A stretch of 53,364 nucleotides of DNA, taken from IMG/VR virus record IMGVR_UViG_3300031841_003004, positions 1 to 53,364 of that record; one strand, given 5' to 3'. The translations under genes and the position numbers were made by a program. How positions within the stretch are numbered: the stretch's first letter is position 1; every line of letters begins with the position of its first letter. The notes beneath the pieces were generated by a model. That model saw nothing but the letters and a program-made list of their open reading frames with translations, ran no database searches and was not told the DNA's origin. Source of the stretch: a virus. Positions 1-53,364 of the stretch are shown here, piece by piece.

Positions 1-3000
1 GCCCCAGATATCAATCCCTCCTTGAGGAGTAGCACGGCAGTCTGTGAAACCATACTACCCACAACAAGCTTACCGAAGTTCTGAGCCGCCTCACGAGCGT
101 CCTTGTTCTTCAGGTTGTTCATGATCCTAGGTCCAGCAACGTAGGGGGACACGTATGTCAGAGTGTCCAAGAGGATGTTCGCTGGAGTCCGAACGTAAGG
201 CAGGTTCGACCTGATAAGGAACTTAGCCATCGCCTGTCCGTCTGCCCCAGGAATCCAATCGAACGCCTTGGTAAACATGCGCTCGAAGAACGCAACTGCA
301 TCCTCAGCGGCTTGTGACGCTCCAGTCTGCTCTTGGTACGTAAGCTTCCTGCCCTCCATCTCAGCGGCAGCCCTCTCTTTCTTGGTGGGGTGCTTGATGA
401 ATTGAGCCAAGGCTTCACCTTCGAGGCCCTGAGCGCGACCAGCTTGGTAGAGCTCGATACCCTCGACATACCTTCTAAACGGAACGTCACCGAGGGACAG
501 GAACCTAAACATGACCTCTGCGGGGATGCCCAGGGTTCCCTGCACGGCAAGCTTCATTCTCTGGCTCAAAGGCGCTTTCCCGTCTGGTCCCATGGGCAGG
601 TCTCCCTTACCGACAGCAGCCATCAAGGACCTGAACGGAGCAAACCCTCTGTGTACCCTCCACTCAGAGACGTCCTTCTCCTGACCAGTAATGATTCCGT
701 CCAGCGCCTCGACAAATCCAGCTCCAAACTTTCTGATCCCGTACATGTAAGCGTTGATCGAGTAGGTCCTTTTCATGGGGGACTCGATGCCAAACATGTT
801 TATCATGCGCTCCACTGGAAGGGCTATGGCATCCACGGCAACCTTGCCAAGGGCATTGATCATGTTGGCGCCAACGTTGGTCACCTGAGACATCGGGGTA
901 AGGAGATTACCTTGGATAAGCATCGTTCCGATCTGACCCCAGCCCCTTTCAATAACGCCGTTCGCAAACGTGTCGAGCTCCCTCTCAGCGGCCTTGACTT
1001 CATCCGTCTTCGCCTTCAAAGCGGCGTCAACCTCTTCACCTGCAATGGCTCTTCTGACCAGGTCTTCATGCTCAGCCTGAAGGCGGAACAGATTACCAGC
1101 CATGTCCTGAAGCCTAGCGGTTTGAGATTCGCTTAGGGTGTTACCCCTTCTTTCTACCTCCCCTTTTATAATCTGTTCTATCCCTTTCGGGGATGCGGAC
1201 TTCAGCTCTCTAAAGTGTCTGAGGATCCGTCCAGCAGTAGTTCCTATTGCGGCTGCTTCTGCAATGATCGATGGGATGGCATCGAGGTCACCCCTTGACA
1301 CAGCTCTGGATATAAGCTCTCCCGCAGCAAGAACTCCAAGATCGTCGTTTCTATCCTGAAGACGAGACAAGCCCTCCTGACTCATAATAGCCACCAAGTC
1401 TTGGTCGCTCTTATCCTTCAGCATACCCTTGGCCTCCTTTATGGACTGAGGGGTAAAGTAATTATTTGGGTTGTCCAGGATCTGCCTTCTTATATCTCCT
1501 CCGTATTGCCTAGCTCCTCTTCCAGCCGTCTTTCTCAACTTGAGGAGGCCGCTTGCCATCCTTTGTGCTTCCTCCATGTTGGCGGCTACCTCGCTCTCAC
1601 TCATAGCGACCTTGGATTCTATGGGCATGTTGTCGTATGCAAGCTCCAGGTCTGCCTCGGAATCGAACTCCACCCCGTTTCTTTCTGAGAAGGCCTTAAA
1701 TCTCTTCAGTGCTTTGTCGTATTTAGGGGACCTCTTAATTCTGTCTTCCAGCTCTTTAGGGGTTTCTTTTCTGCCTCTCTTGAGAATGGGGTCATTGTAA
1801 TCGAAGTACTCGATGTCCCCCCTCAGATAAACGGTGTTCCCGATCACGGTAGCCTCTTCAGCAGACTTGATGGGCCTTCCAGATGCGTCTACGAAAACGT
1901 TGTGCTTGAAGGGGTTAAAGAATGCCTTAACTCCATCGAAGTTCATCTGATCCAGCTGATCAGTAAGGAATTCACCATTCACACTTGCCATGGGGAATTT
2001 GTTTTCCTGGAAGGTGACGATCTTTCTCCTTGCGTTCTGATTAACGAAGAGCTCAGGGTTCTTCACCATGACGGCAGGGGAGTACCTAAGCGCCTCTCCC
2101 GAAGCAGTCTTGTCGTGCATCGTTTGAACAGGGACCCCTGTGTTCTTCATGACGTTAAGGTTGAGCCTAATGCCAACCTTCTGACCCTGCTTAACCTCAG
2201 AGTTCTTTTCCATTATTCTTCTGGACGTAGCGTCAGTAGAAAGGGCCTCGTCTGTAAGCTTGTTGGTGATCCTTCTACCGTCTCTCATCATGGTCGCCTC
2301 TTCTGCCTTTCTGCTTCTGTAAAGCGGAGAGTCAGCGGCGTTCTGATTGTTTTCTGAGGGGAACATAAGCATGGTGGATGCTCTTCTCTCGTTTTCAACC
2401 TGAGGTATGGCATCAGAGTACGTTACGTAAGGCCTTGGCGGCTTGCTTTCTCCAGACCTGTCGAACATGCCGAAGTCAAACACCTGCCTGTCTGCAAATA
2501 TCAGCTGACCAACTTGTGCTGGGGAGTAGTTTTTCTCAAAGGTCTCGTTTATGTACTGGGTAACCTCATTCACCAAATCAACCGAAGCCCTTTTTACTAT
2601 GGGGCTTTCCGATACGTGTGGGTTGAGAACCTTGTCTATAGCCCTGTCTATAGACCTAGCAGTATCAGTATCACCCTCCAGTTCAAGCTGATCAGCTGTT
2701 TTTACAGCCCAGTCAATCTCATCCCTGATGATTTCACTAGCGTTTTTTATAATGAGGTTGTCTCTCTCCGTTCTCTCTTCTGGGTACCTCCTGAGTGCGT
2801 GCTCAGCTTTTTCAAGAACGGAGGCCTCTAGGTCAGTAAAGTCCTTAAACACTTTAGATGCTCCAAAAGTGTCGCTGTCAGACAGATACTCTCTTAGCTC
2901 CCTAAGCTTTCTAATTCCGTAAAGAGCCACGACTGGGGCATCATACCACAACCCATTTATAAGGGCAGTAGTGTTCAATACGTGGGTGTCTATTGTTACG

Positions 3001-6000
3001 ATATCAGACATCCTCTGGCCCTCATTGTTGACCATGTCCTTGTAATTAGCGGAGTTCAGGTTCATGGCCCAGGCACCAATCTTATTTCCAAAAACAACCT
3101 GAGACATTACCCTCCCTCTGAACTTAACGTTCGGACCATCGAAAGGCGTCATAAGAAACTTCATTAGGTCTTTCCACCTAACATCTTGGTTTCCATAGAA
3201 GTTATCCCTAGCTCCAGTTGCCCTCTTTATTCCGTCCTTTACTATGGGGGACATGTTCTCATACCCATCCATGTTTCCGTTAACCAGATCCATGAGCTTT
3301 CTTAGGCTCACTCTAATCTGTCTCTTTGTCATTCCCTCCAGACCTGGGGCCCCTTCGCTGGCCTTTGTAGCCATCTTTATGAAGGACTCAGTGACTCCAA
3401 GGGGGTTGTCAACCTTGTACTTTTCCGACTCTTGAAGCATCCAGAAGGCGGCTTTAATGTTCGGGACAGCGCTGTTCTTGGCTGACGTAAGGGCCGCAAA
3501 GATGTTAAGTTTCGCTACGTTATCCTGAAGCGAACCAGTGATGACGCCGCTGTCGATCATCGACTGAACCTTAGGCCTCGACTCTGTCTCCCAATCGCTG
3601 AAGAAGTCAAGCGGGTTTCTGCCGCCGAAAGTCTCTGCCATTAGCTTTTCGTCAGCTATGTACTTGCCCATAAGGGACTTAAAGTGCGCCCTCCTGGATT
3701 CCTTGTCTGGGAATCGCTCCATGAGGTGCTTAAACATAACCTGATAAGCTACCACCCTGTTGTTCGGTTTGAACCCAGTAGCCTTACCAATCTCCTCCCT
3801 TATAAACTCAAGGTCAATAGGTGACGTACCGTTTTCTATGGCATCTTTGGAGATCAGTTGAGACGCCCTTACATCAGGGTTAGATCCATACCTAAACTCT
3901 TTGCCCAGGTCTTTGGCCTCCCTATCTATAATGGACGAAACGTACTTGGAGAAGGCCTTCAGCTTCTCGACCTCGTTTTTGTACCGAGGAGAATCAGTCT
4001 GATTTCGCCCTTCCATGACTTGAATCTTGGTGGACATGCCTCTCACCTTTCTGCGAATGGTAGAAAGAACAGCCTTACCAAGGATACCTTGAGAGACAGC
4101 AGCCGAAGACATTGCGTTAATGTCTTTTGCAATACCCATCGGGGTATTTATCTGAGTGCTTCGCCTCTTAGACTTATAGTCTTTTATTCTGTCTACGTCG
4201 ATTGTGGTTCCGTCCTCCGTTTCAAAGCCAAAGTAGTGCTGATCAGCACCCATATTGGTTGCCTTTTTCCACCAGTTTACGAAGTGCCATACGTCATTAA
4301 AGGTCTTGGTTATGGTCTCGCTACCTATGTCTTTCTTGAATCCGATGTCATACTTGTAGAACGTTTCCTCCATCCTTACGACAACCTTTCCGTCTTTGTT
4401 GACTGGAATCCTGGTGGGAGACACCATCTTGGACGCCCTGCTATTGCTTTGTGCTCTAGTTCCTTGAGTTCTAGAAGAAACAGAGGCCTTACCGTTCTTG
4501 GCAGCAGCAAACTTTCCAGCGATAGCAATGAGCGAATCTGTGTCTTTGATCGAGAACTCCTTACCTATTGCTCCGTAAGCAGCAGCAATCATCTTGTTGA
4601 TTGCGACACGGATCTTATCGACAGTCTTTAGGTTTACGCTGGAGGGGTCAGCAGCGAGAGCAGACAAGAATTCATGAACCTCCTCTTCAAAAAGCACAGC
4701 CTCAGAGACACCCTCGCTTCTGTAACTCTCAACCTTGGCGTCAATCCTCGCGAGAAGATCGGGGTCGTTGCTCAAGGCCTTTCTAATCTCTGATCTTATG
4801 CTGGCCGCCTTCTTGGGGTTTACGCTGTAGATGTGGGCCATCGGAAGAGCGGCATGAAGCACCTCTTCCATCACGGTTTCAGAGAACGTCTTCGTGCGAT
4901 TCAGAACCTCCGATTCAATGGCCGCGTTGTCTCTTATCTGAGATGGGTTTATGTGAATGGTGTTTGTGGTGGGGTCATACAGCCCGCCCCAGTTTCCGCT
5001 ATCAAACTCCATAGCGGTTTCTGAATCTGGGTAGACGTACATCTTGACTCCCAGATTGTCCAGCATTTTCTGCAAAGAATTAAGGGTCTTTGCTTCTGAA
5101 GACGTTATTCCAGCGACATCGGATCTCCAAGCAGGGTTCCCGTCTTTAGCCCTGGGCGTGCTCACGGCCTTCTCAGGAACCTTTCCAGTATCCACAGATC
5201 TGTTTTCAGTCGTCTCCTTGACTTCTGGCCTGGCATCTTTTACGGCTTCGTCTATGTCAGCGAACTCCGACTCAGTGCTCTTGGGTTCTTTCTCAACCTT
5301 TGACGCCTCCTCCTGAGCCATGTTCATGGCCTCGTCGTAAGACTCAACACGCTTGCCGTCACCGATCTTCCCCTCACCAAGGGTAAAGAATACGACATCG
5401 GGTTTACCCTTGAGGGGAGAGTTGTCTGCATCCCATCCTTCTGGAGCAAACTCAGGATTAAAGTCAACCCTAGCCACGGGCTTAAAGCCAGCGTCCACAT
5501 ATATCTCCTCAAGCTTCGTGGCGTATGCATCCATATACTTGCCGCCCTTCTCTTTAGATAGCTCAAGCATCGCTCCAGCAGCGCCCTTCATGGGGGAGTT
5601 AGGAGACTTGAAAAGACCTCCTATATACCCATCAGAAGTAACGTAACCTCCAGCCATTCCATCCTTAGACAGGAACAAGCTTCCTCCGTCGTTCAGGATC
5701 CTCTGTGCCTCTTCGAGAGACACGGGAGAAACCTGCAAGAACAGATTAGAACCCTTCTCCTCATCTGCTTTTCTTGCAAGCTCCATAGCGCTTACATAGG
5801 CATCTGCTGGAGCCTCTATAAAGTCGTTCACGCTAACCGAGCTAACCTCCGAATTGGACGTCTCTTCCGTAACATCAAGCTTACCGATAGACATATCAAG
5901 GGCTTGACGGGCCTCCTTCATCTTCTCTTCAGCAGCCCTAAATGCTGTTTGATCCTCTCCTCCTAAGTCCTCAAGGGCCGCCTCGTACTCAGCTTTAGCT

Positions 6001-8207
6001 TGATTGTAGTCTTCTATGATTCCCCCTATGTCGTTCTTCTCTTCTTTAAGGGCATCCAGTTCACTCATCGCAGACCTGAGTTCTTCCATGTCTGGCTCTC
6101 CACGAAGCGCAGAATCGTGCAGGTCGTCTATCTTGGATTCAACCTCCTCTATCCTAGCGTCGATAGCAGACACCTTTTCCTCCACATCATTGTAGCTGGA
6201 CTCTGCTTTTTGCTTTTCGTTCAGCTGAACGTTCTTCTCGGCCAGAGATCTTTCAATACCAACCCTAGTAGCTACAGCATCGGCGAGACCTTTTTTCATG
6301 TCCTCCCTAAGATCCTCTGGAAGGTTCTCGTCCATCAGCATCCTTTCCGTGTTCACGATACTGATGTCCAAAGACTGAATTCTTTTGGCGAGGTCTGGGT
6401 CACTAACAACAAGGTCCCTGTAGAAGTTGACTCTCTCTTTAAGCGTTGATTCAGCCTCCGCCTCAAGCTGTTTTGCGTTAGCAAGCATAGAGGCCTTCTC
6501 CTCTTTGTTGAACACTTCTTTAGCAAAAGACCTTATTCTTTTAGCCCTATCGAGCATCTCGTAGGCCGCGTTAGACTGAGAGTCGTATCTCGATCTACCA
6601 AGCGCTCTGGCTCTTTGACCACTAGACTGTTGGTCTATATCAAGTTCGAACACCCCTGTTCCGCTATATCTTGCGGAGACGTGATCTATGGCGGCATCAA
6701 TCGCAGCTTGAGCAGCCGTAACGTTTCCGTCTGCCATCGCCTCGTTATATTTCTTAAAGGCGTGATTTGCGGCCCTATCTATGCCTATTCCGAACAGCTG
6801 CTTTCCTTGCGACTGAGCCCTGGTCTGAAGATCTTGTTTTAGCAAGTCCACAGTCGGGGCTTGCTCTTTTCTTATTCTTCGAATGTGTTCTTGCAGGTCT
6901 TTGTCTCGCTTGACTTTTATCTGCTTTTCGTCGACCATGTGGCCGCTTTCTACAAACTCAAGAACGTCCTGAGGCTTAACCCGCTCTCCATTCACCTCGT
7001 AAGTAGCTGTGGTACCCGCTGCAAGACTAATGCCGCCCATCGGAGCCTCCATCAATCCCTCAAGGGTTACCTCGTCCCAGTCTACGTCACCAGTACTTAC
7101 TAGCTGAGCGGCAAGCTCACCGAAGGACGCACCAGTAGTCTCAACTCCAGTGGTAACTGCGCCTCTCGTAAAGAGGGATCGACCAACCAGACCTGCTGAA
7201 GACTTGCTCGCAAGACCCATAGTTATCGCGTCAGCGACACCTATAGCCACGCCTCTGGAGCCAGCCTCCCATTGCATTCTTTTTCTAACCTCTTCGTTCT
7301 CAAATATTTGAGCTACGTTTTCTGCAGTAGGCTCTTTGTCCCCAAGTTCCTCTTTCACTATTTGCATAATCGTCGCCTCGGCGTCGATCATACCCGACAG
7401 GCCCCCGACGAAACCCCTAGAGAATCCGCCCGCAAAACCAATTCCAGCACCAGCAGCACCACCCACGGCAGCACCTGGACCAGTAGGAGCGGTAACAGCC
7501 GCGCCAGTTCCACCACCTATAGCCGCGAAAGTAGCCCCCGTCGCGAGGCCCGTGCTGCCAGCAACAGCAAGGGTTGTGGCTTCAGTGCCGCCACCTGCCA
7601 TGAGTCCAAGAGAGTGAAAGATAAGTTCAGCGGTCGCGTCAAGGTTCTCTCCCCTAGCAAGCATCCTGTCCCAGTATCCTCCCCCTTCTTCTTCTATCCT
7701 TCTGAGCTCGTTTTCGAGATTAAGGGCTTCGTCGGAAAGCCCCCTGCCCTGAGTCCTTCTTATGGTGTCCGCAACCTTCTGGTAGTCGTCAAGGTCTCCA
7801 AAACCCATTCCAGCAGCAAAGGCTTCTCCTCCAGCAGAGCCCTCATAATAACCGCCAACGAAAGCCCTTGACTGGTCGCCAATAAAGTCCGTAAACCAAC
7901 CAAGGCCAGGTATATCTCTTGTTGCGTCTTCGACGTATTGCCAAATTCCAGAATCCATTTCTTGAGACTCTGGCTCTCCCTCAGGCTCTGGTAGCTCAAG
8001 GGCTTGACGGGGGTCCACAGAAGCAATCTTGTACGTTGGTCTGGGTTGAACCACATCGTCTCCCCCTACTTGGCTTCCAACAAGGCTCCTTGCCTCAGAT
8101 GGATCCATGTTGTAGTTAGGGGAGTTTACGAGAGTGTTTACGATATACTGGTCAGACCTACCCTGTGCTCTGAGAACTGAAATGATCTTCTGAGGGTCTC
8201 CGTTCAT
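1..8207 (-). CDS. Giant polyvalent ejection/internal virion protein, partial (C-terminus beyond window)
   Basis: An open frame begins with ATG at 8207, 18 bases after a TATATTTG promoter box, and runs off the left edge without a stop that I can find, giving at least 2735 residues. Visible regions: a Gly/Ala-rich hydrophobic stretch near residues 200-270 that could insert in a membrane; long charged coiled-coil-like helices at about 535-770; a region near 810-945 that resembles the GNAT-like fold found in phage polyvalent proteins; the sequence EEVLHA near 1113-1118, which looks like a metallopeptidase HExxH with the first His replaced by Glu; and a tail (about 2500-2735) with YVRTPANI, typical of the large polyvalent protein domain LPD38. 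Being last in the morphogenesis operon, after cargo-like genes, it is probably packaged in the virion and injected with DNA. I looked for a virion RNA polymerase motif (DxDGD type) and saw none. Sure of the gene; domain names are tentative. Confidence 0.8.
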   Translation of the reverse strand, partial: MNGDPQKIISVLRAQGRSDQYIVNTLVNSPNYNMDPSEARSLVGSQVGGDDVVQPRPTYKIASVDPRQALELPEPEGEPESQEMDSGIWQYVEDATRDIPGLGWFTDFIGDQSRAFVGGYYEGSAGGEAFAAGMGFGDLDDYQKVADTIRRTQGRGLSDEALNLENELRRIEEEGGGYWDRMLARGENLDATAELIFHSLGLMAGGGTEATTLAVAGSTGLATGATFAAIGGGTGAAVTAPTGPGAAVGGAAGAGIGFAGGFSRGFVGGLSGMIDAEATIMQIVKEELGDKEPTAENVAQIFENEEVRKRMQWEAGSRGVAIGVADAITMGLASKSSAGLVGRSLFTRGAVTTGVETTGASFGELAAQLVSTGDVDWDEVTLEGLMEAPMGGISLAAGTTATYEVNGERVKPQDVLEFVESGHMVDEKQIKVKRDKDLQEHIRRIRKEQAPTVDLLKQDLQTRAQSQGKQLFGIGIDRAANHAFKKYNEAMADGNVTAAQAAIDAAIDHVSARYSGTGVFELDIDQQSSGQRARALGRSRYDSQSNAAYEMLDRAKRIRSFAKEVFNKEEKASMLANAKQLEAEAESTLKERVNFYRDLVVSDPDLAKRIQSLDISIVNTERMLMDENLPEDLREDMKKGLADAVATRVGIERSLAEKNVQLNEKQKAESSYNDVEEKVSAIDARIEEVESKIDDLHDSALRGEPDMEELRSAMSELDALKEEKNDIGGIIEDYNQAKAEYEAALEDLGGEDQTAFRAAEEKMKEARQALDMSIGKLDVTEETSNSEVSSVSVNDFIEAPADAYVSAMELARKADEEKGSNLFLQVSPVSLEEAQRILNDGGSLFLSKDGMAGGYVTSDGYIGGLFKSPNSPMKGAAGAMLELSKEKGGKYMDAYATKLEEIYVDAGFKPVARVDFNPEFAPEGWDADNSPLKGKPDVVFFTLGEGKIGDGKRVESYDEAMNMAQEEASKVEKEPKSTESEFADIDEAVKDARPEVKETTENRSVDTGKVPEKAVSTPRAKDGNPAWRSDVAGITSSEAKTLNSLQKMLDNLGVKMYVYPDSETAMEFDSGNWGGLYDPTTNTIHINPSQIRDNAAIESEVLNRTKTFSETVMEEVLHAALPMAHIYSVNPKKAASIRSEIRKALSNDPDLLARIDAKVESYRSEGVSEAVLFEEEVHEFLSALAADPSSVNLKTVDKIRVAINKMIAAAYGAIGKEFSIKDTDSLIAIAGKFAAAKNGKASVSSRTQGTRAQSNSRASKMVSPTRIPVNKDGKVVVRMEETFYKYDIGFKKDIGSETITKTFNDVWHFVNWWKKATNMGADQHYFGFETEDGTTIDVDRIKDYKSKRRSTQINTPMGIAKDINAMSSAAVSQGILGKAVLSTIRRKVRGMSTKIQVMEGRNQTDSPRYKNEVEKLKAFSKYVSSIIDREAKDLGKEFRYGSNPDVRASQLISKDAIENGTSPIDLEFIREEIGKATGFKPNNRVVAYQVMFKHLMERFPDKESRRAHFKSLMGKYIADEKLMAETFGGRNPLDFFSDWETESRPKVQSMIDSGVITGSLQDNVAKLNIFAALTSAKNSAVPNIKAAFWMLQESEKYKVDNPLGVTESFIKMATKASEGAPGLEGMTKRQIRVSLRKLMDLVNGNMDGYENMSPIVKDGIKRATGARDNFYGNQDVRWKDLMKFLMTPFDGPNVKFRGRVMSQVVFGNKIGAWAMNLNSANYKDMVNNEGQRMSDIVTIDTHVLNTTALINGLWYDAPVVALYGIRKLRELREYLSDSDTFGASKVFKDFTDLEASVLEKAEHALRRYPEERTERDNLIIKNASEIIRDEIDWAVKTADQLELEGDTDTARSIDRAIDKVLNPHVSESPIVKRASVDLVNEVTQYINETFEKNYSPAQVGQLIFADRQVFDFGMFDRSGESKPPRPYVTYSDAIPQVENERRASTMLMFPSENNQNAADSPLYRSRKAEEATMMRDGRRITNKLTDEALSTDATSRRIMEKNSEVKQGQKVGIRLNLNVMKNTGVPVQTMHDKTASGEALRYSPAVMVKNPELFVNQNARRKIVTFQENKFPMASVNGEFLTDQLDQMNFDGVKAFFNPFKHNVFVDASGRPIKSAEEATVIGNTVYLRGDIEYFDYNDPILKRGRKETPKELEDRIKRSPKYDKALKRFKAFSERNGVEFDSEADLELAYDNMPIESKVAMSESEVAANMEEAQRMASGLLKLRKTAGRGARQYGGDIRRQILDNPNNYFTPQSIKEAKGMLKDKSDQDLVAIMSQEGLSRLQDRNDDLGVLAAGELISRAVSRGDLDAIPSIIAEAAAIGTTAGRILRHFRELKSASPKGIEQIIKGEVERRGNTLSESQTARLQDMAGNLFRLQAEHEDLVRRAIAGEEVDAALKAKTDEVKAAERELDTFANGVIERGWGQIGTMLIQGNLLTPMSQVTNVGANMINALGKVAVDAIALPVERMINMFGIESPMKRTYSINAYMYGIRKFGAGFVEALDGIITGQEKDVSEWRVHRGFAPFRSLMAAVGKGDLPMGPDGKAPLSQRMKLAVQGTLGIPAEVMFRFLSLGDVPFRRYVEGIELYQAGRAQGLEGEALAQFIKHPTKKERAAAEMEGRKLTYQEQTGASQAAEDAVAFFERMFTKAFDWIPGADGQAMAKFLIRSNLPYVRTPANILLDTLTYVSPYVAGPRIMNNLKNKDAREAAQNFGKLVVGSMVSQTAVLLLKEGLISG

Positions 8208-8225
8208 ACTGCTGGACTTTACCAG

Positions 8226-8233
8226 CAAATATA
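8226..8233 (-). promoter_or_regulatory. Late promoter box for giant ejection protein
   Basis: The minus strand reads TATATTTG, the Bacteroidota -7 element, 18 bases before the ATG of the giant protein. Just upstream the minus strand carries the palindrome GACCTAAAGGTC (8240-8251), which may be an operator or a weak terminator of the upstream gene. No TTTG is seen at the -33 distance. Confidence 0.7.
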
Positions 8234-8252
8234 AGTATTAAAGACCTTTAGG

Positions 8253-9725
8253 TCACCTGCCAAAGAAGCGCCTCATTATCTTACCACCGAAAGCAAATGT
8301 GCCTTCAGGGAAGGTGCGATTGGGTAATCCCGCTGAAGGATCAGACACCTCAGTGTTTTCTGATTCGGGCTCAACACTCTCAGACTCAAACGTTTCGTCA
8401 AAGTTGTGGTCGAACAGCCACTGATCTCGATCAACGAGATCGTCTACATGCTCGTGAGCTTTAGCTTTAAGCTGTTTTACTAGTCGATTAAAGGATCTTT
8501 TACCATATTTATCATCGAACTGCTCCTTTAAGGACTTGTATGCCTTAGGCGTCTCCTCCTCATCTACGAGTATCTCTTCTCCAGTAGAATCAATTACGTG
8601 CAACCCAACCCCCCTTATGTACTTTAGTCCATGAATATTAAAAGCCCTTGTATTTCCTTCTCCGAAATCAAACCGATCTTCCCACAGAGCAGCATTTATT
8701 CTTTTTGGTTGAAGTTCCGCTGCCGCCTCGTCAGTATCTCGAAGTAGTTCGGTGTCTGTTTCGTTAGGATAATACCCAGCGCCCTCACTAGAAGTAAGAA
8801 TGACTCTGTCGTCGGGGACTCTTAGGGTTTCTTCTCCGCTAGAACTAGATCTAGAGGTGGAGGGCCTTTCTTCAGGTTTCCACTCCCCAACTGCTTCCCT
8901 TGCGTAGGCCTCTATAGCATCATTTCTAGCGCCCATCGACTCCCCCCTCTTGTTTTCGTTCATAACCTCCTCTGCGGTAACCCCTTCATCCCAAACGTCC
9001 CCTTGCTGTTCAGCCCATCTCAGAGCATCTCTAGTAAACTTGCTGTTCTCAGAGATCACAGACTCGACCCACTTAACAGCCTCTTCATTAGAGGAGTACC
9101 TTCTGTGGTCGTGATTCTTTGACCACCACTTTTCGGGGGATACCATGGGGGTATCTACAAGGTAGTTGTTCGGATCCCAAAACGTTAGATCGAACAAATC
9201 TCTGTCGTTATATGCGTGATCACCCTCATCGTCGGTAATCACCCATTCCCCGTTCTTTACAGTGACCGTTGCCCTGGCGGTATCGACACCAGCCATCCAC
9301 TCTCTGTAGTCTTGCTCTGTCCTGCTGTCCATCCGACCAGATTCTTCCCACTCCTTTGGGTTGATCCCAGACTGGGCAATACTCATGTTTCTTTTAAGAA
9401 GAGGATTTGTTTCAGAGGTGTATTTTTTACTCTCCTCAGCGAATGCCATCGCTTGATCAAGAAGCTTTTGATACTGAAGCCTACCCTCTTCGGTCTTTAG
9501 AAGCTCGTCCTTGTTGTCTTTCAGCCACGTAGCCATTTGATTATAGGAGTCCCCATAATACATGAACATGTCGTTCGGGCCTAATTCTGGCAAGCCCTTT
9601 ACATTATCCGACGCCTTCTTCAGAGCTTCGTCTGCGACAAGCTTTGCCTCAAGCTGTTTGTTCAGCTCTCCGAGGTAATCTGTTTTTTCTGGCTTGCCGC
9701 CAAGATCTACGGCTCCATATATCAT
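8253..9725 (-). CDS. Putative virion cargo (internal) protein, 490 aa
   Basis: A hydrophilic, acidic protein of 490 residues with no transmembrane segment. Much of it is predicted by eye to be helical and charged, with a Ser-rich linker near residue 290-300 and a short C-terminal motif FGGK followed by RRFFGR. Its ATG overlaps the stop of the preceding gene (ATGA), so translation is coupled to it. Its place between a P22 gp7-like cargo candidate and the giant ejection protein suggests that it too is an internal virion protein, as in crAss-like phages where cargo proteins are encoded next to the tail hub. I do not recognise a specific family. Confidence 0.7.
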   Translation of the reverse strand: MIYGAVDLGGKPEKTDYLGELNKQLEAKLVADEALKKASDNVKGLPELGPNDMFMYYGDSYNQMATWLKDNKDELLKTEEGRLQYQKLLDQAMAFAEESKKYTSETNPLLKRNMSIAQSGINPKEWEESGRMDSRTEQDYREWMAGVDTARATVTVKNGEWVITDDEGDHAYNDRDLFDLTFWDPNNYLVDTPMVSPEKWWSKNHDHRRYSSNEEAVKWVESVISENSKFTRDALRWAEQQGDVWDEGVTAEEVMNENKRGESMGARNDAIEAYAREAVGEWKPEERPSTSRSSSSGEETLRVPDDRVILTSSEGAGYYPNETDTELLRDTDEAAAELQPKRINAALWEDRFDFGEGNTRAFNIHGLKYIRGVGLHVIDSTGEEILVDEEETPKAYKSLKEQFDDKYGKRSFNRLVKQLKAKAHEHVDDLVDRDQWLFDHNFDETFESESVEPESENTEVSDPSAGLPNRTFPEGTFAFGGKIMRRFFGR

Positions 9726-10603
9726 CTGGCTTCCTTGTCAAATTTCCTGAACAGCTTGCGGGCGATGTCGCTTTGCCTAGCGATAGCTGCGGCTTGCTCA
9801 GGGTTAAGAACGTACTCACCCCCAGTAAGCTCCCCAATCTTAGACCCCCCTTGCATAACGTCTATCGGGTTTCTTCTGTGCGAGAATACCCCAGGAGTCT
9901 TTTTCACTTTCGTTCCATTTTTTCCAAATCCCTCAAGAGGCTCCAAATAGTCCCCATCATTAGAGCTATCATTCATGTAGTCTCTCATTAAGTCTCCACC
10001 CTCAGTCGCGGTTCCAAACTCCGCTCCTGCTATGTTTCCCCCAGTGGTAACCAGTTGAGACAGGAAGTCCGTACCTGCTTGAGACTTAGCTTGTTGGGCT
10101 TGGAAGCCACCTATAAGACCAGACTTGGCTTGTTGTCTTGCGAGAGTGAGGTCGGCGCTAACATCTCTTCTCCTGGCCCCTCTAAGTCCCTGCTCGATGT
10201 TGCCGTAGGCCTGAAGAGCATTCGTCTTTCTGGTAAACTCCCTCTGTCCAATACCAGCCATGACATCGGCGGCTTGTTGCTGCTGCCTTCCAAGACCCCC
10301 AAGGAGCGCCTTAGCGCCAGCGCCTTTAAGCGCACCAAGAGCTGTAGCGGAGGACCTGTCTGCGGCCCTTCTCTCAAGATCAGCTGTTGGATCCTCCATG
10401 GCGTACTGCATGTACTTACGCATGGTCGGACCCATGCTGTACAGCGACTCTCTTTCGGTAGTGAGCCTGTTTGCGTCGCGTTCTCCGCTGCGCCTAAGCT
10501 CTCCGTAGAGATCCATCTTTTCATCCGCCCTTTTGCGATCGCCCAGGTATTCGATACCAGAACTAACCGCCTTGGCGATCATCATCATAGTAATTGGATC
10601 CAT
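9722..10603 (-). CDS. Putative internal virion/ejection protein with GEYVLNPEQ motif, 293 aa
   Basis: The N-terminal 200 residues are Ala/Gly/Arg/Gln-rich and helical, like small ejection proteins of podoviruses (P22 gp7 type). The C-terminal part carries VMQGGSKIGELTGGEYVLNP, a short module that I have seen in many phage internal or tail proteins, followed by a basic helix. It starts four bases after a TATATTTG box (10608-10615), so its message is nearly leaderless. It follows the 1560-residue tail protein and overlaps the next cargo gene by four bases. The ejection role is inferred from composition and position. Confidence 0.7.
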   Translation of the reverse strand: MDPITMMMIAKAVSSGIEYLGDRKRADEKMDLYGELRRSGERDANRLTTERESLYSMGPTMRKYMQYAMEDPTADLERRAADRSSATALGALKGAGAKALLGGLGRQQQQAADVMAGIGQREFTRKTNALQAYGNIEQGLRGARRRDVSADLTLARQQAKSGLIGGFQAQQAKSQAGTDFLSQLVTTGGNIAGAEFGTATEGGDLMRDYMNDSSNDGDYLEPLEGFGKNGTKVKKTPGVFSHRRNPIDVMQGGSKIGELTGGEYVLNPEQAAAIARQSDIARKLFRKFDKEAR

Positions 10604-10607
10604 GTTA

Positions 10608-10615
10608 CAAATATA
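10608..10615 (-). promoter_or_regulatory. Late promoter box, near-leaderless start
   Basis: Minus strand TATATTTG is followed by only four bases (TAAC) and then the ATG at 10603. With the Bacteroidota -7 element centred about seven bases before the transcript start, the mRNA would begin at or next to the start codon. No -33 TTTG is visible upstream. Confidence 0.75.
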
Positions 10616-10616
10616 G

Positions 10617-13600
10617 TTATTGCTGCCCTAAAGCGTGATTCTGCTTAGAGTCTGAAAAATGAGTGTTTACACAGAACAGCTCGAACTGAGTGTTCTGATC
10701 GTTGACTATTGTTATTTCAGCCCAGTGACCCCTGATAGGGTCCCCGTTCTGAGACTGAAGAGTTACGAGGACAAGGTCCTCATCGGTGTTGACCACGGGC
10801 TGACCACTGGTAGTTATTGTAGTGGAGTCTTGCAACCCGTTAAAACTAATGACCGAGTTGGCCGCTCCGATTTGCTCTAGGGTACCTGAGTTCATCCTCA
10901 TTATCGTAGCTCCATTCATAAGAGGCAATGTGTTCACCCTCTTAGTAAATGTAATAGTTCCGTTAGTGAATGACTCTATTCGACCAAGCGGTATAATGTG
11001 CATCGAGGAGTTAACAGACTCGTCTCCACCCATAGCCCCGTACAAAGTACCTTCCTTTTCAACCAGGTCGAAAGACCTAGACGAAGCCCCAAGATCAGTT
11101 GTTACGTCCTCTACATCCCACTGAGTGCTGTTGGTTTCCAGCGACAAGGCGTTAAACACCTTGACCATACTGGGGTTGTAGTTGCTTGCCGTAACGACCC
11201 TAGAGTCAGCCGTTGCCGCCCCGTAAAATCCGTTGTAGTTGTTTCCGTTGTCGTTGACCCTGTGAGCAAAGAATATCTCGGCGTTATCGTCTCCCTGAGG
11301 GTCCACATATACAGCTGAGTACATCTCACTCTCAAGGTACGAGTAAGTGTCTGGATAGAAAGAATATCTGCTTTGCCATACGTTAGAGTCCATGTTATAC
11401 CCCACCGTAAATCCATTCCAGTTACCCGCAGGTCTGAACGTTACGTAGTATGTTTTTTCTTCTGGATCATATCCGCTGACAATCTTTATTCTCGTGGGTG
11501 TGGTTGCCACGAAGTTGTCAAGTTCATTTATGAACAGAGAGTCTATGCCGTTTTCAGAAGCAACAGACAACCCCTCCCTAGTCAACCTGATCAACTTTTT
11601 CCTAAACCTGTCTACGAAGAATACAGTCCCGTCAATCATAAGAACAGATTCGGGGTTGTCCCCACATCCGAAGTCCCCCATGTAATAAGACGCATTTCCA
11701 AGCACGTTAGAGGTAAGCGACGGAATCTGTCCCTGAGTGGCCGTTGTAATGATGTCTTTGTTGACTCCGATCTGAGCAACCCTGCTTTCCTGCACCGCCA
11801 AAAGAACGCCGTCCCTAAAGGATTCTATGTACCTACACGGACCGTTTGCGGAGTCTAGGCTGTAGAAGTTCCCAAGGCTGGCGTTGAATGATGATAGTGA
11901 GAGGTTCGCAACGTCTTCTGCGTAGGCATCGCTATACACGATTCCGTTTTGCCTTCTTACGGTTGCTGAGCTTTCTAGCACCGCATGGGGCCGACCCTTA
12001 CTCCACTCTCTAGACGGGAAGAAGTCAGAGACCGAATGAGATTCGAGCGCAATGGTTACAAAACCCCACTCGTCAGGTAGCTCGGAGTTCCAGCTTCCGT
12101 TTAAGTACTTTGGCCCTGCTGCAGCAGTGGCCCTAATATAGGCGTCTCCATACACCCTGATACTGGGTCCGTGTTGAGTCAGATACGTGCCTTTGTATCC
12201 GCCACAATTTCTTGCCTCTCCGATCTCATAGTACACGTCTTGATTAGACGTTCTTGGAGTTAGCATCTCTACCACTGTGTGTTTACCCCAGAGGTGGTTC
12301 CCCGATGTGGTAGTTCCGTCTGGATAGCTTTGTCCAGTCACAGAGAACCAGTCAAACCCAGGGTACTTTAGCTCAGTGGTACCAGAAACAGCAACTCCAG
12401 CGGTGACCTGAGGGGCGTCTATTATAACAAACGTACCAGTGTGTATGTCGCTTATACCGCCAAGACTCGCGGAGGTTAGAGTGTGCTCAAAGGTTCCATT
12501 ACCACCAGAGTAGGGGAACGTTATCGTGAGAACGTCCTGAGGCCTAAGCCTACCACCACGGTGCTTTACCACCATAGACTCTACCGTGTTTGAGTTCTGA
12601 ATCTTAATTCCCTCAAACGAAGGAGGGTCTACAGAAGAGGTTACATCTGTACCTCCTCTAGAAACAGTTACTGAGGAGCTTACGAATCCAGAACCACTAT
12701 TCGGAAGAAGAGAGGGGTTAGAAAACGCAAAGTCAACTATCTGCCCCGACCTCATCGCTCTTTCAATTCCAGCTATCGGGTTGTCTTCGTCCTGACCGAG
12801 GTTAACTACCCCGACAACATTAAATTCAATAGGTACGGCGTCGGTTGTCCCGTTAGATAGAGGGTACAAAAGGCTCGCTGGCTGGTACTCTCCAACATCA
12901 GCCCCAGTAGTGGGGGAGTGCTTTATGACCCTGAGCCTGTCCCCTTCGGTAAAGGAGTACTCCTTGTTTCCGTTTTTATCTTCTCTGTAGTCCTCTATTG
13001 TTTTCAGGGAAACATAAAGCTGCTTTCTTTCCTCTTGTAGCTCTCCGTCCATATCCCGTGGGGGGAACGCATTACCTACCGTGTAAGAGTTAAAGTCACT
13101 GTATGTACCCATGCCAGAGTACACTATTTGATACTTTCTGGCCCACGCAGGGGGCTCGGAAGAGAAATCAATCCTTGCCGCTATAGCGCCCCTGTTTCCA
13201 GAGGTTCTCTCCCCAGGAGTCGGGGCGTAGAACGATCCAATTCTGTTTACGTTTCCACTTCTGTTAAACTTGTCGTAGTACACAACACCGAGGTCGTGAG
13301 TACATCCAGCCTTGAATGTAGGCTGGGCAAACAAGGTCTTCATGATGACACTTGAATCTGAAACATCCAGCACCTTCATGGATGCGATGTTTCCGTTCAG
13401 GTTAGATATCCTAAGGTTAGCGTCATCCTGACCCGTAAAAGAACCATCTACAGAAGGGAATTGAGTTGTGGTACTATTATTAGTAAATTCTGGACTAGAC
13501 ACTGACGGGTTAGTAGTGACCCTAAAGCTTTTGGGGAAAGGCTTTATCGTAATGTCTGTACTCGTACTCTCTACCTCAAATCCCATTACAAGCCTGTAAT

Positions 13601-15299
13601 CTCCACCCGTAATTCCAAGGAAGTCCCCAGAAGAAATACTTCCAGAGGTTGTTGTGGCTTTTACTTGGCTGTTGTTCGCGTTACCTGTAACTAGTTGATT
13701 TTCCCAAAATACTACATCCCCAAGTTGCTCGGATATAAACTCTTCGAGCTCATCTATAAACGAGCTTAAAGACATGCTTTCCTGAACTGCGTAAGAAATG
13801 TCTGTGCTCCAAGTCCTGTCAAATCGAACCTGGTTATCTATAGTTCCAGCCGTAACGGTAAGTGAGGGGGTGAGCTGCTCTACAACGCCCCCTACAAACA
13901 ATCCCTGTGTGCTGGAAATTGTACTGAATCCAAAGTCGAAGTCAAAACTCAGGGTCAGGTTAAATAAGCTTCCTCCAGGGACTACAGTCGATGCGCCTGT
14001 AAAGAAGTCCGTTGCATCGAAATCTAGAACAACATTGTAGTTTGCATCCGAGCCAGTAGGGGTAGCTGCTGTTGGGACCAAAAAGTCGCTCACCTCAGAT
14101 TCCGAAATGGCGATGGTATTTCCGTTTACTTCGCTTGAATACCTAAGAGAAATGGAGGCATCAACGTCAACGTTGGGCCTACCACTCTCGTAGTTTGAGT
14201 ACATTAGTCTGTTTTCTACAAGTGCCTGTCCCTCGGCTCTAAATGGTACGTCGTCATACAGTTTAAAAACCGTGTCGTCAGAGACACCCCCTTGCTTCAG
14301 GTCGTTGAAGAACCTATAGACCCCCGTGTCTGGGTTGTAAATCGTTTGATTCGATCCATACACGTTTCGAGTCAGTGCTTCATTTGCGTCAAACTCATCA
14401 ATGACAAACCAAGCCCCGTTGTTTCCTACCCTTCCCAGAAGCCTAAGTCTTTCTACATCTGGGTAGTTAACAGCGTAGAGACCGAAATTACCGAAACCCC
14501 TCCAGTTTGTCTGAATCTCACAGATGTTATCCGTGAAGAACAAAAGGCCAGATTCGTCCTCCTCAAGGCCAGAGGCAGAGATTGTGTCTGGATACGCGAT
14601 CTTGGAGTACGGGCCTATAGCAGACTCCTCTCCATCAACATAGATGTACTGCATCGCAAACTGATGCGTAGTCCTATCGAAGTTGTTTACAGAAAGACTT
14701 CTATCTGACTGAAAGACAAACGACACTGGCTGATTAGGAGCTGCCTTTATCGCGTTTAGAGCGTAGTCCAGCTCGTTATTGGAAAGGTCATCGTAGTCTC
14801 CAGCTATGGCCCTATCTACGTTTATTTTTCGAGGTGGGTTTACGTTGTCAGTGAAGTAAAGTACAGTTTGGATCACCCCGTCTTGCTGAAAAGCAGCGTT
14901 AATCACATCAGCCTTTACAAAGCTTGAAGTGGCAAAATTCAAGAACGAGCCCTTGAACACTATCCTATACGTATCTTCAGATGGGTTGTGCTGGTAGATA
15001 ACAGACTCGTCATCGTTAGTCTCGTGAGCAACGAACCAGTATATAAACCCCCTCTGACTGTCAGACGCGCTTCCGATAACTACGCAGTTCTCTCCAAACC
15101 CATCAGGTATTCTGTCTGCGGCGGTAGACGGATCTACAGCTATTGTACCTTTTGTGTTCTTTATAACACCAGTAGAATTTGGCCCGTTCTCAGCTATCGT
15201 GACGTTCAAGGCATCAAGCATTTCTCCAGCCTCAGGCCTAAGAAGCCTTTGGTCTGCGTCTGCTTGAAGTCTGTTCGGTATGGTCTTATCAATAGCCAT
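10617..15299 (-). CDS. Very large tail hub/stabilization (muzzle-like) protein, crAss-like, 1560 aa
   Basis: A 1560-residue protein whose N-terminal part contains features that I associate with the tail stabilization or muzzle protein of crAss-like phages and, more distantly, P22 gp10: an opening MAIDKTIPNRLQADADQRLL, then a beta-propeller-like region with FTDNVNPPRKINVDRA near residue 150, long beta-rich segments, and a final part with FVDRFRKKLIRLTREGL. It follows the two ring proteins directly; its ATG overlaps the previous stop (TAATG). The role would be to form the distal tail tube and hold DNA in. Assignment rests on size, order and remembered motifs, not on a search. Confidence 0.75.
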   Translation of the reverse strand: MAIDKTIPNRLQADADQRLLRPEAGEMLDALNVTIAENGPNSTGVIKNTKGTIAVDPSTAADRIPDGFGENCVVIGSASDSQRGFIYWFVAHETNDDESVIYQHNPSEDTYRIVFKGSFLNFATSSFVKADVINAAFQQDGVIQTVLYFTDNVNPPRKINVDRAIAGDYDDLSNNELDYALNAIKAAPNQPVSFVFQSDRSLSVNNFDRTTHQFAMQYIYVDGEESAIGPYSKIAYPDTISASGLEEDESGLLFFTDNICEIQTNWRGFGNFGLYAVNYPDVERLRLLGRVGNNGAWFVIDEFDANEALTRNVYGSNQTIYNPDTGVYRFFNDLKQGGVSDDTVFKLYDDVPFRAEGQALVENRLMYSNYESGRPNVDVDASISLRYSSEVNGNTIAISESEVSDFLVPTAATPTGSDANYNVVLDFDATDFFTGASTVVPGGSLFNLTLSFDFDFGFSTISSTQGLFVGGVVEQLTPSLTVTAGTIDNQVRFDRTWSTDISYAVQESMSLSSFIDELEEFISEQLGDVVFWENQLVTGNANNSQVKATTTSGSISSGDFLGITGGDYRLVMGFEVESTSTDITIKPFPKSFRVTTNPSVSSPEFTNNSTTTQFPSVDGSFTGQDDANLRISNLNGNIASMKVLDVSDSSVIMKTLFAQPTFKAGCTHDLGVVYYDKFNRSGNVNRIGSFYAPTPGERTSGNRGAIAARIDFSSEPPAWARKYQIVYSGMGTYSDFNSYTVGNAFPPRDMDGELQEERKQLYVSLKTIEDYREDKNGNKEYSFTEGDRLRVIKHSPTTGADVGEYQPASLLYPLSNGTTDAVPIEFNVVGVVNLGQDEDNPIAGIERAMRSGQIVDFAFSNPSLLPNSGSGFVSSSVTVSRGGTDVTSSVDPPSFEGIKIQNSNTVESMVVKHRGGRLRPQDVLTITFPYSGGNGTFEHTLTSASLGGISDIHTGTFVIIDAPQVTAGVAVSGTTELKYPGFDWFSVTGQSYPDGTTTSGNHLWGKHTVVEMLTPRTSNQDVYYEIGEARNCGGYKGTYLTQHGPSIRVYGDAYIRATAAAGPKYLNGSWNSELPDEWGFVTIALESHSVSDFFPSREWSKGRPHAVLESSATVRRQNGIVYSDAYAEDVANLSLSSFNASLGNFYSLDSANGPCRYIESFRDGVLLAVQESRVAQIGVNKDIITTATQGQIPSLTSNVLGNASYYMGDFGCGDNPESVLMIDGTVFFVDRFRKKLIRLTREGLSVASENGIDSLFINELDNFVATTPTRIKIVSGYDPEEKTYYVTFRPAGNWNGFTVGYNMDSNVWQSRYSFYPDTYSYLESEMYSAVYVDPQGDDNAEIFFAHRVNDNGNNYNGFYGAATADSRVVTASNYNPSMVKVFNALSLETNSTQWDVEDVTTDLGASSRSFDLVEKEGTLYGAMGGDESVNSSMHIIPLGRIESFTNGTITFTKRVNTLPLMNGATIMRMNSGTLEQIGAANSVISFNGLQDSTTITTSGQPVVNTDEDLVLVTLQSQNGDPIRGHWAEITIVNDQNTQFELFCVNTHFSDSKQNHALGQQ

Positions 15300-16123
15300 T
15301 AGCGCTTAGGTGCTTGCTTAAAGTTCTTACGAATCGTCTTGAGGAGCTCCTCTTTCGTGAAGGACTTCATACGAGCGTTAGCCTTGCGCCTTTCGTTGTA
15401 GTACTCTTGCCGAGCCCTGGCCTTCTCGTTAGCAGGAACGGCAGACTTACGCTCAATCAGCTTGTAGTAGATGTAGGACCTGAGAGCCTCCTCGGCATAG
15501 ACGTGAACTCTAGGGTTGGTTGCCCTGGCCTCGTCTGCGATGTACTCGATCACGACCTCGCTGATGTCTCCGTTGGACTTCAGTTCGAGTCTGTTCTGGT
15601 CCATGTTGACCCTGAACTCTCCGTAGTAGTGTCCACCACCCACGCCGTACAACCTACCGTGGTTATTCTCGTGAACGAAGTTCCTAAAGATGTAGGAGTT
15701 CATACCGTCGGTAATGCCATCGTCTACAGCGGGGGAGCCGCTATTCGTTGCGCTCTTGCTGTCTTCCCTGTCGTACAGGCCGTCACCATCGGTGTCGTAG
15801 AAGTATCCGCCAGAGGTAGAGTACTTCTGAGACTGGTTGATGTTCTTGTTCTCTCCGAGGACGTACACCAGGCCGTCGCTGCCTACCACGCCAACCTTGG
15901 TCCAATCCACGTAGTCGTCAGGCAGGGTAACCGTACCATTGCTAGTCACCGACAGCTTCAGAGACCGAACCACCTTGAGCATATCCATCCCCATCTCCCT
16001 GATGCCACGAAGCGCAAACGCCCTGATCGTAGTGTCAGGGGCGTAGCTCACGTAGTCGTCGGTGTCCAGAGTAAGGATGAAGTCGTTGACTATCTGATTT
16101 ACTGGTATATAGTTTCTCGACAT
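15299..16123 (-). CDS. Ring/tail adaptor protein, crAss-like, 274 aa
   Basis: The start, MSRNYIPVNQIVNDFILTLD, followed by a helical section and a beta section (GTVTLPDDYVDWTKVGVVG), matches the pattern of tail tubular protein A-like or ring proteins of crAss-like podoviruses. Such proteins form a ring below the portal. The C-terminus is a basic helix rich in Lys/Arg. It is coupled to the preceding ring protein through TGATG and to the following tail-hub gene through TAATG, an arrangement that favours fixed stoichiometry. Confidence 0.7.
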   Translation of the reverse strand: MSRNYIPVNQIVNDFILTLDTDDYVSYAPDTTIRAFALRGIREMGMDMLKVVRSLKLSVTSNGTVTLPDDYVDWTKVGVVGSDGLVYVLGENKNINQSQKYSTSGGYFYDTDGDGLYDREDSKSATNSGSPAVDDGITDGMNSYIFRNFVHENNHGRLYGVGGGHYYGEFRVNMDQNRLELKSNGDISEVVIEYIADEARATNPRVHVYAEEALRSYIYYKLIERKSAVPANEKARARQEYYNERRKANARMKSFTKEELLKTIRKNFKQAPKR

Positions 16124-16845
16124 CAGTAGGTGCTTTCTTGTTTACGTTCGTTTTGCTCTCCCTGAGCGGTTGTGGCAACAAACTGATCTCTGAGGTTGAC
16201 CCCTATAAGCTGAGCGATCTCAATCACGAGGTCTTCCAAGTAATGCTCTGGGAGCTCGAAGTCAACAGACGTGTTTTGCGGAACGTCATTGACATCTACT
16301 ACCACAGACGGGAGGGCAACGCTGTTATCTCCCTGAGGGATCTTGTAATACCTAAGCCTGATCCTATTGATGCTGTCTGGGAAAACCTCGATGTCGTTGC
16401 TTACGAGGGCCACTGGAGCCATCTCCGTAGGTCTGCTGATGTCGCTCAGCAGCAGTCTCTCGATCTTGTCCTCGTCGTAGCACAGGTCTATAATCGTCCT
16501 TGTACTCTCCCCCATCAAAAGACTGCCATCTGTAGTCGCAGAAATTATTCTAGACAGGTCTTCAGGCTTTGCAAACACACCATTGGTTCTGTCGATAGCC
16601 TCGTACCTAGCGAAGAAGGCCAAGTCCTCTTCTATGCGCTTGAACCTAGACTTATCCCTGCCAGGGTTAAACCCAGCTCTGTTCACTCGCTTAGCATCTT
16701 TCAGCTCATCAAAGAGCCTGTTAAAGATTCTCAGCTGTGCAACCTGAGCGAAGTTGTTGAATGTCACGGGCGTAACGAACCCGTTCTGGTCTTTATTTAC
16801 CAGATCCTTGAGGGTGTTGTATACCGCGCCAACGCTTACTGCCAT
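16123..16845 (-). CDS. Ring/head-tail connector protein, crAss-like, 240 aa
   Basis: The start is placed at ATG 16845, giving MAVSVGAVYNTLKDLVNKDQ, because a TATATTTG box lies four bases upstream; an in-frame ATG at 16860 would lie inside the promoter box. The N-terminal half is helical (NNFAQVAQLRIFNRLFDELK) and the C-terminal half is beta-rich with LRYYKIP and ELPEHYLEDLVIEIAQLIGV, a pattern typical of head-tail connector/ring proteins encoded before the tail-hub gene of crAss-like phages. It opens the tail operon 16845-10617. Confidence 0.7.
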   Translation of the reverse strand: MAVSVGAVYNTLKDLVNKDQNGFVTPVTFNNFAQVAQLRIFNRLFDELKDAKRVNRAGFNPGRDKSRFKRIEEDLAFFARYEAIDRTNGVFAKPEDLSRIISATTDGSLLMGESTRTIIDLCYDEDKIERLLLSDISRPTEMAPVALVSNDIEVFPDSINRIRLRYYKIPQGDNSVALPSVVVDVNDVPQNTSVDFELPEHYLEDLVIEIAQLIGVNLRDQFVATTAQGEQNERKQESTY

Positions 16846-16849
16846 GAGA

Positions 16850-16857
16850 CAAATATA
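16850..16857 (-). promoter_or_regulatory. Late promoter box for ring/tail operon
   Basis: Minus strand TATATTTG, four bases (TCTC) before ATG 16845, so the transcript would be nearly leaderless. It sits immediately downstream of the U-tract of the terminator at 16859-16886, so one transcription unit ends as the next begins. Confidence 0.75.
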
Positions 16858-16858
16858 C

Positions 16859-16886
16859 AAAAAGAAAAAGCCGCACTATGGCGGCT
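16859..16886 (-). terminator. Intrinsic terminator after AT-hook protein gene
   Basis: On the minus strand AGCCGC pairs with GCGGCT around a six-base loop (CATAGT), followed by TTTTCTTTTT. A perfect 6-bp stem and a T-rich tail make a classic intrinsic terminator for the gene ending at 16909. Confidence 0.75.
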
Positions 16887-16908
16887 CTTTCCAGTGTATT
16901 CAGTATAC

Positions 16909-17724
16909 TCAGCTCTGCAGTTGTCTTTCTATTTCTTCGACCACAGGAACCGCAGTCTCTGTCAGGCAATACCTAACAAAAACATCGGTTGGGTCTTGAC
17001 CTGCTGGGACAGAAACGATCAGCTTTCCGCTGTCGAACCAGTTGACCCCAGTAGAAGACATTTTGATGATCTGATACTTTTCAGCCATCTTGAGCTTCGT
17101 CTTCATCTCAACGACAGGGTTATTGAACGAGTCGATGAACTTCTTCGGAGACTTCTTAGCGTAGATAAGGAGGTCATGCTTGATCTCGGCGACTGGGCGA
17201 TCAACGTTGATGCCAGCGGACACGGCCACGCTAAGCAGCTCCTCAAGGTCCTTGTCCCTGACCATGGTCACGGCATCAGCCAAGAGGAACTCGGTATCGA
17301 CGTGAATTTCAGCCTTCTTCTCCTTGTTGACCAGCTCGAACATAGTGCCTCCGTTAGCCTTGTTGCCTGGGTGGAGCTCCATAAACCTGTTCAGGTTCGG
17401 CTGGTCTGGACGCACAAAGATCCGCCCGTCCTGAAAGACAACAGACTTACGGGTAGCGTTGTCAGACTGCTCATCCCTCCAGACGCTGGGTTCGTTCGGG
17501 CAGTACCTGAGCTCCCTTACTGTATTCTGTTCGGGGTCAAAGACTGTCGTGCCTTTTTGCTGCATCATGAAGGTCGCCCCCATCGGTCGCAGGGTCTTGT
17601 ATTCCCTTACGACGTTCTTGGGCAAATCCCTTTTAATCTTGACAGCAGCCTTAGGCTCTGCTTTCTTGGTCGCGGTTTTTGTAGCGGGACGACCAGGTCC
17701 CCGCTTTGCGGTTGTAGTAGACAT
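16909..17724 (-). CDS. AT-hook-containing virion-associated protein, 271 aa
   Basis: Residues 7-13 read KRGPGRP, a textbook AT-hook that binds the minor groove of A/T-rich DNA, followed by a Lys/Ala-rich linker (TKTATKKAEPKAAVKIK). The remaining 230 residues form a soluble domain with RYCPNEPSVW and GRIFVRPDQPNLNRFMELH, which I recall from structural-region proteins of marine Bacteroidota phages but cannot name. It lies between fibre-like capsid genes and the ring proteins and ends at a strong terminator. It might coat or condense DNA or tether it to the head; that is inference. Confidence 0.65.
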   Translation of the reverse strand: MSTTTAKRGPGRPATKTATKKAEPKAAVKIKRDLPKNVVREYKTLRPMGATFMMQQKGTTVFDPEQNTVRELRYCPNEPSVWRDEQSDNATRKSVVFQDGRIFVRPDQPNLNRFMELHPGNKANGGTMFELVNKEKKAEIHVDTEFLLADAVTMVRDKDLEELLSVAVSAGINVDRPVAEIKHDLLIYAKKSPKKFIDSFNNPVVEMKTKLKMAEKYQIIKMSSTGVNWFDSGKLIVSVPAGQDPTDVFVRYCLTETAVPVVEEIERQLQS

Positions 17725-17746
17725 TAAATTAAATTATTGGGTTGTA

Positions 17747-18592
17747 TTAATTGAAAGTGAGAATCACCACAGAGACGTTTGCTCCGTCAGAGGATGATAC
17801 CCATGCAACGCCAGTCTTGGCGTTAAACAAAGTCGTAGACTGAGTGTCGGAAGACGCAGACGTCGGAATAACTCCAGTGAATGTGTCTGATCCTGTATCT
17901 GTTATAGTTCCAACGTAGTGTTTCATGACGGTTACAGACACGTCAGATGCGGTTGTAATCGTTACGGTTCCAGTAGCGTTAAGATTGTTTATCTGAAAGT
18001 GATAGGCGTCGTCCACAGGAAGGGTGATGCTGCTGTTTGCGGCTCCAGTTCTATTGAAGACCTTGGGAATCATCCCGTCATCAGCCGTGTCAAGATTTAC
18101 AGCGGTTCCCCCTACGGTAGTCGGCTCAAGTTGATTTGCATAGAACGGACCAGCTGCCGCCTGAGAAACATCGCTAGTGTCAAGAACGACCACCCCAGTC
18201 TCACCGTTTACAGAGTCGACAGGAGCGCTTCCAGTAGCCGAAGCCATGTCCGTCTCAGAGATAATTCTCCATCTGTTGTTATCCCACACCACGGTAACGG
18301 AATCACCCGTCTCTTGAAGGGTGGCGATAGTCGTTTCAGAACCAGCGTTTCCTCCGTTATCAAAGATGGTGTAAGAACCGACGCTACTTGCTACAGCTTC
18401 AACAAACACGACCGTACCGACGTGAGTTGGCACCCCGATTTTAAGGGTCATATTAGTAGAAGAGTCGATGGACACCCTACTGGTAAGTCCATTCCAATTT
18501 GCTCCGCTGTTGGCGTCGATGTCCGCATCGGCAACTGCTTGAGTTGCTCCGTCCAGATACACTGGTATTACATGTCTTGAGGATCCTCCCAT
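17747..18592 (-). CDS. Putative head fibre/decoration protein, 281 aa
   Basis: A beta-rich, Thr/Ser/Val-rich 281-residue protein with no signal peptide. Residues about 60-115 contain GDSVTVVWDNNRWRIISE, closely resembling the segment GDFVTLMWDGLAWFIIDQ in the 112-residue protein encoded next door (18658-18996), so the two share a small beta domain. The middle contains VDSVNGETGVVVLDTSDVSQ, a typical fibre-shaft segment. Its own TATATTTG box lies five bases before the ATG, and a terminator insulates it from the upstream gene. Position beside the capsid gene suggests a head fibre or decoration protein. Confidence 0.6.
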   Translation of the reverse strand: MGGSSRHVIPVYLDGATQAVADADIDANSGANWNGLTSRVSIDSSTNMTLKIGVPTHVGTVVFVEAVASSVGSYTIFDNGGNAGSETTIATLQETGDSVTVVWDNNRWRIISETDMASATGSAPVDSVNGETGVVVLDTSDVSQAAAGPFYANQLEPTTVGGTAVNLDTADDGMIPKVFNRTGAANSSITLPVDDAYHFQINNLNATGTVTITTASDVSVTVMKHYVGTITDTGSDTFTGVIPTSASSDTQSTTLFNAKTGVAWVSSSDGANVSVVILTFN

Positions 18593-18597
18593 AACTG

Positions 18598-18605
18598 CAA
18601 ATATA
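18598..18605 (-). promoter_or_regulatory. Late promoter box
   Basis: Minus strand TATATTTG, five bases (CAGTT) before ATG 18592. It directly follows the T-rich tail of the terminator at 18612-18637. Confidence 0.75.
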
Positions 18606-18611
18606 AAAGAA

Positions 18612-18637
18612 AAAAACAGGGGCCGAAGCCCCCGTTT
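18612..18637 (-). terminator. Intrinsic terminator with GGGGC-TTCG-GCCCC stem
   Basis: The minus strand has a G-rich arm, a TTCG tetraloop and a C-rich arm (GGGGCTTCGGCCCC core), followed by a run of seven T and more T-rich sequence. It closes the unit containing the 112-residue capsid-region protein. Confidence 0.8.
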
Positions 18638-18657
18638 TCATAGCGTTGTAATTGGTA

Positions 18658-18996
18658 TTAGGAAGCAGCGTGAGCCATTCCAGCAGACTGGTCAATTATA
18701 AACCAAGCCAGTCCATCCCACATAAGCGTGACGAAGTCACCAGTAGCATTGATGTCTATAACCTTATCTGCGGCAACCCTAGGGCTGGCAACAGTAACTT
18801 CACAAGCAGCACTGGCGTGAACGTTGATCACCTTTTTGATCTGTCCTTCTTTAGTTCCGTTTGCAAGAGTCATATTGGCGCCGTCAGCAACAGCGACCGT
18901 AGACAGGTAAGTACCAACACTAAGGGCCCCATCAGCGACCAAGTCCTCTCTTTCTGCATTAAAGACAAGAGGAAACATATTTGTATCAATAGCCAT
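18658..18996 (-). CDS. Putative small capsid decoration protein, 112 aa
   Basis: A small beta-rich protein (start MAIDTNMFPLVFNAEREDL) whose C-terminal half holds GDFVTLMWDGLAWFIIDQ, the module shared with the 281-residue neighbour. It lies immediately after the major capsid gene and is bracketed by two hairpins with the same GGGGCTTCGGCCCC core, so it may be expressed at a level different from its neighbours. Small abundant proteins in this position are often capsid auxiliary proteins; that role is inferred. No membrane or zinc motif is seen. Confidence 0.65.
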   Translation of the reverse strand: MAIDTNMFPLVFNAEREDLVADGALSVGTYLSTVAVADGANMTLANGTKEGQIKKVINVHASAACEVTVASPRVAADKVIDINATGDFVTLMWDGLAWFIIDQSAGMAHAAS

Positions 18997-19017
18997 GTTT
19001 GTACTTATTGAGAAGAT

Positions 19018-19040
19018 TAGGAAGGGGCCGAAGCCCCCTC
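19018..19040 (-). terminator. Hairpin between major capsid and decoration genes (leaky terminator or processing site)
   Basis: The minus strand repeats the GGGGCTTCGGCCCC core seen at 18612-18637 but is followed by TTCCTAATCTTC rather than a clean T-run. It may be an attenuating terminator or a 3' end stabiliser for the capsid message. Confidence 0.55.
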
Positions 19041-19056
19041 CTTCACTTCAGGTTAA

Positions 19057-20454
19057 TCAGGTAAGCAGGACGTGCTGGTTAGCAGCGCGGGTCACGAGGT
19101 TGCACTCGGAGCGGTAGTGGAACTTAGCCTCGTCCACATCGTTCGTCGTGTAACCAAGGACACCACCACCTTCCATCCAGTGGTCGAGCTCACGACTGTA
19201 GCCGTTGGTCTCCTTGTAGTTCATCTCCAGGGCAGGGGAGTGATTGCCAGTCTTGGCATCAGCCACCGTGCGGAGCGGAACCATAGCACCCTTGAACGGC
19301 TTGTTGTCAAAGGCACCGAGCAGGGTCGGGTCGCTCAGGAGCTTCCAACCGTGCTTGTGGAAGGTGTAGCTACCTCTGGTGAAGCTCTTGAAGCCCAGCT
19401 TGACAGCCATGTCAGCGCTGTTTTGGAAGGCTCCGAACTGACCAGGAAGACCAGCGGTGGTCTGCGTAGCGATACCAGCAGCAAGCATGTCGTCGATGTT
19501 CAAGGACGTAGCCGTGTCAACGTACATAGCGTACTCCTGCGGAGCACCCTGCTTGTCGAGAGCGAAGATCAGCTCGTCGATGTCAGCAAAGCCAGCACCG
19601 TCACCGAAGCTACCCTGCGTGGTGATACCACGACGGCCAATGGCCTGGAAGTAACCCTCGGATCCCGTGATGTCCTCACCAGTTCTGAGATTGAGGTCTG
19701 CGTTGCCGTCACCGAAGTTCGTGCTTCCTTCGTCAACAGAATTAACCGTTTGACCGAGAAGCATCATCATCTCTCTCTGGTTCATGAAACGCTTACGAAC
19801 GTCCATCTCGCCCTTCACGTACCAGCGGTACTCACCGCCACCGAGGTTGATCCAGCCGATGTTCGTGGCCTGAGAACCAGTCACGCGGAAGGACTCCTTG
19901 GTGATGAAGTACGGGTTGACACGCTTGATGACCTGCGTCTCGTAGAACTCGTCGGGCTGACCCGTTCCTTGAGCGTAGATGTTGCCGATGATGGCGCAAT
20001 CCTCAGCAGCAGAACCGTCTTGGGTAATGTTGCTTCCGTCCATGCTCTTACCAGTGGTGGAGGTCAGAACAATGATTCTCTGTCCAGCCTCGGTAAGGAG
20101 AACGTCGTTGACGCGGGCAGCCTTGCCAGAAGCGAAGGCCAGCGTGCAAGTTCCGTTGTTGGGGGTGGCACCAGTAATGGTGACGCTTGCAAGCTTGTGC
20201 AGACGACCCTCCTCCCAGTACTGAACTTCGTCAGCGGTACCGCCAGAGCGAGTAGCGCCAGTCAGTTGGAGAAAACCAGTGATACCCTGATCACCGTAGG
20301 TATTCACCAAGAGGTCCCTGTTGTCAGGCTTGGTGACGTCGATAAGGTCTCCGATGGAGACATACTTTGAGGGGTCGGTCTTCAGAGCAGCCTCCAAGTT
20401 GGACGGCGTGACGTTTGCACCAACACCCGTGTTTTTGATGCTAATAGCACTCAT
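19057..20454 (-). CDS. Major capsid protein, crAss-like, 465 aa
   Basis: A 465-residue protein directly after an acidic scaffold-like gene, with the length and composition of HK97-fold capsid proteins and motifs that I associate with capsids of crAss-like and related marine phages: a Gly-rich central region (NLGGGEYRWYVKGEMDVRKRF), FNQREMMMLLGQ-like helix (MNQREMMMLLGQ), and a C-terminal half with GSYTFHKHGWKLLSDPTLLG. Arginine codons are almost all CGC or CGT, unlike the fibre genes, which fits very high expression. No TATATTTG box lies before it; it is probably read from the promoter at 21568 through the scaffold gene. Confidence 0.85.
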   Translation of the reverse strand: MSAISIKNTGVGANVTPSNLEAALKTDPSKYVSIGDLIDVTKPDNRDLLVNTYGDQGITGFLQLTGATRSGGTADEVQYWEEGRLHKLASVTITGATPNNGTCTLAFASGKAARVNDVLLTEAGQRIIVLTSTTGKSMDGSNITQDGSAAEDCAIIGNIYAQGTGQPDEFYETQVIKRVNPYFITKESFRVTGSQATNIGWINLGGGEYRWYVKGEMDVRKRFMNQREMMMLLGQTVNSVDEGSTNFGDGNADLNLRTGEDITGSEGYFQAIGRRGITTQGSFGDGAGFADIDELIFALDKQGAPQEYAMYVDTATSLNIDDMLAAGIATQTTAGLPGQFGAFQNSADMAVKLGFKSFTRGSYTFHKHGWKLLSDPTLLGAFDNKPFKGAMVPLRTVADAKTGNHSPALEMNYKETNGYSRELDHWMEGGGVLGYTTNDVDEAKFHYRSECNLVTRAANQHVLLT

Positions 20455-20476
20455 GATATTGTGTTGTTGTTATTGT

Positions 20477-21553
20477 TTAAAAAGACCAAGTGGATCCTCC
20501 TCCCAGCGCTTGTTTGAGTTGTGCTGTAAGACTATCCTCTTGGGGGATTTGCCCACCTTGATTCGGGGTCTGAGCGCTAACGTTAGCTGCTTGATTCACA
20601 ATGCCTCTTTGACCGTCTGCCATACCTTGTTTGTAGACAGCTTGAACAATCTGTTCCATATTATCGATCACGGCTCTGTGAACATTCAGCTTGTCGTAGT
20701 CCCAGTTCCCATCCCGTTGGACGTAGGGATCAAAGAACTCGTCAAGGCGAGTGTTCTTTTCCATCAACTCTGACCTGTACTGGTCGTTAAGTCCGAACGT
20801 GAAGCTGTTTCCGTTTCCAAGGTCAAATTCGACCCCATCAAGGGCTTCCGTTTCGTACTCCATCGCGTCGTACCAGTCGTCGTCAAATGGCTCATAATCC
20901 TCTTCACTCTCTTCAAATTCTGGAGCCGAGTACCTCTCTCTGAGTTCCTCAATCCCAGCCCTTGCGTTCTGAGCGTCGATTTTCATTTGCAACTCGGAAA
21001 GCCTGACCTCATCCTCTGTGTGCAGATTCGGATCAAGTTTGTACTTGCTAGACATAAGCGTAGAGATCTCCTCCTGAGACAGGTTCGGGTAATCAGACGC
21101 CATCTGCACCTGGATAGCAGTCATGTCATCCATTTCGGAAGGGTTGAGCTGCTGATAAATGAACCAGTCTTGAGGAGCCCTGCCAGTCTCTTCGACAAAC
21201 TGAGCAATAGCTTCAATTCGTTCGTCAAGCACAGTTTCCTGTTGCTGTTCCTCGAAAAGGTCGTCCAGGGACTCTAGATTTGCACCGAGCCTTTCGCTCA
21301 AGTATTCTAGAACCGCACCTTCGACCTGATCTTCGGTGTATTGTGTTTCATATTCCTGCTGAGTCTCCTCCGTTGAGGGCTCGTATTGTTCTTCGCTCAT
21401 AGAAGCGTCGAACTGTTCTTCTTCCTGTACTGGAGCTTCAGGTTGAACCTCAGGTTGAGTTTCTTGCTGAGCTGCCGCCACTTCGGATTCGTCTACAAAA
21501 GTGAAGCCAGTAGACTCCTGACCTTCCGTAGGGTTAACTTGTTGATCTTCCAT
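20477..21553 (-). CDS. Probable capsid scaffolding protein, 358 aa
   Basis: The N-terminal third is extremely acidic and Gln/Glu-rich (for example EEEQFDASMSEEQYEPSTEE), followed by helical segments and a C-terminal helix-plus-tail (SLTAQLKQALGGGSTW). Acidic helical proteins encoded just before the major capsid gene are typically scaffolds that guide head assembly and leave before packaging. It opens the head operon with a TATATTTG box 14 bases upstream. The family is not named; the scaffold call is based on composition and position. Confidence 0.7.
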   Translation of the reverse strand: MEDQQVNPTEGQESTGFTFVDESEVAAAQQETQPEVQPEAPVQEEEQFDASMSEEQYEPSTEETQQEYETQYTEDQVEGAVLEYLSERLGANLESLDDLFEEQQQETVLDERIEAIAQFVEETGRAPQDWFIYQQLNPSEMDDMTAIQVQMASDYPNLSQEEISTLMSSKYKLDPNLHTEDEVRLSELQMKIDAQNARAGIEELRERYSAPEFEESEEDYEPFDDDWYDAMEYETEALDGVEFDLGNGNSFTFGLNDQYRSELMEKNTRLDEFFDPYVQRDGNWDYDKLNVHRAVIDNMEQIVQAVYKQGMADGQRGIVNQAANVSAQTPNQGGQIPQEDSLTAQLKQALGGGSTWSF

Positions 21554-21567
21554 AAATTGAATTTTGG

Positions 21568-21575
21568 CAAATATA
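21568..21575 (-). promoter_or_regulatory. Late promoter box for scaffold-capsid operon
   Basis: Minus strand TATATTTG, 14 bases before ATG 21553. It is the only promoter box upstream of the capsid gene. Confidence 0.75.
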
Positions 21576-21583
21576 AGTGTGAA

Positions 21584-21976
21584 TTACTTACGATATCTAG
21601 CCACCTTATTGGCTATCTTCTTGGGCTGACGCACAAACTGCTTGCCCTTTTTATTACCCTCTGCCTTGGCTCTGTTGGTAGCTGCTTTCTCTGACTTGGA
21701 AAGGCTCTTCCATGCAGCGTCAGGCAAGTAGCGCTTCTTGCCCCTCGACGGCTTACCGTCAGAGGTGCGCCACTTCTGCTTACTCCACTTGCTGAGACTG
21801 TTGCTGCTAGACTTCTTGCCCTTGTACCCGCCTCCAGCTTTCTTGTATCTAGCCGTGGCGATCTGAGCCTTACGAGCAGACCACTGCCCAGCATTCCCAC
21901 CTTTGCTACCAGCCTTTACGCTGGCTACGATTCTCTTCCAGAGAGCCCCTTTGGTTTTCTTCGCTGTCTTAGCCAT
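21584..21976 (-). CDS. Basic small protein, DUF5872-like, 130 aa
   Basis: A Lys/Arg-rich protein of 130 residues with GNAGQWSARKAQIATARYKK, GGGYKGKK, KWSKQKWRTSDGK, RYLPDAAWKSLS and a KKGKQFVRQPKKIA tail. I recognise this order of motifs as that of a family of unknown function present in phages and giant viruses (DUF5872, from memory). The repeated Lys-rich, Trp-containing segments suggest nucleic-acid or polyanion binding, but no catalytic motif is visible. It overlaps the preceding gene by eight bases and ends the small-gene operon before the scaffold promoter. Confidence 0.65.
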   Translation of the reverse strand: MAKTAKKTKGALWKRIVASVKAGSKGGNAGQWSARKAQIATARYKKAGGGYKGKKSSSNSLSKWSKQKWRTSDGKPSRGKKRYLPDAAWKSLSKSEKAATNRAKAEGNKKGKQFVRQPKKIANKVARYRK

Positions 21977-22154
21977 GTGTTACAGTTTTAAACTGCGCTT
22001 TGGCTACGGCTCCTGGGTGGGGCTTGTATTCCCCAGCCATGAGATAGTACCGTCCAGACTCCTCCATCCAGTGATAACCTTTCGGAGGATCGATGCTCAC
22101 TTTCTTGTTGAGCACCTTCAGCTTACCGCCCTTCTGGTACTTAACCGCCCTCAT
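21969..22154 (-). CDS. Small basic protein with KGGK motif, 61 aa
   Basis: Starts at ATG 22154, which overlaps the previous stop as TGATG. The N-terminus MRAVKYQKGGKLKVLNKKVS belongs to a set of at least six proteins in this window that share a Lys-Tyr-Lys-x-Gly-Gly-Lys motif. A short tail, GYHWMEESGRYYLMAGEY, is followed by a flexible end. No function is known to me; the motif may be a virion-targeting or DNA-binding tag. Confidence 0.6.
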   Translation of the reverse strand: MRAVKYQKGGKLKVLNKKVSIDPPKGYHWMEESGRYYLMAGEYKPHPGAVAKAQFKTVTHG

Positions 22155-22411
22155 CAGCCGAAGTAAACGATATGGTTTCCTGCAGTAGAGTTTGCGTCTG
22201 TCCACCGACCGTAAATCGTAACCCCTGCGGGGATATTCGTTGCAGACAGGCTGGGCCAAAGGTTCGTGTCTTCAGAGGTCGTAGTGAGTCCAACACTTCC
22301 GCTGAAAGAAGTGATGGCTACGATTACTCGTCCATCTGGAGGGGTGATCGCAGTTCCAGTTGTCAGCGCACAACCCATCTGACCAAATGCGGCTTCGTCG
22401 TGGTTTCTCAT
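22154..22411 (-). CDS. Small beta-rich structural-type protein, 85 aa
   Basis: An 85-residue protein with no charged clusters, rich in Thr, Ser and Gly, containing GRVIVAITSFSG and NIPAGVTIYGRWTD, a pattern of short beta strands like those of small capsid or tail decoration proteins. It begins at an ATGA overlap with the membrane coiled-coil gene upstream. No family recognised. Confidence 0.55.
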   Translation of the reverse strand: MRNHDEAAFGQMGCALTTGTAITPPDGRVIVAITSFSGSVGLTTTSEDTNLWPSLSATNIPAGVTIYGRWTDANSTAGNHIVYFG

Positions 22412-22617
22412 GTTACTTTGTTTTTAGCAAGGAGAAGCTTGATCTCCTGTATGTCTTCCAGAAGCTGTTTTATGTTTTGCTTCAGTTCTCCGTTATCGTT
22501 TTCCAAGGCGTGAACCCTTGCTTTCAGCGTCGTATAGTCCGTCTGAAACTTGATCCACATGCCGATAAGTGAACCAACGATAGCGAGGAGCTCAAATTGA
22601 GTAAGTGTATCAATCAT
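22408..22617 (-). CDS. Single-membrane-segment coiled-coil protein (possible holin accessory), 69 aa
   Basis: The start at ATG 22617 is fixed by its ATGA overlap with the preceding stop. One hydrophobic segment (ELLAIVGSLIGMWIKF, about residues 9-24) is followed by a long heptad-patterned helix (TLKARVHALENDNGELKQNI). This layout resembles XhlA-type lysis accessories or other inner-membrane-anchored phage proteins. It is separated from the endolysin by 21 kb, so a lysis role is only a possibility. Confidence 0.55.
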   Translation of the reverse strand: MIDTLTQFELLAIVGSLIGMWIKFQTDYTTLKARVHALENDNGELKQNIKQLLEDIQEIKLLLAKNKVT

Positions 22618-22913
22618 GTGTTGCAGTTCCATTTATCCAGCGCAAGCTTCTTACGAGTTGGTTTTCCGTTGGGTTTTTTCAAGGGGCCCTTTACAGCACT
22701 CATTCGTCTGCAAAACGCTTCTCTCCTCTTAGCTTTTCTACTTCCCTTTTTAAGTTGAGACGGAGGCGTGGTTACTGCCATTTGTAGGTTACTACCAGTC
22801 TCTCTATTGTACTTAGCTATCCCAGCCTTCGTGAGGCCTCCTTTGGGGTCCTTATGTTTCCCCATTTTGAGTCGGACTCTTCCGCCTTTTTTGTAAGATT
22901 TACAGGCCTTCAT
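22614..22913 (-). CDS. Basic KGGR-motif protein with DPKGGLTKAG domain, 99 aa
   Basis: Starts at ATG 22913, five bases after a TATATTTG box. The N-terminus is MKACKSYKKGGRVRLKMGK, a member of the KGG-motif set. It continues with KDPKGGLTKAGIAKYNRETG, a middle SRKAKRREAFCRRM and NGKPTRKKLALDKWNC, which together match a widespread small phage protein family of unknown function that I cannot name with certainty. The net charge is strongly positive with three conserved-looking cysteines. Confidence 0.65.
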   Translation of the reverse strand: MKACKSYKKGGRVRLKMGKHKDPKGGLTKAGIAKYNRETGSNLQMAVTTPPSQLKKGSRKAKRREAFCRRMSAVKGPLKKPNGKPTRKKLALDKWNCNT

Positions 22914-22918
22914 GAATG

Positions 22919-22926
22919 CAAATATA
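22919..22926 (-). promoter_or_regulatory. Late promoter box
   Basis: Minus strand TATATTTG, five bases (CATTC) before ATG 22913; almost abuts the stop of the upstream gene at 22928. Confidence 0.75.
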
Positions 22927-22927
22927 A

Positions 22928-23188
22928 TCAAGCTGGCTTTACACCGTATTCACCAGCACTCAGCGTGTAAGTCTTTGTAGAATTAGTGTCAGCGCACAAG
23001 TACGTCATACTAAAGGATTCGCCAGTAGAAACCTCCAAGGTTTCGTAAGTAGCCTCGTAAGTGCCATCATCTTGATAGCAGTCCTCTAGTTCTTGCTCTA
23101 TAAATCCGAACTCCATGTTTGGGCAATTAGCGTCTGTCCAGGTTTGCTCTAGATCACTTTGCGTAGCTATGGTAACTGTTCTAATCAT
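22928..23188 (-). CDS. Small acidic protein of unknown function, 86 aa
   Basis: Starting at ATG 23188 (MIRTVTIATQSDLEQTW), which nearly overlaps the stop of the RCC1-like gene. The protein is acidic with three Cys (ANCPNMEF, EDCYQDDG, YLCADTNS) and otherwise short beta-like segments ending in YTLSAGEYGV. It may be a chaperone or cap for the receptor-binding protein encoded just before it. No family recognised. Confidence 0.5.
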   Translation of the reverse strand: MIRTVTIATQSDLEQTWTDANCPNMEFGFIEQELEDCYQDDGTYEATYETLEVSTGESFSMTYLCADTNSTKTYTLSAGEYGVKPA

Positions 23189-23189
23189 A

Positions 23190-24494
23190 TTATGTAGCTG
23201 AAGTTGCAACCAACAAGACTTCTCCTAGCGCCTGGTTGTTTTCCCTGAACGTCAACATAACCGTATTGATTCCAACGTTTATGTCATTTCCATCAAGCAT
23301 CTGATTGATACTAGACCAAACATTGCTTCCAGGTGTGTTTTTGAAGCTGGTATTACCCATAAAGAACCCAGGAGCAAGGTTTGCATCCCAGTTTGCATAC
23401 CAAGCCCCATTCTTTTTTGCGAATATGAACTCATTGCCCAGGGATGCCGTGTGCTCAATCGTGATCAAATCTTCATAGTCCGTGTCTGTGCCGATTTGCT
23501 GATAAGTTCTATCTGAATTGGCGGGTTCAATATTAAAGTAGAAGGTCGCTCTACGAGACCCGTATAGACTACCGTCCGTCTTAATTGCGTAAAGGCAAAG
23601 TCGGCTCTTCATAAATGGCTTTTCCCAGTCGGTGTCTGTGCCTATTTGTATTGGGTAGAAGCTGTCTGTCGTGTTTCCTTGTCCCAGTGCTCCATCGTTG
23701 GCATCACCGAACGCAAAGAATTTACCACTCTTGGTTACCACCGCAGAGGCGTTGTATCCGCAGCTTATCTCAGCTATTGTCTCTGTCCAGTTTGTAGTCG
23801 CATCGGACTTGACTCTAGTCCACGGCTTGGTGCTTCCGCTGGTCGTTCCTACCCCAAGTCTTCCGAAGTAATTGCTTCCTGCGGCATACAGGTATTCGCT
23901 TCCAGTGCTACCTTTTATAGCAAGACCTCCAGTGGGAAAGTTTACGTATGCGTCGATGTCAATCCAGTCTGTGTCGCTACCAAACTGAGACCACCCGTAG
24001 TTCGTGCTGTTCGTGGTTCCAGTTCCCGTGTCTGAGCTTGCTGCGAACTGAGAGCAGTTGCCGCACCACCAAAGTTCTCCATTTGTCTTAATTGCCCAAC
24101 AACCCTGATCGAAAGGAGAAAACTTCGCCACATTAGTCAGGCACTGCACAAGCTGATGCCCGTCACCATTAACAGCTCTTCCCATTCTGTTCAGGTTGGT
24201 ATACCCCATAGAATAAAGGTTGTTAGAGCTGTCTAGTGCAAACATATGCCAGTTGTTGCACTTCATTCGAACTATGTCGGTTCGAGTAGAAAGCTGGGCT
24301 TTATAAAGGCTTACCGCATGTTCCCCGTAAAACTCCTGTGCATCAGGAACTCTCGAATTGAATCCGCCACCCTCAAAGTACAAGACTCCCGTGTTAGATT
24401 CTGAAGGACCACTGCTTCCAGCGGGTACGTCCTGTCCGTTTATAGATGCGATGTTAGCCATTTGGATTCCGTTGTATTCACTTATATCTGGCAT
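23190..24494 (-). CDS. RCC1-like beta-propeller receptor-binding protein candidate, 434 aa
   Basis: Contains several repeats of the RCC1/propeller type: phrases such as FSPFDQGCWAIKTNGELWWCG, EISCGYNASAVVTKSGKFF, AFGDANDGALGQGNT and LYAIKTDGSLYGSR recur, each with the pattern of a blade (a strand, AIKTDG or similar, then a W-G or G-D turn), separated by IGTDTDWE segments. Such propellers occur at phage tail tips, where they bind surface sugars or proteins. The N-terminal 60 residues look like an anchoring part. It shares one base with the preceding fibre gene, so it probably assembles with that fibre. Confidence 0.7.
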   Translation of the reverse strand: MPDISEYNGIQMANIASINGQDVPAGSSGPSESNTGVLYFEGGGFNSRVPDAQEFYGEHAVSLYKAQLSTRTDIVRMKCNNWHMFALDSSNNLYSMGYTNLNRMGRAVNGDGHQLVQCLTNVAKFSPFDQGCWAIKTNGELWWCGNCSQFAASSDTGTGTTNSTNYGWSQFGSDTDWIDIDAYVNFPTGGLAIKGSTGSEYLYAAGSNYFGRLGVGTTSGSTKPWTRVKSDATTNWTETIAEISCGYNASAVVTKSGKFFAFGDANDGALGQGNTTDSFYPIQIGTDTDWEKPFMKSRLCLYAIKTDGSLYGSRRATFYFNIEPANSDRTYQQIGTDTDYEDLITIEHTASLGNEFIFAKKNGAWYANWDANLAPGFFMGNTSFKNTPGSNVWSSINQMLDGNDINVGINTVMLTFRENNQALGEVLLVATSAT

Positions 24495-26716
24495 TATGCA
24501 AGCTCAATGAAGTTGGGGCTTGGGTTAAAGTAGATCTGGGAAGTGCTCATGGCATACCCCACAATCCTGACTATGTCACCTGTGGTGAACGAGCTGATAT
24601 CGTTGGTTATACCACCCTCAGTAAGGCTGACGTACAAAATATCTCCAGGGGTAAAGGTGTTAGAATAGGTGATCGACCCCCTAACGAGCATGCCATCGGT
24701 CAAAGCATTTGATCCAAGGGCTATAGCCAGCATGCCTGAAGAGGTTGACTCAGCATCGGCGTCAGCGTTGACCCACCTAGCAGTAAGGGGAGACCCTGCA
24801 GCACTCATGTACCTAAGCTGTCCAAAAGACATGCTACTACCGCTTCCAATCTTGACCACCTCTCCTTCGTATGCAGTCTGATCATACGAGGTGCTGCGGG
24901 TGACGAAATCGATCGACTGCCCCTCTAAGGTCTGCTGAGTACCACCCCCACTTACCGTTGCAAAAGACAGGTTTCCACTTCCGTCCGTCTGAATGACTTG
25001 CCCATTACTTCCGTCAGTAGCTGGCAGAGTGTAAGTGACGTCAGCAGAAAGAGATCCAGGAGCCCTAAGTACAACTGCGCTCTGCCCGCTTCCGTTAAAT
25101 TCTTCCAGCCGTATGGATCCCCCGCTTTGAAGGCCGCTGTCAAACTTTACGTTACCCACCATTTCAATCGTTGATGGGCTACCTGGAGTCACCTTAAAGG
25201 CAGCGGCACCAGAGCTGTTTTCAATTTGGAAGTAAGAGGGGTTCTCTATCTCCAAGTGATATCCGCCACAGGTAATTTTTCTGTTTGCAGACAGGGTCTG
25301 GTTTGCGTCAGCCAGGGGGTCTGGAATTACAGTGTCCCCCTCCAATGCTGTTCCAGCGGTAGTGCCGAATCCTGGGAAGGACGTCTTAGCGGTATTTGCT
25401 GTAATAGCAGACGCCTGAGCCGAAGTAATGGTAGTCGTGTCACCCGCCAAGGCGGTAGTACTCGTAGTGCCGAGTTGAAGAAGAGCTGTGTCGCCTTCCA
25501 AGGCTGTTCCAGCGGTAGTACCAAACCCTGGAAAGCTCGTCTTAGCAGTGTTAGCAGTAATAGCAGAGGCTTGTGCAGACGTTATGGTTGTGGTGTCTCC
25601 TGCGAGCGCTGTGGTTGACGTAGTCCCCAGCTGGAGCGCGTCCGTGATTCCGTAGCCAGAAATAGTTGTGGGCTTTCCAGTTAAATCCCCAAATGCACCA
25701 CTAAACAAAGAAGTGTCTCCTTCCAGCGCTGTGCCCGCCGTAGTTCCAAATCCTGGGAAGGACGTCTTAGCAGAGTTCGCAGTGATTGCAAGCGCCTGAG
25801 AAGATGTGATGGTCGTTGTGTCTCCAGCCAGGGCAGTAGTAGAGGTGGTTCCAAGCTGAAGCGGCGTAGCGAACTCCATAGCCGTCCTCCCAGCATTGAC
25901 CACAAGAACCTGTCCCGAACTACCAAATCCAGACGGCGTGTCGGTAAGGCCAAGCAATGTTGAGCTTCCGCTGCCGCTGCCGCCGCTTTGATTGACGAAC
26001 TCAAGGGCTGTCGCTCCAGAGTTTACAGCAAGAACCTGACCAGCAGATCCGAGAGAAGCAGGGACTTTGTCTAGGTCCGTAATGGATAGTTCCGTTCCGC
26101 CTCCAGAACCCACATATATACCGTTTTCAGCGATAAGCCTTCCGTTTATTGTAAACTGCGGGGCTCCAAGACCAGGGTTTCCCCCTTGTACAGTAAATGC
26201 GTCCTGAGTTCCGTTTGAAAAGGCAACCTTTCCTGTTATGGTTCCTCTGTCTGCACCAGCAAGATCCTCAGCGCTTACGGTGACAGACGTCTCCCCTTGA
26301 CCAGTGCTCCTGGTTATATCAAGTTTAGCTTCGTCGTTGTCTACAACAAGCCTACCACCAAGACCACTAGTGCCAGCTTTGTTGTGAGTGAAGATGGTTT
26401 CAGAGGACTTTTCAGACAGATCGCTTCCGATGACAAACGAGTCAACTTCCTTTCTGTTCGATATAATCGCCTCTATCTTGTCTGCAACAATCCTTGGACT
26501 GTTACCAAGGGAACCTCCGTTTTTGTCCTTAAAGTTGGACGGGTCTGACCTAACAATAAGCTCAGACTTTCTCTTTATAGAAATTTGTTCCCCTACAATA
26601 GAAACAGTAATATCCCTGAATTCGTTGAGATCTATGAACTGCTGATCGTTTTTAGCGGCAGTGTTTCTTAGCTCAAGCCTCTTAGTCTCACCGTTTCTGT
26701 ATACCCTTATCTCCAT
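24494..26716 (-). CDS. Tail fibre with three near-identical 50-residue repeats, 740 aa
   Basis: The N-terminus (MEIRVYRNGETKRLELRNTA) looks like an attachment domain. The central shaft contains three copies of a repeat that begins LQLGTTSTTALAGDTTTITS and ends SFPGFGTTAGTALEGDT, at about residues 285-336, 359-410 and 413-463. The C-terminal 250 residues are a Gly/Ser-rich beta domain with SYDQTAYEGEVVKIGSG and PGDILYVSLTEGGITND, a type seen in many marine phage fibres. It is read from its own TATATTTG box 17 bases upstream and overlaps the RCC1-like gene by one base. Confidence 0.75.
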   Translation of the reverse strand: MEIRVYRNGETKRLELRNTAAKNDQQFIDLNEFRDITVSIVGEQISIKRKSELIVRSDPSNFKDKNGGSLGNSPRIVADKIEAIISNRKEVDSFVIGSDLSEKSSETIFTHNKAGTSGLGGRLVVDNDEAKLDITRSTGQGETSVTVSAEDLAGADRGTITGKVAFSNGTQDAFTVQGGNPGLGAPQFTINGRLIAENGIYVGSGGGTELSITDLDKVPASLGSAGQVLAVNSGATALEFVNQSGGSGSGSSTLLGLTDTPSGFGSSGQVLVVNAGRTAMEFATPLQLGTTSTTALAGDTTTITSSQALAITANSAKTSFPGFGTTAGTALEGDTSLFSGAFGDLTGKPTTISGYGITDALQLGTTSTTALAGDTTTITSAQASAITANTAKTSFPGFGTTAGTALEGDTALLQLGTTSTTALAGDTTTITSAQASAITANTAKTSFPGFGTTAGTALEGDTVIPDPLADANQTLSANRKITCGGYHLEIENPSYFQIENSSGAAAFKVTPGSPSTIEMVGNVKFDSGLQSGGSIRLEEFNGSGQSAVVLRAPGSLSADVTYTLPATDGSNGQVIQTDGSGNLSFATVSGGGTQQTLEGQSIDFVTRSTSYDQTAYEGEVVKIGSGSSMSFGQLRYMSAAGSPLTARWVNADADAESTSSGMLAIALGSNALTDGMLVRGSITYSNTFTPGDILYVSLTEGGITNDISSFTTGDIVRIVGYAMSTSQIYFNPSPNFIELA
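25328..25862 (-). repeat. Three in-frame tandem repeats of about 150 bp in tail fibre
   Basis: Copies at about 25328-25478, 25487-25640 and 25708-25862 encode almost the same 50 residues, yet differ at many third codon positions. The middle and last copies are separated by a 22-residue spacer (FSGAFGDLTGKPTTISGYGI). Confidence 0.8.
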
Positions 26717-26733
26717 TGTGAATCAACCTAATA

Positions 26734-26741
26734 CAAATATA
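26734..26741 (-). promoter_or_regulatory. Late promoter box for tail-fibre/RCC1 unit
   Basis: Minus strand TATATTTG, 17 bases before ATG 26716, in the 31-base gap after the preceding fibre gene. Confidence 0.7.
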
Positions 26742-26747
26742 GGTCAA

Positions 26748-27488
26748 TTACACGGCTTGAGTTGACAGGTTTCCGCTGTTGTCGACCCCCAGGCGGTACT
26801 GAGTTCCGTTGGGTGACGTGAGTATCACTTTCTGATCAAATACGACATCCTGATCAAAGACGACATCTCCGTTGACCGTGATGTCAGGATACCCTTTTAT
26901 ATTTCCCTGGACGATGTCTATCGCGCTGATCGGTGTTCCTGATCCCGAACCGTCGTCTACAGCCAACTGAACCCTACCATAAGGTCTGCCCCCTACAACG
27001 TTTTCAGTGGTTTTGACGAAAGTACCAGATTGAAACCCTATAAGGGCGCTATTGGTATTAAGGACTACAGCGCCTCCGTTGTCTATGTCACCGTTGTGTA
27101 CGAACTCTGTTGTTTCGCTATGACCAGACGTGAGGTCGGGTTTTACGAAGTCACTGATGACGTAAGAGTCGTCTGCCACAATAACGGCTGAGGGGCGATC
27201 TAAAACTCCCTGAATAGTTTGTAGCGCTCCATTAGGATTGACTACCGTCCACTGACTTGAACCAACCTCTCTAATCTTATAGGAGGTTGCCAAAGGATAG
27301 TCTTTTATGTAGTAGGCTCCTTTTGTTGCGCTATATATAGATGCTTTATTATTAGATATAGATATATCAAGGTCCCCTGGGTTTTCTGTATTTATGATAC
27401 CCTGGACATAAGTCTGCCCCTCTGACTCTCCTTCTAAATCCAAAGTAAACCTCCCGCCTAATACGTCTATTCTTAGATAGTTACTCAT
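26748..27488 (-). CDS. Tail fibre-associated protein, 246 aa
   Basis: Beta-rich 246-residue protein beginning MSNYLRIDVLGGRFTLDLEG. The C-terminus, ITVNGDVVFDQDVVFDQK followed by SPNGTQYRLGVDNSG, is a common closing segment of phage fibre and baseplate accessory proteins, where a strand repeat (VVFDQ twice) precedes a small cap. It stands in the fibre cassette with only a one-base gap to its upstream neighbour. Exact role unknown. Confidence 0.6.
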   Translation of the reverse strand: MSNYLRIDVLGGRFTLDLEGESEGQTYVQGIINTENPGDLDISISNNKASIYSATKGAYYIKDYPLATSYKIREVGSSQWTVVNPNGALQTIQGVLDRPSAVIVADDSYVISDFVKPDLTSGHSETTEFVHNGDIDNGGAVVLNTNSALIGFQSGTFVKTTENVVGGRPYGRVQLAVDDGSGSGTPISAIDIVQGNIKGYPDITVNGDVVFDQDVVFDQKVILTSPNGTQYRLGVDNSGNLSTQAV

Positions 27489-27489
27489 T

Positions 27490-28860
27490 TTATCCTAGGC
27501 CTCCTGCCCCAACAAGATTAATTCTCAAATTTTTTACTTCAAAGCTTTCAGCCAATCCAGAAATACCCCCTCCAAAAAACGAGACGCCGTTGTTAAGCAC
27601 CACAAACTCAAAATGAATTTGATGAACAACAGTGTCTATCGAAAGAGCAAAGTCACTTATGAGTTGAGGTATAACGTTTGATGTGTCTAGGTTTCCTAAA
27701 GGAAAATCAAACGTACCAGCAAAGGGAAATGGAGGTTGAACGAGATCTCCAAGTATTACCTCAGTATACGGAAGACCACTAACCGCAGTTAGGTTTGAAC
27801 CCCCCTCTTGATTGTACAAGTAAATACGACAAGCCAACTTAATGGGACTTGAGAGGAAGTCAGAGGCTGAATTCGTCGTACAAGAAGCAACAATAGTGCT
27901 CAAGGGGTCTCCGTTCGTATAAAACCTTATCGTGTGACCGACGTTTATGGTGCTTTGGCCTGAAGCTACAGAAGAAATTGGAACTCCTCCTTGGGCATTA
28001 ACCAGAAACGATATAAGATTTGTGTTTTCATTTGATCCAGCCGCTAAGTGCTCAACCACAATTCTTGGGTTTGTGAATCCACCCCCACCCACTGTAATGT
28101 CATCTCCAACCTGGTCGCCAGATACAGAGTGGTTGTTACCAAAAGAGTCGAGGCCGAATACGGCTTCCATATAGCTTACAGGACCCTCGGTAAATGAAGA
28201 TGCGGTTCCAATCAACGGCTCTGCATCTCCAGATCCTGTATGCCAAGTAGACCCAAGGTTGATGCTGTAGTTTCTATACGATTCATCCAATCCAACACCA
28301 AAGTTGCCCAGCAAAGACAAAATGTCGGACACGGTCACGATGCCGTCCCCGTTAACATCTCCTGTAAGACCAGTGGTTGAGTCACTGTATACAGTTATAT
28401 CGTTTCCTGTCGTTTCCGACAAGTGTATCGCCAGCTGCTCCCCAAAGTAGTGTGTAATTATAGATCCAAGATCCTCCCCCGTTATCTTTCTGAACAGATC
28501 GTCAGTGCTGTCATAAACCCCGAAGCTATACCTGTCCTGATTCTCTTCGGTATTTACGACAAATGAGGTAGCCCTAGCTGGTGAAGTGGAATCGACTCCA
28601 TCTGGCGGATCAATAAGGGGGTATAAAGAAAACTCAGAGGCGATCTTGGTCCAGCTGTTTGCGTCATCCCACGTTACACCAGAATAAACCTCAAGGTCCC
28701 CATCAACAACTGACAGGTACCCTGAGGTTCTGAATTCCGTGTCTAGTGAATCTCTATCGTCAGAGCTACCAAATATTCCAACGCCCTTGACCTTGTTTCC
28801 AGCAAGATCAAGTATCGGCCCGCCACACGATTCTAGTACGTCGCCGATGAATACTGGCAT
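27490..28860 (-). CDS. Tail protein with dockerin-like EF-hand motif, 456 aa
   Basis: The N-terminal 120 residues (MPVFIGDVLESCGGPILDLAG) resemble the opening of the neighbouring fibre genes. Near residue 166 sits GDVNGDGIVTVSDILSLLGN, a dockerin-type calcium-binding loop (D-x-N-x-D-G-x-I-x-x-x-D). The remainder is beta-rich with aliphatic strands. In bacteria dockerin modules pair with cohesins on large extracellular complexes; in this phage the motif could bind calcium and stiffen a tail part, or dock to a host surface protein. Single, not paired, loop. Its stop overlaps nothing; the next gene starts one base away. Confidence 0.65.
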   Translation of the reverse strand: MPVFIGDVLESCGGPILDLAGNKVKGVGIFGSSDDRDSLDTEFRTSGYLSVVDGDLEVYSGVTWDDANSWTKIASEFSLYPLIDPPDGVDSTSPARATSFVVNTEENQDRYSFGVYDSTDDLFRKITGEDLGSIITHYFGEQLAIHLSETTGNDITVYSDSTTGLTGDVNGDGIVTVSDILSLLGNFGVGLDESYRNYSINLGSTWHTGSGDAEPLIGTASSFTEGPVSYMEAVFGLDSFGNNHSVSGDQVGDDITVGGGGFTNPRIVVEHLAAGSNENTNLISFLVNAQGGVPISSVASGQSTINVGHTIRFYTNGDPLSTIVASCTTNSASDFLSSPIKLACRIYLYNQEGGSNLTAVSGLPYTEVILGDLVQPPFPFAGTFDFPLGNLDTSNVIPQLISDFALSIDTVVHQIHFEFVVLNNGVSFFGGGISGLAESFEVKNLRINLVGAGGLG

Positions 28861-29225
28861 TACTCTACGTTGATATAGTCAATGCAGCCCTTGATGTCAC
28901 TTGCAGTCAAGTCGCCGCAGTCTTCTTCTTTCAGGTTGATCATCTCGATCTCCACCTTGTACTTCTTGTCCAGCAAGGCCCTAACGTCCTCCCTGAACTT
29001 CTCAGCTGCCTCGTCTGGCACGACCTGCTTTCCGTCCTCGTCGTAGGAGGCTGTCTTCAGGTCTTCGATGTACTCGTTGCGCTTGGTCTCAAACGGAGAC
29101 ACGATGGCCTCCAAAGACTTAATGTTCTTCGCAATCATGTACGTCTGCTTAAACGGGAGCTTTGCATTAGCCACCTTATTGAAGCCTTGCAGGGCCTCAA
29201 TACACTGTTCCATGGTAATCGTCAT
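28860..29225 (-). CDS. Small helical protein, possible tail assembly chaperone, 121 aa
   Basis: A 121-residue acidic helical protein (MTITMEQCIEALQGFNKVAN, then YMIAKNIKSLEAIVSPFETK and RNEYIEDLKTASYDEDGKQV) without membrane segments. Its composition and position between fibre genes fit a fibre chaperone or tail assembly factor. The stop shares a base with the next ATG. It has a possible weaker promoter box (29245-29252). I do not recognise a family with confidence. Confidence 0.55.
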   Translation of the reverse strand: MTITMEQCIEALQGFNKVANAKLPFKQTYMIAKNIKSLEAIVSPFETKRNEYIEDLKTASYDEDGKQVVPDEAAEKFREDVRALLDKKYKVEIEMINLKEEDCGDLTASDIKGCIDYINVE

Positions 29226-29244
29226 GTGAATTGAATTAGTCCCG

Positions 29245-29252
29245 CTAAGATA
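29245..29252 (-). promoter_or_regulatory. Possible weak late promoter box (TATCTTAG)
   Basis: Minus strand TATCTTAG, differing from the late consensus at two positions, lies 19 bases before ATG 29225 in a 33-base gap. It resembles the early P2 box TAACTTAG in ending TTAG. Confidence 0.35.
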
Positions 29253-29258
29253 CGAAAC

Positions 29259-31343
29259 TTATCCGATAAAGATGAATTTCACTTGGTCTCCGTTAACCAC
29301 ACCCTGCACTTTTACCTTCCTGGAATTGACACTAACTCCCTGCCTAGACTCAGGAAAAATCATGTTTCCTGGAAGGGGGAGTTGAGATCCAGATCCTTTA
29401 TTGACCACCAATCCAAGGCACATAACTTCATTAGAGTTCAGTTTATGAGTAACCTCTATGGCGGCGTCGGTCGGAGCAGTGTTTGTTCCTACACCGTAAG
29501 TCACCAGATTCGTAGACACCCTTCCGAAGTGTCTTGCGTAAGCTTGACCAGATGGCAATCCGTCAGTGTAAACCTTGTCTCCTGTCTCATCGCTAGAGAC
29601 TGGGGTGATAAGAGTATACGCAGAAGCCAAGTGCTTGATGTTGCTGTCGGCGAGAGCAGGGTCATGAAGCTCGTTTACGCCCGTCGCAGCGTCAGAAATT
29701 GTACCTGCAAGAGCAACAGAAACATCTGTAAGGACAGTCTCAACGACTGCATTCCAAGCGTGGTCGAGGTTGTCTTCTACGTTAGATCCGTCATTAGCAG
29801 CACTTGGGTTTGTGTAGTAGTTGATGAGCTTCCACACACCCCACTTCTGACCAGCAAGGCCAGTAATGTCCTGTCCAGTGCCGTAATCATAGAAGAAGCT
29901 GGGTCTAGAGTGCCATCCCTCGTCTACCACCTGTAAATCAGCACCGCCACCAGCTGGGGAGTACGTAGTCGCACCATGGAAAACCTCGATACCGCTGTCT
30001 GAGGTAAGTGCTGACGTTGCAGTATCAGCTATGTTGTCGTCGTCGTCTCTCAGGATATTAAGAGACAGGAGGTTGTCTGTAAAGGTGGTCGTCTGGGACG
30101 AGGTCTGAACGAAGTCTCCATTTACAGTAAGGTCACCTTGAATCGTAGTGCTTCCCTGAACGGTAAGAACGCCAGTAGTGCCAGACCCAGCGGGACCAAT
30201 GGTTACAGTTCCGTTCGCCGCGCCAGCCAGAACAAGCTGGTTGGCGAGAGAGAGGGTTATATCTCCTTTATCAGCTGTTGTTAGAGGAGTTGCATTATTG
30301 TCTCCGTCAACAAGAATTTGGTTAGCGGTACCAGCGACAGTCTCAGTAACGTTCGGGTAAAGGCTTCCGAAAACGTCGGAGGGCGTCTGAGCGGCTATAA
30401 CACCACTTGCATCAGTGGTAACAACCGTAGCGCCATCGTTGTTCGCCAAAGTCCCCAAAGTGACGGCGCCACTGGTGGTCGTCAGCGTTCCTGATGCAGA
30501 AACGTTCTGCAGAGAGCTTGCGCCAGAAACAGCAAGGGTGGCGGAAGAAAGAGCTCCAGTAGCCGCTACACTGGCTACACCAAGGGCTGCATCTGCAGCA
30601 ACCCTGATGTGCATCGTACCATCAGCATTGTCTACAAAGTTTATGTCTCCAGCTTGTGCGCTAGTACTAGTGGCGTTAGTGAACGCAGTCCTGATATCGT
30701 TGTTGGTCGGGAACTCTATAACAAACCCGTCAGTTCCGTTTCCAGAGACATCACCTATGGCGATGTGAGAAAGTGCTGTTGCGGCATCGACGCCTTCTGG
30801 GAGGTCGGCGGAAGACCCGTCGTAAAAACCTTGGGTTATAGAAAGCCCAGAAAGGTCAGTGGTAGTGCCCCCGACATATTCAGCGAAGTCGGTCCAAGCC
30901 ATAGGGGTGGCCTTGGTACCAGTAACTGTAAACCTATTGGTTATGTTAGAGTCATAGCTTTGAGTGGTGGCGTAGTCAGCGTTACCCGTGTACATAAACA
31001 CTTTAGGGGTAGCGTTGACCGCGTTTATAGCTATGTTTATGTTGGCTCCGTCAGAGTCTACACCAACAAAGTAGTCGGTGCCTTCGACCAAATTAGTAAC
31101 GTCGTCAAGGACGTTAAGGGCGTTACCGTTAGAGACATAGACGAGAGTAGCGTAAGGCTTAAACTTACCCCACAGGTCGAGGTTGAAGTAGTCGGTTCCG
31201 TTGTCAGTATAATCGTCAACGAAGTTCCTGAAGTCAGCCAAAGACCCGACATGGGTCTTAAACGATCCAAATACCTGATCGGAATCTACAAGACCCTTTT
31301 GAGCAGATCCGTGTACTAGGTTTGATCCGAATGAAATTGCCAT
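29259..31343 (-). CDS. Long tail fibre protein, 694 aa
   Basis: A 694-residue Thr/Ala/Gly/Asn-rich fibre. The first 20 residues (MAISFGSNLVHGSAQKGLVD) are like those of the following fibre genes and may anchor to the tail. The middle has shaft-like alternating strands (for example AALGVASVAATGALSSATLA and TVQGSTTIQGDLTVNGDFVQ), and the C-terminal 150 residues include HDPALADSNIKHLASAYTLI and NSRKVKVQGVVNGDQVKFIF, probably the tip domain. Neighbouring fibres and the portal suggest a tail or collar appendage. Confidence 0.7.
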   Translation of the reverse strand: MAISFGSNLVHGSAQKGLVDSDQVFGSFKTHVGSLADFRNFVDDYTDNGTDYFNLDLWGKFKPYATLVYVSNGNALNVLDDVTNLVEGTDYFVGVDSDGANINIAINAVNATPKVFMYTGNADYATTQSYDSNITNRFTVTGTKATPMAWTDFAEYVGGTTTDLSGLSITQGFYDGSSADLPEGVDAATALSHIAIGDVSGNGTDGFVIEFPTNNDIRTAFTNATSTSAQAGDINFVDNADGTMHIRVAADAALGVASVAATGALSSATLAVSGASSLQNVSASGTLTTTSGAVTLGTLANNDGATVVTTDASGVIAAQTPSDVFGSLYPNVTETVAGTANQILVDGDNNATPLTTADKGDITLSLANQLVLAGAANGTVTIGPAGSGTTGVLTVQGSTTIQGDLTVNGDFVQTSSQTTTFTDNLLSLNILRDDDDNIADTATSALTSDSGIEVFHGATTYSPAGGGADLQVVDEGWHSRPSFFYDYGTGQDITGLAGQKWGVWKLINYYTNPSAANDGSNVEDNLDHAWNAVVETVLTDVSVALAGTISDAATGVNELHDPALADSNIKHLASAYTLITPVSSDETGDKVYTDGLPSGQAYARHFGRVSTNLVTYGVGTNTAPTDAAIEVTHKLNSNEVMCLGLVVNKGSGSQLPLPGNMIFPESRQGVSVNSRKVKVQGVVNGDQVKFIFIG

Positions 31344-31353
31344 GTCTTATTCC

Positions 31354-33312
31354 TTAGTTTGATATAACGAGAGTGGTGTAAGGGAATCCAGTTCCGTCTC
31401 CCGCAGAAGCAGCAGAATACAGTCTATAGTTTACCGTAGTGCTGTTCTTAAAAGAAACTGGTATAGGTGTCGGGGTGCCCGCAGTTACTGGGGCGCCACG
31501 ACCTAGTGTTGTTCCTGGGTCATTGAAGTCACTGAATATGTCAAGTGCTCCGTCGCTGATTCCAGTTATTTCGTCTGCAGTAGAACTTTCTATGGGAAAA
31601 GCTATGTAGATGTACTTTCCGTTAGGTGTAGAAAGACCAGAGATGTTGCCGTCTATTGAGTTTACAGGAGTACCACTTGTAACACTCACTAGAACAGGAT
31701 CGCCTTGCGGATCTTGAGAGAAGTGGTCTGCGCTATCGACATTCTGAAGCATCAAATTCTGAAGTGCCGTAGCAAGATCACCAGAAGGCGTGTTCACTGG
31801 GTTTGTATCTCCATACCCAACAAAAGCGGGGACTTGGAACAAGACTACAGCTATCTCTCCCGTCTTGTCATCACCGCCAACAGTAGCAGACGTTCCGTTG
31901 TCAGTTACAATAATTCTGTACCCAACAGTTGTCAAGTCAACTTCACCAAGCTCCTTACCAGAAACGCTTCCGCCAAAATCTGCAGTGACGTGAGAGTCGT
32001 TAAAAGTATACGTTGCTGAGTTTGTCAACCCGTCGTTTTGAGTAGCTGCCAAAGCAGCTTCTCCAGTACCCCCTACCCCGTGTATCTTCTCATAGCTAGA
32101 AACACTTGTTCCGTCAAGAGAATTGTAAAACCTTTCAATCGATATGCTACTGATGTCGATGCTTGAGTCCTGACTCTTAGCTGAATTAGTAACAGTGAAA
32201 GAGATAGAGCTCTCCACATCACCAAAGACTCTAACAGAGTTGCTAGTAAGGCCACTCACAATGTTACTCGGAGAAGTTCTTGCAACAGTCAGGCTGGTGA
32301 CAGGGGAAGCGTATGCATTCACCTTGTACGAACCCTTAGTGTCGTTTCCTGCCGTCAACGTAATGACTGGCTCGTGATCGGAAGATCCGTCAAGGACGCT
32401 TCCACTTTCAGCCGCTGGGGTCACCTCTACAACATAGTTCTGATACACAGCACCGCTGTTTCCCGTGTACGCAGCTATATCTACATCGCTATCCGTAAAC
32501 TCAACAGTGACATACGGAGACGGGCTGGTTGCGTTGAAGCTGTTCATTGCCTCTATCGCAGTCTGAATGGAGGTAGCTCCAGCTGAGTCGTAGTTTGAAG
32601 AACCCGCATTAAAAATACCCGTCTTGATCCACCCGCTCCCCGCTCCATTTCCTCTAATAGACCCAAGGCTACTCCCGTTTTTCTTCACCTCTATCTTAAA
32701 CACACCCTTGTTTACCACATTCGTATTGGCTCCAGAAAGGGTGTTTCTGTTTCTGTTTCTGACCTGAAAATTTATGGTTGCACTCTGATCCAGCCTTTCA
32801 GCTGTCGAGTACTCGAATATAGAAGCGGCATTGGGGGCGGTACCAGCGAAGTTGATGTCATCATTAGCAAAAACTTGATACTTCGTCAGGGCGTCCCTAA
32901 GAGCGTCCAGAGCTGTCCTTCCCGTCCATGCAAGCTGGTCGCCGTCATCGTACTTACCGAAAGTCCTTCCTTCCCCGATGTTGACGTACAGGTCGGAATC
33001 GAAGATCGGGGTATCACCAACGTTCTTCCAGTAAGCAGAGTTTCCATCAGAGATATCGACAATCTTGGCCGCCTGAACTGGGTCGTCCTGAGCCGTAAAA
33101 ATGTAAACCTTACCACTCGCTTTGTTTACAAGTAGGACACCAGGAAAGACTTTGTTTACCAAAGACGGGTGAATCTGCCCTTCGTTGTCAGGGTCCTCAA
33201 CATCCGTGAGGGCATCAACAAAAATGACACCCTTCGAAGTGTTTTCCGAAAGGTCTATAATCGGATACTGTGCATTTGAACTTCTCAGTTCATCACCGAA
33301 ATAAATTGCCAT
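31354..33312 (-). CDS. Long tail fibre/appendage protein, 652 aa
   Basis: A 652-residue beta-rich protein starting MAIYFGDELRSSNAQYPIID. The early part includes HPSLVNKVFPGVLLVNKASG, which looks like an anchoring module; the middle has repeated Ig-like beta segments (for example VRVFGDVESSISFTVTNSAK); the end has TVNYRLYSAASAGDGTGFPY. Coupled to the previous collagen-motif gene through TAATG. No enzymatic motif is visible. It is part of the host-recognition cassette between portal and capsid genes. Confidence 0.65.
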   Translation of the reverse strand: MAIYFGDELRSSNAQYPIIDLSENTSKGVIFVDALTDVEDPDNEGQIHPSLVNKVFPGVLLVNKASGKVYIFTAQDDPVQAAKIVDISDGNSAYWKNVGDTPIFDSDLYVNIGEGRTFGKYDDGDQLAWTGRTALDALRDALTKYQVFANDDINFAGTAPNAASIFEYSTAERLDQSATINFQVRNRNRNTLSGANTNVVNKGVFKIEVKKNGSSLGSIRGNGAGSGWIKTGIFNAGSSNYDSAGATSIQTAIEAMNSFNATSPSPYVTVEFTDSDVDIAAYTGNSGAVYQNYVVEVTPAAESGSVLDGSSDHEPVITLTAGNDTKGSYKVNAYASPVTSLTVARTSPSNIVSGLTSNSVRVFGDVESSISFTVTNSAKSQDSSIDISSISIERFYNSLDGTSVSSYEKIHGVGGTGEAALAATQNDGLTNSATYTFNDSHVTADFGGSVSGKELGEVDLTTVGYRIIVTDNGTSATVGGDDKTGEIAVVLFQVPAFVGYGDTNPVNTPSGDLATALQNLMLQNVDSADHFSQDPQGDPVLVSVTSGTPVNSIDGNISGLSTPNGKYIYIAFPIESSTADEITGISDGALDIFSDFNDPGTTLGRGAPVTAGTPTPIPVSFKNSTTVNYRLYSAASAGDGTGFPYTTLVISN

Positions 33313-34604
33313 TAGCTGTCTAGTTTAATCTGTAAGTCAATCTTTATCTTCTCATCGAAAGCCCCAGGTATTTTTGACCTGTAATACTTTACTGGTATAT
33401 TGTTTCTAGTATATGGGTTTCCGTTAGAAAATTGATTCCCCAAATATACTATAGAATCGTTTAGAGAGTAAATGCCAGAGCCAGCAGTGGTTGCAGCAAC
33501 CTCGTCTATTACAAATTCATCAGGTATCTCTATGATCAAATACCTGTTTAGATCTGACACAGATTGGGTTCCCCCGCTAGAGAAACTTACGATAACCTCT
33601 TGTTCCTCAGAGGTAAAGTCAGTAAGGACCTCTACGTACTGATCTTGATTGGCGTCAGTCAACAAGACTCCAGTTAAAAGAACTTCATTCTCTGGATCAA
33701 AAACATTAGCTAAATCGCTTAGAACGCTCGATACGTTTGAAGCCTTAGGGTCTTTTGCCACGCTTGTGAAACACCTGATCTTCTTCCCAATGAAGAATTC
33801 AAATTCTCTAGTTCCCACCTCCGATTCCAGAAGCGTGCCGTCATACCATAGGTATTGGGTTCTTATTTTTTTCTTTCCCAAGGTGTTGTACGAAAGAGGG
33901 ATGTTTGTAGTAGTTCCAGCTTGGTTTACATCCACCGTGGTTTGTTCAGGAAATGCACCCCACCCCGATGCTGGCATTACCAGCTGAGGGTTTGCAGTAT
34001 TAAAATCACCATCAGCCGTGGTGTACTGAATAGCAATGCTTGAATTGGGGTACATCAAACCCATATCAGAAGAGGTCAAAAAAACAGAGTCTAGAACCAA
34101 GGGGTCTCCAATTTCAAACTTGTATCCGTGATCCTCGTACTCTACGAACTCCCCTCCTACGATTCTTCCAAAAGACGCACCAGTAACCGCAGGGTTAGGC
34201 TCTAGGTTTACCGTAAGCATATCCCTTATGATGTCCTCTAGATCCGTAAGCTGAGCGTACACTTGACCATCTTCAGCCTCTCCAACAGGGTTGGTTACAG
34301 TAAGCTCCTCAGTCAGGAAGCTATTGCCGTCACCAGACACCCCAGGTTCACCAGGGTCACCCTTAGGTCCCTGATATATGATCGCCTTGAACGGCCTGAC
34401 GATAGGGTTGTTGACTTGTACCTCAGCTCTGCCGATCGGCTTTATCTCGATAGATGCAGCCGAAGTAGACGGGACCTTTACAATCTGGTTTGACTGGGAT
34501 ACATTGACGGTGTTGACCGCTCCGATCGGTGAGGATACGGGAGCGGAAGCGACCCCAGTGACTCTGATTATCGGGGCGTCTTCCGTTACTACCCGTATCG
34601 CCAT
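33312..34604 (-). CDS. Tail protein with collagen-like GXY segment, 430 aa
   Basis: After an N-terminal anchor-like region rich in Val/Ile (MAIRVVTEDAPIIRVTG), residues about 79-92 read GPKGDPGEPGVSGDG, a short collagen-type Gly-x-y stretch that commonly makes trimer shafts in phage fibres. The following 330 residues are beta-rich with KYYRSKIPGAFDEKIKIDLQ at the end. Its ATG is coupled to the previous stop by TGATG and its own stop to the next gene by TAATG, so it belongs to a strongly coupled fibre operon. Confidence 0.65.
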   Translation of the reverse strand: MAIRVVTEDAPIIRVTGVASAPVSSPIGAVNTVNVSQSNQIVKVPSTSAASIEIKPIGRAEVQVNNPIVRPFKAIIYQGPKGDPGEPGVSGDGNSFLTEELTVTNPVGEAEDGQVYAQLTDLEDIIRDMLTVNLEPNPAVTGASFGRIVGGEFVEYEDHGYKFEIGDPLVLDSVFLTSSDMGLMYPNSSIAIQYTTADGDFNTANPQLVMPASGWGAFPEQTTVDVNQAGTTTNIPLSYNTLGKKKIRTQYLWYDGTLLESEVGTREFEFFIGKKIRCFTSVAKDPKASNVSSVLSDLANVFDPENEVLLTGVLLTDANQDQYVEVLTDFTSEEQEVIVSFSSGGTQSVSDLNRYLIIEIPDEFVIDEVAATTAGSGIYSLNDSIVYLGNQFSNGNPYTRNNIPVKYYRSKIPGAFDEKIKIDLQIKLDS

Positions 34605-34966
34605 CAGATGGTTATGTCGTCATTGATGGTGAACTTACCGTAGAGGTAGGTTTTGACTCCTGACGTTGGGTGCTGGTGTTGCAGGTCGTACACATAAGTC
34701 CCTGGCGTCAACTCCATTCCAGCCGCACTTGCGGATATGGTAAGCTTTGAGCTAGTGTTATCTCCGTCAGACAAAGCAAAAGAAAAGTTAGAGAAAAACG
34801 CGGTGCCCGTGTCGTCAGCAGAAGGTCTAACCTCCATTGTATACAGGCTGCTCGGAGGGTCGTGGGTAGGCATAGTAACACCAAAATCAATACCTAGACT
34901 GAAGGTGTCTCCCCTCCTACAAATTATATCCAGCCTAGATGCTGTGTCAAGATTGACCTGCGCCAT
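34604..34966 (-). CDS. Small tail/fibre adaptor protein, 120 aa
   Basis: A 120-residue beta protein with RLDIICRRGDTFSLGIDFGV, SLYTMEVRPSADDTG and GTYVYDLQHQHPTSGVKTYL, ending KFTINDDITI. This is the pattern of small N-terminal fibre-adaptor (BppU-like, Ig-like) domains in phage tails, which here would form a separate protein. It overlaps the C-terminus of the portal gene by 20 bases, an unusually deep overlap for this window, and leads into the fibre cassette. Confidence 0.6.
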   Translation of the reverse strand: MAQVNLDTASRLDIICRRGDTFSLGIDFGVTMPTHDPPSSLYTMEVRPSADDTGTAFFSNFSFALSDGDNTSSKLTISASAAGMELTPGTYVYDLQHQHPTSGVKTYLYGKFTINDDITI

Positions 34967-37421
34967 TTTGTATGATCTTATTTATGATGTCCTGCGGTGA
35001 TTCCTCCTGACCGCTATCAGGCTGTTCTGGGAGCTCTCCCCGTTCCCCTTGTCTTTGTGCTACGAGCTTACTCTGCTCCACAGCTTGCTTCTTGACCCGC
35101 TCGTCCTTCCTGTCCTCCTTCAAGACTTCCAGCTTCTCGCGGAACTCTTCCTCTTCGGTACGGAAACCGAGGGTGGCCTGAGCCTTGATCAACTCAATCT
35201 CTTTCCTGTGCTCGTGCTTCAAGATCTCCATCTGAGACTCCAGCTGAGCCTTCATTTGTTCCATCTGAGCATCGATCTGCGCCTTGGCTTGCATCTCTTG
35301 CATCTTAGCCTGAGAAGCAGCCTGAGTAGATTGAGCTTGCGCTTGCGCTTGCATCTGCACGTTCTGCTGAGCGATCTGCTGATTCATAGCCATACGCTTC
35401 TTACGCCTAACCACAAGTAGCCTCTCAGCTTGGTTGATGTCCTTGAGTTGCCTGATGGCAATGGCGTCCTCGATATCCAGTTCTTTCTGAGCCAGTGACA
35501 CCTGTATGTTCTGTTCGAGATACTGCTTCTCGACGTCCTCCATCTCCTTCACCACCTGCACCCCGAAGTTGTACATAGAGAGAGACTCGAAGGTGTTTAA
35601 CACCCCCATGTTCTCCTTGCCTATCGCGTTTTCGTAGGCCCTGAACAGGATACTGTTCCTGGGGATGACCTGCAAGCACTTTACGATGTCGGAGCAGACC
35701 TTCTTGAACAGCACCATAGAGGAGTTCGTGATATCGTAGATCGCGTTGTTGCCCGCTGCGATAGCTTGCTGCCTAACGCCGACCAACTGCTCACCCTTCG
35801 GTGTCGTCCCGTCCATAGCCTCGTTGATTCCCGTAGCGTCACGGATCATTCTCAGGTAGTGGTTGTACAGGGCGATGAACTCGTTGATGTTCCGTACACT
35901 GTTATTGATCTCCCTGATGGGTGGATTCTGGAACCCGCCTTCAGGGTTTTTGCTCCTGTAGTAGAAGACACCTGTCTGTTCGTAGATGTCATGGAGTTCG
36001 AGCGGTTGGAGCTCCCCGCCTTTGCCGAGCTGAACATTTTCCAGACCCTCGACATCAATGATGATACCATCTGGTTTCGCTTTTGCAATGGCTTGTTGGA
36101 TCTTCAGGTGCGTCAGCTGGAGCTGGTCCGCAAACCCGATGCAGCTGTCCACCATAGACTTGGGGATCATCTCCTCCATATTGGTGGCGACCACAGAGTA
36201 AGACAGGTTGGTCTTGCTCAGGTCGTGCATGTTCTTCGGTATGTTGGTCTTCAGACCGTAGTTGAAGAGCATATCGCACCCCATAATGTAGCTACCACCG
36301 TACACCACGGCGTTATCGAGGGTTCTGACCGAGCGCTTGTAAACGGAGTTGGTCGGGGCCTTGTAGTTTTCACCCTTCTGGTAAAACCCAGTATTTCCGA
36401 ACCTGCTTTCCTTCTCCTCAAAGTACATGGTGTCGACAGAGACGAACTCGAAGTCCAGGACCTCGACCATGTATTCATCATACCCAAACTTGTAGCGCTT
36501 CAAGTAGTCGTCGTACCTGGACTGACCTATTTTGGACTGATCGTACCCGTACTTCTTAGCAGCCTTCTGTGCGATGACTTTGTACTGCTCTTCAGTGAAC
36601 TGATCGCCCGCGATGCGCTTCAGCTCGTATATCGGGATGCGCTTTACGTGACCAGCGTAAACCAAGTCACCGAAGTTCGGGTCTTCGGTATAGCTATGCA
36701 CGAACTCTGCAGGATCGACATAACTGGTTTTGATTCCTTGGTTAGGGTCGTTGTCTCTTTTGACAACTGCCATACCCAGCGTTGCGAGATCATTAACACA
36801 GCGCCTGTAGGTTGAGTCGTTGAAGTCGTTCCACTTCAGGGTCATGTTCGTCGCGATCTGGGCGGCGATTTCTGAAGTCGACTTGATGTTGTTTCCAATG
36901 AAGATCTCGGCCTCTTCTAGCGTCTCTGGAATGCTTTCCATTTCAGAGATGTTGACTCCAGTATCCTTTTGGATCTGATTCAGCTTTTCTCTGTTTGCAA
37001 CCGCCATTTCTATTTTTCGGCGCTCCAGATCTTTTTCGCTTGATGATAGTGGATCGACAGCTTCAAGGTTGGGGTACGGCTCAGAAGACAGGATCTTGTT
37101 GACCACAATCCTCACGAACTTCGGTAGGATAGGGACGGGCGTAAAGTCCATATTCAGAAAACTCCCGTCAGAATTGTTAGGGTCGAGACTAGTCAGGAGC
37201 TGCCTGTAGATACTCGTGTCCTGAGTTCCGTTGGCGTACTTCCTATTACGGTCGAACACTACCCTCCTCTTCTTCATCAGGGAGCTATCTTGCTCCGAGG
37301 TGCCCCACTGCGAAGAGATGGCTTTGGCGTACCTCAATCCGTACTCCTTGCCTTCCTTCGTTTTCCTGGATTCTAGGGGGTCAGGAAAGTTGATACTATT
37401 TTTTCCCTGTTTGCCGTGCAT
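34947..37421 (-). CDS. Portal protein, crAss-like, 824 aa
   Basis: An 824-residue protein directly after the terminase, with the N-terminal and central features of crAss-like portals (for example PVPILPKFVRIVVNKILSSE near 95, the stretch DPAEFVHSYTEDPNFGDLVY near 235 and RDATGINEAMDGTTPKGEQL near 540), then a long Gln/Ala/Glu-rich coiled coil (MQAQAQAQSTQAASQAKMQE) that may form the barrel into the capsid. It forms the dodecameric DNA gate at the unique vertex and contacts the ring proteins. A TATATTTG box lies seven bases before its ATG, so it has its own promoter despite lying 21 bases after the terminase stop. Confidence 0.8.
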   Translation of the reverse strand: MHGKQGKNSINFPDPLESRKTKEGKEYGLRYAKAISSQWGTSEQDSSLMKKRRVVFDRNRKYANGTQDTSIYRQLLTSLDPNNSDGSFLNMDFTPVPILPKFVRIVVNKILSSEPYPNLEAVDPLSSSEKDLERRKIEMAVANREKLNQIQKDTGVNISEMESIPETLEEAEIFIGNNIKSTSEIAAQIATNMTLKWNDFNDSTYRRCVNDLATLGMAVVKRDNDPNQGIKTSYVDPAEFVHSYTEDPNFGDLVYAGHVKRIPIYELKRIAGDQFTEEQYKVIAQKAAKKYGYDQSKIGQSRYDDYLKRYKFGYDEYMVEVLDFEFVSVDTMYFEEKESRFGNTGFYQKGENYKAPTNSVYKRSVRTLDNAVVYGGSYIMGCDMLFNYGLKTNIPKNMHDLSKTNLSYSVVATNMEEMIPKSMVDSCIGFADQLQLTHLKIQQAIAKAKPDGIIIDVEGLENVQLGKGGELQPLELHDIYEQTGVFYYRSKNPEGGFQNPPIREINNSVRNINEFIALYNHYLRMIRDATGINEAMDGTTPKGEQLVGVRQQAIAAGNNAIYDITNSSMVLFKKVCSDIVKCLQVIPRNSILFRAYENAIGKENMGVLNTFESLSMYNFGVQVVKEMEDVEKQYLEQNIQVSLAQKELDIEDAIAIRQLKDINQAERLLVVRRKKRMAMNQQIAQQNVQMQAQAQAQSTQAASQAKMQEMQAKAQIDAQMEQMKAQLESQMEILKHEHRKEIELIKAQATLGFRTEEEEFREKLEVLKEDRKDERVKKQAVEQSKLVAQRQGERGELPEQPDSGQEESPQDIINKIIQNGAGQS

Positions 37422-37428
37422 CTAACGG

Positions 37429-37436
37429 CAAATATA
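37429..37436 (-). promoter_or_regulatory. Late promoter box for portal gene
   Basis: Minus strand TATATTTG, seven bases (CCGTTAG) before ATG 37421, in the short gap after the terminase stop. No -33 TTTG. Confidence 0.75.
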
Positions 37437-37442
37437 GTAAAC

Positions 37443-39554
37443 TCAGCGGTGCCACTCTTTGACTTTACTCTTTCTGAAGAACACCTTGTCGCTCAAATCA
37501 GATTGCTTCTTTTTTTGACTTCCTTTTTGAGCCGCTAAGAGGGCCAATCCAGAGCTAATCGTAAGGTCGTACTTCGTCCTGTTGTTGATTTTATATCCTA
37601 TCCAATCCTCCAGGGTATTGTTGAAATACATATTTCCGAAGTTTGCGGTCTCTGGTTTTACTCCAACGTGGTCGTGGATGTACGCTTCGATTGCGTGGGC
37701 ATGGGCTTGAATGACGTCCTGAGAATTAGACGGGATTCCCTTTGTCCTGACGTTTACCTTGGAGTTCGGGGCCTTCAAGTGGTCTGGCCTATCCAGAACA
37801 TACCCGTCGTAACCTCTTGACTCAAAATACCTTACTATCCCGTACTTATTGTTCTCGATTAAGAGCGGGAAACCATAGTAGAAGGAAGCCATCAAGACGT
37901 CTTCGTAGAAGATGCTGGCAAGGTCAGGTCGAGAAGCATACTCCACAACGAACATGTTGCTTGGCACGTCATCTCTCATATTGAATTTGGTGTACAAGTG
38001 CAGCGCACCCTTAGAGCCTCTTCCATCCAGAGTTTCATCGAGGTCGTAGGAGTCTACACCACCCACTCCGTACTGAGAATTAGGCGGAACTTTTTTTCCT
38101 CTAACTTCCGCGACTTGATTTCTCATTTCTACGGGTGGCTGCCATGCCACATGGAATCTGCCCCTGGGGTCTGGAGAGAACATTACCTCCTTGTCCTTCT
38201 CCTTCCAAATGAAGTTCCCCCTGACGACTGGGTTCGGGTAGAGGTTATTGTTCCAGTCTATCTGCTGGTAAATCTTACCAATGTTAAATATGCTTCCCTC
38301 TATACTATCTCGAAAGGCTTCGTCTTCGGTTAGCGGGAACTGCCTAATGACCTCGTTCAGCTCTGACGGGTCGTGCTTGAGGCTGTCTCGCTCGTTCTTC
38401 AGGTAGGTCTTACTACCCTGATCAATCATCTCCCCGTCTACGCCTTCTATCTCAGCATCAGGATCATCCACAACAGGATTCCCGTAAAGATCAAAGAACC
38501 CCTCAAGAGCGTGATCAGCAGGTATAAAAATACGGTAAAGGCCGCTCCTGGTCCTTCCGTTGGCATTCCTTTCAGCAGGGTCTGAATCTTCCCAGAGGTT
38601 CTTGTACTCTTCACCGCCTTTGTCCATTGGATTTACGGTGGAGCCCACCAGGGCCTTTCCGATTACTTTCTTACCAACGATGAGACAAGTTCGCTCAATA
38701 CGCCAAGCCTCCCTGATGTCGACTGGCTTCTCCCACTTTCCAGCCTCGTCGAGGTAGAGCATGTGTAGCTTCTCTCCGTCATAGGCATTGTTGGTGGTGT
38801 TTTTCCAGTTGATGATTGTGTTGAGGGCGTCACCCTTTTGTGACGTCTTATTCTTCTTGGTGATTCGTTTCGATGGTTCCCGAAAAGCGAGTTCCATACG
38901 TGGGTTCGTCGTTCCATCCTGTATAGGTTTAAAGAAGAAGGGGTAGGCCTTAAACATTGGCACTACTTTCTTCATGAATATGTTCTCCTGCGAATCTTTA
39001 CCAGTCTTGGACTGGATTCCGAGGAGCTTGTCTTTTACTTGCGTAGCCTCGTCAACAAGTACAGCGGCACAGATATTAGTATAGCCAGAACGGCGACACT
39101 TAGTATATAGCTGACCGATACAACGGGGATCAGCTTCGCACGCAGCCATGTGAAGAAAGATCTCACGTTGGAACGCAAGATACGAAGGATATCCGATATC
39201 GATCTTGCTCCACTGCAGGAACATATAGTGCCTCCCCGTAATGTACGTAGGCACACCATTATTGTAAAACCAAACACCGTTACGCCTCCGCTCAAACTCC
39301 TGCTCGATGTAAGGAGAAAAGGAACGTCGAAACTCGGCTGGCTTCTCGAACCACTCATCCATACTTCTAACCCTCGACAGTTCCTGTGGCACATCGGCGC
39401 GGCGCCACATCTGCATTCTTTTAGGTAGGTCGTGGAATAGAATGTCTGATTTCTTTGGAACTTTCGGAAGAGCAATGTTAAGACCGTGGATCGAAACGAT
39501 CTCACCAATGTCACGTCCGCTGTCCAGCCGAATAACGTCATCGGACTTGTCCAT
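37443..39554 (-). CDS. terL: Terminase large subunit (packaging ATPase-nuclease), 703 aa
   Basis: The ATPase domain shows a Walker-A-like TKCRRSGYT at residues 151-159 (degenerate, as in crAss-like terminases), a Walker B LHMLYLDEAGKW at about 263-274 with the catalytic Glu, and a coupling motif LVGSTVNPM at about 302-310. The nuclease part has GGVDSYD near 498-504 and LLIENNKYGI near 564-573, the acidic residues expected for an RNase-H-like nuclease. It cuts concatemers and drives DNA into the head through the portal encoded next. It starts inside the end of a small zinc-ribbon-like gene (17-base overlap). No small terminase was recognised. Confidence 0.9.
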   Translation of the reverse strand: MDKSDDVIRLDSGRDIGEIVSIHGLNIALPKVPKKSDILFHDLPKRMQMWRRADVPQELSRVRSMDEWFEKPAEFRRSFSPYIEQEFERRRNGVWFYNNGVPTYITGRHYMFLQWSKIDIGYPSYLAFQREIFLHMAACEADPRCIGQLYTKCRRSGYTNICAAVLVDEATQVKDKLLGIQSKTGKDSQENIFMKKVVPMFKAYPFFFKPIQDGTTNPRMELAFREPSKRITKKNKTSQKGDALNTIINWKNTTNNAYDGEKLHMLYLDEAGKWEKPVDIREAWRIERTCLIVGKKVIGKALVGSTVNPMDKGGEEYKNLWEDSDPAERNANGRTRSGLYRIFIPADHALEGFFDLYGNPVVDDPDAEIEGVDGEMIDQGSKTYLKNERDSLKHDPSELNEVIRQFPLTEDEAFRDSIEGSIFNIGKIYQQIDWNNNLYPNPVVRGNFIWKEKDKEVMFSPDPRGRFHVAWQPPVEMRNQVAEVRGKKVPPNSQYGVGGVDSYDLDETLDGRGSKGALHLYTKFNMRDDVPSNMFVVEYASRPDLASIFYEDVLMASFYYGFPLLIENNKYGIVRYFESRGYDGYVLDRPDHLKAPNSKVNVRTKGIPSNSQDVIQAHAHAIEAYIHDHVGVKPETANFGNMYFNNTLEDWIGYKINNRTKYDLTISSGLALLAAQKGSQKKKQSDLSDKVFFRKSKVKEWHR

Positions 39555-39720
39555 ACCGATTGCTTTTGAATGACGGAACGCCGACCTTTTTATCAGCCAA
39601 CTCCATGTACTTTCCGCACTCGCATTTTACGTCGTGCTGGACCTTACCGTCGATAACCTTGATGGATACGCTCCCACTGTGTTCTGCGGTCTTGCCGCAT
39701 TCGCATTTGTACTTGCTCAT
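39538..39720 (-). CDS. Small zinc-ribbon-like protein, 60 aa
   Basis: Starts at ATG 39720 (MSKYKCECGKTAEHSGSVSI). Two Cys-x-Cys-Gly pairs (CECG at about residues 6-9 and again at about 35-38) spaced by some 30 residues suggest a small zinc ribbon. The C-terminus VGVPSFKSNRYGQVR is Lys/Arg-rich. It lies between tRNA-Arg and the terminase and overlaps the latter by 17 bases. Zinc-ribbon proteins of this size are common beside phage terminases; the role here is unknown. Confidence 0.6.
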   Translation of the reverse strand: MSKYKCECGKTAEHSGSVSIKVIDGKVQHDVKCECGKYMELADKKVGVPSFKSNRYGQVR

Positions 39721-39733
39721 GATAAATGAATTG

Positions 39734-39807
39734 CACCCCCGCCAGGATTCGAACCTGGGACCCACAGCTTAGAAGGCTGTTGCTCTATCCAGCTGAGCTA
39801 CGAGGGC
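39734..39807 (-). tRNA. tRNA-Arg (anticodon UCU)
   Basis: The minus strand folds as a standard cloverleaf: acceptor GCCCTCG with CGGGGGT (two G-U pairs), D-arm GCTC/GAGC, anticodon loop CTTCTAA giving UCU, and T-arm CCAGG/CCTGG with loop TTCGAAT. CCA is not fully encoded. It reads AGA/AGG, which by eye are frequent in the late fibre and ejection genes and rare in the early genes. Confidence 0.9.
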
Positions 39808-39813
39808 GTAGGG

Positions 39814-39945
39814 TTACCTCCCTTGACCCCTGTAGGCCTTGGTGTAGTTTTTAGAGCCCTTCAGCTTCGACGTTTTCGTCTTGGCGTGGATTCCAGGTCT
39901 GTTGACCTTGTTTTTCTGGTTGTAGGTGCTGACTTGTTTTGCCAT
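39814..39945 (-). CDS. Tiny basic protein between two tRNAs, 43 aa
   Basis: A 43-residue very basic protein (begins MAKQVSTYNQKNKVNRPGIH, ends KNYTKAYRGQGR) exactly filling the space between tRNA-Ile and tRNA-Arg. Lys/Arg/Asn-rich with no hydrophobic core, it looks like a ribosome- or RNA-binding peptide. I recall close look-alikes in marine Bacteroidota phages but no assigned function. Release from the joint transcript presumably depends on tRNA processing on both sides. Confidence 0.6.
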   Translation of the reverse strand: MAKQVSTYNQKNKVNRPGIHAKTKTSKLKGSKNYTKAYRGQGR

Positions 39946-39962
39946 AGTGTTGAATTAAAATG

Positions 39963-40036
39963 TTGGGGCGGCGGGATTCGAACCCGCGACTTCCTGTGTA
40001 TAAGACAGACGCTCTAACCAACTGAACTACGCCCCA
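39963..40036 (-). tRNA. tRNA-Ile (anticodon UAU)
   Basis: The minus strand gives acceptor TGGGGCG with CGCCCCA (perfect), D-arm GTTC/GAGC, anticodon stem TCTGT/ACAGG, loop CTTATAC with UAU, and T-arm GCGGG/CCCGC with loop TTCGAAT; discriminator A. Most bacteria read AUA with a lysidine-modified CAU tRNA, so an UAU tRNA would read AUA without that enzyme. Confidence 0.88.
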
Positions 40037-40079
40037 GTGTGATCCGCCCCGTTTACGTAGGGGGCCGTCTTGTCGAAAA

Positions 40080-40295
40080 TTATTTACTAGCCCGTTTCTT
40101 GGGTCTATTGTTTGCTCTGTTCAGAGACGATTTGATAAAACGACGGATTCTACCACCCTCGTGAGCGGCGTCCAAGCCATCACCGTTACCATACGTCCCT
40201 TTCTGACGGTTATACTTATTGAGTTCCGCTCTGTACTTTTTGGCCTTTTTGGTTTTGCCGTACTTCCTGTACTCATCTTTGTAGTCTCTTTTCAT
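40080..40295 (-). CDS. Small basic protein, possible degenerate HNH-like, 71 aa
   Basis: A 71-residue Lys/Arg/Tyr-rich protein (MKRDYKDEYRKYGKTKKAKK) with the segment GNGDGLDAAHEGGRIRRFIK, followed by SSLNRANNRPKKRASK. Similar phage proteins carry D-x-x-H-x-x-x-N patterns like an HNH core; here the His and Asp are present but the full set of HNH residues is not. It follows the T9SS-tagged gene by one base and precedes tRNA-Ile. Function unknown. Confidence 0.55.
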   Translation of the reverse strand: MKRDYKDEYRKYGKTKKAKKYRAELNKYNRQKGTYGNGDGLDAAHEGGRIRRFIKSSLNRANNRPKKRASK

Positions 40296-40296
40296 G

Positions 40297-41673
40297 TCAC
40301 CTGATTATTGTCACATGACCATTGATTATATATGACTCTCCGTATCCTTCGCATTCTACTCTGTAAATATACGTGTCGTCAGGGACATAGTATTCATCTC
40401 CTCCTAGCCAGATATCCTCAGAGTAGAAGCTCTCCCACACTATCTCTCCAGACCTAGAAAAAACTCGCATCCGCCAGTCCTTCCAACAGTCTGGGTCGGT
40501 CTCTGCTCCCCAAGCGTCGTTGACCCCGTCATTGTCTGGGGTAAACGAATTAGGGATGTAGATCTCACAGTCAGAGAACGGGTTGATACACGGCTCCCCT
40601 GTAGCACAATCCACCTCTACCATGTCGTATTCGTAAATCATAGCTGTATCTACTTGATACTCAATATTGTATATAGTGTCAGTTAAAGTAATATACGAAG
40701 TGTCGACTTCTGTAATGTACAGTGTGTCAGTTAGATACACATACGTGGTGTCGTAGAAATACCAGTTTACCGCTACAGGAATGGTGTCGTTGATTATGAC
40801 CGTATCCGTCTCAGTGATGTATAGCGTATCTGGGGGTAGCTCTATATATGTGGTATCGTAAACGAAAGTGACCACGGGTAGAATTTCTGTAATCGTGTCG
40901 TAGACAAACACCGTGTCGTACTCCAGGACTACAATGGTGTCAGGCGGCAATTCTACATACACCGTGTCATACACGTAAATGACTTCTGGTATATCTTCTG
41001 GGCAAGTGATAATCCAGTTGTCTTGCCAGTTAGAGTCCTCATACAGGCCACAACAGTCGGGAGTTATACCGCCACCAATCCCCCCTACTTCAGCCCAACC
41101 TCCGTTATCAGAATACATGGTGGGTCCGTAGCTAATCTGCCATATCACAGCCTGAATACCCAGACCCTGATTCATCCAGAAATCAAAAGCATTTAGAAGA
41201 TTAGCATACAGGCTAATCCCACCCGACTGATAGAAATCGCCCAACGGAAACGTAATGGTATCCCCAGTATAGTATGGAGGGTCTACGTTGTAATCCGACC
41301 AGACATCTAGGTTGGTCCAGTTTGTTGACGAAGTTGTGGTCGTAGCAGAGTATATCCACCCAGGATGATTACTGTCGTCGGGAATACTAAGGCCCCAAGG
41401 AAAATCCCACCCTTGGTTCATGGCGTTGCAGTTCGAGTCCAAAGCCTGGAAACCGAACTGTATCTCGGCAATCCCAGTTGGGCCCGCTGCGCCCCCGCAA
41501 CTTTCGGTGTTGTTGAACGCTACGGTTATCTCACCAGCTACTGGATCGAAGTCAAGTAGCTCTAGGTCACATTGAGCGACAGAGCTAAAAGAGAAAGCAA
41601 AACAAGCAGCCAGTAGATAGATACTAGTCTTCGTACTCCCCGTTCCATTCTTCGTTAAAATAGATGTGATCAT
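40297..41673 (-). CDS. Secreted phage protein with T9SS type B sorting domain (CHU_C/gliding motility C-terminal), 458 aa
   Basis: The start at ATG 41673 gives a signal peptide: a Lys-containing n-region, a hydrophobic core (SIYLLAACFAFSFSSVAQ), and a likely cleavage after VAQ near residue 34. The mature part begins with a Cys-rich beta domain, then about 120 residues (235-355) of repeated YDTVYVELPPDT and LTDTLYITEVDT-type units. Residues 369-458 are a clear gliding-motility-associated domain: NSFTPDNDGVNDAW, then MRVFSRSGEIVW, and the ending GHVTIIR. In Bacteroidota this domain directs export by the type IX system and anchoring. A phage protein made with it should therefore travel to the host surface. 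Alternative upstream GTG start at 41724 is less likely. Confidence 0.85.
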   Translation of the reverse strand: MITSILTKNGTGSTKTSIYLLAACFAFSFSSVAQCDLELLDFDPVAGEITVAFNNTESCGGAAGPTGIAEIQFGFQALDSNCNAMNQGWDFPWGLSIPDDSNHPGWIYSATTTTSSTNWTNLDVWSDYNVDPPYYTGDTITFPLGDFYQSGGISLYANLLNAFDFWMNQGLGIQAVIWQISYGPTMYSDNGGWAEVGGIGGGITPDCCGLYEDSNWQDNWIITCPEDIPEVIYVYDTVYVELPPDTIVVLEYDTVFVYDTITEILPVVTFVYDTTYIELPPDTLYITETDTVIINDTIPVAVNWYFYDTTYVYLTDTLYITEVDTSYITLTDTIYNIEYQVDTAMIYEYDMVEVDCATGEPCINPFSDCEIYIPNSFTPDNDGVNDAWGAETDPDCWKDWRMRVFSRSGEIVWESFYSEDIWLGGDEYYVPDDTYIYRVECEGYGESYIINGHVTIIR

Positions 41674-41720
41674 TGTTGCACGAAGATACCCAATTAAAGG
41701 ATCCGACGCGCATGGTGTGG

Positions 41721-41966
41721 TCACTTGCTGAACTTCTCAGCGAACCCTCCAGAGTAGTCTTTTTCTTCTTCGACACGTCCATTTTCTTTGAGTTCTTTTA
41801 CCATCTGCTCCAAGGATTGCCTCTCCCTGAGAAGCTCCTTGCAGTCGATAGCGGTTTGTTTCACGGATTGAAGTTCGGCCTTCCTAGCGCTTCCAGTGAT
41901 CTCTTGGTCGACGGGCTTTTTCACCTCTTCGATCATGTTATCAATGGCGATAGCCATCGCGTCCAT
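41721..41966 (-). CDS. Coiled-coil protein of unknown function, about 81 aa
   Basis: Begins at ATG 41966 (MDAMAIAIDNMIEEVKKPVD), 25 bases after the co-chaperonin stop. An in-frame ATG at 42044 would add 26 residues (start MAKNTTGSRSRSSST) and overlap that gene; I cannot decide. The product is helical and charged (AELQSVKQTAIDCKELLRER, then EQMVKELKENGRV), typical of a coiled coil. It lies between the co-chaperonin and the T9SS protein gene. No family recognised. Confidence 0.55.
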   Translation of the reverse strand: MDAMAIAIDNMIEEVKKPVDQEITGSARKAELQSVKQTAIDCKELLRERQSLEQMVKELKENGRVEEEKDYSGGFAEKFSK

Positions 41967-41991
41967 GAGCTTCACTGCAGCGGTAAGGGTG

Positions 41992-42567
41992 TTAAAGCTT
42001 GTAGAGGAGCTCCGTGACCGCGACCCTGTAGTATTCTTTGCCATCGATTTTAATTCTATAGTCTCTGTTCTTTTTGAAGCCAACCACGTCGCCATGGGAT
42101 ACTCCAAGCTCTTCAAGCTCTGGGGTGTCAAAGGATACCACACCTGTAGTTACTTCTTTCTCTTGTAGGGAAACCACCTCAACGAGTCCGCTATGTCCAG
42201 GATCATCCTCCTCAACAGGCTGCAGCAGACACCAACCCTTGACAGGGTGTATGCCAGCTTTATTCTTAAAAGCAATAGCTTGATTCGCAGCAGCGTGTTC
42301 GTCGTCGTAGTGGACAACATAGTGATTGTCTTCTTTGACCAGTGGCGAACCGCCATGGATAACCACATGATGATGGAAGTACAGGGTATCTCCAGCTTCC
42401 GCGCCAGTGTTATACTTGAGTGGAGCAGCCAGGATTTTGCCTTCTGTAGTTCTGTTCTCAAACTCATTGAACTTGGTCTCTATGTACAGTTCTAGTCCCG
42501 AATCGGTGGTTATGGTGTCTTGAAGCTCTTTCTCTATTTCTACAATAAATTTATCTAGGGTCTTCAT
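41992..42567 (-). CDS. Tandem GroES-like co-chaperonin (two Cpn10-type domains), 191 aa
   Basis: Two consecutive Cpn10-like halves are visible. Residues about 1-97: FIVEIEKELQDTITTDSGLE, a mobile-loop-like stretch, and EGKILAAPLKYNTGAEAGDT. Residues about 98-191: KGWCLLQPVEEDD, SGLVEVVS, TGVVSFDTPELEELGVSHGD, and VVGFKKNRDYRIKIDGKEYY-VAVTELL, which matches the GroES ending GDxVxFxK..xIKIDGxEYxxxxExDIL. Cpn10 caps GroEL; T4 gp31 and others are phage examples. A double-domain form recalls plastid Cpn20. No GroEL is present, so it would work with host GroEL, perhaps to fold the capsid or tail proteins. The mobile-loop residues should be checked. Confidence 0.75.
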   Translation of the reverse strand: MKTLDKFIVEIEKELQDTITTDSGLELYIETKFNEFENRTTEGKILAAPLKYNTGAEAGDTLYFHHHVVIHGGSPLVKEDNHYVVHYDDEHAAANQAIAFKNKAGIHPVKGWCLLQPVEEDDPGHSGLVEVVSLQEKEVTTGVVSFDTPELEELGVSHGDVVGFKKNRDYRIKIDGKEYYRVAVTELLYKL

Positions 42568-42571
42568 TATA

Positions 42572-42808
42572 TTAGAAGTTCAAATCAAATTCCAGTAAGC
42601 ATGGCATATCATCAATCGCCTTCCAAAGGTCAGTGCCCTCACTGCCTTCTATGTATACTAGGTATCTGCACTTGCCAAACTTGTGCAGGTAGGACTCGTC
42701 TTGGATAATTGCAGATACGGATCCTCGTCCTGCCTTCATCCCGACAAAGTATGCCATTCCGTTCTTGGGATCTTTTCCGATCACAAGTTTTCTAATCAAC
42801 CCCTCCAT
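42572..42808 (-). CDS. Small protein of unknown function, 78 aa
   Basis: A 78-residue mixed alpha/beta protein (MEGLIRKLVIGKDPKNGMAY, FVGMKAGRGSVSAIIQDESY) with IEGSEGTDLWKAIDDMPCLL at the end. Its ATG overlaps the preceding stop as TGATG and it ends four bases before the co-chaperonin gene. It may be a small regulator or chaperone partner; nothing specific is recognised. Confidence 0.55.
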   Translation of the reverse strand: MEGLIRKLVIGKDPKNGMAYFVGMKAGRGSVSAIIQDESYLHKFGKCRYLVYIEGSEGTDLWKAIDDMPCLLEFDLNF

Positions 42809-43113
42809 CAGTTCAGTGATATTCCGAGGTCTCCCAGGAGATTGTCGATATCATCGTTAGGGTCCTCAAACTGCTGGTCCATTATCTCCTTCACCATCTC
42901 CAGTTCCAGCTTGCTGTCGAGGTTGTAGCTGAACACGCTCTTGAGCTGTATCTCGTCCCCTTCTTTGGGTTGGAGGAGCTCGTCGATATCGAGGACTCCG
43001 AGCATAATCGCGCTCATCACCCTATCTTCGTAGCCGTAGCTCTTAATGAGCTCCTCGATCTGAACGATGAGCGAGTACGCTTCTGCGATAAACTCTTTGT
43101 CCTTTGCATTCAT
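42808..43113 (-). CDS. Small acidic helical protein, 101 aa
   Basis: A 101-residue acidic helical protein (MNAKDKEFIAEAYSLIVQIE, MSAIMLGVLDIDELLQPKEG, LDSKLELEMVKEIMDQQFED). It opens the operon that leads to the co-chaperonin and the T9SS protein, with a TATCTTTG box five bases before its ATG. The divergent plus-strand regulator gene starts only 20 bases away, so the two share one intergenic space. Function unknown. Confidence 0.6.
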   Translation of the reverse strand: MNAKDKEFIAEAYSLIVQIEELIKSYGYEDRVMSAIMLGVLDIDELLQPKEGDEIQLKSVFSYNLDSKLELEMVKEIMDQQFEDPNDDIDNLLGDLGISLN

Positions 43114-43118
43114 AAATT

Positions 43119-43126
43119 CAAAGATA
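43119..43126 (-). promoter_or_regulatory. Promoter box (TATCTTTG) for co-chaperonin operon, divergent from wHTH gene
   Basis: Minus strand TATCTTTG, five bases before ATG 43113. The 20-base space between this ATG and the plus-strand ATG at 43134 contains the whole box, so a protein bound here could control both genes. Confidence 0.7.
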
Positions 43127-43133
43127 CATAATC

Positions 43134-43550
43134 ATGCCCAAGTCGAAAGTTTCTAAAGCCAAGATGTTTCGGGATTCTTCCAGACTGAAGGCCAAATATG
43201 TCAATCATAACTACCTCAAGAACCTTCATTCTGTTCGAAAGGAGTTTTGTGCTCACCACGGCATCGACTGGAAGCATCTAGAGTTTCTGCTTTGGGCTTA
43301 CGACCTGGAGTTCTTTACTATACAGTACGCATCTGACGAGTACGGGTACAACAAAGGGAACATGGGGAACAGGATTATATTCCCGCTACAAGCTGAAGGG
43401 TATATCTACAAGCACTTCGAAAGGCTTACCCCGTCCAAGAACTTAGAGGATCACATCTTCAGAGAGGAGACCAAGTACAACTACAGGGTTAGGTATGCCA
43501 TTACGCAACGCGCAAGGCTGCTGGTTCAAAGGTTTTACCAGAGCTTGTAA
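43134..43550 (+). CDS. Probable winged-helix transcription regulator, 138 aa
   Basis: The only plus-strand gene in the late block. The basic N-terminus (MPKSKVSKAKMFRDSSRLKA) is followed by a compact domain: LEFLLWAYDLEFFTIQYASD, then EYGYNKGNMGNRIIFPLQAE, GYIYKHFERL and RYAITQRARLLVQRFYQSL. The order helix, helix with a basic patch, strand-wing (EGYIYKHF), and final helix fits a MarR-like winged helix. It may repress or activate its divergent neighbour. No promoter box of the late type precedes it on the plus strand. It converges on the endolysin gene with a 16-base overlap. Confidence 0.6.
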   Translation: MPKSKVSKAKMFRDSSRLKAKYVNHNYLKNLHSVRKEFCAHHGIDWKHLEFLLWAYDLEFFTIQYASDEYGYNKGNMGNRIIFPLQAEGYIYKHFERLTPSKNLEDHIFREETKYNYRVRYAITQRARLLVQRFYQSL

Positions 43551-43996
43551 TACGTACCCACCTCGTCCTTCTCGGCACGCATCACTCTCCCTTTGTTCTC
43601 AGTGGGGGACTTGTAACTGACATGAACCCATGCGGGGTTGGAGTCATCACCGAACTCCCATATGAGCTGATCAAAGTCCAAGCAGTCCTTGATATAGTGG
43701 AAAATCTCCGCATTGGTCACACCGCCGAAGACATCAGCATCCAGGTCCAAAGCGCGGCCTTGGCAATGCTGAGAAGTATTACTACCACCGATGGCACGAT
43801 TGAGCTTTGGCGACCTGTACCCAGACGAGACGTAGATCGGGACTTCAAAGTGATCTCGGAGAGGTTGAAAGACATGCTCTGCTATCAGTTTCAGGTTCGT
43901 GATCTGAGGGTCGTCAGGCTGATTTTTTAAACCAAGGCGACTTGCCGTCTGGCTTTTTGTACACTCTCTTAGGGTCAGGTTTTTGGACAAACGCAT
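43535..43996 (-). CDS. M15-family peptidase endolysin, 153 aa
   Basis: Begins MRLSKNLTLRECTKSQTASR, the usual start of the peptidase M15_3-type phage lysins. SSGYRSPKLNRAIGGS precedes SQHCQGRALDLD, in which His77 and Asp84 are the zinc ligands, and WVHVSY supplies His125. Such enzymes cut peptidoglycan stem peptides and are used for host lysis. No signal peptide, so it needs a holin or other exit. Its first 27 codons overlap, in another frame, a 47-residue gene that starts earlier. Confidence 0.85.
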   Translation of the reverse strand: MRLSKNLTLRECTKSQTASRLGLKNQPDDPQITNLKLIAEHVFQPLRDHFEVPIYVSSGYRSPKLNRAIGGSNTSQHCQGRALDLDADVFGGVTNAEIFHYIKDCLDFDQLIWEFGDDSNPAWVHVSYKSPTENKGRVMRAEKDEVGTYYKLW

Positions 43997-44057
43997 TTCT
44001 CTTCTTATTGAAGTCTTTCAATTTCATTCTTGGGTTGAAGTAACCCTTACTCCCCAT
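43914..44057 (-). CDS. Small basic protein overlapping endolysin start, 47 aa
   Basis: ATG 44057 overlaps the stop of the upstream gene (TAATG), supporting that it is translated. The protein (MGSKGYFNPRMKLKDFNKKR, then NAFVQKPDPKRVYKKPDGKS) is strongly basic and resembles other tiny Lys-rich proteins in this window. Its last 83 bases overlap the endolysin gene in a different frame, so the same DNA would encode two proteins. Function unknown. Confidence 0.5.
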   Translation of the reverse strand: MGSKGYFNPRMKLKDFNKKRNAFVQKPDPKRVYKKPDGKSPWFKKSA

Positions 44058-44644
44058 TAGCGGCGGACGCCTCTGCCCATCAGGATATCGGCCATGGTGA
44101 TCTTACCGTCCTTATTCAGGTCAGGGAACTTACCTCCCTTCTTGTAGATCTTGCCACCCATACCCATCTGGCGACCTGGTGCGGGCTGCCCGCCTGGTCC
44201 GCGCATCTGATTAAGAATCTCCATCAAGTCTCCAGTACGGGACTCTCCAGGACCGCCTTGCGCCTTGCGCTCGGTTTCAATGCCCTTCATCCTGCCTTCA
44301 AAAGTAGACTCGTCGAGGACATACTGCCCTTCAGAGTTCTTGATGTACGGGTAGTCCTCGTCGAAGATGTACATGTTCCCCTCTTCGTCTTGACCCTGGG
44401 CGTACTCGTTCCAGTTTCCGTACACCTTAAAGGATCCAGGAGTGTTCTGCCACTCCTCGTCAGGGGCGTCGAAGTCAAGTTCCTCCGACTTATTGACCCA
44501 GACGAACTCTTTCATCTCGCCATTGTCGGCTTGCTCACGACGAACGGTGGAAGCGAACTGGCCCATCAGGGTTCCGTTCTCCTCCCTTCCTTTTTCTTCC
44601 ATCGCCTCTCTCAGGCGGTCAGACATGGTACCTGCGTTCATCAT
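44057..44644 (-). CDS. Acidic protein with C-terminal KGGK and EF-hand-like motif, 195 aa
   Basis: The body is acidic and rich in Glu, Asp and Asn (for example KSEELDFDAPDEEWQNTPGS). The C-terminus reads MGGKIYKKGGKFPDLNKDGK, then ITMADILMGRGVRR: a KGG motif fused to a dockerin/EF-hand-like loop (D-x-N-x-D-G-x-I-x-x-x-D). A similar loop occurs in the tail protein at 27490-28860. A calcium-binding or virion-anchoring tail is possible. An alternative ATG lies one codon further in. Family unknown. Confidence 0.6.
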   Translation of the reverse strand: MMNAGTMSDRLREAMEEKGREENGTLMGQFASTVRREQADNGEMKEFVWVNKSEELDFDAPDEEWQNTPGSFKVYGNWNEYAQGQDEEGNMYIFDEDYPYIKNSEGQYVLDESTFEGRMKGIETERKAQGGPGESRTGDLMEILNQMRGPGGQPAPGRQMGMGGKIYKKGGKFPDLNKDGKITMADILMGRGVRR

Positions 44645-44646
44645 GA

Positions 44647-44850
44647 TTATCTTCTATAAAGTGAAGAGGTTCCGAGCCTAGTCCAGCCCTTCCGCTCCAT
44701 TTGTCGCTGTGTTTTCGCCTCTCTTCGGCCCTGCTGCTTCTTCTTCCGCTTTTCTTGGCGCTCCATCTTCCTCTCCGCCCTCAGGTCGGCACGATCAGCC
44801 CCCTGGGCTACGACCCTACCGCCCCTTTTGTATGACTTTTTAGCCCTCAT
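44647..44850 (-). CDS. Small KGGR-motif basic protein, 67 aa
   Basis: MRAKKSYKRGGRVVAQGADR followed by an almost pure Arg/Lys/Glu helix (MERQEKRKKKQQGRREAKTQ). It shares the N-terminal KSYK-x-GG-R motif with several other proteins here and overlaps the upstream gene by four bases. It looks like a nucleic-acid-binding or virion-packed basic protein; role unknown. Confidence 0.6.
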   Translation of the reverse strand: MRAKKSYKRGGRVVAQGADRADLRAERKMERQEKRKKKQQGRREAKTQRQMERKGWTRLGTSSLYRR

Positions 44851-45260
44851 CTACGAGCCCTTTTGTCCATCCTGTCTTGCTTCGCTTGCATGCGGAAGAC
44901 TTTCTTGGCAGCCTTCTTTCTAGACACGACTCTTGTTCTGTCTTTATTGTATCCGCTAGGCAGGTATTTTTCAGCACCCTTGTGTGGCTTGTGAACCCTC
45001 TTTCTAACTTCCCCAGTGGCAGCGTCCACACTTTTGTGTCTGGTTCTTTTAGCGAGACCACTAACCTTAGCAATTCCTCTCTGCTTGGTGCTTACTGCGT
45101 ACTCCTTGCCCTTACCTCTTCCGCGATGGGGATTAGTATCAACCTCAACAGACCTATACCTCTTGCCTCTTCTTGCAGAAGAGGTTCTGACACTGTCTTT
45201 TGTTTCTGCGGTTCTTTCGACTTTACCGCCTCTCTTGTATGCTTTTACTGCTTTAGCCAT
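44847..45260 (-). CDS. Highly basic KGGK-motif protein, 137 aa
   Basis: Starts MAKAVKAYKRGGKVERTAET and is Lys/Arg-rich throughout (KRYRSVEVDTNPHRGRGKGK, KRTRHKSVDAATGEVRKRVH, KKAAKKVFRMQAKQDRMDKR). There is no hydrophobic core of a typical enzyme. It may bind phage DNA or RNA or be a virion component. Its stop lies close to the next ATG, and a 53-residue membrane protein gene precedes it. Confidence 0.6.
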   Translation of the reverse strand: MAKAVKAYKRGGKVERTAETKDSVRTSSARRGKRYRSVEVDTNPHRGRGKGKEYAVSTKQRGIAKVSGLAKRTRHKSVDAATGEVRKRVHKPHKGAEKYLPSGYNKDRTRVVSRKKAAKKVFRMQAKQDRMDKRARR

Positions 45261-45261
45261 T

Positions 45262-45423
45262 TTATGCTTTTTTTCTGTCTGTAACGATCATGTTCACGAG
45301 GCTATCGAGCCATCCGAAAACCATATTGTCTTTTTCCGTCGGGGTGAGATTGACGATGATCTTAATGAACGCCATGACGCCGATCAGCAATTCTCCCCAG
45401 TTGTCAAGAATAAAATCCATCAT
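45262..45423 (-). CDS. Small membrane-associated protein, 53 aa
   Basis: The start MMDFILDNWGELLIGVMAFI is fixed by a TATATTTG box four bases upstream. One hydrophobic segment (LLIGVMAFIKIIVNL) is followed by TPTEKDNMVFGWLDSLVN, a signature that I recall in short holin-like or membrane proteins of marine phages. It is near, but not next to, the endolysin gene (1.3 kb away); a holin or inhibitor role is possible, not shown. Confidence 0.65.
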   Translation of the reverse strand: MMDFILDNWGELLIGVMAFIKIIVNLTPTEKDNMVFGWLDSLVNMIVTDRKKA

Positions 45424-45427
45424 ACCG

Positions 45428-45435
45428 CAAATATA
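45428..45435 (-). promoter_or_regulatory. Late promoter box
   Basis: Minus strand TATATTTG, four bases (CGGT) before ATG 45423; only five bases separate it from the upstream stop. Confidence 0.75.
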
Positions 45436-45440
45436 GATAA

Positions 45441-45944
45441 TTAAGAATAGTAATAAAGCTCTATGCTTTTGAAGAAGATAGTGCCGTTGAAGTCGCCGTT
45501 AGTGTCAGAAAATGACAGTTTGAAAGTACCTGGATTCGTTGCTGTTATAGTGTCGGACTGTGTTTCGCTTGTGTCTGCAGCCGTAAAGTCAGTAGGCTCC
45601 GTTCCATAAGAGCTACCAAGAATAGCTTGCACCTTAGTCTGACGATCACCCTCAAATGTAAACCCTACACTGTAGTCGGTTTGATCCGCAGGTATATTAA
45701 AAGAAGACAAGTCGAGGTGAATTTCTCTTGCTCCAGTAAACGATATTCCAGCAGTCCACTTTACAGCGTCTGTAAGACCCCCAGTAGAAGATTCAGGCGC
45801 AGATACAGTGTCCCCCATTCCCAGGGGTTCTGTCCATCCGTCGACATCCTCGGTAAAGTCGCTTTGATAAACAACAATCTTCTGAGGTGGCTGAGTAACG
45901 TCACTGCCAGCAAGGCTGCCCTTGGTAACTCCTAGTCCTAGCAT
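45441..45944 (-). CDS. Carbohydrate-binding-like beta-sandwich protein, 167 aa
   Basis: Starting MLGLGVTKGSLAGSDVTQPP, the protein has the rhythm of a jelly-roll carbohydrate-binding module: YQSDFTEDVDGWTEPLG, AVKWTAGISFTGAREIHLDL, DYSVGFTFEGDRQTKVQAIL, GTFKLSFSDTNGDFNGTIFF. It lacks catalytic motifs. It follows the first late gene by a TAATG overlap and could be a capsid or tail decoration that sticks to polysaccharide. Role inferred from fold-like pattern. Confidence 0.6.
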   Translation of the reverse strand: MLGLGVTKGSLAGSDVTQPPQKIVVYQSDFTEDVDGWTEPLGMGDTVSAPESSTGGLTDAVKWTAGISFTGAREIHLDLSSFNIPADQTDYSVGFTFEGDRQTKVQAILGSSYGTEPTDFTAADTSETQSDTITATNPGTFKLSFSDTNGDFNGTIFFKSIELYYYS

Positions 45945-46576
45945 TATTTCTCTAAGTATGATTTAATGGTTTCGAAGGCTTGGTAAGCCCTGGGGTTATA
46001 TCCCTGCATATCCTGTCTTTCTCTTGGGTTGTAGCGTGCCCTTGCGAAGTCCTCCTCGCTCCCCTCAAACAAAAGGTTTCGAAGCTTACCGTCAACGTAG
46101 TTTCTTCTGTACTGATCGTAGCCATCCTCAGCATACCCCTCCTCTCTATCCTTACTGTACCAGTACCTGATCTCCCCCTCGTCTAGGCTGCTGCCAAACT
46201 CCTGCAGCAACCTCCTGAACTGAGGGTCAGCATCGGCCATACCGTGCAGCAAGTCCAAAGCAACAGCTTGAGAATCGTTGGTATCGGGGTTTACCAGAAC
46301 CGTGTGCCTCCCCCTGGGGGACGGCCTGTCTACCACGCTACCAGAAGGGTATGTAATCGCCTCCTGATCGGGACCGTAATACTCGATGTCCCCTATACCA
46401 GTCAGGTCTCTAGTAAATTCCCTGTCTGGGACGACGCTAATGTCACCAAGCCTCCTCAGAGCAGGGAAACGCTGCAGAGCCTCACTCAAAAGACGGTCCC
46501 CCACCTCTTGATTAGATGGCATCTCCGCCAACCTGCCCAGCAGGTCCCCTACTTTACCGCCTTTGACTGGCCTCAT
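45944..46576 (-). CDS. First late-operon protein with KGGK motif, 210 aa
   Basis: The start at ATG 46576 (MRPVKGGKVGDLLGRLAEMP) is chosen because a TATATTTG box lies four bases upstream; the open frame extends 12 codons further into the promoter. The N-terminus has a KGGK motif like several other late proteins. The body contains NPDTNDSQAVALDLLHGMAD and EGEIRYWYSKDREEGYAEDG. No HExxH or nuclease motif. It is the first gene of the late block next to the control region; function unknown. Confidence 0.6.
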   Translation of the reverse strand: MRPVKGGKVGDLLGRLAEMPSNQEVGDRLLSEALQRFPALRRLGDISVVPDREFTRDLTGIGDIEYYGPDQEAITYPSGSVVDRPSPRGRHTVLVNPDTNDSQAVALDLLHGMADADPQFRRLLQEFGSSLDEGEIRYWYSKDREEGYAEDGYDQYRRNYVDGKLRNLLFEGSEEDFARARYNPRERQDMQGYNPRAYQAFETIKSYLEK

Positions 46577-46580
46577 GACG

Positions 46581-46588
46581 CAAATATA
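46581..46588 (-). promoter_or_regulatory. Late promoter box at head of late block
   Basis: Minus strand TATATTTG, four bases (CGTC) before ATG 46576. It is the rightmost late promoter and faces away from the early module. Confidence 0.75.
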
Positions 46589-47263
46589 ACAAGATAGTAC
46601 TTGCGCCAGCACAGCAATACAGCTTCCAGACTTTCGTCCAACTCAAAAAACCTTTTGGGAAGCTTATCGCAACTCGGATGTCCATCATCGCGCTGAGCTG
46701 CTTGGCGAAGTTACAGGGAATTTTTGACATATGCAAGTCTTTAAGCAAGATTCTAACGCATCCAAGCTAATTTGCTGTGTTAGAACAGAGTATCTGCTTA
46801 AAAAAGGGGGTGAGTAATACAGATCCTGGGGAGGGTACGTACCTATACACGCACGCGCACGTACACCCAAACGCATTTGCGTACCCCGACCCCCTGCATA
46901 ATGCGCACCGTCGGCAAAACTTTCAGCGTTTTGGTATCTGCTTGGTAGTCAAGGGGTTAACCTACTTAAGTTGCAGCACCGCTTGAGGTCTCTTTCACCC
47001 CGACTTCATTGCCGCTACGGGACACACCCTACCCCCCTCACCTCACACACGAAACCACACTCCATTCCGCTTGCATTATACACGCCGAATCACGCAGGGT
47101 TTCACACAGGAAGCTTCGCTTCGCGAGGGGCTTCGTCGAATCAGGTTCGTCAAGCTGTTTGGCACGATGGTTGGTATCGCCGCGTACATCATACTAATCT
47201 TCGCGTGTTTTCACGCGCATAATGCGATCAGGAAAAATCGCGCACCAGATTGTCGGCTTCAGA
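46589..47263. other. Gene-poor divergent control region between late and early blocks
   Basis: About 0.67 kb between diverging transcription units without a convincing gene. It contains an inverted repeat TTCTAAC (46751-46757) with GTTAGAA (46779-46785), a palindromic 10-mer GCATAATGCG twice (46896-46905 and 47217-47226), the hairpin CGCGTG-TTTT-CACGCG (47202-47217), ACGC/GCGT inverted steps around 46870 and a TACGTAC step near 46838. This density of palindromes fits operators or a replication origin. A 33-codon open frame at 47167-47268 overlaps the hairpins and is not called. Confidence 0.5.
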
Positions 47264-47297
47264 TTTGAGATTGTCCGAGAACTTAGCCTTAACTTTG
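47264..47297 (+). promoter_or_regulatory. Early promoter P1
   Basis: TTTG at 47264-47267 and TAACTTTG at 47290-47297 with a 22-base gap, close to the Bacteroidota TTTG/TAnnTTTG consensus. The leader to the first early ATG (47344) is about 45 bases. Confidence 0.65.
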
Positions 47298-47343
47298 TCG
47301 GGCCGTTCAGCACCGAAGCTGTCGGTTTCAAACACTCGCCGTC

Positions 47344-47964
47344 ATGAACATGACCTACACACTCTCTGCGGAGCAGAAGTCCTGCATCACCCTCCAAGGC
47401 CGTAAGGCCGCCAACAAGGCTCTCTGGGCCGCTGAAAAGGCCGACCGCAAAGCGGTTGCCGCGTGGGCTTCGAAGAAGCCTCGCAAGGCCAAGAAGATTG
47501 CCAACAAGCTGGACAAGCTGAAGGCCGCTTCTATCGAAGCCGTGTATGCCTCTGTGTCACAGACACACTCACGGGGCGTAGCCCTCCTTCCCACGAAGCC
47601 GCTGGACTCCAAGGTCGAGTCGGTGACTGCCAAGCGCCTCAAGCGCAAGTCCCGTAAGGGACCGAAGGACTCCAATGGCAAGTTGGAGGCCAAGGCTCAG
47701 CGGGAGTCCCTCGCCAACACACAGAAGCGTGCCGCGAAGACGGCGCCCAAGGTTGACGTGGTCTGGGACGAGGCTACCAACCGCCGTGTCGAAGTGGAGG
47801 TCGAGGTGAAGAACCCGACCAAGGCACACGCCATCCGCAAGACCTGGTGCGACTTCTCCGAAGTTCCTGCGGGGTTGGAGATGGAGGATGCAGTCCGCTG
47901 GGCTTCCCTTCAGGAGGGCTACGGCTGTGCCGCTGACGAGGTGTCCTTGGACGATTGCCTCTGA
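47344..47964 (+). CDS. Basic Lys/Ala-rich early protein, 206 aa
   Basis: The first early gene after P1. The N-terminal 100 residues are Lys/Ala-rich helices (AANKALWAAEKADRKAVAAW, KKPRKAKKIANKLDKLKAA), resembling histone-like or RNA-binding proteins, and the C-terminus is acidic (VWDEATNRRVEVEVEVKNPT, LEMEDAVRWASLQEGYG). It could bind host nucleic acid during takeover. Start could also be the ATG at 47350. Strong use of GC-ending codons. No family recognised. Confidence 0.65.
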   Translation: MNMTYTLSAEQKSCITLQGRKAANKALWAAEKADRKAVAAWASKKPRKAKKIANKLDKLKAASIEAVYASVSQTHSRGVALLPTKPLDSKVESVTAKRLKRKSRKGPKDSNGKLEAKAQRESLANTQKRAAKTAPKVDVVWDEATNRRVEVEVEVKNPTKAHAIRKTWCDFSEVPAGLEMEDAVRWASLQEGYGCAADEVSLDDCL

Positions 47965-47976
47965 CCCACACAGACA

Positions 47977-48018
47977 AGCGCACATGGTGCTTGGGGAGGT
48001 TCGATTCCTCCCTGCGCT
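47977..48018 (+). ncRNA. tRNA-like minihelix (acceptor stem plus T-arm)
   Basis: AGCGCA (47977-47982) pairs perfectly with TGCGCT (48013-48018); inside it GGGAGG pairs with CCTCCC around the canonical T-loop TTCGATT. The two stems add up to 12 bp, the length of a tRNA upper half, but an 11-base linker replaces the D and anticodon arms. It lies between two early genes, 13 bases after a stop and 15 bases before the next ATG. Confidence 0.5.
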
Positions 48019-48033
48019 CAAACACACAGACAC

Positions 48034-48129
48034 ATGAACAAGCACACACAGGATGTCCTTGAGGACATCATCGACACCATCCCCTTCGTCATCGTGACGA
48101 CCTTCTTCATCCTCCTTTTCACCCTCTGA
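48034..48129 (+). CDS. Tiny single-membrane-segment protein, 31 aa
   Basis: MNKHTQDVLEDIIDTIPFVI followed by VTTFFILLFTL: a short soluble start and one hydrophobic helix. It begins right after the leader ACACACAGACACATG and ends with TGA, followed by the same leader for the next gene. Such tiny membrane peptides in early regions often target host membrane processes; no homologue recognised. Confidence 0.55.
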   Translation: MNKHTQDVLEDIIDTIPFVIVTTFFILLFTL

Positions 48130-48140
48130 CACACAGACAC

Positions 48141-48284
48141 ATGAGAGCTAAACTTTCCCTTCGGGATTACTGCCACAAGCAGATTCGCTTCTACAAGCAT
48201 CTCCTGCAACACTCACACACAGAGGCCCAGAAGAAAATGGCCAAGGACAACATCGAATACTACACCAACCTCGCAAACACATGA
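48141..48284 (+). CDS. Small basic early protein, 47 aa
   Basis: MRAKLSLRDYCHKQIRFYKH then LLQHSHTEAQKKMAKDNIEY: a basic, helical 47-residue protein. The leader is CACACAGACACATG. It ends at TGA 48282-48284, and the following gene starts six bases later. Function unknown. Confidence 0.55.
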   Translation: MRAKLSLRDYCHKQIRFYKHLLQHSHTEAQKKMAKDNIEYYTNLANT

Positions 48285-48289
48285 CAGAC

Positions 48290-48502
48290 ATGACAGACAC
48301 ACGTACACTCAAGCAGGTGAATGCTCAAGAGCAACTCCACCGCCTCGTCACTTGGGACTCCATCAACGAGTTCGTCGTCCGCACCTTCGAGGACACAGAC
48401 ACACGACTCCGTGTCCTGCGGGCCTTGGAGAACTCCCCGATGGACACCGACCACATCGATTGGCGCGGCATCGTGGACTACGCCATCCGCAAGTTCCTCT
48501 GA
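48290..48502 (+). CDS. Small acidic early protein, 70 aa
   Basis: Start at ATG 48290 is preferred because CAGACATG directly precedes it, the same leader as neighbours; an ATG at 48281 would overlap the previous stop. The product (MTDTRTLKQVNAQEQLHRLV, then NEFVVRTFEDTDTRLRVLRA) is helical and acidic, with a Trp and a conserved-looking MDTDHIDWRGIVDYAIRKFL ending. No family recognised. Confidence 0.55.
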   Translation: MTDTRTLKQVNAQEQLHRLVTWDSINEFVVRTFEDTDTRLRVLRALENSPMDTDHIDWRGIVDYAIRKFL

Positions 48503-48531
48503 CACACACACACACACAAGATCGACCACAC

Positions 48532-48732
48532 ATGATGAAACGACTCTCCAACCGCTCCCTGAGCCTGCTCAACTTCACCTCCCTGATGGGTGTGTGTGGG
48601 TTGACCACCATCCCTCTCGGCTACTTCGGCGAATGGGCCATTGTCCTCTCGTGGCTCGTGTCCATGTGCCTGTGGATTGAGTCCGACTTCGAGCAGGGAC
48701 GGCGCGGCATTCACCCCAACGGCAATGTTTGA
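48532..48732 (+). CDS. Small two-segment membrane protein, 66 aa
   Basis: MMKRLSNRSLSLLNFTSLMG leads into two hydrophobic stretches (VCGLTTIPLGYFG and WAIVLSWLVSMCLWI), then a polar tail SDFEQGRRGIHPNGNV. This makes a small membrane hairpin. The leader is CGACCACACATG. Function unknown; early membrane proteins may alter host envelope or exclude other phages. Confidence 0.55.
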   Translation: MMKRLSNRSLSLLNFTSLMGVCGLTTIPLGYFGEWAIVLSWLVSMCLWIESDFEQGRRGIHPNGNV

Positions 48733-48745
48733 CAAAGACACACAC

Positions 48746-48922
48746 ATGATGATTGACATCCTGAAGGCGGCGGCCTACCTCAACGCAGAACCCCTGTTCA
48801 CCTCCCTCGGCTCGTCCGTGTTCCGCCTCCCGTGTGGCGACTGCGTGATGTACACAGACACGGAAGTGGCACAGATGGCCCGCCAGCAAGAGGCCTTCGA
48901 AGCAATCTACCCTAAAGGGTAA
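48746..48922 (+). CDS. Small early protein ending in a palindromic control site, 58 aa
   Basis: Start at ATG 48746, next to the A/C leader GACACACACATG; an earlier in-frame ATG at 48725 lies in the previous gene's end. The sequence MMIDILKAAAYLNAEPLFTS, then RLPCGDCVMYTDTEVAQMAR, ends EAFEAIYPKG. Its last codons make the palindrome TACCC-TAAA-GGGTA that stands before promoter P2. Function unknown. Confidence 0.5.
   Translation: MMIDILKAAAYLNAEPLFTSLGSSVFRLPCGDCVMYTDTEVAQMARQQEAFEAIYPKG
48908..48921 (+). promoter_or_regulatory. Palindromic site upstream of early promoter P2
   Basis: TACCCTAAAGGGTA lies 10 bases before the TTTG element of P2 and overlaps the end of the upstream gene. A close relative, TACCCCTAAAGGGGTA, stands at the same distance before P3. 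Confidence 0.55.
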
Positions 48923-48931
48923 GAAATTAGA

Positions 48932-48964
48932 TTTGGAAATGTGGGGTCGGTGTGCTTAACTTAG
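48932..48964 (+). promoter_or_regulatory. Early promoter P2
   Basis: TTTG at 48932-48935 and TAACTTAG at 48957-48964, gap 21 bases. The second element has A instead of T at its seventh position. The leader to ATG 49015 is about 50 bases and contains ATTCAAACACTCACAGACAC. Confidence 0.6.
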
Positions 48965-49014
48965 CGGTCCGATTCGGCACCAACCCAATCAAACATTCAA
49001 ACACTCACAGACAC

Positions 49015-49194
49015 ATGAAAGTCAACTTCGACATTCGAATCGCGTCACTATACGCCATCATCGGGGGATTCGTCAGCCTGTTCACCTCCTGCATCCTTGA
49101 GGTCGCCACACTTGCACAAGTGGGTGTGGTTGGCATCTTCGCAGGGGTGGCTCTGACTGCCCTCGCCATCATCATCGACACCTTCAACCTCTGA
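49015..49194 (+). CDS. Small two-segment membrane protein, 59 aa
   Basis: MKVNFDIRIASLYAIIGGFV continues with hydrophobic SLFTSCILEVATLAQ and VVGIFAGVALTALAIIID, giving two likely membrane helices and a short tail. It is the first gene after P2 and is preceded by the leader ACTCACAGACACATG. Function unknown. Confidence 0.55.
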   Translation: MKVNFDIRIASLYAIIGGFVSLFTSCILEVATLAQVGVVGIFAGVALTALAIIIDTFNL

Positions 49195-49205
49195 TACACA
49201 CAGAC

Positions 49206-49727
49206 ATGGAATACATCAAAGCCTTCGAGTACCCTCACTTCAACCTCATTGCCGAGTGCTATGGTCGCACCCTTGCACACGGAGGTGACACCATCCTCAT
49301 GACCCCTGGGCACACACGCTACACCTACAAGTGTGGAACCCTGAACTACAACAAGATGCCGACCGACCCGTGGCGTCCGTGTCATGGCTACGCCGTGGGT
49401 GGTGTGGTCCCCGCAATCACCATCTCCATGATTGAGTTTAACGAAGGCTCCATGGAGTGGGCTACCGCACACCCACAGGTCCTGTGGAAGAAGTTCAAGC
49501 GGGCCTTCGAGCAGACTTGGCACGCCGCCTACGAACACGGATGGAAGCCTGACCACCCCCTGTGTGTTGGCACATGGGTGAATGGCGAGGACATCGTCTT
49601 CGACGTGGTCACCCTCGTGGACGACCAATCTGTGGCCACACGCCTCGGAACTGAGCGCGGTGAACTCTGCATCTACTCCATCGAAAAAGGGGAGGAAATC
49701 ACCTGCCCCGTCCCCCTGAAATCCTGA
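49206..49727 (+). CDS. Early protein of unknown function, 173 aa
   Basis: A globular 173-residue protein with several Trp, Cys and His residues (ECYGRTLAHGGDTILMTPGH, WRPCHGYAVGGVVPAITISM, KFKRAFEQTWHAAYEHGWKP). I see no catalytic motif that I can name. Its leader is ACACACAGACATG and it ends with TGA before another ACACACAGACAC leader. Probably an early host-takeover or DNA-metabolism protein; unrecognised. Confidence 0.55.
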   Translation: MEYIKAFEYPHFNLIAECYGRTLAHGGDTILMTPGHTRYTYKCGTLNYNKMPTDPWRPCHGYAVGGVVPAITISMIEFNEGSMEWATAHPQVLWKKFKRAFEQTWHAAYEHGWKPDHPLCVGTWVNGEDIVFDVVTLVDDQSVATRLGTERGELCIYSIEKGEEITCPVPLKS

Positions 49728-49739
49728 ACACACAGACAC

Positions 49740-49901
49740 ATGACAAAGCACGACTTCCTCGGCATCTGCATGGAGTGCGAAGTTGACCCGAACCTCGTGG
49801 TCGATATCGCCGAAGTGCGTGACCTGCTCAAGCGAGACAAGGACAACGCCAAGATTGAGAACCAACTCCTCCTGCATACCCTCATCCACAAACACTTCTG
49901 A
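49740..49901 (+). CDS. Small early protein, 53 aa
   Basis: MTKHDFLGICMECEVDPNLV then VDIAEVRDLLKRDKDNAKIE, ending LLLHTLIHKHF. It is helical and amphipathic, with a CMEC pair that could bind a metal. Leader ACACACAGACACATG. Function unknown. Confidence 0.55.
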   Translation: MTKHDFLGICMECEVDPNLVVDIAEVRDLLKRDKDNAKIENQLLLHTLIHKHF

Positions 49902-49904
49902 GAC

Positions 49905-50189
49905 ATGAATTACACAGACTACAAGCGAGACCTCGCCATCCGCATACTCCGCAAGATTGACGGGCTTGGTCAGTTCCAAAACATGGACGACCTCACCCGC
50001 ATTGACAAGACCATTGAGGCCCTCGACGAGTTCCTCCCCACAGACGACAGTGCCGCGCGTGGACACACAGAGTTCGTCGATCTGGCGTGTGTGTACGAGG
50101 TCGACGAATGCCCCAACTGCGGCAAGAAAGAAGTCCAATACAGCGACACCTACGAATTCTGCAACGAGTGCGGATACACCTTCAACTGA
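49905..50189 (+). CDS. Early protein with C-terminal zinc ribbon, 94 aa
   Basis: The N-terminal 65 residues are helical (YKRDLAIRILRKIDGLGQF, TRIDKTIEALDEFLPTDDSA). The C-terminus has CPNCGKKEVQYSDTYEFCNE-CGY, a four-cysteine zinc ribbon of the type found in transcription factors and small nucleic-acid binding proteins. It starts three bases after the previous stop, with the short leader GAGACATG. May bind nucleic acid or polymerase; inferred. Confidence 0.6.
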   Translation: MNYTDYKRDLAIRILRKIDGLGQFQNMDDLTRIDKTIEALDEFLPTDDSAARGHTEFVDLACVYEVDECPNCGKKEVQYSDTYEFCNECGYTFN

Positions 50190-50196
50190 CACAGAC

Positions 50197-50349
50197 ATGA
50201 CGAAAGACGAAATCCAAAAGGTGCAACAGGCACTCATGGTGGCAGACATGTTCTTCACGGCTGTCCCTGCATCCAAGGGTGCAGACATCAACCCGCTCGG
50301 CAAGATGCTGGGTGAAGCAATTCAAATCACACTCAAGTACACAGACTGA
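50197..50349 (+). CDS. Small early protein, 50 aa
   Basis: MTKDEIQKVQQALMVADMFF then TAVPASKGADINPLGKMLGE, ending AIQITLKYTD. It is short, mostly helical, with a hydrophobic patch. Leader GACACAGACATG. It shares a base with the next start (TGATG). Function unknown. Confidence 0.5.
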   Translation: MTKDEIQKVQQALMVADMFFTAVPASKGADINPLGKMLGEAIQITLKYTD

Positions 50350-50513
50350 TGTACACGCTCATCGGCAAAGCCCCCGCCCGCTCCGCCCGACCAGGGTTGG
50401 AGGTCACGCTCTACACTCACACACACAGGAGTGAATGTGAACGAGCGTGGGCCTTCTTCTCCCTGCACTACGACGACCTTGAAATCATTACCCCTAAAGG
50501 GGTAGCAAAATAA
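50349..50513 (+). CDS. Small early protein, 54 aa, ending inside promoter P3
   Basis: MYTLIGKAPARSARPGLEVT then LYTHTHRSECERAWAFFSLH, ending YDDLEIITPKGVAK. The stop TAA at 50511-50513 immediately precedes the TTTG element of P3, and its codons for TPKGV form the palindrome TACCCCTAAAGGGGTA. A parallel arrangement ends the unit before P2, so C-terminal PKG and the palindrome may be co-selected. Function unknown. Confidence 0.5.
   Translation: MYTLIGKAPARSARPGLEVTLYTHTHRSECERAWAFFSLHYDDLEIITPKGVAK
50489..50504 (+). promoter_or_regulatory. Palindromic site upstream of early promoter P3
   Basis: TACCCCTAAAGGGGTA, 10 bases before the TTTG of P3, inside the coding end of the upstream gene. Could be an operator or a hairpin that ends the upstream unit. 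Confidence 0.55.
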
Positions 50514-50514
50514 A

Positions 50515-50546
50515 TTTGGTAGATAGGAACATTTGCCTTAACTTTG
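50515..50546 (+). promoter_or_regulatory. Early promoter P3
   Basis: TTTG at 50515-50518, gap of 20, TAACTTTG at 50539-50546. The surrounding 54 bases (50507-50560) match P4 at 47 positions. Confidence 0.75.
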
Positions 50547-50586
50547 TCCACGGCAATTCAGCCAACGACATTCAAAACTCACACCC

Positions 50587-51309
50587 ATGAATACGAACCT
50601 TCGCATCGCCCCTCACTACTTCATCATCGACTCCATCGGTGGTATGCACGAGGGCTACTCAGACACCACCTGCCGCCGCGTCGAGGACGTGGTGACCCCC
50701 GAACTCGGCAAGGCTCTTGTCGAGGAGTACATCGACCAATGGATTCACGACAAGCAGGAGTACTACTCTGGCCTGTGTGAAGAGATGGGTGTTGACGACA
50801 GGGTTGTCAAGGTCATCCACGACGAGTGCAAGTACGGCGGGTGGCACAGAGTGTGCTTCGTCCCTGACAACATCGCCCCTGACCTGCATTCTGACGATGG
50901 CGAGTGGCTCGACTTCGAGTCTGCATACACGCTCTTCATCCAAGTGTATGACGGGGTCATGCTCGGCGACGGGGTCGTGGTCTACGACCAGATGGACGAC
51001 ATGGTCCGCACCATCACACACAAGTCCACCGCCATCCGCATGGCAGAGGAGGGCATCTCCCTCGACGTGGAACGAATCAAGGCTCTCCTGTACAACAAGC
51101 CTGAACGTCACATCGACATGAGCTACCTGACTACCAATCTCATCTACTGCTACGACTGCCTCGCTGAAGTGGTGCGTGACCTTGAGTGGCCTCAGGATGT
51201 CATGGTCGACATCGACGACTCCTGCACCCACTACTTCCCTGTGCAGAACTGCAAGCGCCTCGTGTGGCTGAACGGAAGCCGCATCCAAACCGAAACCGAA
51301 TACGCATGA
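50587..51309 (+). CDS. Early protein of unknown function, 240 aa
   Basis: A 240-residue soluble acidic protein with many Asp, Tyr and Trp residues (HYFIIDSIGGMHEGYSDTTC, ECKYGGWHRVCFVPDNIAPD, GDGVVVYDQMDDMVRTITHK). It is the first gene of the P3 unit. Its ATGA overlap couples it to the next gene. I see no motif that I can name. Confidence 0.6.
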   Translation: MNTNLRIAPHYFIIDSIGGMHEGYSDTTCRRVEDVVTPELGKALVEEYIDQWIHDKQEYYSGLCEEMGVDDRVVKVIHDECKYGGWHRVCFVPDNIAPDLHSDDGEWLDFESAYTLFIQVYDGVMLGDGVVVYDQMDDMVRTITHKSTAIRMAEEGISLDVERIKALLYNKPERHIDMSYLTTNLIYCYDCLAEVVRDLEWPQDVMVDIDDSCTHYFPVQNCKRLVWLNGSRIQTETEYA

Positions 51310-51536
51310 ACAAGTACACAGAAGCGGACGTGAACCGCACACACAAAGCCTCAGTCGAGGAACTCATCGACATCTGCCTCAACAATTGGAGGGAGGTATC
51401 TGACCCGCTCGAAGCACGGACATGGTATGCCGTAGCCGCACAGCTTGAGGGCATCAGGGAGGCTGACTACTCCATGTATGACATGGAGCGGATCCTCGCA
51501 CAAGCAAACATGAACGCACAAGAACAGAACGCATGA
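51306..51536 (+). CDS. Small acidic helical early protein, 76 aa
   Basis: MNKYTEADVNRTHKASVEEL then IDICLNNWREVSDPLEARTW, ending ERILAQANMNAQEQNA. It is acidic and helical. It starts at an ATGA overlap with the previous gene and ends in an ATGA overlap with the next, so the three genes form a tight coupled set. Function unknown. Confidence 0.55.
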   Translation: MNKYTEADVNRTHKASVEELIDICLNNWREVSDPLEARTWYAVAAQLEGIREADYSMYDMERILAQANMNAQEQNA

Positions 51537-51886
51537 CAACTACTTACGAAATCTACGACTCCATCCGCAGGGAGTACTACATCCGTGACGAGGAGACTGT
51601 CCTCGACGACCTCTTCGATATGCTCGACGAGGTGGTTGACCAACGGCTCGGCGGTTGGGTCTACAACAACTTCGGCCTGAAAGCGTATGTCGGCGACCAC
51701 TGCAACGACGACACCCACCTCGGCACAGCCAAAGGTGTGCGTGAAGTCCTGGCGTGGGTGTGTGGCCCACACTTCCAAGCAGAGGGTGACAAGGAGGCAT
51801 ACCAAGACCTGCTTGAGCGCATCCAACAGGAGGAAGCAAACGGGCCAGCATGGAGTACGAGCAAGCTGGACTATCCCTCCCTGTAA
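51533..51886 (+). CDS. Acidic early protein of unknown function, 117 aa
   Basis: MTTTYEIYDSIRREYYIRDE then ETVLDDLFDMLDEVVDQRLG and GGWVYNNFGLKAYVGDHCND. It is very acidic with few basic residues, like inhibitors that mimic DNA or like small regulatory subunits. Last gene of the P3 unit, followed by P4. No family recognised. Confidence 0.55.
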   Translation: MTTTYEIYDSIRREYYIRDEETVLDDLFDMLDEVVDQRLGGWVYNNFGLKAYVGDHCNDDTHLGTAKGVREVLAWVCGPHFQAEGDKEAYQDLLERIQQEEANGPAWSTSKLDYPSL

Positions 51887-51907
51887 ATCAGCAACTTAGA
51901 AAATAAA

Positions 51908-51939
51908 TTTGGTGGATACGAACATTTGATGTATCTTTG
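51908..51939 (+). promoter_or_regulatory. Early promoter P4
   Basis: TTTG at 51908-51911, gap of 20, TATCTTTG at 51932-51939. It repeats the P3 sequence closely (47 of 54 bases) but has no palindrome upstream. Confidence 0.75.
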
Positions 51940-51966
51940 TCCACGACAATTCAAACCTCACAACAC

Positions 51967-52182
51967 ATGAAACAACCCTCATCCACCGAGGCGCACATCG
52001 CCGACCTCAACCGAGACAAGGTTCACCCTGACGTTGCCATCCACACCCACGTCTGCTTCATGAGCATGATGCGGGACTGGATTGACGAGATGGACCCGTT
52101 CACGGACTGGGAAGACTTGGGACGACAGGACCTCATGGACATCATGGAAGGCCTCATGGATATGTACGAACAGAAACTCTAA
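51967..52182 (+). CDS. Small acidic early protein, 71 aa
   Basis: The start at ATG 51967 (MKQPSSTEAHIADLNRDKVH) follows P4; an in-frame TTG at 51937 lies within the -7 element and is rejected. The protein has MSMMRDWIDEMDPFTDWEDL and ends LMDIMEGLMDMYEQKL, a Met- and Asp-rich amphipathic helix. Function unknown. Confidence 0.55.
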   Translation: MKQPSSTEAHIADLNRDKVHPDVAIHTHVCFMSMMRDWIDEMDPFTDWEDLGRQDLMDIMEGLMDMYEQKL

Positions 52183-52194
52183 ACACTCACAGAC

Positions 52195-52491
52195 ATGAAT
52201 CGCAAACTCATCGCATACCTCGACGCAGTAGAAGGCTACGTCAACTCAATCGCCCGTGACATCCGTAACAACCACGTGAACTACGCCGTGGCTATGTACG
52301 ACGAGGACGGACCCTTCACTCGTCTCATCCCCCTCCCCTCCCCGCAGACCGCAGGGACGGAGACACAGAAGCGGGACTACTCACTCATGAAAGCCCGCGA
52401 GATTGTGGAAGACATGAAGACGTGGAACCCGCACCTGAACTACGACACCTTCGGCACCCTGCCCAATGAATTTGAACAAGACCCTGCCTGA
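52195..52491 (+). CDS. Small early protein, 98 aa
   Basis: MNRKLIAYLDAVEGYVNSIA then RDIRNNHVNYAVAMYDEDGP, a Pro-rich loop (LIPLPSPQTAGTET) and a helix (LMKAREIVEDMKTWN). Leader ACTCACAGACATG. The end overlaps a basic small gene in another frame. No family recognised. Confidence 0.55.
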   Translation: MNRKLIAYLDAVEGYVNSIARDIRNNHVNYAVAMYDEDGPFTRLIPLPSPQTAGTETQKRDYSLMKAREIVEDMKTWNPHLNYDTFGTLPNEFEQDPA

Positions 52492-52585
52492 CGGCAAGTA
52501 CTTCAAGCAACCCGCTAACCGAGTACACAAAGACAAGTCCAAGTACACACGAAAGAAAAAGCACAAGAACAATGCTGAACGATAA
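52466..52585 (+). CDS. Tiny basic protein in overlap, 39 aa
   Basis: MNLNKTLPDGKYFKQPANRV then HKDKSKYTRKKKHKNNAER: a Lys/Arg-rich peptide that overlaps the end of the preceding gene by 26 bases and the start of the next by 14 bases. The motif HKDKSKYTRKKKHK resembles short basic proteins that I recall in Bacteroidota phages. The overlap pattern supports translation, but the length is short. Confidence 0.45.
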   Translation: MNLNKTLPDGKYFKQPANRVHKDKSKYTRKKKHKNNAER

Positions 52586-53213
52586 CACCAACACCCGCGC
52601 CTTCGCCGAATCCTTTGGCCGCGCCATCTGCCACGGCATGAACATCGTCACCTGTGACGCTCTCCTCAACCCGCAGTCCTACGGCTTCTACTACTACGCC
52701 AATGACGCGGAAGCCACCGTCATCTCACCCACGGATCCTGAGGGTGCGTACTCGTACTGGGCTGGCGAACTGCGCGAGGCACAGGCTCTTGCCGAGCGGT
52801 ACGGCCAAGACCCCGCCACCTACGGCATCATGATGACCTACAACCACGGACGTGGGTGCATCTACCTGAACCTGGTCCGTGTCGAGTACATGAAGAGCCG
52901 CGCCTTGGACATGGCAGAGAACGATGGGGTGCAATGCCCGCACATCATCACGGAGTTCGGACGCAACCAACCGAACAGGCGCATCTCCCTCGACGAGGAG
53001 GGTCGTACCCCATACCCACAGGATGAGGCGGGGCGTGCATTGGAAGATGCAGGGCGCAACCGAGAAGACGTGGAGGACGCGGCAATTCTGTTCCGAGACC
53101 TCGGCTTCACCTCCGAGAAGGGGACGAACCCTAAGGGTATCGACCTCGAAAAGAAGTTCAGCAATCTTGCTGAGCAGGACTCGCAATGTGACGAGTTCGA
53201 CGAGTGGGAGTGA
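52572..53213 (+). CDS. Early protein of unknown function, 213 aa
   Basis: A 213-residue protein with MLNDNTNTRAFAESFGRAIC, many Tyr and Asp residues in the middle (YGFYYYANDAEATVISPTDP), and an acidic, polar C-terminus (GRNREDVEDAAILFRDLGFT). It starts in a small gene that overlaps it. The composition resembles other early proteins of this module. A later in-frame ATG exists (52638, MNIVTCDAL) and cannot be excluded. Confidence 0.55.
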   Translation: MLNDNTNTRAFAESFGRAICHGMNIVTCDALLNPQSYGFYYYANDAEATVISPTDPEGAYSYWAGELREAQALAERYGQDPATYGIMMTYNHGRGCIYLNLVRVEYMKSRALDMAENDGVQCPHIITEFGRNQPNRRISLDEEGRTPYPQDEAGRALEDAGRNREDVEDAAILFRDLGFTSEKGTNPKGIDLEKKFSNLAEQDSQCDEFDEWE

Positions 53214-53224
53214 CACCCCACACA

Positions 53225-53287
53225 TGATGCGAATGGTTGACCCCTGTGTGTCTGGGGGGTCGGAGGGTTCGAGTCCCTCCCGCATCA
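53225..53287 (+). ncRNA. tRNA-like element without D-arm
   Basis: TGATGCG (53225-53231) pairs with CGCATCA (53281-53287); GGAGGG pairs with CCCTCC around the canonical T-loop TTCGAGT; GACCCC (53239-53244) pairs with GGGGTC (53256-53261) around an 11-base loop in the place of the anticodon arm. No D-arm fits. It lies 11 bases after the stop of the last complete early gene. Confidence 0.5.
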
Positions 53288-53301
53288 CACCTGTTGCCTA
53301 C

Positions 53302-53340
53302 GTGTCAGAAAGAGGGGCAACACTCATCGGAGGCTGACAC
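53302..53340 (+). promoter_or_regulatory. Inverted repeat before the edge gene
   Basis: GTGTCAG (53302-53308) and CTGACAC (53334-53340) form a 7-bp inverted repeat with a 25-base spacer, directly before the last ATG of the window. Could be a hairpin in the leader or an operator. Confidence 0.35.
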
Positions 53341-53343
53341 CTC

Positions 53344-53364
53344 ATGGATGAGCGGCGTGAGAGG
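53344..53364 (+). CDS. Possible next early gene, only seven codons visible
   Basis: An ATG at 53344 (MDERRER) opens a frame to the window end. There is too little to judge; the GACACCTCATG context is similar to the early leaders. Confidence 0.25.

Follow-up and report, generated by a model that had tools for sequence, protein, structure and literature searches.

An optional phage gene whose product is predicted to reach the host surface via the type IX secretion system

Why does a phage carry a gene whose product bears the sorting signal of a bacterial secretion system? The type IX secretion system (T9SS) is, to our knowledge, found only in Bacteroidota and relatives, and the question is raised by a cargo gene in a viral DNA of 53,364 bases, the whole IMG/VR record IMGVR_UViG_3300031841_003004, which is referred to here as the window. 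The first-pass annotation, made from the letters alone, had called it a phage gene, and this is borne out by its surroundings: the window carries genes for terminase, portal, virion proteins, GroES and an M15 endolysin. The terminase large subunit (TerL; 37443-39554, minus strand; PHROG 6681, E 9e-211) is 40-48% identical to the terminases of the Flavobacterium elemo phages and of an uncultured spring podovirus, and it also has matches among phages of Cellulophaga, Tenacibaculum and Maribacter. The contig belongs to a marine phage with relatives among the Flavobacterium and Cellulophaga podoviruses.

The cargo gene occupies positions 40297-41673 on the minus strand and encodes 458 amino acids from ATG 41673, exactly as annotated in the first pass. 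Four parts, all on the minus strand, can be distinguished: a signal peptide (residues 1-33; 41575-41673) with a predicted cut between A33 and Q34, the leader ending in ...FSFSSVA before QCDLELL; a phage-specific N-domain of about 190 amino acids (residues 34-225; 40999-41574) that is delimited by alignments and belongs to no Pfam family; a low-complexity stalk with YDT, DTV and LPPDT motifs (residues 226-350; 40624-40998), the length of which varies among phages; and a T9SS type B C-terminal domain (residues 365-458; 40300-40581) recognised by CHU_C, TIGR04131 and a structure match. The YDT/LTDT repeats that had been noticed initially are real: 13 Asp-Thr pairs occur at intervals of 6-14 residues along the 125-residue stalk, as compared to a mean of 2.8 in shuffled sequences, and 13 pairs were reached in none of 20,000 shuffles. 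In the N-domain, Cys 35, 59 and 82 are invariant in the alignments. With 12 cysteines, the cargo protein has the highest Cys content among the 33 proteins of the window that were examined, as would be expected if it is exported.

For T9SS type B cargo, five motifs, A to E, have been described as needed for secretion. In the alignment of the C-terminal domains, PN.FTP..DG.ND, R.G, W.G, VY.Y and G.V...R are conserved. The cargo C-terminus matches Pfam CHU_C with 40.2 bits (E 3.7e-10; gathering cut-off 27) and TIGR04131 (cut-off 35) with 36.4 bits when the genome was searched and 37.3 bits when the last 94 amino acids were scanned by themselves, while the whole cargo protein, at 33.3 bits, remains slightly under the latter cut-off. 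The type B assignment of the first-pass annotation has thus withstood comparison with both profiles, and it extends to the homologues: TIGR04131 is matched by 20 of 20 homologous C-termini and CHU_C by 16 of 16 mature homologues. The best match of the sorting domain model among solved structures is 8glk_D, a T9SS substrate bound to the translocon (probability 1.00, E 4.9e-3), and the structure matches also list the RemA C-terminal domain, RemZ and PorZ. Moreover, a profile of the phage sorting domains matches the C-terminus of the Aureispira grappling hook protein GhpA (E 6.5e-8). Two short patterns alone pick out 286 type B stretches in viral contigs.

The signal peptide was called by a rule-based test on 50 homologues with a readable start (residue at -1 and a hydrophobicity threshold). 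Ala, Gly or Ser precedes the mature Gln-Cys in all 50, and 49 of the leaders lie above the hydrophobicity threshold used and one is equal to it; the leaders share a hydrophobic core and differ in sequence. This test supports the signal peptide that had been proposed from ATG 41673. A lipoprotein reading of the AQC leader was rejected because Gln at -1 is unfit for a lipobox and Gln-Cys belongs to the mature domain. The cargo leader has 33 amino acids as compared to 13-31 in most relatives, and its greater length can be traced to a small overlapping gene of 52 amino acids upstream (41624-41782, minus strand; MDVSKKKK...NGEYED), which has its own ATG: ATG 41673 lies inside this gene, the 3' end of which overlaps the first approximately 16 cargo codons, and these codons thus do double duty. 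The ATG of the small gene is conserved in 46 of 47 relatives, and its pN/pS in its own frame is 0.06. The gene also overlaps, in the +1 frame, the end of the conserved small ORF that follows GroES (41721-42044, minus strand; 64-90% identity in most relatives), and a programmed +1 frameshift in this ORF was dropped in favour of the small gene with its own conserved ATG.

Close homologues of the cargo gene are present at 37 viral loci, and the N-domain is encoded at 74. All 54 distinct N-domain genes that extend to the C-terminal end contain a type B domain, and the sole distinct N-domain ORF without it (L038) is truncated at the end of a chimeric contig; 30 further ORFs join the sorting domain to other or very divergent N-parts, and one shortened cargo without the N-domain (L113) is an exception. 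The family alignment reveals a conserved N-domain (mean column identity between phages 78%), followed by a stalk that differs in length, in some members by an additional CARDB-like module, a label that is a reading of the sequence and has no profile hit, and then by the sorting domain. The medians of pairwise dN/dS are 0.09 for the N-domain, 0.13 for the stalk and 0.10 for the sorting domain, and all three parts are under purifying selection.

Sorting domains were also encountered in other viral contexts. Eight loci (L132, L134, L136, L151, L157, L161, L163 and L168) encode repeats of the type GCTDP.A.NYNP.A..DDGSC ahead of the type B domain. In L030, a second secreted phage protein is encoded near the type B cargo (11444-13975, minus strand); its 844 amino acids include a signal peptide and a type A sorting domain of the T9SS (TIGR04183, 34.3 bits, cut-off 23). 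L036 encodes, on a phage contig, a membrane histidine kinase (11450-12328, minus strand) that is weakly similar to PorY-type T9SS regulators among many kinases. LR745206.1 and LR756502.1, uncultured phage genomes that each measure about 640 kb, also contain type B sorting domains, in several places each. A search of isolated phages found the cargo gene in none of them; the sorting domain was matched only by two huge uncultured phage records and, with the divergent domains, by one short faecal fragment. No sorting domain was found in the isolate elemoE, and the proteins that isolates encode at the same site (elemo gp32 and gp33 and the Manatee Spring phage protein) were set aside, being without a sorting domain.

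The two ends of the protein differ in their relation to cellular proteins. The sorting domain is 29-44% identical to that of Flavobacteriales cargo, and its closest cellular copies are found in Flavobacteriales metagenome bins. The N-domain, on the other hand, is nearly phage-only: a pattern scan of 84,980 genomes gave no match, it was not found in six host-type genomes, and the one occurrence among 399 Flavobacteriales genomes lies at the end of a chimeric contig, fused to a hydrolase. We therefore rejected the idea that it is a borrowed host domain. The N-domain has no Pfam family and no PDB match, and its structure model (pLDDT 57) is too poor to assign a function by fold; profile hits to antibody chains were attributed to chance.

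The position of the cargo gene had been described as a late operon with a co-chaperonin. The neighbour is indeed a GroES-like co-chaperonin (41992-42567, minus strand; PHROG 13932, E 1.2e-42), but the cargo gene is no fixed member of an operon. In window-like phages it lies between two borders, the small ORF that follows GroES on the left and TerL on the right, and among the best 80 TerL matches 56 loci contain both borders (TerL at least 76% identical). The cargo gene is at the site in four of these 56 relatives, a frequency that is rough since it was taken from the best 80 TerL matches. In 25 of the same 56 relatives the gap is shorter than 700 bp, down to about 400 bp in many, and others have glycosyltransferases, a DegT aminotransferase, an epimerase, or HNH or MazG-like genes, the latter two labels being read from the sequence. 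The site is marked by tRNA-Arg and often also by tRNA-Ile, which in the window are tRNA-Arg (tct) at 39733-39807 and tRNA-Ile (tat) at 39962-40036, both on the minus strand, and the same tRNAs are present at the site in relatives. The hypervariable interval corresponds to positions 39700-41720 of the window, and it is the same interval in L254-L332; the gene for a small basic protein downstream of the cargo gene (40080-40295, minus strand) is found in cargo-free relatives, too. One close relative, L163, has a different type B cargo at the same site (5257-6285), on the strand opposite to the phage genes.

Across 33 phages, N-domain identity does not follow terminase identity (rho 0.06 for 528 non-independent pairs): phages with terminases that are 87-91% identical have N-domains that are 60-64% identical, and one phage with a terminase identity of 50% has an N-domain identity of 86%. 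This indicates that the gene moves between phages. In a second clade, the cargo gene is located inside the structural block, between homologues of orf16909 and orf16123, and in L030, the terminase of which belongs to the same PHROG family as that of the window and is too distant for a BLAST match, it lies on the strand opposite to its neighbours. The cargo genes share the strand of the late genes, except for L030 and L163. Taken together, the cargo gene is an optional, mobile, moron-type accessory gene.

The first-pass annotation had further proposed that the protein is exported to the surface of the infected cell and anchored there. A phage gene with a signal peptide and a maintained type B signal makes surface export the natural reading, and we consider export and anchoring very likely; the manner of anchoring, however, has to be revised, as anchoring in the manner of type A cargo is not known for type B domains. 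Type B domains stay uncleaved and bind PorP/SprF barrels, and adhesion is a known or predicted property of the cargo that carries them (PMC9143113, PMC12618676). A search of 13 phage records with a cargo gene gave no PorP/SprF barrel, whereas each of seven host-type genomes encodes 4-17 of them, and the phage would thus have to borrow a barrel of its host. In F. johnsoniae, these shuttles are in limiting supply and act stoichiometrically; a type B substrate can depend on a shuttle of its own, present in matching quantity, and three F. johnsoniae substrates are orphans (PMC12618676). Judged from the position of the gene, expression in late infection may be presumed.

How could the phage profit from such a protein? 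The first-pass annotation had named superinfection exclusion, aggregation of cells and a change in gliding as possible uses. With the architecture, the signal domains, the phage context, selection, mobility and the lack of an own barrel legible in the DNA itself, we regard it as likely that this optional phage protein is exported via Sec and the host T9SS, held by a barrel, and changes surface binding, with receptor masking as the likeliest benefit. The leader would be removed by Sec, and disulfides could form in the periplasm. The translocon of the host T9SS would then recognise the uncleaved type B C-terminal domain and pass it on to a host barrel of the PorP/SprF family, which would keep the protein at the outer membrane, the N-domain projecting on the approximately 120-residue Asp-Thr stalk. 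The N-domain would most likely alter what the surface of the infected cell binds: if phage receptors were masked, the cell would be spared further phages, and progeny virions would not become stuck to spent cells or debris. The infected cell thus probably displays a phage-made surface protein, which most likely changes what sticks to the cell. Masking of phage receptors is the likeliest benefit, and we propose it tentatively, at somewhat less than an even chance. A modification of the surface or of receptors is favoured because the site is shared with surface-sugar enzymes and the gene is traded between phages, and the masking reading draws on this context since the N-domain is without known relatives or a fold that could be assigned with confidence. 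On the other side, exclusion proteins are usually made early, whereas the cargo gene sits among late genes, and, as regards export, the phage brings none of the shuttles that type B substrates can need in matching amount.

Other roles of the protein have to be weighed against the same data. An adhesin on the surface might make infected cells clump, attach to particles or bind to uninfected kin, and progeny would then be released among new hosts. Among solved proteins, the sorting domain is most closely related to the adhesive grappling hook protein, the stalk is long, and in the cargo of other phages the same sorting domain is joined to CARDB-like segments or Cys-rich repeats; yet no recognised binding domain is present in the cargo protein, and the N-domain is unusually conserved (78% mean column identity), whereas varied targets might mean more variation. 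We consider this role rather unlikely. It is still less likely that the protein serves as a decoy, an abundant phage type B domain occupying scarce PorP/SprF shuttles or the translocon, so that SprB-type adhesins would remain undisplayed, gliding would stop and receptors would be lost. The limiting, stoichiometric shuttles of F. johnsoniae (PMC12618676) and the fact that the phage brings no shuttle fit this idea, but a pure decoy would need no conserved N-domain and stalk, both of which are under purifying selection, and the shortened cargo without N-domain (L113) is the exception.

A place in the virion can be envisaged because in one clade the cargo gene sits inside the block of virion-protein genes, between the structural homologues of orf16909 and orf16123: the protein would be built into the particle, and its C-terminal domain would bind host T9SS or PorP-like proteins at adsorption, cytoplasmic assembly making use of a domain that mimics host cargo. 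The signal peptides of all 50 homologues would, however, take the protein out of the cytoplasm, and the gene is missing in 52 of the 56 close relatives from the best 80 TerL matches and located elsewhere in other phages, which makes a virion component quite improbable. The host-type sorting domain with its closest cellular copies in Flavobacteriales metagenome bins might finally suggest that a cell-derived cargo gene was picked up by chance, or that the contig is contaminated, and that there is no function for the phage. This is extremely improbable: phage genes flank the cargo gene in dozens of independent contigs, a synteny that rules out host contamination, and the N-domain is nearly phage-only with dN/dS values of about 0.1.

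Returning to the phage protein displayed on the host surface, a wider picture can be drawn with caution, and we hold it to be possible rather than probable: a phage-only class of surface proteins would travel via the type B shuttles of the host, infected cells would be given a new coat and might be fastened to the gliding track or detached from it, the protein would be traded between unrelated phages, and the shuttle set of the host would help to decide which phages profit. If this is true, phages commonly exploit the type IX system to place proteins of their own on the surface of living infected cells, and there is a route for phage control of surface, gliding and adhesion in abundant marine bacteria. 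The N-domain would, in addition, represent a family without a known cellular counterpart.

Phage-encoded T9SS type A cargo (Cryophage) has been reported before, as has the presence of a sorting domain in BACON ORFs of crAss-like phages. As far as the searched literature shows, with most subscription journals outside it, the new elements are the type B family, the phage-only N-domain, the exchange between phages, the exchangeable site and the presumed need for shuttles of the host. Among viral database entries, UniProt A0A516LPX6, for which no function is given, belongs to the same family (73% identical over nearly the whole length), whereas A0A7S9STS8 of virus NIOZ-UU157 and A0A6J5NJX2 and A0A6J5L8Z9 of uncultured Caudovirales have the sorting domain in common with the cargo protein; viral UniProt entries named 'gliding motility-associated C-terminal domain' are annotation only. 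The cellular pairs SprB/SprF and PG1035/PorP rely on the same class of C-terminal signal (PMC9143113, PMC12618676), but cellular cargo often adjoins its own shuttle gene, whereas the phage gene is an orphan, like the three F. johnsoniae substrates. A possible parallel in function, with no homology claimed, is Llp of phage T5, an outer-membrane phage lipoprotein that blocks the receptor and stops adsorption (PMC9586334): both would be phage proteins on the host outer membrane, and they differ in that Llp is a small lipoprotein that takes another route to this membrane (PMC9586334). The crAss-like BACON ORFs (de Jonge et al. 2019, PMC6949934) resemble the present case as sorting-domain genes near head genes of Bacteroidota phages, and differ by BACON repeats in place of the cargo N-domain. 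Another precedent is Cryophage, for which phage-encoded T9SS type A cargo has been reported and superinfection exclusion already proposed (Bellas et al. 2020, PMC7468147). Both cases involve phage genes with a T9SS sorting domain that vary between phage variants (PMC7468147); in Cryophage, however, type A signals are attached to an endoglucanase, a GH39 protein and a PA14 protein, whereas the cargo described here combines a type B signal with a phage-specific N-domain and a stalk in a large conserved podovirus family.
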